Shown here: piece by piece, positions 1 through 64,000 of the stretch
How the letters are laid out: each line of letters begins with the position of its first letter
How positions within the stretch are numbered: the first letter of the stretch is position 1
Assembly: GCA_025449115.1 (NCBI GenBank)
Contig: JAHLKC010000120.1
Location: 61,503-125,502, forward strand
Direction of reading: 5' to 3'
DNA: 64,000 nt
Source: Chytridium lagenaria
Taxonomy: Eukaryota; Chytridiomycota; Chytridiomycetes; Chytridiales; Chytridiaceae
The notes under the pieces: model-generated
What the model was told of the DNA's origin: nothing
The model's input: only the letters and a program-made list of their open reading frames with translations
The model's database searches: none
Made by a program: the position numbers and the translations under genes

Positions 1-427
1 TTTATCTATATCTGCTACTGTTAGATGAATAACAGTTTTTTTTTACCATAAATAATATCCGAGGCTTCATGCCTGCAAAATGTAGCGAATATGGCGGAGA
101 CATCTGTTTTTGTGGAGGCTTTGGAGCTGATGGATCCGGCTATAAATGATGCAGAGCATTGCTCTTTTACACTTGCATTTGTAACGGTAGATAGATAGGA
201 GGAATCAGCATTCTAAATTACGCGTTAATGAGTGCAATTAATATATACCACGCTTGCCTTAAAAAATTCTTTGGAGATTATAGATGTCCCGTAATCGCCA
301 CCCCCTCCGTGCTCTCTAGACAGCTTCTTTGCAGAAAAGTAAGCATCCGCTGTCTTTTTAAAGGTTAAAGATAAAAATTATGCCCATTCCCACCCTAAAT
401 AGCAAGCCTTTGCTCTCCTTGCCGCCT
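1..427. other. no gene recognised
   Basis: AT-rich flank with no convincing exon on either strand. It lies downstream of the minus-strand CxC/KDZ-type gene, so a further 3' part of that gene could be hidden here behind an intron, but I see no recognisable transposase motif. Confidence 0.4.
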
Positions 428-1620
428 TCACACGGACACTTTGTACGGCCTGGACCGAGTTTTGTCAACAACTGCCTTCACCAGGCGCCCATGCCATGTC
501 ATGTGCCGCAGTATTAATAATTCTCGTATGGCCACAAGAAAATTGCGATAGAACGGGTCTTTACTTCCAAAATTGATGGTAAAATCGTCATAAAAGGTTG
601 ACGCAAAGATAGACTCAAAAGCTTTCTTCAATACACGGCGGTCACGTTCAGCTTTAACCATTTTAAGAATGGAAAAGCCAGGCGCTGAAAAATATTGGTA
701 AATGTGGAGGCTAAGGAATAAATAAATTCATTACCTGGCTTCAAGGCCGACGAAGGCATAATCCCATTCATCAAAAGCAAGCATGGAAGACTGATATCAC
801 CAATACAAGCAGTGATACGGATTGTCTCCAGTCCAACAGAGCCAAGAACAGGTATGGAGTATCTTGAAGGTGGTTGAGTGGAGTTTGCGCATGTATCACA
901 TTCGCACGTAACTGCTTTCGGGAGCTCATTGTAAGATTTGTCCTTGTTATCCGTCATGTAGAACGGGAGAAAAGCCTCAAGAAGTTTAAAACGCAAAGCC
1001 TCAAACTCGACAAGCTCATTTTTTTGCTCCTCGGCGTAGGACATTCCTGTATGCCATCGTCCACGAGACTTGACCGCCTGGAAAGTATGGAATCGCATTG
1101 GGATTGAAACTGCAAAGCCATCTGAATTATCATCATTGCCCTCCTGAAAGTGATGAAGATCCTCTTCCCTGACCTCATCCCCCCAACTTTCAGCCTCATC
1201 CTCTGAATCTGTAGGCTCCTGAAGGTTATCAATGCTCCCCCTTAAATCTTCAACTTGCCGTAGCTGATAGACCTCATCCAAGCGTTCCTGGCCCTCTTGC
1301 TGGCGTCGTAAAACGCTTAATCGCGCTCTCTCTGTTGGTATCCCATTGGATGACCTTGCAATGGATAATTGAGTCCATGTAAGGCGGCGCCTTCTGGAGT
1401 CTGCATCAATAATATCTTCTAGATTTGATGGGAATTGCTGCTCCAGGACTCCATCCACATTGGCAGGTATTCCATCTCCAACGGTATCAGACACCAGCGC
1501 TGTCGACGCCTTTTGACCATGATCCGCAGAGTTCACCGGGCTGGAGTGAAGGGTTATTATTTGTTTTGTTTTGGTTGCCAAAAAATTAAACCCGCTCGCC
1601 TTCGATGTATAATTAAACAT
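428..1620 (-). CDS. CxC/KDZ-transposon-type protein, N-terminal part
   Basis: Two exons join cleanly: 1620-735 and 684-428, with a 50-nt GT..AG intron at 685-734. The protein has a charged, low-complexity N-terminal half, then a cysteine cluster (CECDTCA) about 75 residues before the splice. A segment of the form LLMNGIMPSSALKP follows, matching the 'L..G.FP..P..P..AF' pattern of the CxC modules found with fungal KDZ transposases. After the splice it runs through YRNFLVAIRELLILRHMTWH and LVKAVVDKTR, the kind of segment that precedes the DDE domain in those proteins. The transposase core itself is not visible, so this is a truncated element, a domesticated CxC protein, or a gene continuing past 428 through another intron. 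The family call is from pattern memory. Confidence 0.5.
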
Positions 1621-1699
1621 TGAATAAAAAAGACGTTTATTACAGCAACTGTTAAAATGGACGGGAGTTTGAAATAAAGCCGCTTTAGTGAGGTCAAAC

Positions 1700-2276
1700 A
1701 GCTAGTGATAGACCTTAAGGGAATTGAACCCCATTAGACCTGGAGCCTCTGCAAAAGCGAGAGTTTGTGACGAATGACGATGATGATGCCAACGGTGATA
1801 TCCTCGAAATGAGAGAAAATGATGCGGACACTGAGCAAGATGACGATGAGGATGATGAAGAGGGGAGGGGAGGAACACGCTTGTGATGATTACGAAGAGG
1901 ACGGGGATGGGGAGGAGGATAATGACTGTTTAAATAAGTGGGAGAAGAACATGCGAAAACTATTATAGTCATAAAGGTGAAAGCACTAACACCGCGCTCT
2001 GGTGTCTTGGCATATTATAGACCTGAAGGGGGCTTGAACCCAGCAAATCTGGAGCATCTGCGCGATAGACTGCAACGACGCCAAAAGAGGAGGGAAAAAA
2101 GGATGGGAGAAGGAGGATTACACATAATGGAGCACAAGAGCTGGAACGTGTATGGAGGGGCAAACATTGAAAAGGAGCGGAGGGATGAGGAGGCTGCGAG
2201 CGAGATGAAGAAGAGCCGGAGGACTGCGGTAGGTAGTGCTCTGTTCTGTAATGCCACACGTCGAATTGCATTTTAG
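1700..2276 (+). other. degenerate coding-like stretch with an internal duplication
   Basis: Two short plus-strand segments at about 1708-1760 and 2015-2070 are related at DNA level (tagacct.aaggg...ttgaaccc...tggagc.tctgc). Both read as a charged helical peptide (LEPLQKRE and LEHLRDRLQRRQKRR). The first continues into an Asp/Glu run and the second into a Lys/Glu/Arg-rich tail ending at 2276. No family is recognised. It may be the remains of a duplicated exon of a charged protein. Confidence 0.25.
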
Positions 2277-2429
2277 GAATAAAGAAAAGAAACGACTTAC
2301 TTCTGTGCCTCACATTCCTCGCAACACCGAATAAAACCATCAAAATAGCTCCACACGCCATAAGACTCAATAGGTAAATAGGATCGAATCTCATGCTCAT
2401 ATCATATATCAAAGGTTAAATATAATTAC

Positions 2430-3260
2430 GCTCTAGGGCCTCCACGTGGAACTCGGCGAATTGCGCAAGGACAACGACTTGGGCTGCTGCGGTTGTGGTG
2501 GAGGGGCGGGTGGAGGGGACGACGCGGAGGATGGAGGAGGTGGTGGATCGGTTGGTGGAGTCGGAGGAGATGAAGGCCGATCGGTTTCAGCACTGCCGAG
2601 GCTGAGGGAACGTTCATGGGTAAAGGTGGTGGTGGTTGCGGGGTCGTTGGTGGAGGAAGGAAGACCACCTAGTTGACGTGGGCCACCGCGAAACGAAGTA
2701 AAGATGGGTGCGGGCATTGGGAGCGCCGCCAGAGGAGATGTTAGGAGTTTTGGATTTTAAAGGAGCTGCCTTTGGAGCTTGAAGAGTCTGAGTGGATGGA
2801 AGGATCGCGCATTGACGAAAGGTTGAAGCGGAAGGAGGGTTTCTGAGACGGGGTTGGACGGTCCAGGGAGAGAGGTTGGGGCTGGGTAAGGGTGGGGTGA
2901 TGGAGAAGAGTCGGAGACGGAGGCTGGGTGAGGGAACGGTTTTATCGCGGACCAATGTTGATGTGGGTGACCCTGGCGGCGCGTTGGTGCTGTGAGTGAC
3001 TGGGTATATGGATGGATGGTTGGTGGAGCGATGGATGAATGAATGGGTGGATGGGATGGATGGGCAAGATGGATGGGTGAATGGGATGGGTGGGCAAGAT
3101 GGATGGGTGGATGGGATAGATGGGTGGATGGGATGATTGGATGGATGGTGGATGAGATGGGTGGATGGATGGGTGGATGAGATGGGTGGATGGACAGAGG
3201 GAGGGAGGGAGGGAGGGAGCGGGGGAGTCCGTCATGACGGCCTCTATGGATAAAGGAAGA
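2430..3260. repeat. purine/pyrimidine-biased low-complexity DNA with a GGATGGGT-type array
   Basis: Forward-strand G-rich sequence made of GGTGGN-type runs (2490-2680) leads into an irregular array of TGGATGGG/TGGATGAG words between about 3010 and 3215, followed by five GGGA units. The minus strand is open for long stretches ([14 protein letters not shown] translation). Periodicity and composition fit a simple-sequence repeat better than a protein. Confidence 0.7.
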
Positions 3261-3473
3261 AATCAATAAAAGAAATACAAAAGAAAAAGAAATTGTGAGG
3301 AGAAGAGCTTCCTCTCGCTCTCCTCCTCCATTTTTATTTTTTTATCTTTTTTGTCTTTTTTTTTTCCGCGCCTGCGGCGCTTTCTCCTCCTGGCCCCCCC
3401 CCTTATTTCATCTTGAATTTTTCGCAAAGTCCTCGCTAGTAAAACCTGGGCCAGATCTCCCCACTAGCTGCAT

Positions 3474-3510
3474 GAGGTACAGACATTTTCGCTAGTTTTT
3501 TCTGTACCTC
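3474..3510. repeat. perfect 10-bp hairpin
   Basis: GAGGTACAGA at 3474-3483 is exactly complementary to TCTGTACCTC at 3501-3510, with a 17-nt loop. It lies in the gap downstream of the minus-strand ABC transporter and next to no gene start. Confidence 0.7.
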
Positions 3511-3736
3511 CTAGGGGACTCTCATGGAACACTAGGTGCAATTATTTGAAACCCCTCGGTTGTTATAGTTGATTACAGTTGAAGCCATCCCAAGGAAAAT
3601 GGGTTTAAGCATTCCGCGATGCATGAGCAGGGTTCAATTATAGCCAAAAAAAAAGGATAAACTACCATCATCAGCTATATAATAAATACTTTATTTCTGA
3701 TAAAACATTATTACTTGTCCTGGATGTAAAATCCAA

Positions 3737-6700
3737 TTAGAAAGAGCGCTCCCTCTTTGCCAGCGCCTGAAGAACCTCAAGCTCTCCTGACTCCTCACAC
3801 ATAGTGAGGAAATGCCCCTCAACCTGCATCAGCTCCAACGGCGATCCAAACTGCACAACGCGGCCCTTGTCAAGCACGAGAATCTTGTCGCTAATGGCGA
3901 AAAAATAGAGAAAATTAGATAAGTGCGATGAGACTTTAAAAAATAGATGATTGAACTTACTAGTCAGCGACGGTACGAAGACGATGAGCAATAGAGATAA
4001 CGGTGGTTTGCGAAAACTCTTTGCTTCGGATAGTCTGCTGGATTTGGTTGTCGGTCTCGTTGTCGACGGATGCCGTAGCTACAAAGGAAAAAACAACCTC
4101 GTAAGTCATCGCTTCGGGACAGATTATACTGTGATCCATAAAGAAAAAGGGGACAATCCTCACCTTCGTCCAGCACCATCACTTTTGATTTTTTCAACAT
4201 GGCTCTGGCAAGACACAGAAGCTGCCTCTGTCCTTGCGAAAAATTACTGCCACCCTCTGCAACAATAGAATCCAACGAAATGCTATCTCCAGTCCCAGCA
4301 ATGGTCACTGCATCACTCACATCTTCAATGCTCAACTCTTGAACCGACGCAACCTGGACGGTATCCCAAAACTTGACTTTATCCAAGCACTCTCTCAACA
4401 TCACGTCAGAATGTTCATCAAACGGATCCAAGTTGCTACGCAGCGTTCCCGCAAACAAAACAGGGTCTTGAGGGATGATAGTGAGACGTGTTCGAAGATC
4501 GTGAAGGCCAATGTCGGATATATTGATGCCGTCAATGGTGATTGTGCCGGCATACGGTTCGACTATACGGAAGAGACTGAGGGTCAATGAAGACTTTCCA
4601 GCTCCAGTTCGTCCAACCACTCCAAGCTTTTCACCACCACGGACGTGGAAGGAAACATCCTTGAGAACTGAGGCACCGTCGGTAGTGTACCTCATTTCCA
4701 GGCCATCAACGTTAACCGAACCTTCCGAAGGCCACTACGTAAAAGATTGTTAAAACGTTAAACAGACAAAAAGACCGTTATTTAATATAACTTAAGTTAC
4801 TTACCGATGGCGCTGGTCGCCTGATTCGATGACAGCGGGTTTTCTTGTTCAATGTTAAGGTACTCCTCGATACGTTCCACAGCGTTCATTTCCTACAACA
4901 ACGTCAACCAACCATCCAAAAACAACCAAAAAAAATAAAGGAACTCACCATCTCGAGCGAAGCAGAATGTCTAATAAGCCAAATAAAAGTATTGCTACAT
5001 TCAAGCGAGAAGATGAGGCAAACACCAACAAGGCCAGGATCCAGCATGTTACGAGCGAGAACAAGACAAGACCCTGCGAAAAACACAACGGCAGCAGAGA
5101 TGGTCGAAACACGGGCTTGGAGCCATCCGTTCGCGAACCACAGGTATAAAAAGGCACGGCTGTTTTTATCCACACGGTCGAGAATTTCAGTGATAAACTC
5201 ATTTTCAGCGCTGTAGGCACGAATAGTGCTGACACCGCTGTAAAAATGAAAAATTAGTTATAAACGTTATAATAGAATGCCGTTATATACGATGGCAAAA
5301 TAACGAATAGAAATATAATCATCGACTTACTTTAAAGTTTCACTAAACATTGAATAGACTGGACTCCTCGTGATAGAGTCCAGCCTCTTTAAACTCCTCG
5401 AAGTCATTAAAAACCTCTTTGATATCATAGAATGGATGCAACCGAGTGGAATGACTGCAATGACAAAAGCCGGGGCGATGCTTGAGATGACAAAGAAAAT
5501 GGCGATAGCCTAAAATCAAGGAAAGGAAGTTCAGAAAGATGCAGGCAAGAAAACATGAGAAGAAGCCCTTTTATAGTTGAATTTACCTCAAAATGGCTTT
5601 CATGACGTTGTCCACGGAAAACATGATTTCTGTATCAATTAACCCAATGTCGTTCGTTGCGCGGTTTAAAATGCGGCCCTGTAAAAACGTTAGCTCGAAT
5701 GTGAACGAAATAGAATAGAACAGCTCGAAGTCAGCGAAATAAAAGAGAATAAGGAAAGGGTGTACTTACAATAGGTGTAGTCTCGAAAAATCGCATAGGT
5801 GCATATAAAAGTTTTGAAATCAGGTTATCGTGGTAGCTCCTTGATGAATTATACGATCCCACACAAACAATAAAAATAGCTATGAAATGGATCAAAAATC
5901 ATGAAAAGGAAAAAGAAAAAAAACGAAAGTATTAAAAACTTACTTAACACAAAGCAGAAAACCCAAGCAATAGAAATAAGGCCATAAATTCCAGAATAAT
6001 ACAAAGAGTTCTTTTCAACATCGTCTCCACCCATGACAGAAAGTATCCCACCGACACGACTCGAATTGGATGAAAACGTTTCAGCCAAAGTATCGTTATC
6101 AGCACCCTTTGTCCATTCGCGAACCCACATATTAGCACCAAAATCACTAAACCGTTCCGCAATAACACCAACAATGAGCGCCATAATAAAAACCCATCCA
6201 CCTCCAGATTTGAAGAGCTTCATATAAAGTGACGGCTTGACAGAGCCCTCCTCCACCGTCTCATCTTCCACAAGTTTCAAAGCATCCTCCAACGTGCGTC
6301 CATTAGCGTAATCAGGTAAATCGGTGGACTCAACGTCCTCCAAAACCTCTTTATCGTCGCCAACCGATTTTCCACCCATACAAGTGATAACGTCATGATC
6401 AGCGGTTTCAAGGATTTCAGAAACGGTTCCAGACGCTGCGACCTCGCCGTTTCGAACAACGACAACGTGGTCAGCGTAGGGAAGCACGAGATGCGTCGAG
6501 TGTGTGACGAGTAGGACGGTGCGACCTTCACCACGGAGAAGTTTGTAGATGGCGTTGTGGAGAAGATGTTTGGCGGTTGGGGCGTCAACAGCTGAGAGGG
6601 GGTCGTCGAGAAGAACATAGATGGCCGGGGAGTAGATTGCGCGAGCTAGAGAGAAATTCTTTGCTTTTGGCCACCGCTAAGGTTGATGCCTGGAAAGAAT

Positions 6701-9401
6701 GTTAGAGAAACCCGGTATACAGAATAAAAAAATGATAATAATACCTTTTTCTCCGATTTCGGTTAAATCGCCACACTCCAGATTCTTCAAATCCGCTTCC
6801 AAAGCACAAGCACGAACGACCTTCGAATACCTCTCAGGATGATAAGGTTCTCCAAACAAGATGTTTTGCCTGATGGTAGCATTCCTCAACCACGAGGTTT
6901 GAGCGACGTAGGCCACGTTCTTGTTTTTCAAGGGCAGGGAAACATTTCCTGAAATACGGTGCATTTCACCAAGAAGAGCTTGAAGAAGGGATGACTTGCC
7001 AGAGGCAGTTGGACCACAGATGGCTGTCAGGCCGCCAGTAGGGAAGGAGAGGGTGAGGTTACGAAGGTTAAAGGCCTCGATCTGTGAGGTGGAGGTCGAT
7101 GCGGCGTCTGACGAGAGTGCTGGGTAGAGTCTTTGGAGGACTTTAATGGGAGGAGTTGAGTAGCGGCGTTGTTTCCTTTAAAGAGGTATCATGATCAACG
7201 CTTGCCATGTCGTCATCCTTTGCCGTCAAAGTTGAATCATCCCAACTAAAGCATCCATTTTCAAACCCAATTTCCAGTAGTGACATCATCACCATATCCT
7301 TCTTGAAACCTCTCCAACTCGGGTTCCTCAAGAAAGCCTTCAATCCTTCTCAACGACACCCTTAACTGCAGGATATCACGAAGCGCTGCAGGGATGGCAT
7401 CAAGTGGAATTCGTAGCGTGTTGAAGAGAGTGATGCAGGTAAAGGCCTTCTTCGCGTCCAAGGTTTGACCAGCACCTGAGTGATGGTGAATAGGGTAAAG
7501 AAGGCAACGAAAACGGGGCGGCAAGAACGATAAAGATGTCCGTAGCGTAGATCACGTAGAAATGAATCAAGTTGTTTAATTCGGCAGACCGAAGGCTACG
7601 AAGTTTTTCAAAAAAGCGGGGTTCCCAAGCAAAGTACTGTTATGAAATAGCACAAAAGTTAGCTGTGCAGAGTATATGAAAACTATATACCTTTATGACC
7701 CTGATACCCTGCAACATCTCATTGACAGCATTAGTCTCTTGTCAGTAGAATCTGAAAGCTTATCATAAGCAGACTCTTCCATCTTCGCGACATAATACGA
7801 GACAGGCATCGTCGACAACAAGATAGCCAAACAACTACAGCAGGCCACCCAACGACATAAAGAGAGCAGTGACGGTAAAGATAATCTGCATCGGTGCGAT
7901 AACGATATCGAAAAATCGAGAAACGACGACCGAATCCGTTCAGCATCCGAAGTGAGAAGGTTGATGATCCTCCTGTGCTGCTGCCTTTTCCAGGCTCTTC
8001 ATCGTCGCTAGCGTTGTCTTCGTCGTCGCTGTCATTTTCGGTATCGTTGGAAGCTGTCGGAGCGCGACGCCTCATACTCTTGACGTAGATTTCGTTGACG
8101 AGGGCGATTTTGGCACGGAAGCCAGCGAGAACACCAATGGTCCTTCCTTGAGCGTCGAATAAGGGACGTAGAAGAGTCGTAAGGCCGAGAATAGTCACGT
8201 AAAAGAAGGATTCAATGATCGATACGTCTTTTTGGCCAATAACGTCAATGATCCTAGACAGAGGTTAATCAACATGAAGGAAAAACGACTGTTGTATTTA
8301 CTTGTAAAGCATTGCTGGTCCAGCGAGAGACGAAAAAGTAGAGCCCAAACCAAGGAGCAGCTGAGTCATGATTGCGGTACGTTCCATCGCAATTACTCTG
8401 AAGAAGATACTTTTGTACTTAGACCTAGATTGTGTTTAAGAAAAAGTGGTTGCGGTTAGAAACTATACATCAACGAAAAGGATCAGAAACTTACCGCAAC
8501 GCATCAAAATTCTTGACAGCATTTGAGGGCGATCAGACTCGGGCAATTCAGGAACGTCCTCCATAGTCAATGTTTTCTTCTCCCCCATTCTCATCATGGG
8601 GTTAATCCAAGAAAAATACAGGGTGCTGAGGAAATTGGCCTCGGATCGCCGGGAAGGATAGGTACATTGCTCGCACTGTAAAAAGCGTCGCGAGTGGATT
8701 CAACTGCGTCATCGACAACCGCAAAACGATGGACGTTCACTAAAAGGATGGATCCAGTGAGAGCGAAAGCGATGAGGTGGTAGAGAGGAGTGGATGAGGT
8801 TGAGGCAATGTGGATGGCATCGAGAACGACGGAAACAATTGAGATGATGTAAAAGATGTTGAGAAGGTTAAATATGGGAGCAACTCGTAATGATGCGATG
8901 TCCGCACCCTCGTTTACAGTCTCTGCGCCGAAAGAGGGATAAAGATGTCATCTATTACCACACCAAATTAGAACTTGAAAGTGAACAAAGAATTACCCAT
9001 GCAAGAGCCTGGATGCTAGCCAACACGACCCATAAACCTCCACAAGTGAATGAGTTTACTGCAATCAACGATGCGATGACAATGCTAGCAAAGGTAAGAA
9101 CCCAAGCATCCTACGATGATGCCGGGTATCCTGCCTGAATTGTCCTTGGTTGACATGACGTCAGAACTATTGGGCTCTAAGAGTGGACTAGTTTCTCCTG
9201 TAGGTGCTTGGATGGATGCCTGTTCATACGATGGTGATGGATGGCCGCCGAACCCACAATGTAGACTAAAGACAGGACGCTAAGCGCAGCCGACGCTGTC
9301 TCAAGCAGTCCCATGCTAGAGGCCACGGAGCAAGCCGAGGGGTGGGTGGGCATCAGGAAACAATAGGGATATAGGTAGAGTGTGAGAGAGACGGCGGTCA
9401 A
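3737..9401 (-). CDS. ABCC-subfamily ABC transporter (MRP/YCF1-like), interrupted by small frameshifts
   Basis: A full-length ABC exporter read on the minus strand. Order: hydrophobic N-terminal TMD0-like region (9401-8900), linker with [14 protein letters not shown] (about 8610), TMD1, NBD1, TMD2 (SGVSTIRAY near 5240) and NBD2. NBD1 (7090-6400) shows Walker [17 protein letters not shown] signature, degenerate Walker [12 protein letters not shown] and THS H-loop. NBD2 (4690-3960) shows [29 protein letters not shown] and IAHR. The NBD1 Walker B with D in place of catalytic E is normal for ABCC proteins. Clear introns include 3891-3960, 4079-4163, 4735-4804, 4893-4948, 5679-5769, 5880-5943, 6690-6744 and 7637-7690. 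Several one- or two-base shifts break the frame (for example near 6655, 7510, 7745, 7910 and 8640) although both flanks stay conserved. Expected role: ATP-driven export of conjugates at vacuolar or plasma membrane. The start is uncertain; 9401 or 9156 are possible. Confidence 0.9.
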
Positions 9402-10015
9402 AGGTGAAAGATGCGTTCCTTCCCCTCATTCTCAAACGTCCGTTTTACTTAAATAAACAAATATACTTTTTTTTGACCCAGTATTCAAGTGACAACTTGG
9501 TGTCCCCGTGAAACAGGGTAAAAACGAATTGTGGTTAAGCGACTTCTGAGCATAAGCGACTTCTGAGAATTCTTCTGTGGAAGTTATTTAGCACCCAGCT
9601 GATATTGAAATAACAAACAACTTTCCACATCACACTCTGTCGACGCCATCAACCTACTCAACACATCTCACCTCCCACCGTCTATCATTCCACCAACGCG
9701 ACCGCATTCACACACCCGACTAGCCACACGCCCACCGCCTCCAATCCACAACCTCCAGACTCAGCTACCCACCATGCCTCACCGCAAGACACCCAAAACA
9801 ACACCAACAGTCCTTCACCCACAACACGCGCTACCCACACCCAACTTACCTCAACACTATTTTCTGATCGACCAAAACCCTTTAAACAAAAAAAACGAAA
9901 TACCAAGACTTCTTTCAGATGACGCTCGTGCAAGGAGGGCAAAGGTCACTGAACAGAAGAAAAACAGACTTAATGATTCGCGAGATGAAGCAATGCTCCA
10001 TCCATAGGGGATACT

Positions 10016-10530
10016 CTAATGATGACAGTGAGTACCGCGCTTAGAAACAAGATAAAAGAAAAAAAAACCTGCAAGAACCTGCTTCCAACCCGCTTGTCGT
10101 TCGATCTGAGCAGAGTAAATAAGGTGAGTGTCCAGCACAAGAAAAAGGCCGTAAATAAGGGAAAGACGGGGTTCATATGGCAAAGGGAGGACGCGTAATG
10201 AAGAGGAAATAGTAGATGAGGTGGGGGACTGAATGACGAAAGGCACTAAACATATATAGTGAAACACGTCAGGAAAAAAACCAACAATAAGCCGGAGAAA
10301 AATAGAGAAGAGAAGGGAAAATAGAGAATAAACGGTATGAGAGAAACACGGTCATGACAGCAAATGATAGACGGAGAACGTAGAGTTCCGCACTATACCT
10401 TAAACAAAAGTCCAAAATACGCAAAAGCGCAAGTAGCTCTGGCAATCACCACAATAAAAGTAAACAAAACGATAAAAGAGACAATGAAAAACTAAAATGA
10501 AACCCTAACCCCTCCTCTATCACCCCAAAC
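10016..10530 (-). CDS. possible small multi-exon membrane protein, unidentified
   Basis: On the minus strand a hydrophobic exon (about 10500-10402, LFTFIVVIARATCAFAYFG) ends at a GT donor (gtatag). Further hydrophobic pieces follow, including one near 10150 with LIYGLFLVLDTHLIY. The latter resembles a TMBIM/Bax-inhibitor helix with its DT motif, but exons cannot be joined convincingly. Treat it as a candidate only. Confidence 0.2.
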
Positions 10531-11348
10531 CCGCTGTTGCCAACTTATAACAATTAAATAATAAGAAGAAAGCAAAGAACACATGAACGAAACTTTGAAG
10601 AGTGACCACTTTAAATGGTCACTCGTCCACCGTCACGGCGTGTAAATACACAGCAGATGAGTAGAAAAGGTTGCAGTTACCTCAAAACTCGTAGTGGTTA
10701 CTTTTGTCAAATTGCATTGAAAGATTTTTTGGATCATACTCCAAGTATGAAGTTTAAGAAACGCGTGGCCGTCAAACCAAACCAAGTAATGATGGTATTG
10801 TGAGCAACCTGCAGATATATTTAAGCACAATTTATGACTTACGCGTCAAAACGATGTTGTCGACAGTGTCCTAGAGCGCGTCTTTTTGGCTGTCAAGAGT
10901 CTGTCTTTATTTTTCTGTCTTACAAATAAACCCATTTTTGAACCTCATTACTATGAACGCTCCCAAGAAATAGCATACATGTTGTAAGGAAAGTCAACAC
11001 ACGAAACACAAAACCAAACAAGTGAAAAGTAAATGCAAACGCAAGCTGCATTTAAAAGAGAAAAGCGCGACCACCGCGCTTTGATCCAGGAATGACCTCG
11101 CTCGATGACACGTCTAAAACCTTCCCCTTCTCGTAAAATCTTGCTAGTAAAATCCAACCACACATGAAGGCTAGCTAATAACTGCATAGAGACTCTTCTA
11201 GAGTAGAGACTGCTGTATACGGGGTTAAATGCATGCGACGAATGAATGAATTGCTCCTTTACTCATTCCCATAGACGCCACCATATATAATCAAAGAGGT
11301 ATGTATTATAATAATAAGAATTGTCAGTTCTGCATATTTCATTCTTCC

Positions 11349-11391
11349 AAAAATAAAATAAAATAAAATAAAATAAAATAAAATAATAATT
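11349..11391. repeat. (AAAAT)n microsatellite
   Basis: Eight to nine uninterrupted AAAAT units in the gene-poor stretch. Confidence 0.9.
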
Positions 11392-12189
11392 AAACAGTTG
11401 AACACAAAGACATGTGAAAAGGAGATGACGATGGAATGACGTTTCAAATACATTTGATTGATTGATGATCATGTCAATCTGACAATTTGTGTGGGAAGGG
11501 GATTGCCTGACAGTTCAAAGTAGAATTCTGATTGGATGATTATTATAAAAGTGACAATTCAACAACAGCAACTTGCACAGCTGCTTGAGTATTAATAAAG
11601 AGTGAAGGTCGCGTGAGTCTGTGAGCGCGTGCAATAATAATAATAAATCATGACAGGCAAAGCAAACAGCAAACAGCAAATCACATCACATCACGAGACA
11701 ATGTGATATGAATGAATGATACGGAGTAAGTATTTAATAAGGACGGGGACTGAGTTAGGAGTATCAGAAATATGTGATGGTATCCATTAGACTGTGAGTT
11801 ATTTACAAGGTGACACTACTATGGGATATGAGAATGGGATGGGATGAGGATGTAGAGTGATGATGGGGATCATGATCATCATTGCCCAATCCATCCATCC
11901 ATCCATCATCATGTAGATGCGCATCAATGGATGCATCTTTCTTTTTTTATAGTAAATTGTGTTTTTTGGATAGAGTTGTTTGGTTGTCGGGTGTTTAAAC
12001 TGAATGTTACTGACTGACTAAGTGACGACCGACTGACCTACCTGACTGTAGTATTTTATCAGTCTGCTGATCCTGATTCCCCTTGCAGCTGTTTATTTTA
12101 TTTCAAAATAAATAAAGAAATAAATAAAAATAATATCTAAAGAAATTCATCAAACCCATCACATCATTCAACGCACAACTTGAATCAAC

Positions 12190-13479
12190 ATGGAGGAGGA
12201 GCCAAAACCATCACACACTTCCTCAACCTCAGCACTCCGTCAACGTCGAGCCTTCACATCATCATTACCATCCTCCATCCATCCATCTCACCAAGATATC
12301 ACCACAACAACAACCACAACAACAACAACAACAACATTCTCCCATCAACTCCGTCGTCCCTCACAACTCCCTCCCCCTCCCGTCTCTCAGCATCTCTCAC
12401 CCTCTCCCTCCCCCCCTCCCCCTTCTACTACCCCTCCGTCTCCTCACCCTCTTTTCTCTCGGCTTCATCTTCTCCGTCATCATTGATCATCTTCAAAAGG
12501 AACACAATATCACTCGATACCCCGCAAACGTCTCTAAAGTCTTTAGAACGGCAAGTTGGGTGCCCCTCTGTTGTGGATTGAGTGGGTGTCTGGTTGGAAC
12601 CGTCTATCCCTGGATCGACGCTCTCTTGTTGAAAAGGCCTCAACGAGTGAGGAGAGAGTGGTCCTCTGTTATTAGGTAATGACCTATATTGCGTGCCGCT
12701 AGCAGCATATCATTCTACTTTATTGTCTCTCGCCAATGCGTCAGCATTGGGTATTATTGCTGAAGCAGCATCACTCTACTTTATTGTCTCTGGCAATGCG
12801 TCAGCATTGGGTATTTTGCTGCGCTAGCAGCATATTTTCTTTCTATAAATATCTCTCGCCAATTCCACCTGCTGCGCAGCAGCTTATCACTACTCCAACA
12901 TTCTATTTATTCATCACTATTTTAACTACTCTCATCTAACCCCAATGAATGATCAGATGTTGCGGTGGCTTCATTGGCGTCAACTACGCCGCCTCCAAAC
13001 TCCCCTGGACCTCCAACATTCAAGTCTCCATCACCCTCGCCCTCCTCGCTCTTGGTCTCTGGTTCCTCTTTGATCGAACATGGCACGGCTTTCTCATATC
13101 ATCCATCTTTGCGCTCATAGGAACATGGGTCGTGTACATGCTAGTCAAGCATGGAGCGTACAGGTAAACCCACCCCTCCTTTTTTTTTATGTTTATGAAC
13201 AGTATACTGATACTCTATAGTATCACAAACCCGACTTTTTCGGTGTCAGGTCATGGTTCCCCTGTATTCTATATTCATCAAGCATCTGTTTCGGTGCCAT
13301 CGGGAGACAACTAGCCGTGATCCCCTACCAACATCTTCAAGAAGGACCTAAATCGTCATTCTACACCTTCTTTTCAACCCCCCGTATGCACTTTGCTGAA
13401 CCTGTCATTAAACTACTTTCAATCGTTATCCTTACTACATCTATGAATCTCGGTGTTTTTTTTTTTAAGCGCGCATGAC
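12190..13479 (+). CDS. INSIG family ER membrane protein
   Basis: Insig-type protein of the ER membrane; in animals and fission yeast these bind sterol-sensing proteins and control HMG-CoA reductase and SREBP. The segment near 12460 (FSLGFIFSVIIDHLQ) is helix 1. WVPLCCGLSGCLVGTVYPW, then REWSSVIR, the exon junction and CCGGFIGVNYAASKL follow the human [20 protein letters not shown] stretch closely. LGLWFLFDR and, in the last exon, RSWFPCILY with FGAIGRQLA complete the family fingerprint. Exons: 12190-12675, 12957-13163, and from about 13234. Intron 1 (12676-12956) contains hairpin elements. The Ser/Pro-rich N-terminus runs through a (CAA)n tract where the frame shifts by one; one base also seems missing at the last acceptor. 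The reading frame ends at 13479, inside the start of the tandem array, so the true stop could lie earlier. Confidence 0.88.
12705..12885. repeat. double-hairpin elements, two tandem copies plus flanking palindromes, in INSIG intron 1
   Basis: A unit of about 62 bp starting TCTACTTTATTGTCTCT is repeated. Each copy holds two adjacent hairpins. Copy 1: CCAATGC-GTCA-GCATTGG (12733-12750) then TGCTG-AAG-CAGCA (12758-12770). Copy 2: CAATGC-GTCA-GCATTG (12794-12809) then TGCTGC-GCTA-GCAGCA (12817-12832). A further palindrome, CTGCTGCGCAGCAG, occurs near 12870. Stems are conserved or compensated while loop and spacer differ. This architecture matches the double-hairpin elements described from chytrid mitochondrial DNA (Allomyces), here apparently in a nuclear intron. 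Confidence 0.75.
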
Positions 13480-16430
13480 ATTGCCGCAAACCCCCCACCT
13501 ACCCTCGATTCCTAGTATCTGTCTTCCGTAAAACCCTATTGATTCATCATCACGAATAAAACGCCGTACCATTATTATTCCGCCTTTTTTAACGAGAAAA
13601 CGCATCCAACATATGCGCAACACGCTGACAACGTCGAAACCTGAAAATAGCACCACTGTTATACTACCCGCTCTCTACATCATATTCAACCTTTTCTCGG
13701 CGCGCACGACAATGCCGCAAACCCACCCTCGATTCCTAGTATCCGCCTTCCGTAAACCCCTATTCAAAATTCATCCATCACGAATAAAACGCCGTACCAT
13801 TGTTATTCCGCCTTTTTTATAAAGAAAACGCATCCAACATACGCGCAACACGCTGACAACGTCAAAACCTGAAAATAGCACCACTGTTATCCCGCACTCT
13901 ACATCATGTTCAACCTTTTCTCAGCGCGCACGACATTGCCGCAAACCCACCCTCGATCCTAGTATCCGCCTTCCGTAAACCCCTATTCAAAATTCATCCA
14001 TCACGATAAAACGCCGTATCATTGTTATTCCGCCTTTTTTAAACGAGAAAACGCATCCAACATACGCGCAACACGCTGACAACGTCAAAACCTAAAATAG
14101 CACCACTGTTATACTCCCCCACTCTATATCATGTTCAACCTTTTCTCGGCGCGCACGACATTGCCGCAAACCCACCCTCGATTCCGAGTATCCGTCTTCG
14201 TAAACCCCTATTCAAAATTCATCCATCACGAATAAAACGCCGTATCATTGTTATTCCGCCTTTTTTTAAACGAGAAAACGCATCCAACATACGCGCAACA
14301 CGCTAACGTCAAAACCTGAAAATAGCACCACTGTTATACTACCCGCACTCTACATCATATTCAACCTTTTCTCGGCGCGCACGACATTGCCGCAAACCCA
14401 CCCTCGATTCCTAGTATCCGCCTTCCGTAAACCCCTATTCAAAATTCATCCATCACGAATAAAACGCCGTACCATTGTTATTCCGCCTTTTTTACACGAA
14501 AAAGCGCATCCAACATACGCGCAACACGCTGACAACGTCAAAACCTGAAATAGCACCACTGTTATACTACCCGCTCTCTACATCATGTTCAACCTTTTCT
14601 CGGCGCACGACAATGCCGCAAACCCACCCTCAATTCCTAGTATCCGTCTTCCGTAAACCCCTATTCAAAATTCATCCATCACAAATAAAACGCCGTATCA
14701 TCGTTATTCCGCCTTTTTTTATACGAGAAAACGCATCCAACATACGCGCAACACGCTGACAACGTCAAAACCTGAAAATAGCACCACTGTTATACCACCC
14801 ACACTCTACATCATATTCAACCTTTTCTCAGCGCGCACGACATTGCCGCAAACCCACCCTCGCTTCCTAGTATCCGCCTTCCGTAAACCCCTATTCAAAA
14901 TTCATCCATCACGAATAAAACGCCGTATCATTGTTATTCCGCCTTTTTTAATACGAGAAAACGCATCCAACATACGCGCAACACGCTGACAACATCAAAA
15001 CCTGAATAGCACCACCGTTATACTACCCGCACTCTACATCATATTCAACCTTTTTAAACGCGCACGACAATGCCGCAAACCCACCCTCGATGCCTAGTAT
15101 CTGTCTTTCCGTAAACCCCTATTCAAAATTCATCCATCACGAATAAAACGCCGTATCATTGTTATTCCGCCTTTTTTAAACGATAAAACGCATCCAACAT
15201 ACGCGCAACACAACGTCAAAACCTTAAAATAGCACCACTGTTTACTACCCGCACTCTACATCATGTTCAACCTTTTCTCAGCGCGCAAGACATTGCCGCA
15301 AACCCACCCTCGATTCCGAGTATCCGCCTTCCGTAAACCCCTATTCAAAATTCATCCATGACGAATAAAACGCCGTACCATTGTTATTCCGCCTTTTTTT
15401 AAACGAGAAAACGCATCCAACATACGCGCAACACGCTGACAACGTCAAAACCAGAAAATAGCACCACTTTTATACTACCCGCACTCTACATCATATTCAA
15501 CCTTTTCTCGGCGCGCACAACATTGCCGCAAACCCACCCTCGATTCCGAGTATCCGTCTTCCGTAAACCCCTATTCAAAATTCATCCATCACGAATAAAA
15601 CGCCGTACAATTGTTATTCCGCCTTTTTTTAAACGATAAAACGCATCCAACATATGCGCAACACGCTGACAACGTCAAAACCAGAAAATAGCACCACTTT
15701 TATACTACCCGCACTCTACATCATATTCAACCTTTTCTCGGCGCACGACAATGCCGCAAACCCACCCTCGATGCCTAGTATCCGTCTTCCGTAAACCCCT
15801 ATTCAAAATTCATCCATCACGAATAAAACGCCGTACCATTGTTATTCCGCCTTTTTTTAACGACAAAACGCCATCCCACATACGCGCAACACGCTGACAA
15901 CATCAAAACCTGAAAATAGCACCACTGTTATACTACCCGCACTCTACATCATTTCAAACCTTTTCTCGGCGCGCACGGCAATGCCGCAAACCCCCTCGAT
16001 TCCTAGTATCCGTCTTTCGTAAACCCCTATTCAAAATTCATCCATCACGAATAAAACGCCGTATCATTGTTATTCCGCCTTTTTTTATACGACAAAAACG
16101 CATCCAACATACGCGCAACACGCTGACAACGTCAAAACCTGAAAATAGCACCACTTTATACTACCCGCACTCTACATCATGTTCAACCTTTTCTCGGCGC
16201 GCACAACATTGCAGCAAACACCCTCGATTCCTAGTATCCGTCTACCGTAAACCCCTATTCAAAATTCATCCATAACGAATAAAACGCCGTATCATTGTTA
16301 TTCCGCCTTTTTTTATACAAGAAAACGCATCCAACATAGCGCAACACGCTGACAACGTCAAACCAACCTGAAAATAGCACCACTTTTATACTACCGCACC
16401 CTCCATGTCATGTTCAACCATACTCCATTA
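13440..16430. repeat. tandem array, 13 copies, period about 227 bp
   Basis: The anchor TGCCGCAAA recurs at 13482, 13713, 13937, 14162, 14388, 14614, 14844, 15071, 15294, 15524, 15752, 15982 and (as TGCAGCAAA) 16210, spacing 223-231 bp. Each unit carries the same ordered words: CGCGCACGACATTGCCGC, CCTATTCAAAATTCATCC, ACGAATAAAACGCCGTA, TTGTTATTCCGCC, ACGCATCCAACATACGCGC and AATAGCACCACT. Copies differ by point changes and homopolymer indels and have no conserved reading frame. The array starts at the 3' end of INSIG and stops about 230 bp before the desaturase stop codon. Confidence 0.95.
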
Positions 16431-16658
16431 ACTTCAGAACAAATAAAAAGAGCTTCTCGCCCCCCACGGAACCAATTCCACTACCATAAACTAAACCCAT
16501 CAGTTACATTTATCAAGTGCTCACACGACTAACACATCGTTTTACTTTATAATCAATTATCCTTCGCATCCAAACCACTCCATATCACAATTCAAGAGTA
16601 CCCACACCTCCAAACTTTATTACCAAAAAAAAACCCTCACACCCAACCAAACCCTCCA

Positions 16659-18557
16659 TCACCGCTTATACCAAAGCACAGCCCCTAATAAAAAACAAGC
16701 GGTAAGCACCTCCTCCACATCCAAAAAAAACCCCCAACTCACCTTCATCCTCCACAAACTTGCAAGAAGTATAAGACTTGTAAAGCGCCACCCAGATATT
16801 CGTTTCATCTCTCATATAATAGTTACCAAGTTTCTTTTTCAACGCTTCAGTCGCCCTCTCCGCATTGTAGTGGGGCATGGTGGAGAAGAGGTGATGAGCG
16901 ACGTGGGTGTCGGCGCTAGAAAATGAACGTTAAAAGGGTACGCCGAAAAGAAGGAGAATCAACACCGTCAAAAGAGCACGCCATAAAGAAATGAATAGAA
17001 TAACGTCAAAAGGGCACGCCATAAAGAATAGAATACGTCAAAAGGGCACGTCATAAAGAACAAAATACGCGAAAAAGGCAGGCACTCCACGAAAAAGAAA
17101 AAAAACAACATACATATGATGATGAAAATAATTCAACACCCCAAAATCCCTATCAACCGTCGACAAAGCCCCCTTAACAAAATCCCACTCCCCCTCCTTA
17201 AAATGCGGCACCCTCACATCCGTATGCTGCAAAAACGTAATCATGACAAGCCACATATTCACCCACAAATACGGGACGACATAGTACTTGACGACGGCGA
17301 GAAGGCCGTAAATGGATGCAGCGTAGGAGAGGAGGGAGAGGGTGATGAGGAGACCCATGTCGGAGAGGATGACTTGGGTGGCGTGTTTGGGTTCGAAAAT
17401 GGGGGAGGTGGTGTGGAAGTGGGAGGTGTAGACGGGATATTTTTGGCCAGAGACTATAAAGGATGTTAGTTTTTCGTTATTTGTTTTCGGCAACGAATGA
17501 AAGAAACCACCCAGCAAAACGTAAAAAGAAAGACCAAATAAACTTCAACGAAATCCCACGCCGATGGAAAAAAACGTAAACAACCACCCAGAAATAACGT
17601 CACGTAAAAAAAAAAAACCAAAGAACAAGGCAACGGAATCACACGTCGATGGAAAAAACGTAAAAAAACCACCCAAAAACAACGTCATAAAAAAAAACCC
17701 ACAAAACGACCAATCAAAACAAAAAAAACCCACCATTGGCAATAATATAAGCCGGCCATCCCACCAACAACATTCTCACAATCTCCAACAACTCCACCAC
17801 AGGCGCATGTCCCATCACCCCATGTTCCTGCACCTCTTTAGGTGGCAACCCCAACGCCGATCGATGTCTCGGCACAAACACCTGATCCCTTGTCATGGAA
17901 GCGTTACCCTTGTGATGCTTGGAATGGGAAATCTTCCAGGAAAAATAGGGGACGAGGAGGGCGGAATGGATAATGTAGCCGACAGTGTTGTTGATGAAGG
18001 AGGAGTCGGAGAATGCTTGGTGACCGCATTCTAAGAAAGGGTGAGTAGATGGTCATGACACGGGGGTTGTGAATAAAAGTGAGGATGCCTCATGGAATAC
18101 AGGGCGATCTCACACAAGTGACGTTGCATGTCCGATGCGAATACGCATTTGTTCTAGTCCCACATATGCACAACGAGGGGAACGACCAGCAATCATTCTA
18201 ATACCAAACTCTCTCCAAAAACTCACCATGCGCAATAACCCACAACCCCGTACACACCACACCCTGACAAAACCAATAAATCGGCCAAACCACCATCCAC
18301 TTGACCCACCCATCCACCGGCAACGTATCAATAAACGTGGCAGCATAGAACAACAATGCGGCTAAAAAGAGGTCATGAAAGACATAGGTGAATGATTTGA
18401 AGGTGTCTCTGACAAAACAATCGGCGGGGATGCAGTCGCGAAGTTCTTTGATGGTGAAAGGGGGTGGTTGCCATTTTGCTGCGTGGATGGAGGAAGGGTT
18501 GGGAGGGTTGACGGTGGGTTTGCGATGACGGAGGTCGGTGGATGTTGCGACGGCCAT
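16659..18557 (-). CDS. FAD2: Delta-12 (omega-6) fatty acid desaturase, ER type
   Basis: Introduces the second double bond into oleoyl chains on ER phospholipid, giving linoleate. Five exons join in frame: 18557-18227, 18030-17734, 17453-17114, 16915-16743 and 16684-16659. They total 1167 nt, or 388 residues, the usual FAD2 length. All three histidine boxes are present. HECGHQ is split by intron 1, HSKHH lies in exon 2, and HVAHH in exon 4, followed by LFSTMPHYNAERATEALKK. The C-terminus SCKFVEDEGAVLWYKR matches the family ending. A hydrophobic pair of membrane segments sits in exon 1 (LFLAALLFYAATF, WPIYWFCQGVVCTGLWVIAHG). All introns have GT..AG ends. The frame is intact from start to stop, unlike several neighbours. 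INSIG lies on the far side of the 3-kb array, a possible lipid-metabolism pairing. Confidence 0.96.
16926..17061. repeat. four short direct repeats inside the last large FAD2 intron
   Basis: A 26-bp core, ACGTCAAAAGGGCACGCCAT followed by AAAGAA, occurs four times (starting near 16927, 16964, 17002 and 17034) with 32-38 bp spacing, the first copy most diverged. All copies lie within intron 16916-17113. Confidence 0.85.
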
Positions 18558-19293
18558 GATGGGAAGAGGGGGGATGTGGGAGAAAAGGTGAATTGGGGCT
18601 TCTCTTTTGATGAGATGGGTTGAGGGGATTGTCAGAGTGAGGTATTATTTTTGGGGAGGGATGGGTTGTGTCGCAGTGGTGTTTTTCCCCGTTCTTCCTA
18701 TTCTGTAAACGCGATTTGCGTGTCAAAAAGAGTAGTCACCGATGGAGGGTCGCCAATGACGCGCTTTTGAGAGGAGAGTGGAGAGTATGTCTGCGAATGG
18801 ATAGTGTAAGAGTGCTTTTATTTAAAGAATGACCTTTTACAATTCTAAACAGTCAGTCAGCACTGTCACTCACTGACTGACTCAAGAAACCACCATTAGT
18901 TATATTTCTTTCGATTTCGTGATGGAATGAGCATTGGGATCCACCTAGTCTCGAACTGGTGCTAATAGGAGCATTCCATCACACTTTTGGGGGAGATGAT
19001 GAGGATGAGGATGAGGATGAGGATGAATGACGGTAAGAGTCAACGAGTTATTACTCAGAAAAGCTTGTCATTGTGACATCATTCATTCAATAAATACTTG
19101 CGCATCGAGATCGAACTAAAAAGTGTCTGACAATTCGTGTATCACATCCAACATGGTAAAGAACCATCGGTTCAAATGCTATCTTCAGTTCCCTAATTCC
19201 AAGAGTGAAAGGTCAACCTACTTAATGGCAATAATGGTGATGGACCCCGTCAATAATACCGCTTCACTCTTGCTATCAAAAAATATATTCTTT
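18558..19293. other. intergenic: desaturase 5' flank
   Basis: No gene seen. It contains the putative FAD2 promoter, a (GAGGAT)n run at about 18990-19025, TCAGTCAGTCA-type words near 18853, and the 64-bp inverted-repeat element listed separately. Confidence 0.5.
18919..18982. repeat. 64-bp element with perfect 11-bp terminal inverted repeats
   Basis: GTGATGGAATG at 18919-18929 is the exact reverse complement of CATTCCATCAC at 18972-18982. The interior holds a second imperfect pairing (CACC...GGTG) around TCTCGAAC. No protein is encoded, and no matching target duplication is obvious. It could be a miniature inverted-repeat element or a structured RNA/DNA hairpin; it does not fold as a tRNA. 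Confidence 0.65.
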
Positions 19294-20770
19294 CTATATA
19301 AACCCACTTAAAACAACCACCATCACCAGAGCAACACCCATCATCATCCCCATCTTCACTCTAACCCCCATCGACGTCACCGTCACCCTAATCACATTCA
19401 CCGCCGTACTAGCATTACGACCCTCACACACCTCCACCTTCTCACACCGTTTCGTCTTTTCACAACACACATCTCCATCCCCACACCTCGCATTCTCCGC
19501 AAACGTCACCTCTACAAAGTTAAACATGAATAACAAAACAACCTCACCTCCTCCATAACACACATTATACGCCTCGCCGAAACATAAAACCGTTCCATCA
19601 TTCACCCCTGAGCAAGGTCCGGTTACTTCCGTCGAGTTTCGGCAATGTAGCGCGCATTGACCGAGGGCACAGCATTGCGTTGAGGTGCGGCAGGTGAGTG
19701 GGGAGGGGAAGTAAAGGTCTTATTTGGAGTTTATGAGTAAACTTCATGGCGGGGAACGTTACCTTCGTTAAAGCAGTAGTTGTAGGAGGTTGAGGAGAGA
19801 CAGATCATTTGAAAGGTGAGACGGTTTGTGCAGGGGTTGAGAGCTGGGGATGGTGAGTTTTTGTTGAGACTGAGGCTTACTTTGTGTGGTTTGCGTTGTG
19901 GTGAAGAGTGTCGTTGTGCTGGTCATCCTGGTGGTTGGAAGGGTTGGCAATGGAGGTCGCGTTGTTGATGTGATTTGAACATGCAGAGGTGGCGTTGTTG
20001 ACGTCATTAGAGGTTGCGTTGTTAACGCCATCAGAGATTGCGTTGTTGACGTCATTAGAGGTCGCGTTGTTGATGTGATTATAGGGTCTGGAGGTCGCGT
20101 TGTTGATGTGATTATAGGGTCTGGAGGTCGCGTTGTTGACGTGATGAGAGGATCTGGAGGTCGCGTTGTTGTGCCGATTGTTACAGTGGTTGTTGGTGAT
20201 GAAGAGACGGTGAGAAGGTCTGTGACGATACGAAAGGTTGCGGGTGTGTATGTTGATGATTGCGTGGTTGTAGTGACGGAGTTGATGAGATGTGGAGTTG
20301 TTGCGGTAGACAAAGGTGGAGGTTGTGTTGTTGTTGTATGAGATGCGGGACGGCTGATAGGGCTTGTTGTGGTTGTGCTTGTAATATGAGGGAGAGTTGA
20401 AGTTGATGATAGTCTAGAGCTCATGCTAGATTCCGATGAGGTTATAAAAGATTGAGGGTTTGTAATGATCCTGAATGTGACGACAGTGTAGGAGGTTGTG
20501 GTTTCTGAAACGGTCGACATTGGTATTGTGGGATCAAGTATCAGGGAAGTCGAGGCATGGTTATGCAGTGTTGCAGTCGGTAATGTAAAAGATACATCCG
20601 TCTCTGACAAGATTGTGAAAGGAGATGAGATGGTTGAGGTCGAGATATCCCATGATGGCGTGGATGAGGTCTCGAAAGTTGTGTCCCATGTTGACATCAA
20701 GGCAGAGCTGTCGACTGTGGATATCGACATATTTGATTCTGAGGGAGGAAAGGCCGAGGTGACGATGGCT
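19294..20770 (-). CDS. Ser/Thr-rich mucin-like surface protein with cysteine-rich C-terminus
   Basis: The minus-strand frame from 20730 down to about 19860 is dominated by Ser, Thr and Pro and includes tandem PPDPIITSTTR units (about 20050-20160), typical of heavily O-glycosylated wall or surface proteins. Downstream exons (about 19690-19605 and 19605-19294) encode a cysteine-rich module (CRTSTQCCALGQCALHC, then CGDGDVCCEKTKRC). The final hydrophobic segment (GMMMGVALVMVVVLSGFI) fits a GPI-attachment signal or a single membrane anchor. Exon joins at about 19900-19600 are inferred. The 5' end and signal peptide are not resolved; it may begin upstream of 20770. No specific family is recognised. 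Confidence 0.55.
20045..20165. repeat. in-frame 33-bp coding minisatellite
   Basis: Units of GGTCTGGAGGTCGCGTTGTT plus GATGTGATTATAG repeat about three to four times and encode PPDPIITSTTR on the minus strand. Shorter relatives (GTTGACGTCATTAGAGG) lie to the left. Confidence 0.8.
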
Positions 20771-20789
20771 GGGTAGACTTTGGTGAACT

Positions 20790-21510
20790 ACTCCAAGCTA
20801 CAGCGATGCATGGAAGGCTTTCATGATGCTCTTGATCCTTTTGCATGGGCCACCATGCGATCTCCGCATTGTCAAAAATATGTGATTTGCATTAATTGCT
20901 GAGCCCACGGCGAACAAGGACGGCTGAAGGAGGCAACAGACCATGTAGGTTGAAGAGAGTTCACAGATACCTTCCAGAAAACTCTGAGAACGGCCTAAAC
21001 TGCTTTGTGAGATTTGTTTGAAAAGCAGGAGTGTCAAGAACTCTGCTGTTGATGATAAGATCGGTCGTCATACGTTAATGCGGTGTAGACAATGTTTATC
21101 GTCTGGGCTTGAGCTGCTGTTTTCGAAATCACCTTTCTTTGAAGTAAAGGAAGGGCTTTGATAATTTGTTGTTCATTTTTGGAAAGGCGTGACCGATAGA
21201 TTTTATCTTATTCGGAAAGTCATATATGGATTATGACCTGTACTGAAAAATATAGCGAATTCACGTCATCGCATGATGTCTTTATTGCAGTAATATGGCA
21301 GATACAATGTGGTATCTTTTATAGAAAATACAAATGAGTAGTTACAGCATCAACACAAGTGGTTCATGAAACTCTCCATAATCATCCCAATAATAAAAAT
21401 ATAATAAAATATGTGTAAAATGTTTAAAAGTGTGTAAAATAATGATATGCAAAACAAGCCGTCGAGTTTCAAATCCATCATCAAGAGAGTGGAAGGGGAG
21501 CGTAACCTTT
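20790..21510. other. intergenic, no confident gene
   Basis: A hydrophobic minus-strand frame at 20798-21037 could belong to the 5' end of the mucin-like gene (leader exon), but I cannot connect it. The rest is AT-rich. Confidence 0.35.
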
Positions 21511-22311
21511 TTACAACCGCTGCGACCCCACCAAATTCCTCCGTTGCGCAACCCCGCTCTCCAATAACACCTTCAACATTTCCCGATTCCGTCCTCTTGA
21601 CTCTCCTCTCCCTTTCAAAAACCGTCTCGCTTTAGGAGACAACATCAACTGGCATTTCCCAGTCCCCATCAGCACCTCCACAACCCTCTTCCGACCCCCC
21701 AACACCGCAGCTCTCAACGGCTCATTAAAATTAGCGGTAGGGTCGACTTTGTTGGTTTGAAGCAACAGAGTGACAATATCTGCGTGGCCGTTTTTCGAGG
21801 CTTGGCGGAGGGCTTCGTTGTTCCGAGATGCGGGGTCAAGAACGTAACCGTGGTCAAGGAGCATTCGTACAATCTCAATATCCCCGTTCCCAGCGGCAAC
21901 ACGCAAAGCTTCATCATCCCTTGCTCCACGTTCCCCATATCCACATTCCAAAAACACCCGTACAATCTCAGCGTTCCCATTATGCACGGCCATCCGTAAC
22001 GCTTCATCGTCATACGCGGATGTGTTGATATGATGGGAGAGGAGGACGCGTGTGACGTCGAGATGGTTGAAGAGGGATGCGGCACGGATGGAGAGGTCTG
22101 CGCAATATGTCGGGTCGGTTTCAGGGAAGGTGTGTAGGAGATGGTGGAGGAGTGGGGCGTTGCCGACTGCTGAGAGGATGATGTGGGCGGCGTTGAGGTG
22201 TTTACGGGGCATGCGGGGAGTGGGTGAAAAGGAAGAGTGGGTCGATGACTGTTGCAGGTATGACGTTAGAAAAGAGGAGGATGACGAGGTAGATAGAGTA
22301 GGTGATAACAT
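21511..22311 (-). CDS. ankyrin-repeat protein
   Basis: A 266-residue frame with a Ser-rich N-terminus and at least five ankyrin-like units carrying the phrase DEALR.A..NG..EIVR.LL, for example DEALRMAVHNGNAEIVR, DEALRVAAGNGDIEIVR and NEALRQASKNGHADIVTLLL. The repeats act as a protein-binding scaffold; the partner is unknown. The upstream F-box-encoding frame lies on the same strand and ends 73 bp before this start. The DNA between them is open in the same frame apart from one TAG, so the two could be parts of one F-box/ankyrin gene. Confidence 0.75.
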   Translation of the reverse strand: MLSPTLSTSSSSSFLTSYLQQSSTHSSFSPTPRMPRKHLNAAHIILSAVGNAPLLHHLLHTFPETDPTYCADLSIRAASLFNHLDVTRVLLSHHINTSAYDDEALRMAVHNGNAEIVRVFLECGYGERGARDDEALRVAAGNGDIEIVRMLLDHGYVLDPASRNNEALRQASKNGHADIVTLLLQTNKVDPTANFNEPLRAAVLGGRKRVVEVLMGTGKCQLMLSPKARRFLKGRGESRGRNREMLKVLLESGVAQRRNLVGSQRL

Positions 22312-22383
22312 GGAGCTGGAGGTTGGTGTTGCGGTGTAATCAAGAGAGGGAGATGGTGGAGATTGGGAAGAGACATGTCCATG

Positions 22384-22968
22384 CTACAGCTGTTTCAAGA
22401 CCTTCATGTATTTGATGTCCTTCCGAGCATAGAAGCCACAACGCAACCGAGATCTTGCGAAAGACGGGCTATCATACAGAGTAAGCATCTCGACAACAAA
22501 AGAATCGAACTCACTGGCAGTATTGACATACAAGGGCGGAACGACCGAAACACAGAGCGCACAGAAGCAAGCTCCCACTTTGCTCTAAACAGGAACTTCC
22601 GCAATTGAATCCAAACTACTCTATCATCTTACAGACAGTTAAATACGGACAGATGACCAACAAACCTTCATCCCAAAGCCCTGCATGCGCTGCCTCAATC
22701 GCTGACAGTCGAAACCCCACATCTACAAACAACGCCGCAAAGTAAACCGCCGGCACAATACACCAAGTATCTTCCCCCACGCCACACTCTTATTCAGCGC
22801 ATACTCCCGTCTCACAAACAACCTCAACTGTCGTCTCGCAAGTGGAAGCGAAACGAGTTTACCCTTCAACGACCTGCATAGTTGTCGTAGATCAGATGTT
22901 TCTCGGATAGGTAGGAACAAGCAAATCCGTTCAAGAACTAGAGTCGGTAATATTGATAAATGGTCCAT
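22384..22968 (-). CDS. F-box-like N-terminal module, possibly 5' part of the ankyrin gene
   Basis: The frame starting at 22968 opens with LPTLVLERICLFLPIRETSD and LRQLCRSLK, a typical F-box helix arrangement expected to bind Skp1 in an SCF ubiquitin ligase. Frame changes follow near 22780 and 22620, as if introns or small indels were present; the second half (SPSFARSRLRCGF, YMKVLKQL) has no recognised domain. F-box plus ankyrin is a plausible combination and would make 22968-21511 a single locus; I list the parts separately because the join is not shown. Confidence 0.5.
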
Positions 22969-23550
22969 GAAGTTCCCCCTCCCCTCAACTTGTAACGAAT
23001 TAGCGGGGATGGGGGGTATCCCGAGACTGCGCTTTATGAGACTGAAGATCGGTGATAACGCCGACGATCACCCTTTTTTTTTTTTGAAAAGTTTTTCCGC
23101 GGTTAGGTTTGTGCGGCAGCTTTATTTTCGTTTCCGGTTTGCCCAGGCCATCGTGGGATTCTTCCGCTTCCACGTCCGAAAGGCAAAACAACGTTGGTAA
23201 GGCCGGATGTTCCAAACCCCGATAGAAACACCCGCAGAGGATGGCATTGCAACAACGCGCAGTGAGTGCTTGATGGATCAGGTCACCTAAGTGTATTTAC
23301 CAAATTCTGGACGTGTCCGATTATGTTAATGGAGTCGAATGGGTGGACAAAACGAAGCGCAGTCTTTTAGGTGTGCATTCATCTATTTTCACTGCTCATC
23401 ACGCGTCATTATCCTTCTCAACGCGCTGTCTGTCACATTCCAATCACACCCAAATCCTAACTCCATATTTTTAAAGATTACCCTTCACAAATTCATGTTC
23501 TCCTTTGTTCATTCACAACTATCTTTCACCTTTTCCCACCATCATCCATC
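22969..23550. other. intergenic region between divergent genes
   Basis: No gene seen. It separates the minus-strand F-box gene from the plus-strand gene at 23551 and should hold both promoters. An A/T homopolymer lies near 23073. Confidence 0.5.
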
Positions 23551-24394
23551 ATGACGGCCATCACAACCATCCTCTCCACAAATGAGCCTCGCCCACCCTT
23601 CGCTCGACGTCTCAAACGCTTTTGGCGACCTACCTCAGAAGGTGTGGCCGAGACCAACTGCGGGGAGCATATGAGTTTACTCGAGAAACTCAATGCCGTG
23701 TACAGCAGACTGATGGAACAGGTGAAGACAGCTTGGAGGTGAAGCGTGCCTAACGCTTTTTTTATTTAGTTGAAATGGAAAAAAGGGAAGAAGGAGAAGG
23801 CTGATAATCCTCCTGGCAAGAATCAACGTAAGAAAGGTGATCGGGCTCCTACCAAGAATACATGGGAGGTCACTGCAGCCTCGGAGGTACTTGACTCAAA
23901 GAAAAAAATATCTTCAGCCGAACTTGAGGGTGACGATAAACCTTTCCAATTTGCCGAGGTTAGTGCAGTACAATATTAGTACGTACTAAGCAAACTTACG
24001 ATTTTAACAGATCTTCCGCAAACTTTCCATCACGGACACCCCGAAAACCGTTAAGGTATTTTATTTCGAAAACCTTTTGTTAAGCTCACGCGTTTAGACC
24101 GACCCCTTCATCGACCTCATCCTTTCCAACAACTCCCAAAAAACTCTCTGCCCATTATTTTCAAGCACATCCCTCGCCACCGATACTCGTATGTCGCTGG
24201 CTGACCCGAAACCAATGTCGTGGACCCCGATGAACGAAGACGAGTATCAAGCAAAGTTTGAGGATACTCGTATTGTTGACGTTGCGAAAGAGGCATCGTG
24301 GATGCCGGAGGATGAGGAGTACCGATTGTTCGCTGAGGAGGCAAAAAGGCATTGGAAGGAGGAGGAGATTAAACAGAAATTGGCGGGATGTTGA
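23551..24394 (+). CDS. uncharacterised 233-residue protein, four exons
   Basis: Exons 23551-23721, 23770-23958, 24011-24055 and 24098-24394 are all phase 0 and join without any frameshift into 702 nt. Introns of 48, 52 and 42 nt have GT..AG ends. The protein is hydrophilic. A Lys-rich segment (KWKKGKKEKA) sits at the start of exon 2. A C-terminal acidic/aromatic region (SWTPMNEDEYQAKFEDTR) ends in a charged helix (EEAKRHWKEEEIKQKL). There is no signal peptide or membrane helix. I do not recognise a family. The clean exon structure is the main evidence that it is real. Confidence 0.7.
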
Positions 24395-25027
24395 GAGGTT
24401 AATAGTTAGGGGGGTGCTGACGGGTTGATTTCCAGTTGTGTTTCAAAAAGTAGATGGAAAAAGCCATCAGTTAAGAAATAAAATAAAATAAACCGCATTC
24501 GACAATTAGTGGGTTTTCAGAACGGCCGCATTCCAATATTTTCTGCTCGTGACTCATATTTTAAATCTTGCTAAAAAGTACGATACGTGTGTGCTGGTTG
24601 TAAGCTACGTAACTTCCTGGCAACCTTACTCTCAATCTTCATTGATGCCTCCTTGTTTTGGAGGTCAATAAACTTCCATACTCCAATGCCATAGGATCGG
24701 TAGGGGGTAGGGTGCCCAAAGTTTGGCCGCAGCTTCATCTTAGCTGTTTGTAGATGTGTTAACAAGAAGCAGTCTAAAATTAGGTAAGTGCTAGCAGACT
24801 GCAAGAAGAGAGGAGGAAAAAATAACCAACAAAGGGAAGAACGTAGAATCTTATGCGGCTGTCGACACTATATATTTATTTGAGTATACCTTAATAATGA
24901 ACAGAATAAATGAGAAGTGGCAATCACACCATTAACCAGAGATCCGATGTTAAGAATATAGAGGAAATGAACTGGCGTGAAAAGAGAAGGGAAGCATCGC
25001 GAATTGACGGAGAACATCGACCACATC
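24395..25027. other. intergenic, no confident gene
   Basis: A 77-residue minus-strand frame at 24571-24804 has no recognisable motif. The remainder is AT-rich, with AAATAAAATAAAATAA-type sequence downstream of the plus-strand gene (24475) that could supply its polyadenylation signal. Confidence 0.4.
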
Positions 25028-26086
25028 TTATCCGAGCTCCTCTAACCGTTTCTTCACCCAGTCAAGAACGACACCAAGCCTATCCCAAGTGATATGTGGA
25101 ACACCTTCGTCGCAACACCACTTCTCAAGATCTTTCCCAGCCTTTGCGAATACGAAATCAGCTTCCTTTGCAGCCGAAATGTCTGAAATTCCGTCGCCAA
25201 GGAAGATGAGGATGGGCCTAACATGAAAAAGTAAGCACACTAAGGCCAAGCAAACGATAATTGAATTTTGTATACCTCTGGGATTTGAAGCGAACTTCTC
25301 TCTCCATTGGCGAATGGGTTCTCCTTTGTCGTTACCGTATTGGCTTCAGGAAAATAAGCAATACATATACGGCAAGCATCAAGCGACGAAGAAACAAATC
25401 TGATGGAGTATATACCTATCATCCCGGTATACAATCTTCCATCTATCTCCAAACTCGACGTAATTCGCAAATACCTCCATGATGGAATCTTTCTGCTTCA
25501 CATAGGGTTCCAAGTACAGGTTGCAGAGAGGATCAAGACCAGCCGAAACTACTTTGAGCGGTAACCATTTGCCTTCAGGTAATCATGAAGTGCGTCAAAA
25601 TCCGGATCAAGTTTCACGTCTATGATCTCATTAGATATGAACAATAAGGAACAGAATACTTTGAGAAGGTTGTTGCGTCTTCCCATGAGAGATGCACTCC
25701 ATCCACATTTCATGAACGGCATCCCGGTAGAGTTTTTTACCAGAAGGACGTCAAGATCTTTCAAGATCCGTTAGATCAAAGAAAGGGAACAGAGTTGAAC
25801 AGAAACAAGGCTAGATAACTACCAAGTTGCCTCTCTTTCGTAGGTGATGCAGTGATCAATCAAAACGGTTCAGTGTCCTGCAATAATAACAATCGACCAA
25901 GGTGTAAGCTTTCTAATCTAGGCCGAGGAATGACGGTGGATGACGGTACCTTTTCAGTGATGGTCCTAAACAACGTCAAAGTCAGCATCCATTTCGTACC
26001 GGTACCTGAGCTTCAGGCACTAAAATGTGGTGTAATAGCAACCACCTACCGTCAAAGTCTGAGAAGACAACGATCTTCGGAGTCAT
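25028..26086 (-). CDS. HAD-superfamily phosphatase (PHOSPHO/Pyp1-like)
   Basis: The start codon at 26086 opens an exon reading KIVVFSDFDG, the HAD motif I with the nucleophile Asp in DFDG. Later pieces are IDHCITYERE, RDAVHEMWMEC, WEDATTF, LDPDFDALHDYLKANGY, VVSAGLDPLCNLYLEPYV (motif II serine region) and FLGDGISDISAAKEADFVFAK (motif III/IV GDGxSD). The protein ends in WVKKRLEELG. Several short introns separate the pieces, and two likely one-base shifts occur (near 25680 and 25850). The domain order fits the fungal cytosolic phosphatase family that includes budding-yeast Pyp1 (YNL010W) and MtnX-like enzymes. The exact substrate, a small sugar-alcohol or ketose phosphate, cannot be read from sequence. 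It is divergent from an acylphosphatase 148 bp away. Confidence 0.8.
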
Positions 26087-26234
26087 CTTCAACAGTTGTC
26101 AAACGCCAAAAAGCCAAAGACGATGACATACCGTTTGTCCGCGTGAGGGAGTCTTTGCGGTGCAATCATAAATGTGCCAGTGTTGAGAGAGCTAGGCTAG
26201 AATTGGTAATCCATACTGCACCGCCGTTGAAAAA

Positions 26235-26560
26235 ATGCTGAAACGAGTCATGACGTCGCTGACGTCAAACCAAGAAGAGCATTACACCAGTGACGCCGTC
26301 GAAGCTGTCCACTTTAAAGTATATGGAAAGGTTCAAGGTAAAAAGATACTTGTCTCGGTTCGAAAAATGACATCATCTACTCCCTCCATCATCATGCGGC
26401 TTACCAGGCGTCTTCTTTCGAAAGCACACTTCAAAGCAAGCCACTTTCTCAACTTAAAAGGTTGGGTGCGGAACAACGACGATGCTTCAAGACCGTAGAA
26501 GGCATCGCACAGGATCAGAAGGATATCGATAATTGTGAGTTTTCAACCTTGACTTTTTTG
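26235..26560 (+). CDS. acylphosphatase
   Basis: Small enzyme hydrolysing acyl phosphates. Exon 1 (26235 or 26250 to 26337) ends VHFKVYGKVQ. A 70-nt GT..AG intron follows, and exon 2 from 26408 continues GVFFRKHT, completing the signature GKVQGVxFR with its phosphate-binding Arg. GWVRNNDD supplies the catalytic Asn. TVEGIAQDQKDID is the usual VxGxxxG-like strand and helix 2 start. Two one-base shifts occur, before FLNLKGWV and before TVEG. The last exon, holding the C-terminal 20 residues or so, is not identified, so the end is approximate. It shares a 148-bp divergent promoter region with the HAD phosphatase. Confidence 0.8.
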
Positions 26561-27449
26561 TTTTTTGTTATGGGTGGGCTCGTGGCTCAGTCAACTCCTT
26601 CTTTAGTAAAACATGGGTAGCAAGGTCGGATCTCCAAGTCACGGATAGACCGCTGTGAGTTCAGCGCAAGACAGTAGACGAAGCCTTGTTCCTTTCAAGT
26701 CAAACGTGAACACTAAATATTATTAAGTCAAGTTGAAGTCATACGGGTTCTCCTTCGAGTACGCCGAATGGCGTTTTATTATGTTGGAGACTATTGTTTG
26801 TTAATTCGATGAGGAAGAAGAGCAAGAAGTCTTTCAAAGTCGACGCGTATCCAAGGTACCGTACAATTCAAATCACCGCTTTCCACCCACAATTCCATAT
26901 GCCAATCAATCAGCCCAGCAAGTGTCGTCACCTACAATGTGATTCTCTACCTGTGTAGGTCGGGCTGAGCAGAGGGGGCACGAGAGAGAACTTCACGCAG
27001 AGACTGCCATATTCGAAGTCTATTGTCGACGCATTCAAATACAATATTCTTGATCGATAGCTCGGTTCGTCATGTTTCTTTCACTTAATTTTATCTTTTT
27101 TATGTTATTAAAAAAAATAAACATCAAAGGCAAACGGAGGAGACCACGCATAGGACAAGCAATGTGGGCGACCCTCACCATAACAGCTCAAAGATGAAAT
27201 AAATAGAGCAAAGCAAAAAGCGGGGAAACTAAAACAAGAAAATGCATCGCTTCACCAATCCACCGCAGCGAATGCAGAGAAAAGGAGGAAGAGGCATCGT
27301 AATAGAGAAAAAGGGGAGGATATTACAGGTAAAAAAGCATCAATTAAGCAAACGACTAGAAGGCATGACAAAATAGAGGAAATTAAAGGTCACGCGAGAG
27401 CACAATTATTCCATACGGTATGATGGAAACAAAACAAAGAAGGATCTCA
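26561..27449. other. gene-poor stretch
   Basis: It should contain the last acylphosphatase exon, not located. Around 26588 a run TGGCTCAGT resembles a pol III A box, and GGTCGGATCTCC 35 bp later a poor B box. A related string (AGTAAAAC.TGGG...GATCTCC) recurs at about 3439-3460. This may be a tRNA-derived repeat, but the match is too weak to call. Confidence 0.3.
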
Positions 27450-30400
27450 TTAAGCAACTATCGGGAAGAACAGATGATAGCAGCTCACTTCTTTTCCCCT
27501 TTGGCTTTGCTGCTCCTCCCTTTCCGCCTCTTTGGTAAGTTGACAGCTTCCGCTTTCCTTTCCCTCACGCTCTTGCTTTTTCCCGAAAGACTTCTTGCCC
27601 GCCTTTTTTTCCGCGTTCTCATTCCCACTGTGTCCTCCCATCGTCCTTCTCGATCTCGTCAGCTGCGACCACAATCTCCCTGGCCTGTGCAAAGTAGAGT
27701 AGGTGTCCATCTCCCCGTGTTCCGCAATCCATATATATTGCCTATGATGGAATCGCGTTAGAAATAATCCATATTGAGCGTTATGATGAGACAGGTCACG
27801 AACAAAAACTTGCCTCTCGGAACAATGAAGTGACTTCCAGCCTCCCATCAGAATTTTAGAGTCATTTATCGTGACTCCACCGCTCCCGTTACGATGAAAA
27901 ACGACTATATATAAATTAAAAAGATTTAAAAGTTACAGAACCAATTATATAAAAAAGGATCCTTACCAGAGCAACGTCCATAGAGTTTTCTGGGCTTATC
28001 ACATCCTTTCTTAAGCAAAATAAATCCGCACCCAAAGAAATCACCCAGAGCAAAGGTGCGTTGAAACATTATATCCTTGTTTGATATAAGCTGAGTTGGG
28101 TTGACCATTTCCTTGGAGCAAGCAACAACTACAGAGATTATTGTTGGAGAGGTACGCTATAAAAAATATGGCAAATGAAGAAAACTACTTACGCTTCATC
28201 TCAGGCTCCTCCGAGTCCAAATTGAAAACCGGTACCGTAAACTGCCTTTTTAAACTCTCGATATGTGCCACTTCTTCATCATCAAGCTCTTCAAACTCAG
28301 CCGGGAACAGGGCCGACGCTAAGGGTGTTTTCTTCTTCGCTTTATAACCTCGACGAGACGAAGCGTTATGCGGCAGAGGTTTCACATCCTCTTCGGTTTT
28401 GGGAATTCGCACGATATCTCTCACTTCAGGTACAACACCTATAAAGAGGCCAGTAAGAATTTTCGCATAGTAAAAAAAAAAAAAACAACGAAAAGAATCA
28501 ATAAATTGGGGTAGCTTCGCTATTATTACCGTGAGTTAATGATAATCTGTGAGAGTACTTGACCCTTTCGTTTCTCCAGTAATCTAGTGGCTTAATCCGA
28601 AGTCGCTTGGATCGACCGTCCCCATTCGCCAGGACCATCTGTTTATCGCCAAACCCTAACCCAACTTTTTCATCCACATCCTCGGACTTCCTCTTCTTTT
28701 TAGACCCATTTGCTATATTGAGATCAGTATGCATTAATTAAATATAAATGACGCAAATGTGAGGTGAAAACGCTTCAATTACCTCTCTTAATATTTGATG
28801 GGCCCGCTTTAGAAGATAGATCTTCTTCTTCGTTATCAGCAGCAACTTCCTTCACTTTTCCTTTGGCAGATTTCGGAGGACGACCTGCCTTCTTCTTCAC
28901 CGCCGGCTCTGGCTCCTCACCATCATCCTCTACAAATTCCGGAATATCCATGACATAGTCGTCATCAATCATGGCGTCGACGTCAAGTTCTCTCTCGGGA
29001 GATCTGGCGGGTCCCTTTCCTTTATCCTAAGCAGTGACAATGTCATTAGCAAAGATATTATTGAAATACACACACAGGTAAATTGAAATACGTTTAGACG
29101 AGGCCAAACATCTTACCATCTTTTTACCACTCTTTCCAGCCTTCAAGCTATCATCAGACCCGCTATCCTTCCCGTATTGAGCAGGTGCTTTTTTACGCCC
29201 TCTAGCCGAACTGACGTCCTCCACCTCCTCTTCCGCGTCATCATCATCATCCATTGCAATCTTTTTGTTCTTCTTTACTGCATCCTTGTTGCCATTAATA
29301 GCAGGCTCTTCCTCTTCATCGTCCAGCTTAGCCTTACTCTTACCGGCCTCTCTCCCCTTTTTACTCCCCGCCTTCTCTAATGGCATCTCAATAGGTTTAT
29401 TGTCTTTCTTCCCCTTCGTCGGTTGCCTTATCGCCACTTCCTCCTTCTCCCTCTCCTCCGAACTTGACCCATCACTCGCCCTTTTAGAATCACCCTTTAT
29501 ATTTTTCTTCTTTAATTCAGCCTTATCCGCAACCTGCAGTTTCGCCACAACCTCCACCTCATCCGATTTCCTCCCACGCGTCGACCTCCTCCTAGGGATA
29601 TCCACCTCCTCTTCTTCCTCGAAATATGGAACAGTATCAGCGTCGTCGACCTTCTCAGGAGAAGCCTTAGCCATCAAAGATGCTTTGCTCCCTCTTGCAA
29701 TCGACTCTTTTGCTGCAGTCTTGGGTGCCGAAGTCTTTCTCTTATACGTCGGATCCTCGCTTTCGGCGTCCACAATCTTCTTCATGGCAGCAGGCGTCCT
29801 TTCCAGATTACTTCTCCGCGGAATAGGAACTTCTTCCTCCGGTTCCTCCAACCTCTCAGGAGAGGCCTCCCTGACCAGAGCGGCTTTCCCTTTCCTTGCC
29901 GTTGGAGGTTCCTTGGCTGCAGACTTTGGGGCGAAAGTGGGTGGACGCCGTTTATCTCTTGGGGTATCTTCCTCCTCACAGCCTTTGAAGCTTTTCTACC
30001 CGTAGCGGGCGTCCTTTCGAGGTTGCGTTTTGAAGGATTATGTACTTGATCAGTCGGCATGACAGGAGAAGCTTCAACCTTTTCTTCAAGATCTCCTCGT
30101 CCACTAGGCCTGACTGCGCAGAGCAGCAACAGGCGTCCTGGCAACTTGCCGGGTCGGAACAAAGGGCGCTCTATCGCTTGACAACTCTGGCGACATAACA
30201 ATATCGGTATCTCGATCCCCGTAATCATCTGTCTGCTGACCGTCATCCTCGCTATCCCTGACAATTAGCTTCACAGGATCAGGCTTACGAATAGCTGACG
30301 GCGGTGCTTTAGCTCGGACGGAGGAAGACCGGTCCCTCTGACTACTTGCCACTTGCGACGCTTTAAATAGTCTTTCTCTAGCTTCAGCCTCTTCTTCCCT

Positions 30401-32159
30401 CTCCCTCCCACCTCTATCCATCTCCGTGTCATCCTCAAAGTCCATGTCAAGGTCAAGCTCATCTACTCCCACCCACAATACTCTTTCTCAATTCCGTACG
30501 AGGGTTTTCCTCCTCCATTTCCTCATAAACATTGCTCACTCGTGGTACATACGATCTCCGACGATTGCCTCCGTCACTGCCTCGATTGTTATTCGGCGCG
30601 ACATCCGTATGGCTTCTTCTCGGCTGCTGAACGGTACGTTCAGGACTTCCTCATACCGCTCAGACGCTCATCGACTGCCCGGTGTGAGAAAGATTCCCTG
30701 GACGACCTTGCAGGAGGCTGCGTTCGCGATCATCACGAGGGGCAGTTGGCGTGCCGGAACGTTTATTCTTGTTTTAGAAGAGGTGCGAGGGACAGCGTCA
30801 CGGTCAAAGGCGTCATCGCCAGCCAGGTAGGGTTGAACGCGATCGTGCGGGTCACCATACTCACGGCGAATAGGCCTATCATCAAGGTCATAATCGGCAT
30901 CTATATCATAATCAGCACGACGCCTGTCGACCATCTCACGATGCTCAGTGACACGGCGGATCGCTCCACTGTAAACAGGTGGCTGCTGACGAGGACGCTC
31001 CCAATCTTCCAGTGGTCGCCCATTCACCGGTCTCTGACGAGGAACGGTCGAAGAGGGATGGGATAGTCAGAGAGGCGCGATCTCCCGTCTCTGCTCACGT
31101 AATGAGACCTTTGAGGGGCAGGTTGGCTCGCAGAGAAATCTGCATCATCATCATCATAGTAAATCTGCTCTCGACGAGTCTTATAGACAGGACTTGAGCG
31201 AGTCTGATTCCTGCCACCCCGGTTTACGTCAGGATCACGATATGTCCTTAAAGCAGGTTGAGAAGAATGTAAACCCTCAAGGTCTTCTTCATTTTGAGGT
31301 CGAACATAACTTCTTGGATTGCCTGACATTGATTGCCGGTCAAGGAGCCCATTCGAATATCTCGCGCCTCGTCTATGTTCGAATCCGTCATCCTCATCCT
31401 TTGCTCGTATTGAGATGAAGGTGCAGTAAACTGACTGCGCGGTGCAGCCCGCGGATCCACCCCATACTTTCTGTCAAGCTGTCTAGGAGAATTCTGCCTT
31501 TTCAAAATGGCCTCATCGTAACCCATGTTTGGTCGCTCCTGTCCAGCATGAAAGGACGTCCTGCTTCGATCTATATCTGTAGGAACGTCTTCATCCTCAT
31601 CTTGGCGAGTAATGGCATGGCGAAGGGGGCTCGGCGCAGCAGAAGAGGTCGCACTGACACGACCAATACTTTTTGAAGCGGGGACACCAATAAGACTCGG
31701 AGATCGGGGTCAACTAAGTGAGGAGAGTTTTGGCGGGTTGTATCCTCGTCGTCCATTGATGGAGAAAAGCCCTTGATTGACTGCCTTCGGTCATTGACGG
31801 GAATTTGATGCCGTTCTGCTGCTGCAGGCACCACGGGTGAGTAATCCTTATCTTGAATATCTTTCTGCTGTGGAGATGCAAAGAAAGCTGCAACGTCCTC
31901 CACCATTCCCTGAGAGTCTCTCGGAATGTCATCTCTCGGCCGAACCCTGTTTTTCTGCATGCCCATCAACCCAAGAAAATAAGACAAGAATCCACAGTGA
32001 CCATTGAGAAGAGATTGAGGCAAATTGAAGATAAAGCCAGCAGCCTTTAACCCACCTTCCTTCCTCTCCAATGTTTAGTAAGCGTTTGGCCTCCCCTTCC
32101 GCTGCCTCTGATCTCGCATTCTCGAATCTCCTGAATCGGTCATCTTTACACCATTCCAA
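27450..32159 (-). CDS. CENP-C/Mif2 centromere protein
   Basis: Inner-kinetochore protein that binds the centromeric nucleosome and recruits the outer kinetochore. The N-terminus (32159) reads to NIGEEG; after an intron, VRPRDDIPRDSQGMVEDVAA matches the Mif2 N-terminal block. A long charged, repetitive middle follows. Near 28900 there is an AT-hook-like KKAGRPPKSAKGK, and at about 28570-28620 the CENP-C motif RSKRLRIKPLDYWRNER. The C-terminal cupin dimerisation domain runs from MFQRTFALGDFFGCGFILL (28070) through FHRNGSGGVTIND and GSHFIVPRGN (27810) to YFAQARE (27690). A Lys-rich tail ends at 27450, or at 27619 in another frame. Introns are numerous and one has GC..AG ends. Single-base shifts occur at several points. 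CENP-C motif, N-terminal block and cupin together make the identification firm. Confidence 0.9.
27742..27813 (-). other. GC-AG intron in the CENP-C cupin domain
   Basis: The exon ends ..CCGAGAG and the intron begins GCAAGT and ends ATCATAG. Removing 72 nt fuses IVPRG to NIYGLRN, the expected cupin strand, in frame. A GT donor at this place would not restore the frame. GC-AG introns with the donor AG|GCAAGT are a known minor class. Confidence 0.65.
29780..30160 (-). repeat. imperfect coding repeat in CENP-C middle region
   Basis: Two units about 215 bp apart each carry RNLERTPA or SNLERTPA followed by APKSAAKE/APKTAAKE and ASPERLEE/ASPEKVDD. A weaker relative (VARTPVAA) lies upstream near 30130. 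The units are Lys/Glu-rich, with TP sites of the kind phosphorylated in kinetochore proteins. Confidence 0.6.
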
Positions 32160-32907
32160 TCGGGCAAAAATACTCTAAATGCTTTGGTTGCTGCTCTCTT
32201 GCTCAGGTTCAAGCTGAAATACGATGTCCGTCTTGTTCCGCCTCAACAGAAAGAAGCAATTTACTCCTGCCAATACGCGAGTTACCAAGATAGGGTAACG
32301 GAAAGTGCTAGTGTCCTGATTCCAGATGTTCTTCCTTCTTTACGAAAGGCCTCTTTTGTTCTAGTTTCTTTCTTGATGCTGAGAGTTTTGAGGGGGCTCC
32401 AGCAGTCGTCGTCCGATGTTTTCGGTTTGTCTAAAAATTTTCTTTACAGTGGTCTGCAATCTGTTGTCCGGACTGATATCCTACAGGAACTGTCCAGAAG
32501 TCCACTTGGACGACTATGTGCACCCTGGCTTGCTGCTCGATCGATCGTCGTTGCGCGTTCATTTTCATCTTTCAAGAAGACTGTGCGCGTTGGTGGTGGC
32601 GTGGGTGATCCACGGTGGATGGAAAACCCAGTACATTGTTTCGGACGAGTAATCAATCACAGCCTGCAGAGCATCCTGCAAAATACGGGTGCAAACTACG
32701 CCGCTTTATGATTACTAAGGAGCCGCTATTACCATTCGACGAAAATATAAAAATGGAAGTGCTGTGGTTATCATAGGATAATTGGCTTTGTCGAAATGAC
32801 CTTTTCACGAGATGCTTTAACGCTGACGACGCCGACTCGAGCTCCTTTCATACCCTTTTATTAAACCAATTCTGAATCCAGCAGATGGCCTGTTTGAATT
32901 ATCATCT
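32160..32907. other. intergenic between CENP-C and the receptor cluster
   Basis: It holds the CENP-C 5' flank. A 175-codon plus-strand frame (32184-32711) is open but shows no recognisable domain; I leave it uncalled. Confidence 0.35.
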
Positions 32908-34521
32908 TTAATTAACAAAAGTCTGCTTTACGGCCACTTGTATCGCCGGATCTTGCCAGAGAACTATAAACGTCACAATCCCTTTTGACGACTGAAGAAT
33001 CCCTTGTATTATGGACGCTATAGAGTTGTAGGTGTTCAAGGTATCCGCCACACATATGGCAAGCTCTGTGATTAAAGGAATAAAAAGACTGTGCGTGTAA
33101 GTGGTCATGGACATTGCTAAAATTTCTTACTATAAATTCACTTTCATCACGACCGAACTAAAAGCGAGCAAAACATATCGCATGAGCATAATTGAGGTAA
33201 AGGCAGAGCACATGAAGGAATTGAACGAAGAAAAAGGACGAGTAAAGTCTCACATGAGCGAATCACTCGTTTGAGGCGGTGGAGCGCTTATCTCCTGGCT
33301 TTTATCGACACTTGAACCGTTCGCGTGTGCTTGAGTACTATCGCTGGTTGGAATCACATTTTCATCGAGGCGTTCTTAATTCACAGATTAACTTTTCGAA
33401 AGCACATTAAAATCGTACTATTTTCACTCGTTTCTTAATGCTTCAGGCTCATCTGCCATCAATTGAGAATCGCCCTTAAGCTCCATGCCTTTTTTGTCTT
33501 CAGCTTCTCAACGTCAGTAGCTAAATGAGAAAAAAGGTCCATACACTAGGTCCAATAGGGCAGTCGTCAAAATCCGAGAGGCCTGGCTCCCCTTGCGACA
33601 TATTCGGGGACTTCAAGTACGAGGGTATGTCAGAGTTGCGATTTTTCATAGCCTTCAAATGACTCTAAAAATCATTAGATATGTGACATTATGTCTAGCA
33701 CCCTGAGTCGAGCGAAGATGGCGATGGCCAAGATAAAGTTGATAATGCTGAGGACAAATAAGGCCGTAGTAGCATATCCAGGAAAAAACACGCCCTCATC
33801 CGCAAACCAGCAACCCTGTGTATGAAATGTGTCATTAAACTAATATCTTTTGGTGCGAATATTAAATACATACATAAACTCGGTATAAATCACTGGCGTC
33901 GTCCAGAATAGGCCACAAGAAACCGCTGCAATGAAAAAAGACGAAAGAAATAAAACCCAAAACGATCTCATCCATTTATGACCGTTAAATGCCGAGAACG
34001 TGACGATAATAAGTTGATACTTTAAAGCAGTTAGGTGCATTAATTATCATGTATCAGCTTTTTACAAAATGAACGCGTAATGTTACTGCAGGAACTCACG
34101 CAAGTGATGATATCAAAAAACATCCAAACAACGATCCAAAAAACTATTCCGAAACAGCTCACTTGCAATTTAGATCGCTTTCAAGATATAGCGACTGTAA
34201 TACGCTATGTGAAAAGCGGTATTGGATCCTACCAGTGACAAAACAATCTTCAAAGAAGTTCTGTCAAAAAGCTTCGTATTTTTCCTGATCAAAGCGTCAG
34301 GATCAATCTTCGATACTGAATCCTAACTACCATCTCCCAACCATGAATGCTGTGATGGCCAGCATCGACAGCACAAGGCTTATTCCATTGACAGCTGTAA
34401 AAACCGTGATATTGTAACTTCCCCCTCTCCAAGTCTGTCCTGTAATGGTGGTGCTCAAGTTGGTAGAGTTGGGCTGATCAACCGGCAGGGTTTGAGCGCT
34501 AGACACTTGCATGGCCATCAC
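32908..34521 (-). CDS. seven-TM receptor-like protein, paralogue A
   Basis: Multi-exon membrane protein with GPCR-like order. A short Asn/Ser/Thr-rich N-terminus precedes TM1 (VNGISLVLSMLAITAFMVG). Further membrane segments follow (near 34240-34100, and SFWVLFLSSFFIAAVSCGLF near 33950). Extracellular loop 2 carries GCWFADE, then TM5 (FVLSIINFILAIAIFARLR). A variable intracellular loop precedes TM6 (LFIPLITELAICVADTLN) and TM7 ending DPAIQVAVKQTF, with the stop at 32908. The conserved loop-2 Cys and the Cys before TM3 in the paralogues fit the usual GPCR disulfide. One base-shift lies near 33790. Ligand and class are unknown. It is the last of three tandem paralogues. Confidence 0.6.
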
Positions 34522-34862
34522 GGAGCCGAAAGTGTGTACTCGAAATGTTACCTTGTGGAGATAAAAAGATTTACGGGGTTAATCGCGAAACTGTCCATGG
34601 TTCTTGGGAATAAAGAGCCGCCTTAATGGAAAAAAAACCAGTGAATGATTCTCAAGCGCTATTCTTACACGTATTTCTAACCAATTATTCATCACGAGAT
34701 AATGCAATATGTATTCGTAGTATTTTCAATAAACATGGTGTTGACCTGAATTTTGTACGAGTACGAGTACTATGTAAACGCATATCTTTCCACCTATAAT
34801 TTGAAAGCAATCCAACTTAAAAGACATAACCAAATAAACACCACCAATGGGTACGATTATGT

Positions 34863-36431
34863 TCAAGAAAACGTCTGTCTCACAGCTTGTTGTATTGCTG
34901 GGTCCAGCAGCAAAACCAGAAACGTCAGAGTTCCTTTCAGACATTGTAGGCCACCAAGAATAAGAGTCAAGTAATTTGTCGAATTGAGGGTATCCACAAC
35001 GCATACTCCAATTTCGGTGATGAATGGAAGGAGAAGGCTAATAAAAGAAGAAGAAGACATTAAAACGAGCCTTATACTCAGGAAGATGCTTGCTATAAGT
35101 TGACTTTCATGGCGATAGAGCTAGAAACAAGGTAAACAAGACCGCTTTGATTTTATAGGTGCCTACACTAGTGAGTCGTTATGGTCATCATCACCCTCCT
35201 GCTCTCCGGCTTCATCGTTATTGGTTGCAGAGCCATCGCTAATTACAGAACGTCTTACAGATTGCTGTAAGAAGGAAAGGTAAGATTCCTATCACTTTAA
35301 CTCATACCTTCTTGACACTGTTATTTAATCTTGAACGTCTGCTGGCTTCTTCGTTTCTTTTTAGCGTTATTTGCCCCCTGAAAATAATTGTAAGGGAACT
35401 TTGGAATGATTTTAAAAAAAAGTAAATAATGAATCTTAAAACGAAACCAAAGTACTTTTCCACCAACTGGTGCATCGCAGATGAACGGAACGACGTTCTC
35501 CTCTCTATTTCCTCACCAGGCGTCACCGAAAACACTCCAAAGATCGACGATAAGATAGACTTTCGGTCATCCATCGACCTCTCATGATTCTAACCATGTC
35601 TATATGCGGATAATGACAAAGAAGTTTACCTTTAATCGCAAATAGATGGCGAGTGCCATCGCGAGATTGAGAATGCTTATGACGAAAAGCGGGCCATAAT
35701 AGCAAACCCATGAAACGGTCTGTGAGTCGTCAACAAACCAGCATCCCTTAACACAAAAGAAAACTCATTCATATGGGCGAAAGGAAATTACAAAGATTAA
35801 CAAACGAAGGCTCTTACGTATAGTTCATTATAATAAACGGGTGAAATAACAATAAAAGCAACGGAAAAGCCTAATGCAACGAGAACAGCCGTCAAGAATA
35901 AAAGCCAAGGCGTCTTTCACGCGCTCGTCTCCTGCAAACGTAGCAAAAGTGATGATCATCAAGTTGATGCTAGTTAAAGGTGGCCTTAGTGTATGCGAGT
36001 AACGAAAATCTAACATACGCTAAAGCAGAAATGAGGAAACAGCCGAAAAGCGATCCAAAGAGGTACCCAAACATGGTAAGTTTGCACGCAACATTCTCTT
36101 GAATGTAGAGGGAAATGATGTAAGAGGTATGAAAGACAGTGTTCGCTATTACGAGGCCAAGGACGATCTGAAGCGACGCTCTGTCAAAGAGCTTTTGGTT
36201 CTTTCTTCAAAGAGCACCACTGGTGAATCAGTAAACGATATCCTTCCAATACAGTAATGAGTGTACCCACATCCTTCCAAGCAAGAAAAACGACATCGCC
36301 AAAACAGAAAGCACCAAGCTCATACTATTTACTCCGAGAAACACTGGTATCGAAATCTTCAAAAGCCATTCCAAGTCATCTCCAACCGTCGCCGTGAGAT
36401 TGCTAACGGCCTCGTTGGGGGAATTCGACAT
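34863..36431 (-). CDS. seven-TM receptor-like protein, paralogue B
   Basis: Same architecture as its neighbours. N-terminus from 36431 (MSNSPNEAVSNLTATVGDD), TM1 SMSLVLSVLAMSFFLLGRM, intron, then KLFDRASLQIVLGLVIAN (TM2). ENVACK, with the disulfide Cys, precedes TM3 (FGYLFGSLFGCFLISALA). LINLMIITFATFAG follows. The loop-2 motif GCWFVDDSQTVSW precedes TM5 (CYYGPLFVISILNLAMALAI). A Ser/Arg-rich loop precedes TM6 (LLLPFITEIGVCVVDTLN) and TM7 (GTLTFLVLLLDPAIQQAVRQ), with the stop at 34863. The long third intracellular loop suggests G-protein or kinase coupling. One likely shift lies near 35910. The family call is structural, not by a named subfamily. Confidence 0.62.
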
Positions 36432-36592
36432 AGTCGTTTACGTCGCCGGACTACCGCTGACTTGATAGGGGCATGCAGGGCTGATTACGGAATCCTACAG
36501 GGATTGACACGGATCTCCGAAACCTCGTTTTTGACTCATCAACCTCAAATGTATCCAAACAAGGTCTTTATTCAACTCCTAACCAAAGGACA

Positions 36593-38705
36593 TTAAATCT
36601 TTAATAGAGTTTGGCTCAACACCCTTTTTATGGCGGGATCTTGGAGAATGACGAGGAATGTGATTATTCCTTTCAGTGAATGCGTGATGCCTTGGAGCAT
36701 GACAAGCCAGGGATTTTGGGTGTTCAGGTGTGGACAATGCAGACTCCAATTTCTGTGACGATGGGAGAAATAGGCTGTGAAGATATAATATCTAAGATTG
36801 AAAAGAAATGACGAGCTTACTATAAATTGACCTTCATGATAACGGATCTGTGTCGAGAAAAAGAGTTACGGGAAAAAGCGATGTTTGGGATAATTTAAAG
36901 TAGTTACGTTAGGGAGTCGTTAGTGGTTGGGTCGCTCCCGTTCGAAGTCGTGTCATTTTCTTTGATTTGTCCATCACCAGCGTCGTCATCGACAGGTATG
37001 TGGTAAAGATACAAAAGCTTGCATGTAAATTAGACTTTGGTAGGTAAACTTTCAAACCGATTTGAATACAGCCTCGCTTTTTTGTTGCTCAGTATGTGAT
37101 GGAGAACGAGAACTATCTTGTCGCTTCCACCGTAATGACTGCAATCCGCTAACATTCGGACTAGAATCTTTCAAGTCTTCGACGTGATCTTTTGCGTTGA
37201 TAGATTGTGAAATAACGTGTTGCCTTGTTTTCCGCTTCATCGGATGCAAACCGTCACTTGCCTCCTTCTCTAGTGTGTCACGACGCAAAGCTCCATATTC
37301 ATGATCTTCGTCACTATTCTCCTCGTATATATGTTGTAAACTCGGTGAAGCCGCATTCTAAACGATATTTTATGCGTAAGTCAAGTTGAAAGAACTAACG
37401 GGGAAGAGAGCTAAAAAAAAAAAAAAAAGAACCTTCATGCCCGCCTGCGATGGGTTTTCGTTCAACCCAAGAAACGATACCGACTTCCTCACGTTTTGAT
37501 GAGATGTATCCTTCAAATCGGGACATGATGGCACCGATGACCTTGAACGTGAATTGACGGGTTTCTAAGCAAGAACTGTTAAAAACTGAATTGGTAAAAT
37601 GTAATCCCACTTCTTCATTCTTCGAGCCTTTCAAATTCGGCTTTGATCTGTCCATAAAACCTTTTTGAAGAGTAGGCTATGTGAAGACATATACGTACAG
37701 ACTAAATGTTAACACAGATCAAAAGAAATGAAAATCAAAGGCCAGACTAACCGCAGGTCCAATAGAACAGGTATGGAATGCATCTAGTAACGGCTCGTCA
37801 TCGAGCACAGGGATGGTAACAAGACATGAAGGCACAGTTGATTTAAGCGATTCAAAGCTTTTACATGCCTCTACAAAAAGAGTCCATCAGAGACACTGAG
37901 ACGAATATGAAGGTTACCTTTAATTTAATGTAGATACCCGTCGCAAGTATGGCATTAACGATAGACGTGAAAAATATGGGTCCGAAATAGCAAACCCATT
38001 TGATCGTGTTAAAGTGTTCAACAAACCAACATCCCTAAGGGAAGATGTCAAAGTTCACACAAGGTCGATGTGCATACACAAACAATGATGGTACTCACGT
38101 AGATATCATAATACTTCACCGGCACCAAAAGTATCAGCGAAGCCGAAAATCCCACCGCTAAAATAAACGACAACGAGAACAGCATTGAAAATGCCGTGAT
38201 GGGGGCCGGCCCTCCATGACTTGAAAAGGTAATAAGAACCAAATTAATCCTATTGATGTTGAGGTTAATTTCTATTCCAGCCATAGAAATAATCGTCGCG
38301 AGCATTCCCACTTACGCCAAAGACGATATCAAGAAACACTCAAGCAGCGATCCAAACACCATCAAAAAAGTACTTATTTTGCAATTGACCACATCGTCCT
38401 TATATAATGAGAAGAGATAGGACGCATGGAAAAGTGCGATTGCAAGCGTCAGAGCTAGGATGATTTTAAGCGACGTGCGGTCGAATAACTTCTTGTCTTT
38501 CTAATAAACATAAGATAAAAACGAGCGATCGGCTGCTTACATTCTACTAACCATTAAAGCTGAAACGGCAAGCATGGCAAGTAACAGACTAGCCCCATTG
38601 ACCGCCGTAAGCATCAGCGTCGACAACTTTCGACCATACCACTGCTGAAGTTCTGTAGTACCGGCATCGATGCTTGCATCGGAGGTGCTCGACGTTGCAT
38701 TCATT
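36593..38705 (-). CDS. seven-TM receptor-like protein, paralogue C
   Basis: First gene of the tandem set. Starts at 38705 (MNATSSTSDASIDAG). TM1 VNGASLLLAMLAVSALMV, then KLFDRTSLKIILALTLAI (TM2) and NCKISTFLMVFGSLLECFLI (TM3). INLVLITFSSHGG and FILAVGFSASLILLVPVKYY give TM4. GCWFVEHFNTIKWVCYFGPI leads into TM5. The third intracellular loop is unusually long and charged (37990-36900, several exons, Ser/Lys/Arg-rich). TM6/TM7 lie at the end (VTEIGVCIV, GIITFLVILQDPAIKRVLSQ), stop 36593. A one-base shift separates TM6 from TM7. The shared motifs DR.SL, GCWF and DPAI show common origin with A and B. Confidence 0.62.
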
Positions 38706-39255
38706 TCTATGCGCCAGGTAGGGAATGATCCTATGCGGTTTGTGAATCACCAATCTGGATGCCAGTGAAGCAGGATTTCCGGGAAATGAGATTAACATGG
38801 ATAAACGATAAAATCTAGATCACTGGATCGGTTGAGTATTAAGACAGCCTGTCCTGTGGGGCAGATGCCAACATTGGTTTACCCTGATTCCGGAACAGCG
38901 GATGGAAGATTGCCAGTTACCACGTACATAAGTGTCCTTGATTGCCACTTATCAATAAACGTTGGGACACTCTTAAACTTCATTTATGCGACCAACAGCA
39001 AAACAAGAATCAGAATTGAGCGACTAAAGTCCTCTTTTAGTGACAGCATAAACAAAACAAAAAAAAAGTGATTGAGAATGAAATAGGCTGGGGGATAAAG
39101 ATACATGTAAAGAAAAGAAAACTTGATAACGTGCAAGTCAATGAAAGTAGAAGCAGCATGTAAGAGAAGCAGGAGAAAATAAGAAACGTAAGAATATAGA
39201 CGAGTGAACAGCAATCGAAAAACGACAATTACAAGAGGTATGAAAGTTTAGGTTT
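38706..39255. other. intergenic, no gene seen
   Basis: 5' flank of the receptor cluster and 3' flank of the next minus-strand gene. The minus-strand translation near 39000-39220 is Phe/Leu-rich because of AT bias. Confidence 0.45.
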
Positions 39256-42055
39256 CTAAATAAGAAAAATAGAGGTTGATGGATGACCCCCGCAAGATGT
39301 GCATAAACGTGCATTATTCACTAAAATATCTACTGCAGCGACGCCGCCGCTGTCGCCACATTCCCTCCCATCAAAAATCGCTGCCCTAACAGCTGCCTCC
39401 ATTCCCCCCTCTCCTGGTTCCCTATCCACAACGCCTACCCCATCCTCATCATCCGAAACCGTAATCACCTTCTTCACCACGTCTCCATCAGCCACAGCCG
39501 CCGCGACAGCCTCCAAAAGGATCCGTGCAGCCTCCAAATCCTTGACAGCCTCCTGCGCCGCCTTCACAACAGCGCTCGCGCAAACTCAAAATAACTCCCT
39601 CGGCATCAAGATCGCGATCGGCGACGCTGGGTCCAGATCGGAGTTTCAAGATGACTTTCATCCGACCTGCGGATGTTTCGCATTCAGCTAGACTTGCGGA
39701 GAGACGGTCTTTAAGACGCCTGTCTGTGCATGCGCGTGCGACAGGCCCCCAAGCTGTTGCAATGCCCTTTCCAAGGAGTGAGATTTCTTTTGCGGCGGAA
39801 AGGTAGGATTTTTTAAAGAGAATGAGTAGAAGTTGGGGATGATACGGAGTTACGGAGTGCAGGTTGAAGAGCGCGTAAATCGTTGAGACGGGACATGGCG
39901 AGTGTTGCGAGACGGTCAAATCGCTCATATCAATTTGACGGCGTTTAAGGCGACGAATAGGGACGGGTTGAAGGAGGTGCACGGGAGTGGAGGCATGGCC
40001 TCCAGCGGATTCCGACGATGACGTACGTGTCATTTTCGGGGAAAGCCCCACGCATTCCGATCATGGAAGACGGTCGATGACGTTCAGGCGTATCTGAATC
40101 GTACGACATCATAGAGGTGGTATCGGAAAAAGGTGGAAGCAGCGTCCAGTTGGACGACGGCAGGAATAGTGACCGGGACGGGGTTACCGGATTCGTCGAG
40201 AATGGTTAAAGGTCTTGCCAGTGATTATGTGGCCAGAGTGAGTAGTGGTGGTGACAAGGGTTGGCACTGATTGGGAGGAGAAGGTGGAGTCTTCGTCGTT
40301 TTGTAGAAGTAGAGGTCTCCTCGGCGATTGAGTCAAGGGTATGGTGTTCGACGACTTCGACTGAAAACTGTTCATCCTCCTTCTCAATAGCATCCTCCTC
40401 TTTCTCCAGTTTCTCATCAACGGCCACTTCCACATTATTTCGTCGCTTGCTGATGAAGCCTGAGTTTCCACCTCGGCTCCCCTATCCTCCGTTGCTTCTT
40501 CCACTGACACAGATTCTGGCTGCTGGTCAACTTCAACTTCTTCAGCGGCATTAGATTCTAGCTGCTCGCCAACTTCGGCATCATCTGCAACGATACTCTC
40601 CGGGACCATCTCCGCTTCATCCACATTCTCCGCCTCAACGGCGGCCTCTCCAGCGTCATTCTGAACTTCAACAGCCTTTATGTCATTCTCAACGGGGTGC
40701 TCGCTTATCTCAATACTTTCGGCTTCAGGAAAGGCAACGTCACCAATCTCAGCAACGACGTCCGAAACCACCCGAGCAGTAACTTTCTCCTGACTGTCAT
40801 TATCCAAACAAACAACGGTATCCTCTACCACCTTCTCGTGCTCCTCAGCATCCTCTCCCTTCTCTTGCTTCTCAACAACTTCGGCCTTACACTCCTCCTC
40901 AACAACATCCACCTTCACCTCCTCCTCAACATCCGCCTTCATCTCCTCCTCAACATCAGCTTCACCTCCTCCTCATCAACACTCGGATTGATCTCCTCCT
41001 TTACACCATCCATCTTTATTCCGCCAACGGTTTCCTTTTCCTCCTTCTCACCTACATCCTCGTCCTCCTCATTCGCCCCTCATCATCAGCATCATCTCCA
41101 TCAATACCCTGACCACAAGCTTCAGCAGCAAAGCTACAGGCGCATCCAAAACACCATCAAGAATTGCCGCATCCCCACCCCTCAGAACCTTCATCGGAGC
41201 TACCTCCTGCACCTTCCTAATAACATCTCTTTCTTTGTCGTCTTCCTCAACTTGGATCTAAAAACACCCATATCGTCCGTCTTAGTTTGAACCACCGCCT
41301 TCACACTTTTCGGTTTAGCCTCGTTCTTTAAAGTGGAGGAACTAGGTTCGGAGATTTTCCAGACTTATTGACCGAACCAGGGAATCCGTCTCCCCACTTC
41401 CGTTCTCACCTTTTTTACACGAGTCACGGCGTTCCGGGAGACATTGGAGGTGAAGGCATAGTGGCTGTTGTGGTCGTGATGATCACGTCAGTAGACCGAA
41501 GATTTACCGACACTTGATGTGCGTAGAACCATGCGTCCAGGTAGATCCACGGATAAGACCTGTGTCAATACGAGAACGGACGGGGGATAACGAGGGGTTG
41601 AGGAGAGGGGAGTGGCGAAGAAGGTGTGGAGTCAGTGTGGGCTTGGTGAGCTTGACGACGTTGGGGGAGCTCAGAGTCACTTTTAGATGTGGGAGCGCTG
41701 TTGAGATGTTAATAAAACAATGGCGGAAGGATGTTTTTACCGATCCCACGGGTTTCCAGGCCGGAAGGATGTACGATGCCCAGCCAGTTTTTGGCCTTCC
41801 ATCAAGCGTCGCTGAAAATACGGATGGTCTCTTGTAGAGCTCGTTCATGATCTTTTTTCAATTGGCATGCTAAACAGTTTGAACGGGCTGAGTGTGTGAG
41901 AAGGGGATTTCGGACGTGGTTGAACGCAGAGAGGGGGTTTCGGAGAGTCTCCGGAGACGACGGGAGAAGTGGGGTTGGGTAGTTGAGGATGAGATGGTGG
42001 AGAGGTTGATGTTGACGGAGCGGACGGGGAAGGGGGATGGAGGGGTTGTGGTCAT
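39256..42055 (-). CDS. uncharacterised Ser/Pro-rich, highly acidic protein with C-terminal helical domain
   Basis: The 5' part (42055-41000) is Ser/Thr/Pro-rich (FPVRSVNINLSTISSS). The middle (about 40980-40440) is strongly acidic, with repeats of DVEEEVKVDVVEEE type. The 3' part (about 39900-39480) encodes an amphipathic, Ala/Leu-rich segment: SYLSAAKEISLLGKGIATAW, ARACTDRRLKDRL, RMKVILKL and AAQEAVKDLEAARILLEA. That last part recalls four-helix vinculin/alpha-catenin-type modules, but I am not confident. Frames change several times, so exon limits are approximate and two adjacent genes cannot be excluded. Confidence 0.4.
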
Positions 42056-43473
42056 GATGAGGTTCTAGGTGCAAAAGGGTGGACCGACTTTGGAGGGAAG
42101 ATGGAATGGATGGGATTGGTCGATGGGGGATGTTTTCCCGTTGATTAGAAAGAGTCGGTGTAGGGAGGGAAGTCGGCGGGATGACGGAAGACCGTGGGGA
42201 GACGGAAGGAAGAAGGCAGACGGACTCGAAAGAGGTGACTCCCAAAACGAAATTTTGAAGTTAATGGTTTCTGTTGGTGAAACGCGCTGTCCATTTCTGA
42301 GACAACCTGCAACCTCCGTAAACACCTAGACAGGCATTATGCTGCTAAAGACCACAGGGTTCATCACCGAGTTTCCTGAAGTCCCTATCGTGGGAAGAGT
42401 CTTGGGGGGTAGCAATCATAAAGCACCACAGTTTGCGCTTGATCGCTGTCATTGGCGGAACATGTAGTTATGGGATGGTTACCAAAGACGAAAATGGAGC
42501 TATTTCATTAGAGTTTATTTATCTGGCTATTCGTTTTGTTGGTCATAGTGACGGAGAATACGATGGCTCAGTTTAAGCCTTACTGTCAACAGCACCAGCT
42601 TGAGCGTCCTGTTCGTATCGCATTTGTGGTTGGGAAAATGTATCGTTTACATGCATTTTCAAGTTCTTTAAAGTGGGTACTTGACGGATCCCCCTGCCTT
42701 CCTGGACTTGAGAAAGTATTATTATTAATATCAACTTACTTTGGACCACCTCGATACGCAGGAGAAACCAATCCAAATCATCGTTAAACTCATCTTTGCT
42801 TTCATCTTTCTTCTACACGTCCTACATCTTCTCGCTGATGTTCGAGACGAAAGAATCTGTCAATGAAGCTGTTTGAACTCGTTTTTCTTCGTTCCTAATG
42901 ACAAGTTTAGTGTACGTCCGTTTGTTTATATGGATACTTCGGAGCTTATATTCCCCCGTCTAAAATGCTGGTGATGACGTTTGCGAGCTCTGGGAGCGTA
43001 GTGTAAAAGTGCTTCCTCTCCTTTTGCCGGCACCAATAACGCTTCCATCTGCAAATTGATTCAATTGACAGTAAAAACTCACTAGAGGCTTTCTCAAAAA
43101 GCCTCTAGTATGTAGAACAAGATTCAATCAGGAACTAGAGTACACGACTATCACCACATGCATCTGCTATATTATTTTTTTAATACACAAGAAGCGATTC
43201 ATATGAGGCGTTCACAGGACATTTTCTGTGATTACGAGGTCCTCATACGTTTAGAAAGGCATGCGGTAAACAGATACAGAATGCGTAAGTAGGTTTTCAG
43301 AGACGGCAGATATGGGAGGAGTTATGACGATTCAGGGTGGATACAGTAAAAACGAGGCAGCATACAAAAGATATTGACGGTACGGTAAAAAAACACACAC
43401 ATACCCACACAAAAGAGAATGATTGAACGATAAACAGAAAAGAGGAAAACGAAAAAGAAACGGGAATAATAAC
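42056..43473. other. intergenic, no confident gene
   Basis: Short open frames only, none with a recognisable motif. It contains the perfect hairpin at 43081-43109. Confidence 0.45.
43081..43109. repeat. perfect 12-bp hairpin with 5-nt loop
   Basis: ACTAGAGGCTTT (43081-43092), loop CTCAA, AAAGCCTCTAGT (43098-43109). The stem is fully complementary. It stands alone in intergenic DNA about 365 bp beyond the glucoamylase stop codon. Confidence 0.8.
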
Positions 43474-46200
43474 CTATACGAGCAACCTCCTCAAATCCTC
43501 TCTGGCTTCACTTGCCGTCAAAATCGCCGCAAAACTCCAAGTCAACTCTGCAGCCCCCTTTGCATTCGCCTTGCCATTCTCCCTATCAAATTGTTCCCCA
43601 AACTTCACTCCACTGTCTCCATGCACAATCACCCTTCTCATATATTCATCGCCAAGACTTTGTAATCCCCCATAACAGCACTGAATTCAGGGGAGGCTTT
43701 CGTGTAAGTTCAAGTGCAATGTCACCCAATTTGAAGACCAGCGGGACGTGGGGAGATGAAGAAGGGACGGTTGAGTTCAGTGACGGTGAGGGAACCGACG
43801 AGGAGGTATTGGGATGCGGCGCGGTAGTAGAGTTCTGCGACGGCGGCGGTGGTGAGGTACCAAGGGCTTGAGAGGTTTGGAACTGCGCTGCTGACGCCAT
43901 TATATCTATCCCGAAATACCGCCCCAAAGCAACCCCCAACGGTCGACCGGCCGCGTCGGTTCGGTTCTTGTAATTCAAGGGATACTCGGCAATGAAACCG
44001 AGGGAGAGCTGGTAAACGGTGTTGAGGACTTTATCGTCAGCGGGGCTGTAAACACCATCACCGTTGTATCCGTGGATAACACCAAGCACGATCGCAGCGT
44101 CAAGATACTTCGTCGAATCCACCGTTGTGGTCAACGTCTTCAATTGTGCGTTCCAATATTTCAACACCTGCGTGTCAAGAGCAGCCGCGGCGTCCGAACA
44201 GACTTTTGCAAAGGCTGTGTCGCCAAGGAAGAGTGCGAATTCAGCACCTTCCTTGAGGGCGCGTCGATCAACCATTTGAGTAAAGAAATGGAGACCGGTG
44301 TTTTCTTCCCAAAGGTCGCAGCCGGAGACGACGGAGGAGTTAAGGGAGGTGTAGTCGAGGTCGGGTTTGATGACACCAAGGGAGGTGGAATTGTAAAGGG
44401 AGATGACTCGGGAGAGGGAGCCGCCATTTGCGAGATAGGCTTGGCGAAACGGATGAGACCGGAGGCTGGATGGGAAATAAGAAATATATGTAAGAACGCG
44501 AGAACAAATAATGAAGTGAATTATGATGCCTGTAAAGGAATAAAAATGAAGGTCGAGTGTTTGAAATGGGCTCAACCTCTCAAAGCAGGTCCATCTTGCT
44601 GAGGGCGACACCATTGGTCCGTGTTTCCCCTTCCATCCGACACTTCAAACCTAGGCTCACCCAATCCCGTCAGGGCGGGCACACCCTGCAACTTTCGACT
44701 CAACGCCGCATACTCCCCACAACTTGTCTTCAACCGTCGCATCCCCATTCTTGTACAATTCGTTCACTAAATCCATCACAAGCGCGGCATCCCTCGTCCA
44801 ATGGTAGAAATAACTTTGAGGGACTGGTTCACCGGGTGGCCTCGGAGGCTGGATCTTTGGCGCTGCTACAACCATGCCTGGTAATGTGCCTGCTGGGGAG
44901 ATGTTGGAGAAAAGGTTGGTTTTGAGGGCAGAGAAGGAGTTGGTTAACCAGGAAGTGATGTCGTCCCGAGAATCCCTTTGTGGAGGGTGGTGAAATCGTG
45001 GGGGAGACGATACGGAAGTTTCGGTCTGGGCCACCGTTGTTGTCGTAAAAGGTCTGGCCAGCAACGTCGTATCGGATGTAAAAGGCGCTGTCGTGACCCA
45101 CGCCAGGGAGGTTAGCGAGAATCCCCAGAGTTCGTAGTTGTTGGCGGAGGGGCCAGAGATGTAGAAGGCGGTTGCGGGGATACCCCAACGTCCTGAAGTG
45201 GTGGAGGCGATGACGTTGATGACTTTGTTGAAGGCGATGTTGCGGATCCAAATGCGACCTGAAAGGACGCCAGCCGCGTACGAGTATTGCTGGAGCTGGA
45301 CTGGGAAGTTGGAGGCGACGGGGGGTGCTGGGTTCACGATTGTGGTCGTGGCAGCTGGGGAGGGGATCGCGGTGGTTGGGGTTGAGGTAACAGTTTTGGT
45401 GGGGGGTGGTGCAAGAGTTGGTGTGCTGATTGAAGGCGTTGTGGGGATACCAGGAGTGGTGGTAAAAGGTGGCCCAAGAGTGAGGTGACTGGTGCGGTGG
45501 TTATGACAGTGTCTCCTCCAGAAATGACATAGTTACGGCTATCAAAAAGAGTATGCGTTATCAAATATGGAAAAAAAACCATTTTCGACAAGAAAGAAAA
45601 AGCGTTCAAAAAAGAGAGAAAGAAGCCACCCAAACGGATAGATTACTCACAATTCGTTGTTATCAAAGAATACCTGTCCAGCGACGGCATATCTCAAGTA
45701 AAACACGGATCCAGGTCCAAAGTTGGGCACATTTTCAGCCGAGAACGTCCAATACTCGTAGCCACGGGGATCAGGTCCAGCCAAATAGACGGCGTTGACG
45801 GATTGAGTGGGGGACCAGATGACCTTGGGGTCAGAGTAGTAGACTTGGACGATCTTTTGGAAGGCTGCAAGCAAAAGAGAGTGTTACTGTCATGCAACTT
45901 GTGTATATAATAAAGGGTGATCAAGTTTTGAGAAGGACTTACCAATGTTCTTGACCCAGAGGAAGCCGGAGAACTTGGTAGTAGCGGAATCGTAGGAATA
46001 GGAGGCGAGGAGAACCTCACCGAAAGGAAATCGTTGCCGTTTTTCAAGCTGTAAAGATAAAGTCGTGGGGTGAGGATGATTGTGGGTAAAGGTAAAGAGT
46101 GGGATCAATGAGTGGATGGACAATATACCTCTACAGGGGATGTTGAGACGATGGCTGCCAGGGCCATCATCACTGTGACGAGCAACGCGCTTCCACGCAT
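43474..46200 (-). CDS. secreted glucoamylase, CBM21-CBM21-GH15
   Basis: Exo-acting 1,4-alpha-glucosidase releasing glucose from starch or glycogen outside the cell. The first exon (46200-46129) encodes a signal peptide (RGSALLVTVMMALAAIVSTS). CBM21 number 1 (46048-45660) shows FSGFLWVKNIAFQKIV and FYLRYAVAGQVFFDNN. A Thr/Pro linker follows, then CBM21 number 2 (45310-45010) with GRIWIRNIAFNKVI and FYIRYDVAGQTFYDNN. The GH15 domain shows YFYHWTRDAALVMDL (44800), SGCDLWEENTGLHFF with the catalytic-acid Glu (44310), VALGRYFG, and near the end GVKFGEQFDR (catalytic-base region) and AAELTWSFAAILTASEARE, stop 43474. Rhizopus-type enzymes have one N-terminal CBM21; two is unusual. Introns are GT..AG. 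At least five one-base shifts, some beside homopolymers (for example GGGG near 44712), break the frame. Confidence 0.92.
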
Positions 46201-46282
46201 CGTTCAGGATATGTAGTTTAATGGAATAAAAGAATGAGAGTGTTATAAGGTTGACGAGGCGGCTGCGATCGGAGAGGGCTTC

Positions 46283-46290
46283 CTTTTATA
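46283..46290 (-). promoter_or_regulatory. TATA box of the glucoamylase gene
   Basis: Minus-strand TATAAAAG lies about 83 bp upstream of the start codon at 46200, followed by a C/T-rich leader: a good core-promoter position and match. Confidence 0.6.
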
Positions 46291-46465
46291 CTCCCTCCCC
46301 ATCGCAATGGGACCTGGATGAAGCAGAGGGCAGTGCCCGTTCCCTTCTAGGCCGACGCCTTGCCTCCGTCATTGTCCAGATTAGCTTAGTCGGTGATTCG
46401 ATGCAGTCACGATGCTCCATGTTGGGCTTTTGTTGCCCAAAAATCTTGATCAAAGCAAAACTTGC

Positions 46466-46545
46466 GCAAACCCTTCTATTCACATGTGCACACAAAATGG
46501 TCAGCAAGAAATCTTATTCAAACCCTTCAACTCACGTGTGCGCAG
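46466..46545. repeat. pair of direct repeats upstream of glucoamylase, with E-box-like cores
   Basis: CAAACCCTTCTATTCACATG (about 46466) and CAAACCCTTCAACTCACGTG (about 46519) are near-identical, each followed by TGYGCRCA-like sequence. They contain CACATG and CACGTG. They lie 265-345 bp upstream of the glucoamylase start and could be regulatory sites. Confidence 0.45.
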
Positions 46546-47204
46546 TGGACACTGGACAGCAAATGGCAAGCCTCGAGCGATGATGACGATGGCGATGGTG
46601 TCGGTAAATGACGGAAATTGGAGAACCCTCGTGACGGTTGATTTCAGATTATTACCTATTTGAATATGATGATGATGATTCTTTCACTTTAGTATTAGAT
46701 ACTCTCACCTGACTGATGCGCTTGTTATTATTACTACTTAGGTACCAGGCGACGTGGTGATAGTAGTCGCGCACCTTGGAACATTCCTTGATTCCTGAAT
46801 CCTGAATCCTGAATCCTGTCCTACCTGCTGGGTGATCCATGGTTGGAAAGCCTCGTGAGAGCAAGTTCCGTTGGACGCTCCAAAGCTTTTGACGGTCGTT
46901 TGTCTGTTTTCAAGAAACAAACGAGTGATCCAATTTCGCCATAGGTTTTTGGATGGTTGCCGTAACCTCATGCGCTTGCGCCTTGACATCGCCGCAAGGT
47001 TTACTTGCGACCTTCCTCAGCAGTACACTTTTACGTTGGTTTTCAAAATCACATTGCAAAACGCCTTGCCAGCTGCAGCGTTTGCACTGCTCTTCATCGT
47101 TAACCTGACGGACATTGTAAAGTTGTATGTTGCGGAATAAAAGTATGAATGAAAGTGTTGAGAACCTTAAGGTAGTGAGCAAAGCAAACACCTCGCATAT
47201 ACTG
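46546..47204. other. intergenic, no confident gene
   Basis: It includes four TGAATCC units (about 46788-46818) and ATGATGATG-type sequence. Short frames only. Confidence 0.4.
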
Positions 47205-49474
47205 TTTCAAATGATTTATTAATAAAACAAATCTGTCCGATCCCGCTCCCAGAGCTAAGGATGGCACACGGTAGAAGATGGGAGAGAATAGAGAAGGGAG
47301 TCTGGGTACATAGAGAACATCACGGCCCGCCGGCGGGATCGTGTGAGGAGGAGTGTGTAGGAAGGAAGAGGTAAGGAGGGGAAGAAAGGAAGAAAAGAAA
47401 TTGAGACGGAAGCAAGCCCATTTTACACTCAGCCTCAGGATCTAACCATATCTAGCCGGGCGACAATCCGTATAAACAAGAAGAGTAAAAAGGGGAGAGG
47501 AAAAAAAGTAAAAGGTTAGTCGGTCCACTTGTCAGGCTATCGAGTGCTCCGGGCTGTGGGGGTTAGTAGTGCATCCGGTACATACAAAGAAACATGGGAA
47601 AAGGAGAGAAGGCTAAGGTGAAACAAGAAAAGAGACACTACGGAGGATGACTAGGGGGAGAAGACTAAACAGAAAAAAGAAGGAAAATGGGCATGCTACG
47701 GGGGGTCCTTCAGGTTCAACCCTCCCCAGAGGCGATCGATGATTTCTTGAGCGGCATGGAGGATGGGAGCACTGAGTTCCCCACCTGACGCCGCGTCGGC
47801 GGTCCATCTGCGCAAATTCAATTTCCGCGGTGTTGAAGGTGAGATCTTGGCATGGTAGAAGGTGAAAAGAGGCGTGAGCGAATACGTTCAATGGCGGCGA
47901 CGACGGCGTTGATCTGGGGTCGGTGACGTTTCTTGAAGGTGAGGCGGGAGATGGCGGAGTCGAGAACGGTAGCGCCTGGTGCAGGATGAGGAAGGAGGTT
48001 GGGAAGTGGAGGTGGAGGTCAGGGCTGACACCAGCGCAAATAACTGCGTGGGCTCGGGAGACTGCGATGTTTGGTCCGCATTGACCGCATGGCTGGTGGA
48101 TAGCAACGCGTCCAAGGAGCCAGAGGAGGAGTGCACGTTGTTGGTGACGGCCGAGGAAGGTGCTTGCTGCGATGAAAGGGTATGAGACCCGCGGGGGAGG
48201 ATGGGGAAGAGGCGGGCAATCTTGCTGGCTGAGGTGTTGCGGAGGTGGGTGAGGTCTTCAAGGTGGTGGGATTTGAGAAGTGGTTCAGGGATATGGGCAG
48301 GGGACTTGGGTAGGCGGCCAACTTGAGGGACATAAAGGGGGGGAGTGAGTAGGTTGAGTGCAAAGGCTTTCTTTGGGATGCGAGGCCATAGGGGGTTCTT
48401 CTTGACGCGGTGAATGTAGGAGAGGGGGTTGGTGGGGTTAGGGTAAGTCGAGCGGTAGAGGCAGACAGCAAGGTTGGATCGGTCGTTAGAGTCGTGGATG
48501 CGGAGGTACATCTTTGCATTGAGAGTGATATTACGGGAGGTCATGGTGGGGAGATTGGCGAGGAGATGCATGGCGGCGATGCTGGTTGACGCACCAACGC
48601 TAAAGAGAGTGCGAAGGGCAAAGTCTTGGGTACGTTGGAGGGGCGAATCTCTTCTTGAGTGAGGAGTCTGAGGGCAAGGCCATATTCGAGGAGGGGACGG
48701 ATGAAGGATTTATATAGGCGGATAGAGAGGGAGGGTCGCCAGCCAGTGCAGTTCATTCCTTGGTCGCGGAGGAACACGATGAGTCGTTCGCGCTGGCCTG
48801 AACTCGAGGACGTAGGGATTCGGTCATGTCAAACACCACGGTCGGCCATCATCATTCCAAGGTATCGGGAGAGGACTTTGAAGACAAGGGCGATTCCATT
48901 GAGGGTGAGGGGGTGTTCCGGCGGCTGCGCCGCCACAAAGATGGTCTTTGTCGCGTTAAAGGTGAGCCCTACTTCCACCGCCCATTCATAGCATGCATTA
49001 AGAAGGAGTTGGAGGACAGCATGATTTGTGTGAAAAAGGACAGCATCGTCGGCAAGGAGTAGAAGATTAAAAAGAAAACCATTGATATCTACAACACTAA
49101 CGGGGTGGGGAGGTCTATGACTACAGAGCGGAGGTGAATGGGAAGGGGGTTTATAAAAAAGTTGAACAAATCCGGTGCATCTACAGTACCTTGGAGCAGG
49201 CCACGGAGTACAGCAATAGCATCTGATTTGAAACCGAGAACCCAAAAGAAAAGCAAGGTTAAAATCAAATAAAGCACGTAGAATAGGAAACAACATAGAC
49301 AGTGGTGTTTGAGCGAAAGAGGGCAGAACCAAAATTAAGATGCGGAGAAACGAGTCCAAAGTATGCGGCGGTCGACCGTGTCATAGGCTGCCTTGATGTC
49401 GAGATAGACGCATTTGAGGTTGGGCGTGGTGTTAATGGTCTCTTGAAGGACGAGTACCTGATCCAAGCATGAGC
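47205..49474 (-). mobile_element. LINE-type non-LTR retrotransposon, 3' part
   Basis: The minus-strand sequence encodes non-LTR reverse transcriptase blocks: SCLDQVLVLQETIN, VYLDIKAAYDTVDRRILW (motif A), LLQGTVDAPDLFNFFINPLP, LLLADDAVLFH (the FADD-type motif C), LTFNATKTIFVA, YLGMMMADRGV, then IRPLLEYGLALRLLT and a long C-terminal region ending LWGGLNLKDPP at 47696. Frames shift repeatedly, so it is defective or poorly sequenced. About 490 bp of C/T-rich 3' UTR reach AATAAATCATTTG near 47210. The 5' side breaks at 49474, exactly where the proposed LTR of the gypsy element begins; the missing N-terminal half of the RT and any endonuclease would lie beyond the window. Confidence 0.8.
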
Positions 49475-50513
49475 TGTGAAGTTCTCTCTATGGCCCCCTC
49501 TGCTAAGCCCCGGCATACAGAGGTAGAGAACCACATAATAGGTGACAAGACTAGCGTCTAGGAAGTACTCCTAGATCAAGAGTCAAGCCCTATTCTGCCT
49601 TTAGTGACAGCGGGGATTTAAGTTGCTGTGGTTCTGCTCTAAAACTAATCATATGAAAGAAAGGAAGGAAAAAGGAAGGAAAAAGTACTCAGGCGGAGAT
49701 CCAACGCGCCCAGAGTGGAAGGGTCATCAAGGAGGGAGTCCATCCCGCTCCTAGTAGTGTACAAGGCCTCGTAATCGCCGCAATAAGCCGTTTTAACATG
49801 TTCTCATCTGATCTCTTCTACCTAAGGCCCTGCTCATGCCGCACTCCCACTCACAGGCAACTAGATAGCCAGTCATCGCAATCGAGAAAAGAACAGAGGT
49901 GGTTATACTACCCAAACCTTCGAAGGAATCATGCCACAGAGGCGTCTATCCAGGGCTCAGGCCTTCTTAGACTCAAGTGTCTTGGTTCAAGGTGTAGTCT
50001 CCCCCAGCGGCGTAATCCCCGAGCGCCCGCAGGTACAACTAAATAACACAATATTGAATAACAGAAGAATGAAGAAAGCATGGCCCAAGGGCAGCCATGC
50101 CTGGATGTATGGGTGGGATCAATCCAGGACTACAGAGGTGCACGTAAATCTATTCAACTTTCTACAAATAATAAAACAATACATAAAGGGGAATCAAATA
50201 ACAACACAGGCATCTCGACCAACGTGGTAGCATGTCATAAGTTGGCATACCACGTCGACCGCCCTTCCTTCTATAAAAACCTCTCTCGTATCTATGGGGA
50301 AAAACTATGAAAAACCCCGAGAGGGAAAAGAATGGAACGGGAACAAGGAAATAAGGATAAGGGCACGACGTCTATATAAGCGACGCATTCATGCCTCTCG
50401 GTGAGGTTATCCATAATCTCACATGCACCCACACTTGAGAACAAGGTCCCTCGTGAGTTTTTACGATAAATATATACATATCTTATATAGACTAGTAAAG
50501 TGTAGTGAATACA
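49475..50513 (-). repeat. proposed 3' LTR
   Basis: The forward segment starts TGTGAAGTTC and ends GAATACA, i.e. TG..CA type ends on the minus strand (TGTATTC...CTTCACA). It follows directly after the last coding frame, contains a TATA-like CTTATATAGA at 50371-50380 and abuts LINE coding sequence at 49474. The polypurine tract next to it is poor (TAGAAGACTT). The partner LTR is outside the window, so the ends are provisional. Confidence 0.45.
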
Positions 50514-50526
50514 AAGTCTTCTAAAG

Positions 50527-51560
50527 CTAAGGGTACATCATCATGCTTAGCTTTTCCGTGTCTTCACGTGGAGAGACAAGTTCTATTGGATTCAAATGTT
50601 GTGAGTCCTTATCACCGTTAATGTCATCATTCACATTAACTCTATTGTCAAGTTCTACCTCTGGGTGTGGAACTATGACTTCGTCTGACGTATTGCTGGA
50701 CAAACTCTTGGAAGCCAGCATTATCATTTGCGTCAGTAAAGCGAGTTTCTACTTTCTCGCGTTTAGGTATGCCGTGCTTATCAACATGGGCTAACCGTTT
50801 AAAGAATTCCTTAACTTGGTCTTGGCAATGCCGTTCCAATAATCTCGGACTATGCTGATGGAATCTCACGTTCTAGCAACCAAGTATTATGGTATGGGCC
50901 TTGTCCAAGCCATTTAACCTTATACTCATACTCTTTACCATTCTCAAGAGTATGATCTTCTAGTCTTTCGACATAAAACTCTGGGTCATCATATTGACCT
51001 TCAGCAACATCACTATCAAATCTTTTGAATAGCTCTCTGTTCACACCTTCAGCAACTTTCATCCTTGGTCGACGCTGAAGAACGGCAAACTTCTTCCAAA
51101 GCTCAATCTCTTGAGCAAAGTCATCATCAACAACACCTTTAGCTGCCTTATCGGCAGTATCCTGGGGTGGTATGATATTATATGGCCGCAATCTAGCAGC
51201 ATTAGCCTGTCTGGACAATAATCGACCATCTGGCAACACTTCTACAACAGTATATCTATTAAAGTCAGCAGATCTCGCGATGACTCTCATGGGTCCAGAC
51301 CAACGGAACTGGAACTTCTTGATCTGGGAATCCTCCCGACCTTGTTTGTCGGTTCTCAGAGGCATGGAGAACCATACTCGGTCTCCTATCTCAAATGCGT
51401 ATCTATCATTCCGCTTGAGAGAGTTAGCTTTCTCTTTTCGTTGGAGTTCCTCTCTCAACAGTAAAGCCCTAGCATAACTCAGTAATGCAGGCAACTCGTC
51501 AGCATAATCGCGTATCTTCTGACGTTCTTTGGCAAGATGTTCATCAATGAGTTTCTCTTG
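50527..51560 (-). CDS. gypsy pol C-terminus: GPY/F module and chromodomain
   Basis: The frame at 51494-50850 begins with a basic helix, then FEIGDRVWF and FQFRWSGPMRVIARS (the GPY/F-type core in which GP is followed by R/Y) and RLRPYN. After an acidic linker comes YVERLEDHTLENGKEYEYKV, then KWLGQGPYHNTWLLEREIP, a chromodomain with the aromatic-cage positions Y, W and (N)TW. The C-terminal helix continues in a shifted frame (SPRLLERHCQDQ). In chromoviruses this domain binds methylated histone tails and steers integration. A hydrophilic tail ends at 50527. Confidence 0.8.
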
Positions 51561-52215
51561 CTTACTTTTCTTCCCTCTTCATAGTGGAAGATCCCTCAGC
51601 ACCCACACTTTCGTGTGCGGTACCAAGTATGTTATCAACGAGAGACTCAACATCTTCTCGAGTTTGTATCAACACCATAGGGGTATCGACGTGATGATTC
51701 TTGTCCACCAACAAACGTATAATGTTAGAACCAGGACCCAAGGGCCACCGTCTAACTTATCGTATTCTTGGGTTGTAAAATACAACGTTCATCTAAGTAC
51801 ACATTCATAGTGTTCTTATCAACATAGGGCTTGTATGCTCTAAATTGCTTCCATATCACTGATGACACCTCGATGTATCATTATTACTTTAAACCCGATC
51901 TCTCGAGTTATCGCTCAGAGGTACTGTTCCCCATAAGGTGTAAAACAACACGGTCTCCACATCATTACCCTCTCGAGGATATCTCATATGAAACTTTCTT
52001 AAGTCTCGACGGTCGGCATCATAATTCTGTGGGCACACTAGATAAAATGCGGTCAAGTTGAACTTCATTATCGTGTCAGCGATAACTTCATGCAACTTTC
52101 GTGTACTCTTAGTTGGTAACTCATAAGTCAACTTGGATAAGGCTGACTCAATGGTGGCTATATATTGCGTATAGGCAACAGCAATTCGAGGAAATGAAAC
52201 AGCGTACTGCTTCAT
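51561..52215 (-). CDS. gypsy pol spacer between integrase core and GPY/F
   Basis: The frame at 52215-51889 (AVSFPRIAVAYTQYIATIES..., then HEVIADTIMKFNLTAFYLVC) has no family I recognise. It and the following low-quality stretch add about 200 residues where ordinary gypsy integrases have a short coil. It may be an unrecognised insert. Confidence 0.4.
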
Positions 52216-52219
52216 CCGA

Positions 52220-53160
52220 CTAGGAGGAGCATAGCTCTCTCCATATCGGCAGGATCAAGTAACGATACATTAATAAAAGGAACAGGCCTTCTTCAGCAGT
52301 CCACGTGCGTGGATCAGGGTATTCTTCAGCATAAACATCATCAGAAGATATATTTATACCAAACCGTAAGTCGGCAGGCGTGATAGGATCACGACCAAAC
52401 ATTAACAAGAAAGGAGTCTCTTTTGTAGTAGGATGCATAGTAGTTCTATATGCATAAAGGATATATGGTAAAACATTATCCCAATCAGCGTGTGTTCGTT
52501 GGTTAACATACGCACGTATCATCTGACATAAAGTCTTGTTAGTTCTCTCGACGAGACCATTAGCTTGAGGCCAATAAGGCATCGAAAAGGATTGGGACAT
52601 TCCAAGTATAATGGCACTTTGCGCATTAACTCGCTTGGGAAAGGGCTTCCGTTGTCAGAGTGCAGCGAGACTGGGATAACCAAATCTACAGAAGCACTGC
52701 TCAACAATAATCTTAGCGACAGTATTCGCTTCAATATCAGGTACAGCAAAGGCATCAGCCCAGCGTGTAAAATAGTCGGTAAGAACAACTACATACTTAT
52801 TCCCATTGATGGATTGTTTCAAGGACCAACAACATCAATTGCCACGCGGTCCCAAGGTTTATCACCTAATGGGACTGGCTTCAGGCGCACCTAAGCGCTT
52901 CAGATGATCTTTGGACTGTTGACATATTATACATGTGCTCACATGCGTATATAAATCTCTAGTGACGGTAGGCCACCAGAACCTCTCCAACATAGTCGGT
53001 AACAACTTTTTGGCACCCAAATGTCCACCAGTCATTATATCGTTATGGATCTGCTCCATAGCAACGATGTGTAAACTACTTGGCACACACAACGCTAAGC
53101 GTACAGGGGAACGCCTCAATAAATAGTTATTCACATGTTATAACTCGATACAAGAGTTTA
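52220..53160 (-). CDS. gypsy integrase
   Basis: Zinc-binding HHCC module: HNDIMTGGHLGAKK and CIICQQSK (53070-52910). The DDE core follows: WDRVAIDVVGPL (first Asp, about 52850), SDNGSPFPSEL (second Asp, about 52650, in a shifted frame) and QANGLVERTNK (Glu, about 52560), then YAYRTTMHPTTKETPFLLMF. It inserts element cDNA into the chromosome. At least two one-base shifts break the frame. Confidence 0.88.
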
Positions 53161-53449
53161 TTTCTCATAATGTATGTTGTGCATTTAACAGCACACCTTT
53201 CTTAAGATCTTCATTCTCTGGTAAAGCTCCCGTTTCTAGGAACTTGATAATATTCATGTAAGCAGGGTCACTTCTCTGATGCTTACTAAAATCGTCACTT
53301 GTCTTATTAAAGGCTAGACGTCGTTCAAAGTATCATCTACACGACTTGTACTTTTCTTAGTACTCGATTTACGCGTACTTCTATTCTCCGCATCCTTATC
53401 TACGTTATTCACGTGACTTCAGGATCGGTTATTAAGACTGGTAACGTCA

Positions 53450-54321
53450 TCAACGTTTCAGTCCAGCGAGAAAAGGATCTTCTTGTTCTATCGTCAACTC
53501 TACGAGTTGATGGTCACTAAGTCCAGACATATATCTATGATGAACTGACCACCTAGCGTGAAGGCTAGGATCAATCATTATATAGTCGACCCTCCACAAG
53601 CTCTGGTGTCTGGCTTGCGGGTCATGCCAAGTATAACCTGGGTCGTGTGGATGGCAATGTCTAAAGCCATCAATGAAGCCATGCTTCTTATAAAAATACA
53701 ACTCGTTGAAGAGCTTAACTTCTTCTTGCTCAAAGCCAGAATAACCAACCATACGCATAGGAAAGCGTATGTCGAATGAGGAACGAGCTACATTAAAGTC
53801 GCCAGCGACGATAGTGCTCTTCCTATGTTTCATCTCCTCGATGAAACTATTGCATTTAGAGAGGAATCTCATTTTATAATCCTGTCTAGCTTGACTTCTA
53901 GACCCGTTAGGGACATACACGTTAACGACGTACATTCCGGGTAGAGAGATAGTCACGCATCGACCTTCACCTCCTTGGCTCCACTCGTTATCAGGAGCGT
54001 CCTCACGGAGACAGATGCCTCGGCGGGCCTCTTTCTCTATGACGGGGAGTCCCTTGCGGACAAAAGTAGCGACACCAGCATAACCGGATCTCATGTCATC
54101 GGCATGCACGTTCCAGTTCTCTAGGTTCATCAACTGATCCCAGAAGAGCTGTCTTTTCTGACTAATGCGTGTCTCTTGGAGACATACTATCTGATAACCT
54201 TGCTTCTCGAAATATCGAGCGAGGCATTCTGCGGATTGGCTTCATCGCCTTCCAACTTCTGTCCATAGAGGACCATGGCTAAGCGATGGAGTCCATTAAC
54301 ATTCCAGCTCACTATTCGTAG
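53450..54321 (-). CDS. ExoIII/APE-type AP endonuclease (EEP) domain inside gypsy pol
   Basis: A complete endonuclease/exonuclease/phosphatase fold of about 290 residues lies between RNase H and integrase. Motifs in order: LRIVSWNVNGL (metal-site Asn), IVCLQETRI (catalytic Glu), SGYAGVATF (Tyr), NVYVPNGSR, VAGDFNVARSSFD (Asp/Asn pair, about 53800), GYTWHDP, LWRVDYIMID (Asp) and GLSDHQLV (catalytic Asp-His, about 53515). All positions needed for AP-site or 3'-end cleavage by ExoIII/APE enzymes are there. One base-shift lies near 54228; the rest is open. Pattern spacing fits ExoIII rather than a LINE endonuclease. The frame ends at 53450; a Ser/Lys/Arg-rich linker leads to integrase. Confidence 0.85.
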
Positions 54322-54405
54322 CTTAGAGTCTTCAATCAATGGAGACTTCACTTTTGGGGAAGGTTTAAGTTCCTTCAACGTATTTGGTTTACAGTCGTTG
54401 ACCAT

Positions 54406-54815
54406 ATTCTCAGGTACTCTTGCAAAGTGCGTGGTACTATTAACTCCATACAACTCTAGTAAGGATAATGGATCCGTCTTACGCTCTTTCCGTTCAGGAA
54501 TAGGGTACGTAAGCTCGCGGATATCATAAATACGATAAGCATAATACTTTCTCATATATTCTCTAATCCCATTGACATAGGATCAGGAAACTCATTAGTT
54601 CCTGGGGGAATTGGTTTGGAGACATGCATGACGTGGGTAACGGCGCCATGCTTTCTATGAGGCTCGCCGCCTAGAGGATCTCTATCATCATTGATATTAA
54701 CTATCCAAATTCGTTTGAGACCATCTAGTCTCGCAGGATAATAGACATAGTCCTTAGTACCATTGATAATGTCTTTCAACGGTTCTGGTGTCATTCTGAC
54801 GAAGACATCAGATCT
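54406..54815 (-). CDS. PUA/ASCH-like segment joined to the endonuclease
   Basis: The last 86 residues of the frame that begins with RNase H read FVRMTPEPLKDIINGTKDYV, then LKRIWIVNIN and GAVTHVMHVSKPIPPG. The start of the next frame adds KYYAYRIYDIRELTYPIP and LSLLELYG. This arrangement (I/L..I..G.K.Y, a hydrophobic strand, G.V.HV....P, YYAYRI.DI.EL..PI) resembles ASCH/EVE-type PUA folds, which bind RNA or modified bases. Two frames overlap by an ATGA at 54555-54552, either reinitiation or a sequencing shift. The fold call is from pattern memory and needs a profile search. Confidence 0.5.
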
Positions 54816-55960
54816 CTTACTATACTGCAAGCTTTGACTCAGATTCTCTCTTGAGGGAATATGACTTTTTACCATGTTCACCCACACTTGAGAGGGCGAC
54901 GCATCAGCGAGACCAACACCTTCACTGTTATGGGAGGGAGGGCGGGCTATTACTGTCTTGGAATGCCGTAAGGGGAATTCTTCTAAAGCACGCGTAGGTA
55001 CATAAGTCCACAAGTGACGATCGGTGATAGTAAAGAAACACCGTATATCCTCAGGGACTAACATGTCCTGTAACTGCAGTACATTATATACTGTATAATC
55101 ATAACCTCCTTCTGATGTAGGGGAAGTGGTAGATAAAGCTTCACTAACTGTGAAGACGTAACGTAATTTATTAACAGGAGACTTCTCAAACACCCATACA
55201 CGGTCGACGCTGTCCGGCAGCGCAAACGGCAGATGAATGGTAGAGATGTTTTGTAACAGCACATCCATGACAATGGCTGGTTGAAGAGGGATAAGGGCAT
55301 CCTCTCGTGGTAATACGCTTTCAACGACTGTGGTAATAACTTCTTTCTCCTGAAAGAGTTCACTTTGGAGCATCATCTTGTTCTTAGGACGCGAATCTTT
55401 GCCGATATGTACTTTGGCAACATTTTCTGGAACAGTAACTACTGTATCATCGGAGGACGTTTCCGCATCCGCCTTAGGTTTGAAGATGCGAGATAGTGCA
55501 TCAGCAACAGCCTGACTCTTGCCAGGTGTATGGACCAACTCAATCTCATGATCCTGTAGGGCATATGCCCATCGAGCAAAGCGACCGCGTAAGTCCCCTT
55601 TAGAGAACAAAGGTATCAAGGCAGAATGATCTGTCTCAATGCGATATGGCTTGTGCCATGTGTATGGTTCAAATAAGTTTGCAGACCACACGACAGCTAA
55701 TCCTTCACGGTCAGTGTTGGAGTAGTTTTGTTCGGCTTTGTTAAGCGTGCGGGAAGCAAACGCGACAGGAAATAGTTCACCATCACGCTTCACAAACAAT
55801 GCAGCACCAATGCCATACTTGGATGCGTCGCAAGAAATGATAAACTCATCACCGGGTAACGGATTCGTTAACTGGACCTCGGCTTTTAATATAGCTATAA
55901 GTCGACGGAACGAGGACTCACAAGAGTCCGTCCAAACAAAAGGGTGTCCTTCTGCATCAA
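54816..55960 (-). CDS. gypsy RNase H and spacer
   Basis: RNase H: FVWTDSCESSF, IISCDASKYGIGAALF (first catalytic Asp), PVAFASRTLNKAEQNYSNTD with the Glu nearby, RIETDHSALIPLFSKGD and KSQAVADALSR. It removes the RNA strand during reverse transcription. A 200-residue spacer of unknown fold follows (VLLQNISTIHLPFALPDSVD, DMLVPEDIRCFFTITDRHLW), continuous with the ASCH-like segment. One base is missing in a C run where RT passes into RNase H (about 55960). Confidence 0.85.
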
Positions 55961-56701
55961 GTTAGTCAAAGGATGAGCAACATCAGAGAAGCTTGGTACA
56001 AAGCGACGAAAGTAGTTAGTGAAACCAAGAAAGCGTTGAATATCTAGCAACGATTTTGGGGTAGGCCATTCATCTAGCTTCTTTAACTTCTCAGGATCAG
56101 GCTTGATGCCATCCTTAGAAACGACGTGTCCTAGGAAAGGGAGAACGTTAAAGAAGAATTGGCACTTCTTGGGCTTGAGCTTTAAGTTATGCTCGAGTAG
56201 TCTGTCAATTACGAGTTGAAGACTTTCAAGATGTGAATCAACATCTTTTGAGAAGATGATAATATCATCAATGTATACCATGCAGTGCATCCATTTAAGC
56301 CCCGCAAGGACGGTATCCATACTTCTTTGAAAAGTTGGGGGACTATTCGTTAAACCAAAAGGCATAACGTCATATTCATAGAGTCCATCAGGCGTCACAA
56401 ACGCCGTCTTATGACGGTCCTCGGGTTTCATGGGAATCTGCCAGAAACCAGAAAGCAGGTCCAGAGATGAGAACATAGTGCTACCGGCAAGACGATCAAA
56501 CATCTCATCTATGCGGGGTAGTGGGTATTTATCCTTAACTGTGACGTTGTTAAGTCGGCGGAAGTCGGTACAGAAACGCATAGTTCCATCCTTCTTCTTT
56601 GCAAGACACACAGGTGAGGCAAAGGGGGAACGAGACTCACGGATGACTCCTGTTTTCAACATCTCGGCGACATGGTCGCGGATAATCTTGGCGCGCTCCA
56701 A
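55895..56701 (-). CDS. gypsy reverse transcriptase
   Basis: Canonical Ty3/gypsy RT: VIRESRSPFASPVCLAKKKD, FCTDFRRLNNVTVKDKYPLP, SSLDLLSGFWQIPM, TAFVTPDGLYEYDVMPFGL, YIDDIIIF (the YxDD catalytic motif, about 56265) and FLGHVVSKDGIKPDPEK, ending in the FLGFTNYFRRF connection segment. Confidence 0.95.
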   Translation of the reverse strand: MERAKIIRDHVAEMLKTGVIRESRSPFASPVCLAKKKDGTMRFCTDFRRLNNVTVKDKYPLPRIDEMFDRLAGSTMFSSLDLLSGFWQIPMKPEDRHKTAFVTPDGLYEYDVMPFGLTNSPPTFQRSMDTVLAGLKWMHCMVYIDDIIIFSKDVDSHLESLQLVIDRLLEHNLKLKPKKCQFFFNVLPFLGHVVSKDGIKPDPEKLKKLDEWPTPKSLLDIQRFLGFTNYFRRFVPSFSDVAHPLTNLMQKDTLLFGRTLVSPRSVDL

Positions 56702-57710
56702 ACCTACTGGTATGGTGGGGCATTGGGAGGCCTTGAGAAAGGCATAAGATCAACGGTGTGAACACCGGGGATTTGTTTCCCGTTACAACATATTCACGGA
56801 AAACATCGGCGTTGGTTCCTTTAACAAGGAATTGCTTTAATCGCTCCACAGTGTCTTTATCGGCAATATGGGAGTACTCAAACTTAGTGAGAAGTTCTTC
56901 ATTAGTGACGGGAGTCATGTTCTTAAGGTAATCCATACGGTCCTCACTGGTATAATCATTAGTCTGAAAACGTATTTCAGCTTCATTATTTATGATAGAC
57001 TCTTCAAGTGATTTCATATCATCACCAGATAAAAGCTGCTCGGGCGGACCCTCAGCACTTGGGAAGTTATCACCAGATATGTAACCTTCATCTTCAGTGG
57101 TCAAGTTAACCATGGGCATATGTTCGGGACACCATCATAGGGTCCCTGCTCTCATCGCTGTGGGTTCACCGACGTGGTTTATAGCTTCCTCAATCTTATT
57201 TTGAGGCCTATGGAACTTACGTTTCCGGGGAACCTTGGAGGACTTCTGACTAGCAGAAGGTTTCTCACCAGCAGCTATACTACAGAAATGGACATGGACT
57301 TCTTCTAATGTCTTTAGATGCGGGTTTGCAATCATTTCCGTGACAAAGAACAAAGTCAAGTTCACATCGTCATCAAACGCCTCCGATAGGGGAGCTATGA
57401 AATCTACCGTGGTCTGATCGGAATCATCAAAGAAGGCAACGGGTGTGCCCTTCCTAAGCCACTTGCCATGAGGCCCATGATGGGCTATCTGTAGGGGGAA
57501 AGGTTTCATATCCACCTTCTTGCGTTTGAATCCTGGGGAATCATCAGCAAGATACTTCATGCCATTCTCAAAGAGGTCATCATGAGAATAGATTGTTCGT
57601 TCTGAGGCGACATCTACATTATCCGTAGAAGGTTCAGCAATATAATACTTCTGTGGGGATATCCGGTAAACGGTCCATGGTGCACATAATCGTTGAACGC
57701 ATATATGGAT
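56702..57710 (-). CDS. gypsy protease-RT linker region
   Basis: Two hydrophilic frames (57560-57135 and 57119-56637). The second ends in the 'GVHTV' type strand that precedes RT in gypsy elements, with small frameshifts. No separate enzyme is recognised. Confidence 0.5.
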
Positions 57711-58364
57711 CTAAGTACACGTCTTCTGCGGCGACGCAACGGATAAGAGGTGTTTCACTTTATACGTAGGGCCAGCTTCCGTGACCTTTAGTGGGGTCTC
57801 GTAAGCTCTAACGCCTAAATCGGGGTGACTATAGTAATACTTCAGGGTACTTCTGCTTGTAAGTATATCCATGTAGAATCCGAGTATAACCGGCATGCCA
57901 AGGATAATAGGTTTTGGGCATTCTTTAACGATAAAGAATTCAAACCACTTTTTAACGTTGGGAGTGGAAGACCCTGGGGAAACGCTTAAAGTACACTTCC
58001 CTAATAATGGTTGTCTACCACCGATACCAGTGGAGTATTTTCCAGGTTTAAATGGAACGACATAAACTTCGCGTCCCTGCCGCATAAGATCATAAAGTAA
58101 AGATAATCTAATAACATTACAATTGGCGCCTCCGTCAAGAAGTGCGTCACCAATATAAATACCGGAAACTCGTGAACATATCTGCATAACGTGAGGTTGT
58201 TCATGATCTATGAGAGTCTGCGGGACCTCATCAAGAATAACGGGATCCGTTTGTATGTCCATGCAACACATTCCTTTGGACTTGTAATATAAATCAAGTT
58301 CATCTTCCGTAGTTTCACAACTTAGTACATGGGGCTCGAGTTTGGCGTCCAAAGACGCGTCCAT
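57711..58364 (-). CDS. gypsy retropepsin
   Basis: Aspartic protease: YIGDALLDGGANCNVIRLS contains the active-site triad as DGG instead of DTG/DSG, a variant also known in plant retroelements, and PKPIILGMPVI is the second-half ILG strand. It cleaves the polyprotein. The preceding 80 residues are linker. Confidence 0.75.
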   Translation of the reverse strand: MDASLDAKLEPHVLSCETTEDELDLYYKSKGMCCMDIQTDPVILDEVPQTLIDHEQPHVMQICSRVSGIYIGDALLDGGANCNVIRLSLLYDLMRQGREVYVVPFKPGKYSTGIGGRQPLLGKCTLSVSPGSSTPNVKKWFEFFIVKECPKPIILGMPVILGFYMDILTSRSTLKYYYSHPDLGVRAYETPLKVTEAGPTYKVKHLLSVASPQKTCT

Positions 58365-58832
58365 TTTTACGATGTTTTCACAAACGACATTGGTGCAAGC
58401 TTCTTTATTGAAGAGAGACTCCTTGTCCGTTATGGACGCAAATTCCTGTACACCACCGATACTTGAGTGTGTGTTTGTTCCACTATGCTGCTTCTCCAGA
58501 GGAGGTGTAGCGTCTGGCCACGGCGGTGTTAATACCGTCGGAGGGTCTCGTCTAAATCTACCTGGTAGAGATCTCGAGCGCTTAACAAATTGACGAAACT
58601 GTTTTGACGTTTTAGATTCTGAATCTAAACCTCTTGAAGCTGCAAGCTTCTCTACCCCCTTACGAAATAACGCGTCGCGTTTTTGACGGCGTGAAGGTCG
58701 TCGAGATATCGCCTTAATAAAGGTCTAGTTCCGTCATCGGAAACAGAGGAGTGAGCACTAGATATTGTGACAACAGTCGAAAGGATATCGAATGCGTTAT
58801 CCCGCATTTGCGAGGTGACGACAACAGGGATG

Positions 58833-61029
58833 TTATTCGGGCGGCGAACACGAACGAATGTGTACTGTAAGAACCTTCATCAAAGGGATAGTACCGCTTG
58901 GTGTGCTGGTGAACACCCGACATTGGTAGATTGGTAGACTAGTGGAGCTATCAACCAAGGGAACAACTTCATGAGTAGGAGTGACGTTATCGGGAACATC
59001 AGCGTCTGGAGAGGCGTCAAGGCACCATGCATAACAGGTGTCGTCCTCGTCGGTGCAATATCGACGGAAGTTGCCAAAGTCGGTTTTCAAAGCCAACGGT
59101 GAAGTAGTGCTTAATTGAATAAGCTCGCCAATCAAGAGCTCAGGTAAACGAGGTCGCGTAATAATGATAGAAGCCGCATAATGACGCTTCAAGTAATTAA
59201 TGTATTCAGCAAGCTGATCATCGCTTTCTGAAATGTATATGACCTTATCGGCAAAATCAGACGGAAAGTCCTTATAGCCAACAGCGTGAGATAAGACCTT
59301 ATCGTAGTCAAATTGAACCACATTAGTTTCAAAGGACCACACGTCGTCGTCTGGATTTTGACTCTTCCGTATAATAGGAGGAGGTGTTTTTATTGAAGGA
59401 TAAAAATGAGAACACGTAGTAAACAATAAACTAGAAGGCACTACATATTTTAAAACTTTTGTTGAGGATAAAAGTGGAGGCGTCATTGTAGGCGCGGTTG
59501 ACGTAGAAAAAGGCAGGGGTGGAATTTCTACTTTAGGGGGATTCCACTTAATTCTATCGAAATCGTCAGAAGGGTTCGTAAAAATAGAACTCTCACCACT
59601 AAACAAGGCATAGGCCCTCTGATGATCAGGACACACGTCTAGAGCATGGGTGCGGTGGAGGGGGCATATGAACATGCTCTCTGTCTGTCCAGCAGGTAAC
59701 TGGAGAGAAGATCGATCCTGTGAAGAAGGTAAAATCACAGGGGTTGGAGCCACTGGCGTCGCATTAGCAGTAGCGGGAGCGAAGCGAGGAGGTTCAACAG
59801 AGTTGTCGCGGGATCGATTAGTCCACCCACCCTTAAAGGTGGAAGTAGGAGGCATGGACCTAGCCATGTTACGACGAAATTGATCAGGATCGCGACGATA
59901 ATCAGTCATCTTAGCTTCAAAGGCTAAGATTTCAGGCCTCGACGGTGGAGCAAAGTCGGGGTCAAGAGATCGGTAATCTTCGATGGCGAATTCAGCAACA
60001 GCCTTCACGAACTTATCCATGAAAGTGCGGTCGGTAACGAGGGCAGGTAAAGACTCCTCAAAGCTAGTAAATGCGTAATTAATTAACGGTTTACGCACAG
60101 GAGACGTGCCAGGGGTTGCACGTTTTTCCACGCTGGCGAGTCTCTGCTCTAGAGCCTTGAGGGTATTGACCATAGTAGCATTAATATGGCCCGACGATCC
60201 AGCGTTAAACCGAACTTTAGATGCCATGCCGCGGAAAAGATCACTCATGTCCAGAGATGTAGAGTCCCATGCCTGACCATCAAACGTTTCAGTCTGGGCA
60301 GTGTTGGACCAGTCCAGTCAGAGCAACTCAATAAAAGACTTTCGGAGCTGATGATCCGACATACGTTTGACGCGAGGAGAACGTTATTCATGTCTCGAAG
60401 GCGAGCCCAGGATTTCTTAGGCGCGTCGGCAGAGTCGAAGTCCCAGTGAAACGAGTCAACGTCCTTGACGATTTTCGCGTCGGTCACCTTCTCAGCAAAA
60501 GAGGTACGAAACTCTTAACGAACGAATCCCAGGTCTCGGCATTAGTGCAAGACCCAGAAAACCATTTAGCTCCACCTCGAAACATCTTTTCAGCGTTCTT
60601 CGTTGAGTTGAAGGCGTCGTCCATGTCAAAAAAGGCGGGAGTGCTTCTAGAATTCGACACAGAGACCCCCTGTTCGAGGATATTACGGTAACGAGCGAGG
60701 AAAATCAATGCATCCTGCTCATTCCCTGAATTGTCGAAAGTCAATTCCTCGACGCGCTTGATAATGCGTTTACGAATGTCCCCATTGCTGGCAGAACCGG
60801 TGGCAGTGGTACTCATCAGAGGAACAACGACGGAAATATCGAGATACGGAACGAGACGATGATATTGAAGAGTCTCGACTAGAGTCAGAAGCGTGATGGC
60901 CTCCGTTTGATTGATATCCAGATGAAGGTCGGGAAGATAACGAGCGTGACGAACGTGACGATGTTGACGATAAAGAGTCACTAGAGGATCCAGGTGAGGA
61001 GGGCGAAAAAGCGTTCTCTTCAACGGCAA
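58833..61029 (-). CDS. gypsy gag-like region
   Basis: The part near 60600-60300 (AEKMFRGGAKWFSGSC, TWDSFVKSF, WARLRDMNNV) fits a retrotransposon capsid helix bundle. The long frame 60248-58833 (471 residues) begins with a coiled segment (LEQRLASVEKR). It contains CPLHRTHALDVCPDH, reminiscent of the CxxH...C knuckle in some gag proteins, then a long unassigned region. Frames change near 60485 and 60245. Confidence 0.6.
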
Positions 61030-61065
61030 AAAAACGTTGCAACAGGATTATCGGCAGCGACGGGC

Positions 61066-61932
61066 TTAGAGTCTAACGATACTCAACATTAGCCTCAGAA
61101 AAAGAATTCGTAGGTATAGAGGAATCTTCAAGACTCTCACCAAAGAGGGGTTTCCAGGTAACGTAAAAGAAACGAGATCAGGAATTTCGAAGTTGAAAGG
61201 GCTGTTGGAGGGAGCACCAAGGTTAACCAAAGGTCGGAAAGGTGTACCTTTAGCCTGAATGTAATCAAATGATGAAGAACTTACATCAAATAGCAAAGCT
61301 CGAGAGTGAGACCTAGGGGACTCAAAGTCAAACGAACTCGCGGCTGCAGTGCAGGTGGAAGCACTGATGGCTTTAGATGGAGGATTGGATACCTCTAATG
61401 TCCGACGTATGTTATGATCTGGGTCAGAATTGTCTTGGTCGTTGTTTTCAACGAGATCTAACAACAAATTTTCAACTTTTATTTTTTGATCGAGGATTGA
61501 TGCATCGGCGGAAACTGCATCCTCACCGAGAGAGGCCGTTGATAGCTTGACGGGTCTACAGGTAGTGCACTATCTGTTTTGAAAGCGTAACCTGTAAGAA
61601 GGCCTTACTACTCATCTGGATTACCTCGGGGAGGTAGGTTTCTATACTTCGTTATATTCTTCTGGATACCACGATTATGGGAAGGGGTGATATTAGGGAT
61701 CTGGAGGATATACAATCAAAAGGTGGATCCTGGTTGATATTCTGGAACAGAGGAACATCGCGGACACGTGGGATTCGACGAGAGGATCCTCGGACTTGAT
61801 CATGGATGGATCATAATTGGAATTTGGAATTAGATCATCAGTTGAGGAATAATCCATAAGTGGAGAACGGTGAGGATTCTCTTTTTTGATTATGTTCGTA
61901 ATTTGTCTGTATCTGTTTTAGGACAGATATCC
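61066..61932 (-). other. low-complexity coding-like region and gap upstream of gag
   Basis: A Ser/Pro-rich frame at 61467-61066 (SFDFESPRSHSRALLF) leads towards gag through shifts. Between 61468 and 61932 I see no coherent frame. Confidence 0.35.
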
Positions 61933-62741
61933 TCACGACACAGGATTAACGCAGGAGGTTGGGATGCTACATACTCGCGAAGTCGATTTATGGTGTACAC
62001 GGGACGAATTATCGACAGCTGGACCCAAAGGATATGAGCCTGTGGGAGGTTCAACTCCTTCCTCAGGGGAATTCTGAATCAATTCGACACTTTGGGATCG
62101 GGAAAGCGACTCTTCGGCATCAAAAAAGGATTCATCTATTTCGGATGGAGAGGATATGAGATCACCGAAGATGTCGGGAATTGGACCAGGAGCACCTGAA
62201 GCAGGAAGGTTAGAACCGCCAATATTAACGTATGAACGTGCGGTCGGATTCCAAATAGGATGATGAGAATGGTATCTTCCTTCCCAATAAACGACGTTAA
62301 AACGGGACGGATTCAGGAATAATATTTCCGTGGGGTATTCCTTTGGGTGCGGAAGCGACATTGTATTGGGAATCAGGACACGCAGTAAGTCGGTCATGCT
62401 AAAGGTAAGCCTATTATTAGCTACAATAAACTTTAACAAATACGGTCCTGGAGAAGAACCGCGCGGAACATCGTACTGGAGTGGAGGAGATGAAGAGGAT
62501 CAACTGGATTAGACAAGATAAGAGTATAGTCTTGATTCATCCCATGGACGTATCTAACAGTAATGCCGTGTTCAAAACCAGTTGAGGTTCGGAGGAAAAA
62601 CACGGTTATCTGGAGGATAAGAGGACGCCATGGGCGTCGCTCGTTAGCAGCCGATCGAGAAGGGATGGGCCGATAAAAACTCAGAAGATAAAACTTATCT
62701 TCTACACCGCCAGTAGGAGGTCGCGGATAGTTTCTGTTCAT
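61933..62741 (-). CDS. unrecognised frame upstream of gag
   Basis: Two overlapping frames (62741-62433 and 62439-61933) appear to form one protein with a shift near 62475. It begins NRNYPRPPTGGVEDKFYLLS, has short hydrophobic strands and ends in an acidic Ser-rich tail. No family recognised. Same strand as the gypsy element. Confidence 0.4.
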
Positions 62742-62870
62742 TATAACTTAATAAATAGTAATAAAATAACGTAAAAGAATTTATATTAACGAAGTAGTCG
62801 ATATTAACGTTCACTAGTATGAGATTAGAAAAGCAGATACAAATGCTTAATAATCTAAAGGTGTTGAGAA

Positions 62871-64000
62871 CTAGAAGTGAAACTCTCCAGACAAATCGTT
62901 AGGATCAACAAAACCCTGTTCAAGAATCTCGTCAACTTCCTCGTTGAGGTCGACGTCGATGTCAATATCAGCGTCGGCGTTGGCGTCGATATCAAAGTCG
63001 GCGACGATGGTTTCCGCGTTAACAGAAATATCAAGTTCTCCAGAAGTAGAGTCTTCCACGTTGACAAGGCTGCAGCACGATGTTCTTCGCGGGAGGCAAG
63101 GTAGTCGCGTTGTTGTGCTTGAGGACCTCACGGTTGCGAGTACGAATTTCGTTTTGACGAGTCTTCACCGTGTGATTGAGGGCGCGTTCAACCGCGTTTA
63201 AAGCTCCAGGAGTAAGGATTGAATGCTGATGCTTCAACTGGAAGTCTTTAAGCTTCTCGGAGGTAGCGGCAGTCTTCAGGTCCGACTTAGCGTAAAAAAT
63301 GCAAAGGGTACGGAGGTCCGCGTCGGTAAGTTGAGCCAACAAATCGACGTGAGGAAGCTCGGTGGTCTGGCTGGGTTCCAAGAAGTTAAGAACTCCACGT
63401 TGATGGAAGAGCAGAGTCTCGTAAACTGTCTCGCGATGGACCAGATAACGGCGATAATACTCGTTGCAGCGCTTAATAAGCTCAGCGACACTCCAGGTCC
63501 TATCAACACGATTGTTTTCTTTGTCGAGGTAAAAGCGCAAGCGACCTTTGAGAGCCAAAAGAAGAGGTTCGAGATTTTTGCGAGAGATCTGACCGTTAAG
63601 AAACACCAAGTTGGTGTCAAAGATAGTAGAGTCGTCAAGGAGAGAGCTCTCGCGCTCAACAGACTCAACAAAGAGGCGATCCGTGAACGAGACGACCTTC
63701 AACGGCACAAAAGTATCGGAATCTCCTACAACAGTAAGAGGATCGGCGAGAGGAGTAGCGGAACGGGAGGCCTGCTCTTTGATGAGAATCTCGGTTGCAG
63801 CAGTAAACTGGATAGAAAGCCTTTAGCAACGCGCTTGCTAAGTTCGACACGAGCCTTCTTCACGACGGCAGCAAAAAGCGATTCCTGCTCCTTGGATTCA
63901 GCAAGCTTGAGCTTCAAAGCCTTCTCCTCGTTAAGGTGCTTAGAGTAGGCGTTCTTCGCGAGAGGGAGAGCCTGTTCGACGTGTTGAGCAACGGAGAGAA
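62871..64000 (-). CDS. unrecognised helical protein, 5' end beyond the window
   Basis: A mainly alpha-helical frame with charged heptad-like stretches (KRVAKGFLSSL, RKNLEPLLLALKGRLRFYLD, KDFQLKHQHSILTPGALNAV). It ends in a strongly acidic tail (DIDANADADIDIDVDLNEEV) and a stop at 62871. Shifts occur near 63790 and 63050. It is the first reading frame of the element as far as visible, and its function is unknown. Confidence 0.45.

Follow-up and report, generated by a model that had tools for sequence, protein, structure and literature searches.

The window, which is the whole 64,000-nucleotide stretch of Chytridium lagenaria DNA analysed here, carries near its end a retroelement of the Ty3/gypsy type. 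On the minus strand, from 60.3 to 50.85 kb, we read in order a probable gag, a protease region, a reverse transcriptase (RT), an RNase H, a linker domain, an endonuclease-like domain of the EEP superfamily, integrase pieces and a chromodomain. The probable gag (58833..60317) is an open frame assigned by position only; the protease region (57711..58724) is assigned by position and conservation, and matches L009, a copy on contig C198, at 79% over 184 aa. Neither had a match in a Pfam scan. RT (55895..56749; RVT_1, PF00078, 7.9e-38) and RNase H (55400..55961; PF17917, 5.3e-29) are followed by the linker domain of ∼120-145 aa, whose approximate bounds (54400..54812) come from an alignment of six copies. 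The main part of the EEP domain (53450..54241) matches Exo_endo_phos (PF03372, 1.5e-15) and, by sequence, ExoIII/APE1 entries of the PDB, and its model matches AP endonucleases; its N-terminal strand (54187..54345) lies in an adjoining frame. Integrase is represented by the HHCC zinc-binding domain (H2C2; 52862..53137; PF17921, 9.5e-16), by the catalytic core and C-terminal region, here in two frames (51889..52654; 89% to L009), and by a frame that holds its C-terminal part together with the chromodomain (50850..51578; Chromo, PF00385, 2.9e-7, above cut-off; 78% to L009). The core piece at 52654-52220 matched rve_3 below the cut-off (6.5e-4).

The 3′ LTR of this copy, also on the minus strand (49473..50425; TGTGAGATT...CTTCACA, edges set by eye), was placed by comparing the window with locus L011, and in both lies ∼430 bp beyond the chromodomain frame. 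The 5′ LTR is outside our view and is expected beyond the contig end, because the contig, and with it the window, stops inside the element. The copy is split into many frames. Its 263-aa EEP frame contains the motifs E, Y, D.N, R.D and DH, and the N motif (SWNVN) sits in the neighbouring frame because the copy is frame-broken. Elsewhere in the window, a tandem array with a period of ∼226 bp and copies 82-92% alike occupies 13461-16419, within a region of strong negative GC skew.

From this broken copy the initial annotation had proposed a gypsy element with the order RT, RNase H, EEP, integrase and chromodomain. We searched the host genome (42 Mb, 356 contigs) for EEP and obtained 126 matching pieces. 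In L009, one frame spanning 2571 codons, and open on the side of the contig end, carries RVT_1, RNase H, EEP, H2C2, rve and Chromo in this order, which confirms the proposed arrangement; the integrase triad D-59-D-35-E (DD35E) is intact, the YIDD motif of RT is in the same frame, and the chromodomain match (PF00385, 4.1e-4) is below cut-off. A stop-free frame of 1604 codons on C95 has RVT_1, RNase H, EEP, H2C2 and rve, and another of 1145 codons on C76 has the end of RNase H, EEP, H2C2 and rve; on C6, integrase domains lie behind EEP. Because the same domain order forms one open frame in C198 and recurs in the stop-free frames of C95 and C76, chance and an assembly join are ruled out. The L009 and C95 frames place EEP between RNase H and integrase in a gypsy/chromovirus architecture, in which a single pol has integrase downstream of RT and RNase H (L009, L017) and the chromodomain comes after integrase.

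The arrangement is not restricted to these long frames. Thirty-two loci belong to the lineage of the window, defined by an RT at least 59% identical to the window RT, and EEP lies downstream of RT on the same strand in 29 of them, at a distance of 1.1-2.1 kb in 27 and of 5.1 and 6.7 kb in two. The element is multi-copy. Neither outcome that the initial annotation would have counted against its reading, namely copies without the domain beside insertion scars or a separate promoter or terminator at this locus, or an assembly join, has come about; EEP was missed only at the three other loci. In one of these the contig ends (C273), in another RT starts at the first base of the contig (C346), and in the third 1.2 kb at the expected place of EEP is an unrelated repeat (C115). 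The pairing count used 77 of 116 RT matches and 76 of the 126 EEP matches, apparent second pieces of listed copies having been dropped; for the 45 remaining RTs, EEP was found within 3 kb in seven and in none of the other 38. On C80, C114, C291 and C319, the same EEP fragment (45% identity each) is located between two oppositely oriented RT fragments, ∼3 kb to either side.

The LTRs of these elements have TG..CA ends, and an exact 4-bp target duplication was found by eye in six of 11 insertions of one subfamily. The other five comprise one near-duplication, three with none or an unclear one, and one that is rearranged (C95). On C50, an element whose EEP is now in two frames lies between two LTRs with the 4-bp duplication ATAT. 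The C11 element, a member of the divergent lineage considered below, has LTRs TGTGG..CCACA that are 98.4% alike, a duplicated CATC and, by eye, a TGG-type primer site. LINE-like ends were not seen among the insertions inspected. The EEP element on C95 (L034 and L017, C95:87000-101999) sits inside an element of the divergent lineage, because its flank matches L024 (71% over 153 bp).

When 40 of 359 candidates were scored, 949 bp of the window 3′ LTR recurred, complete or nearly so, at no fewer than 39 other places (95-99%). At least seven same-strand pairs of these copies are ∼3.9 kb apart (C219, C16, C261, C71, C6 and two on C50), and they are perhaps a recently amplified non-autonomous derivative. 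Between 2306 and 9297 of L012, direct repeats of ∼1 kb (97%), flanked by AGGG, surround a reversed piece with linker domain, EEP, IN and CHD. We had considered this repeat pair as the LTRs of the element itself, and dropped it because its orientation is opposite to that of the pol fragment there; as judged from its layout, this is a composite or captured piece.

The linker domain that precedes EEP is conserved, with 25-96% identity to the first of six aligned copies. It had been called 'ASCH-like' in the initial annotation, and it presumably does recall an ASCH/PUA-like pattern, by eye only; the label was not upheld by the curated families, since no ASCH family of Pfam, NCBIfam or PHROGs matched. 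Pfam gave no match at E up to 10 in any of the six copies and NCBIfam none in the two copies scanned, PHROGs yielded just a weak, unnamed family (0.018) in two of six, and against the PDB nothing but ribosomal L20 appeared (E 1.5-1.8). A search with the linker alignment (423 candidates) found two proteins, HDU67_001146 and HDU67_005703 of Dinochytrium kinnereticum; both are partial and annotated as hypothetical, and in both the linker domain is joined to the start of EEP. They are 61-70% identical to L009 and L010, the two copies of the window subfamily whose frames are open, and match the host loci compared at no more than 73% over any piece; the best match of HDU67_005703 in the whole host genome is 72%. 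No RT or integrase was seen in these two partial proteins. That the nearest relatives are found in Dinochytrium agrees with a chytrid context. When the C95 polyprotein served as query and matches were scored across linker and EEP, none of the 1096 candidates was at E up to 0.001, and a scan of viral contigs with the linker domain gave 14 pattern matches, none of which was confirmed. These negatives mean little, because the collections presumably hold few eukaryotic retroelements.

Although the window copy is frame-broken and a contig end falls inside the element, the view that the fusion arose in assembly, or by one isolated insertion into a single decayed copy, is practically untenable and was rejected, since the same order recurs on many contigs and in long open frames, one copy lies between two LTRs with a target duplication, and the fusion of linker domain and EEP is found in a second species.

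We then considered what kind of EEP enzyme these elements carry. All six element EEPs scanned, the divergent lineage included, score 128.6-160.3 bits against TIGR00633 (exodeoxyribonuclease III, xth), above its curated equivalog cut-off of 99.05 bits, as expected if they are of the ExoIII/APE type rather than the LINE type. With TIGR00195, NF010489 and NF008733, which are narrower in scope, scores stayed under the respective cut-offs. The LINE-type model PF14529 matches the window EEP only below cut-off, and L056, another EEP protein of the host genome, which does pass PF14529, is not matched by TIGR00633 at E up to 1. The six catalytic motifs claimed for the domain (N, E, Y, D.N, R.D and DH) are present in all seven whole in-frame element EEPs, a count that excludes L019 and the window copy, both frame-broken, and C6, in which the N-terminus is cut by the contig end; the claim stands for these seven, and for the window copy it stands apart from the N motif, which is out of frame. 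By sequence, the PDB returns mainly ExoIII and APE1 enzymes, led by a bacterial ExoIII-type enzyme (3.9e-26). Structure prediction, which the initial annotation had recommended, gave for the window EEP (mean pLDDT 80) a fold that matches AP endonucleases, with Neisseria AP endonuclease, APE1, Bacillus subtilis ExoA and Helicobacter pylori XthA among the top ten at TM 0.72-0.75.

A profile search with EEP gave 1178 proteins at E up to 0.001. Among the best 120 of these, every protein that has a name is called exodeoxyribonuclease III, and an organism is stated for five, all bacterial. The element EEPs are therefore like ExoIII/APE1 AP endonucleases in sequence (TIGR00633), in catalytic motifs and in predicted fold, but differ in being part of a retroelement polyprotein and in being just 25-35% identical to those best 120 proteins. 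When one bacterial ExoIII was compared with the host genome, 71 of 73 matches coincided with places found by the element EEP, and a standalone host ExoIII gene was not found among the genome matches other than the weak ones on C26 and C71. The layout of a LINE, with the endonuclease N-terminal to RT and neither LTRs nor integrase, is not what we see: EEP follows RNase H, and integrase and LTRs are present. A LINE fragment inserted into a gypsy element was likewise considered, and was rejected by the ExoIII-type score and the one open frame. We conclude that, on the strength of its sequence, the EEP in these elements is an ExoIII-family AP endonuclease by type.

The domain is found in more than one gypsy lineage. 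In elements on C11 and C115 (L024 and L025), which have an RT only ∼30% identical to that of the window and so represent a distant lineage, EEP is also located between RNase H and integrase; this lineage showed no linker-domain match, and no Pfam chromodomain in the frames scanned. The host genome also contains an EEP-less element, L029 on C222, with a frame of 1435 codons carrying protease, RT, RNase H, H2C2, rve, SH3_Tf2-1 and Chromo, in which the rve and Chromo matches are below their cut-offs and no EEP was detected at E up to 0.1; C148 and C23 match this element at 97-99.9%. A phylogeny of EEP, also recommended initially, gave a divided answer: the two EEP lineages are split off together from 23 ExoIII proteins of the databases, none of them eukaryotic (support 94/91), and the divergent EEP is unplaced when a very long LINE-type row is added. 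In the RT tree, which samples few RTs and has Ty3 as its only named reference, the two EEP lineages are separated from the EEP-less element and Ty3 (81/78). Taken together, this suggests that EEP may have been gained once, before the two gypsy lineages split.

In three close pairs of one subfamily, dN/dS of EEP was 0.015, 0.097 and 0.135. In 12 distant pairs, synonymous sites are saturated (pS 0.79-0.89), and pN is 0.18-0.41. Judged from these ratios, EEP is under purifying selection and has been retained while the elements multiplied. A considerable share of the transitions that separate close copies lies at CpG/TpG, a pattern that methylation of cytosine in the host fungus would give.

Retroelements with an EEP-superfamily endonuclease are familiar among the APE-type LINEs and Dualen, a non-LTR element with two endonucleases; these have neither LTRs nor integrase, and their endonuclease is N-terminal to RT and of the LINE type. 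The elements described here resemble chromoviruses (e.g. Tcn1-like fungal elements) in the RT–RNase H–integrase order, in HHCC and DD35E, in the C-terminal chromodomain, and in having LTRs and a short target duplication; they differ in that the chytrid elements add an ExoIII-type EEP and a linker domain between RNase H and integrase. The accessible parts of two papers on chromovirus-type elements do not mention EEP (PMC2864245; PMC3248453), and the second describes there 'complex' fungal elements with many extra inserted domains, unnamed and ascribed to multiple insertions. Captured enzymes are on record for other gypsy elements, namely an AlkB-like m6A demethylase in orchids and the archaeal-type RNase H of Archon/Chronos in oomycetes, according to the available sections of PMC9289625 and PMC5348765; these are alike in domain capture and differ in enzyme and position, the orchid enzyme being a separate ORF. 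PF03372 in fungal mobile elements has been assigned to LINEs, in the portion of PMC10799480 at hand. No LTR element with EEP was found in the titles and abstract beginnings of the top-ranked open-licence PMC papers. From the domains and their order, we take these elements to be a chytrid lineage of Ty3/gypsy-type LTR retrotransposons that has acquired an ExoIII-family AP endonuclease in pol, with RNase H on one side of it and integrase on the other.

What might such an element do with an AP endonuclease? In non-primate lentiviruses, dUTPase occupies the same position in pol, with RNase H before it and IN after it (PMC4531489; PMC2427051, in the parts available), and the second of these sources reviews retroviral uracil control. 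The two enzymes are alike as additions for DNA hygiene at one place in pol; they differ in that dUTPase is an unrelated enzyme of animal retroviruses and prevents uracil incorporation, whereas EEP would act on AP sites. By this parallel, our best explanation, about which we are evenly balanced, is that the polyprotein-borne AP endonuclease repairs or end-cleans element cDNA. EEP would be synthesised within Pol, enter the particle with it and, once released, act on the element's own DNA. There it would incise AP sites left after removal of uracil or damaged bases, and would clean blocked 3′ ends, so that RT could re-extend them and integrase would receive sound ends. This would amount to a particle-borne repair step, with integration itself remaining with integrase. 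A host glycosylase would be needed, because glycosylase and dUTPase families are absent from the element frames scanned with Pfam. Counting against repair, work on HIV-1 has connected particle-borne APE1 chiefly with degradation of uracil-bearing cDNA, not with its rescue, as far as the accessible text of PMC2427051 goes. More tentatively, one can picture an old, constrained LTR lineage with a base-excision-repair enzyme of its own, gained once before the two chytrid gypsy lineages split, in which EEP would repair cDNA inside the particle, convergent with the lentiviral dUTPase.

Instead of dealing with random lesions, EEP might trim nucleic-acid ends at set steps of replication: primer remnants might be taken off by a 3′ to 5′ exonuclease or RNase-H-like activity, or gaps and flaps cleaned up at LTR ends. 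ExoIII-family enzymes have 3′ exonuclease and phosphodiesterase activities, and EEP adjoins RNase H and integrase. We nevertheless find this unlikely, as other gypsy elements manage without EEP, the 1435-codon frame of the host genome being an example.

A specific action against host base-excision or deaminase defence, for instance cutting or masking AP sites ahead of host enzymes that degrade cDNA, would follow the logic of lentiviral uracil control (PMC2427051 and PMC4531489, as far as available). We think it improbable. A strand-biased C/T excess, nominal in one of five copy pairs (p 0.0044), was found in none of the five when CpG sites were set aside, and because the excess vanishes in this way there is no direct sign of deaminase or uracil pressure, which counts against the repair reading as well.

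The initial annotation also raised the prospect of an alternative integration route. LINE elements nick their targets with EEP endonucleases, and nicking of target DNA by the element EEP, in LINE-like or integrase-assisting integration, could be read into the 217-bp flank duplication of the C95 copy. This duplication looks more like rearrangement, because the 5′ LTR there is without its first bases. The intact DD35E, the TG..CA LTRs and the 4-bp target duplications indicate ordinary use of integrase, and EEP is above the xth cut-off whereas the LINE-type L056 is not matched by that model; such a route is thus not supported, and we regard it as very improbable.

Cleaning or repair of element cDNA is accordingly the reading we favour. 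LTR elements and retroviruses usually depend on host repair. If the reading is true, lesions in retroelement cDNA would be a selective pressure strong enough to fix a repair enzyme in the element itself. The element EEP is also a branch of ExoIII that spreads by transposition, and an ExoIII-type enzyme beside a gypsy integrase would offer a testable fungal counterpart to the lentiviral dUTPase.
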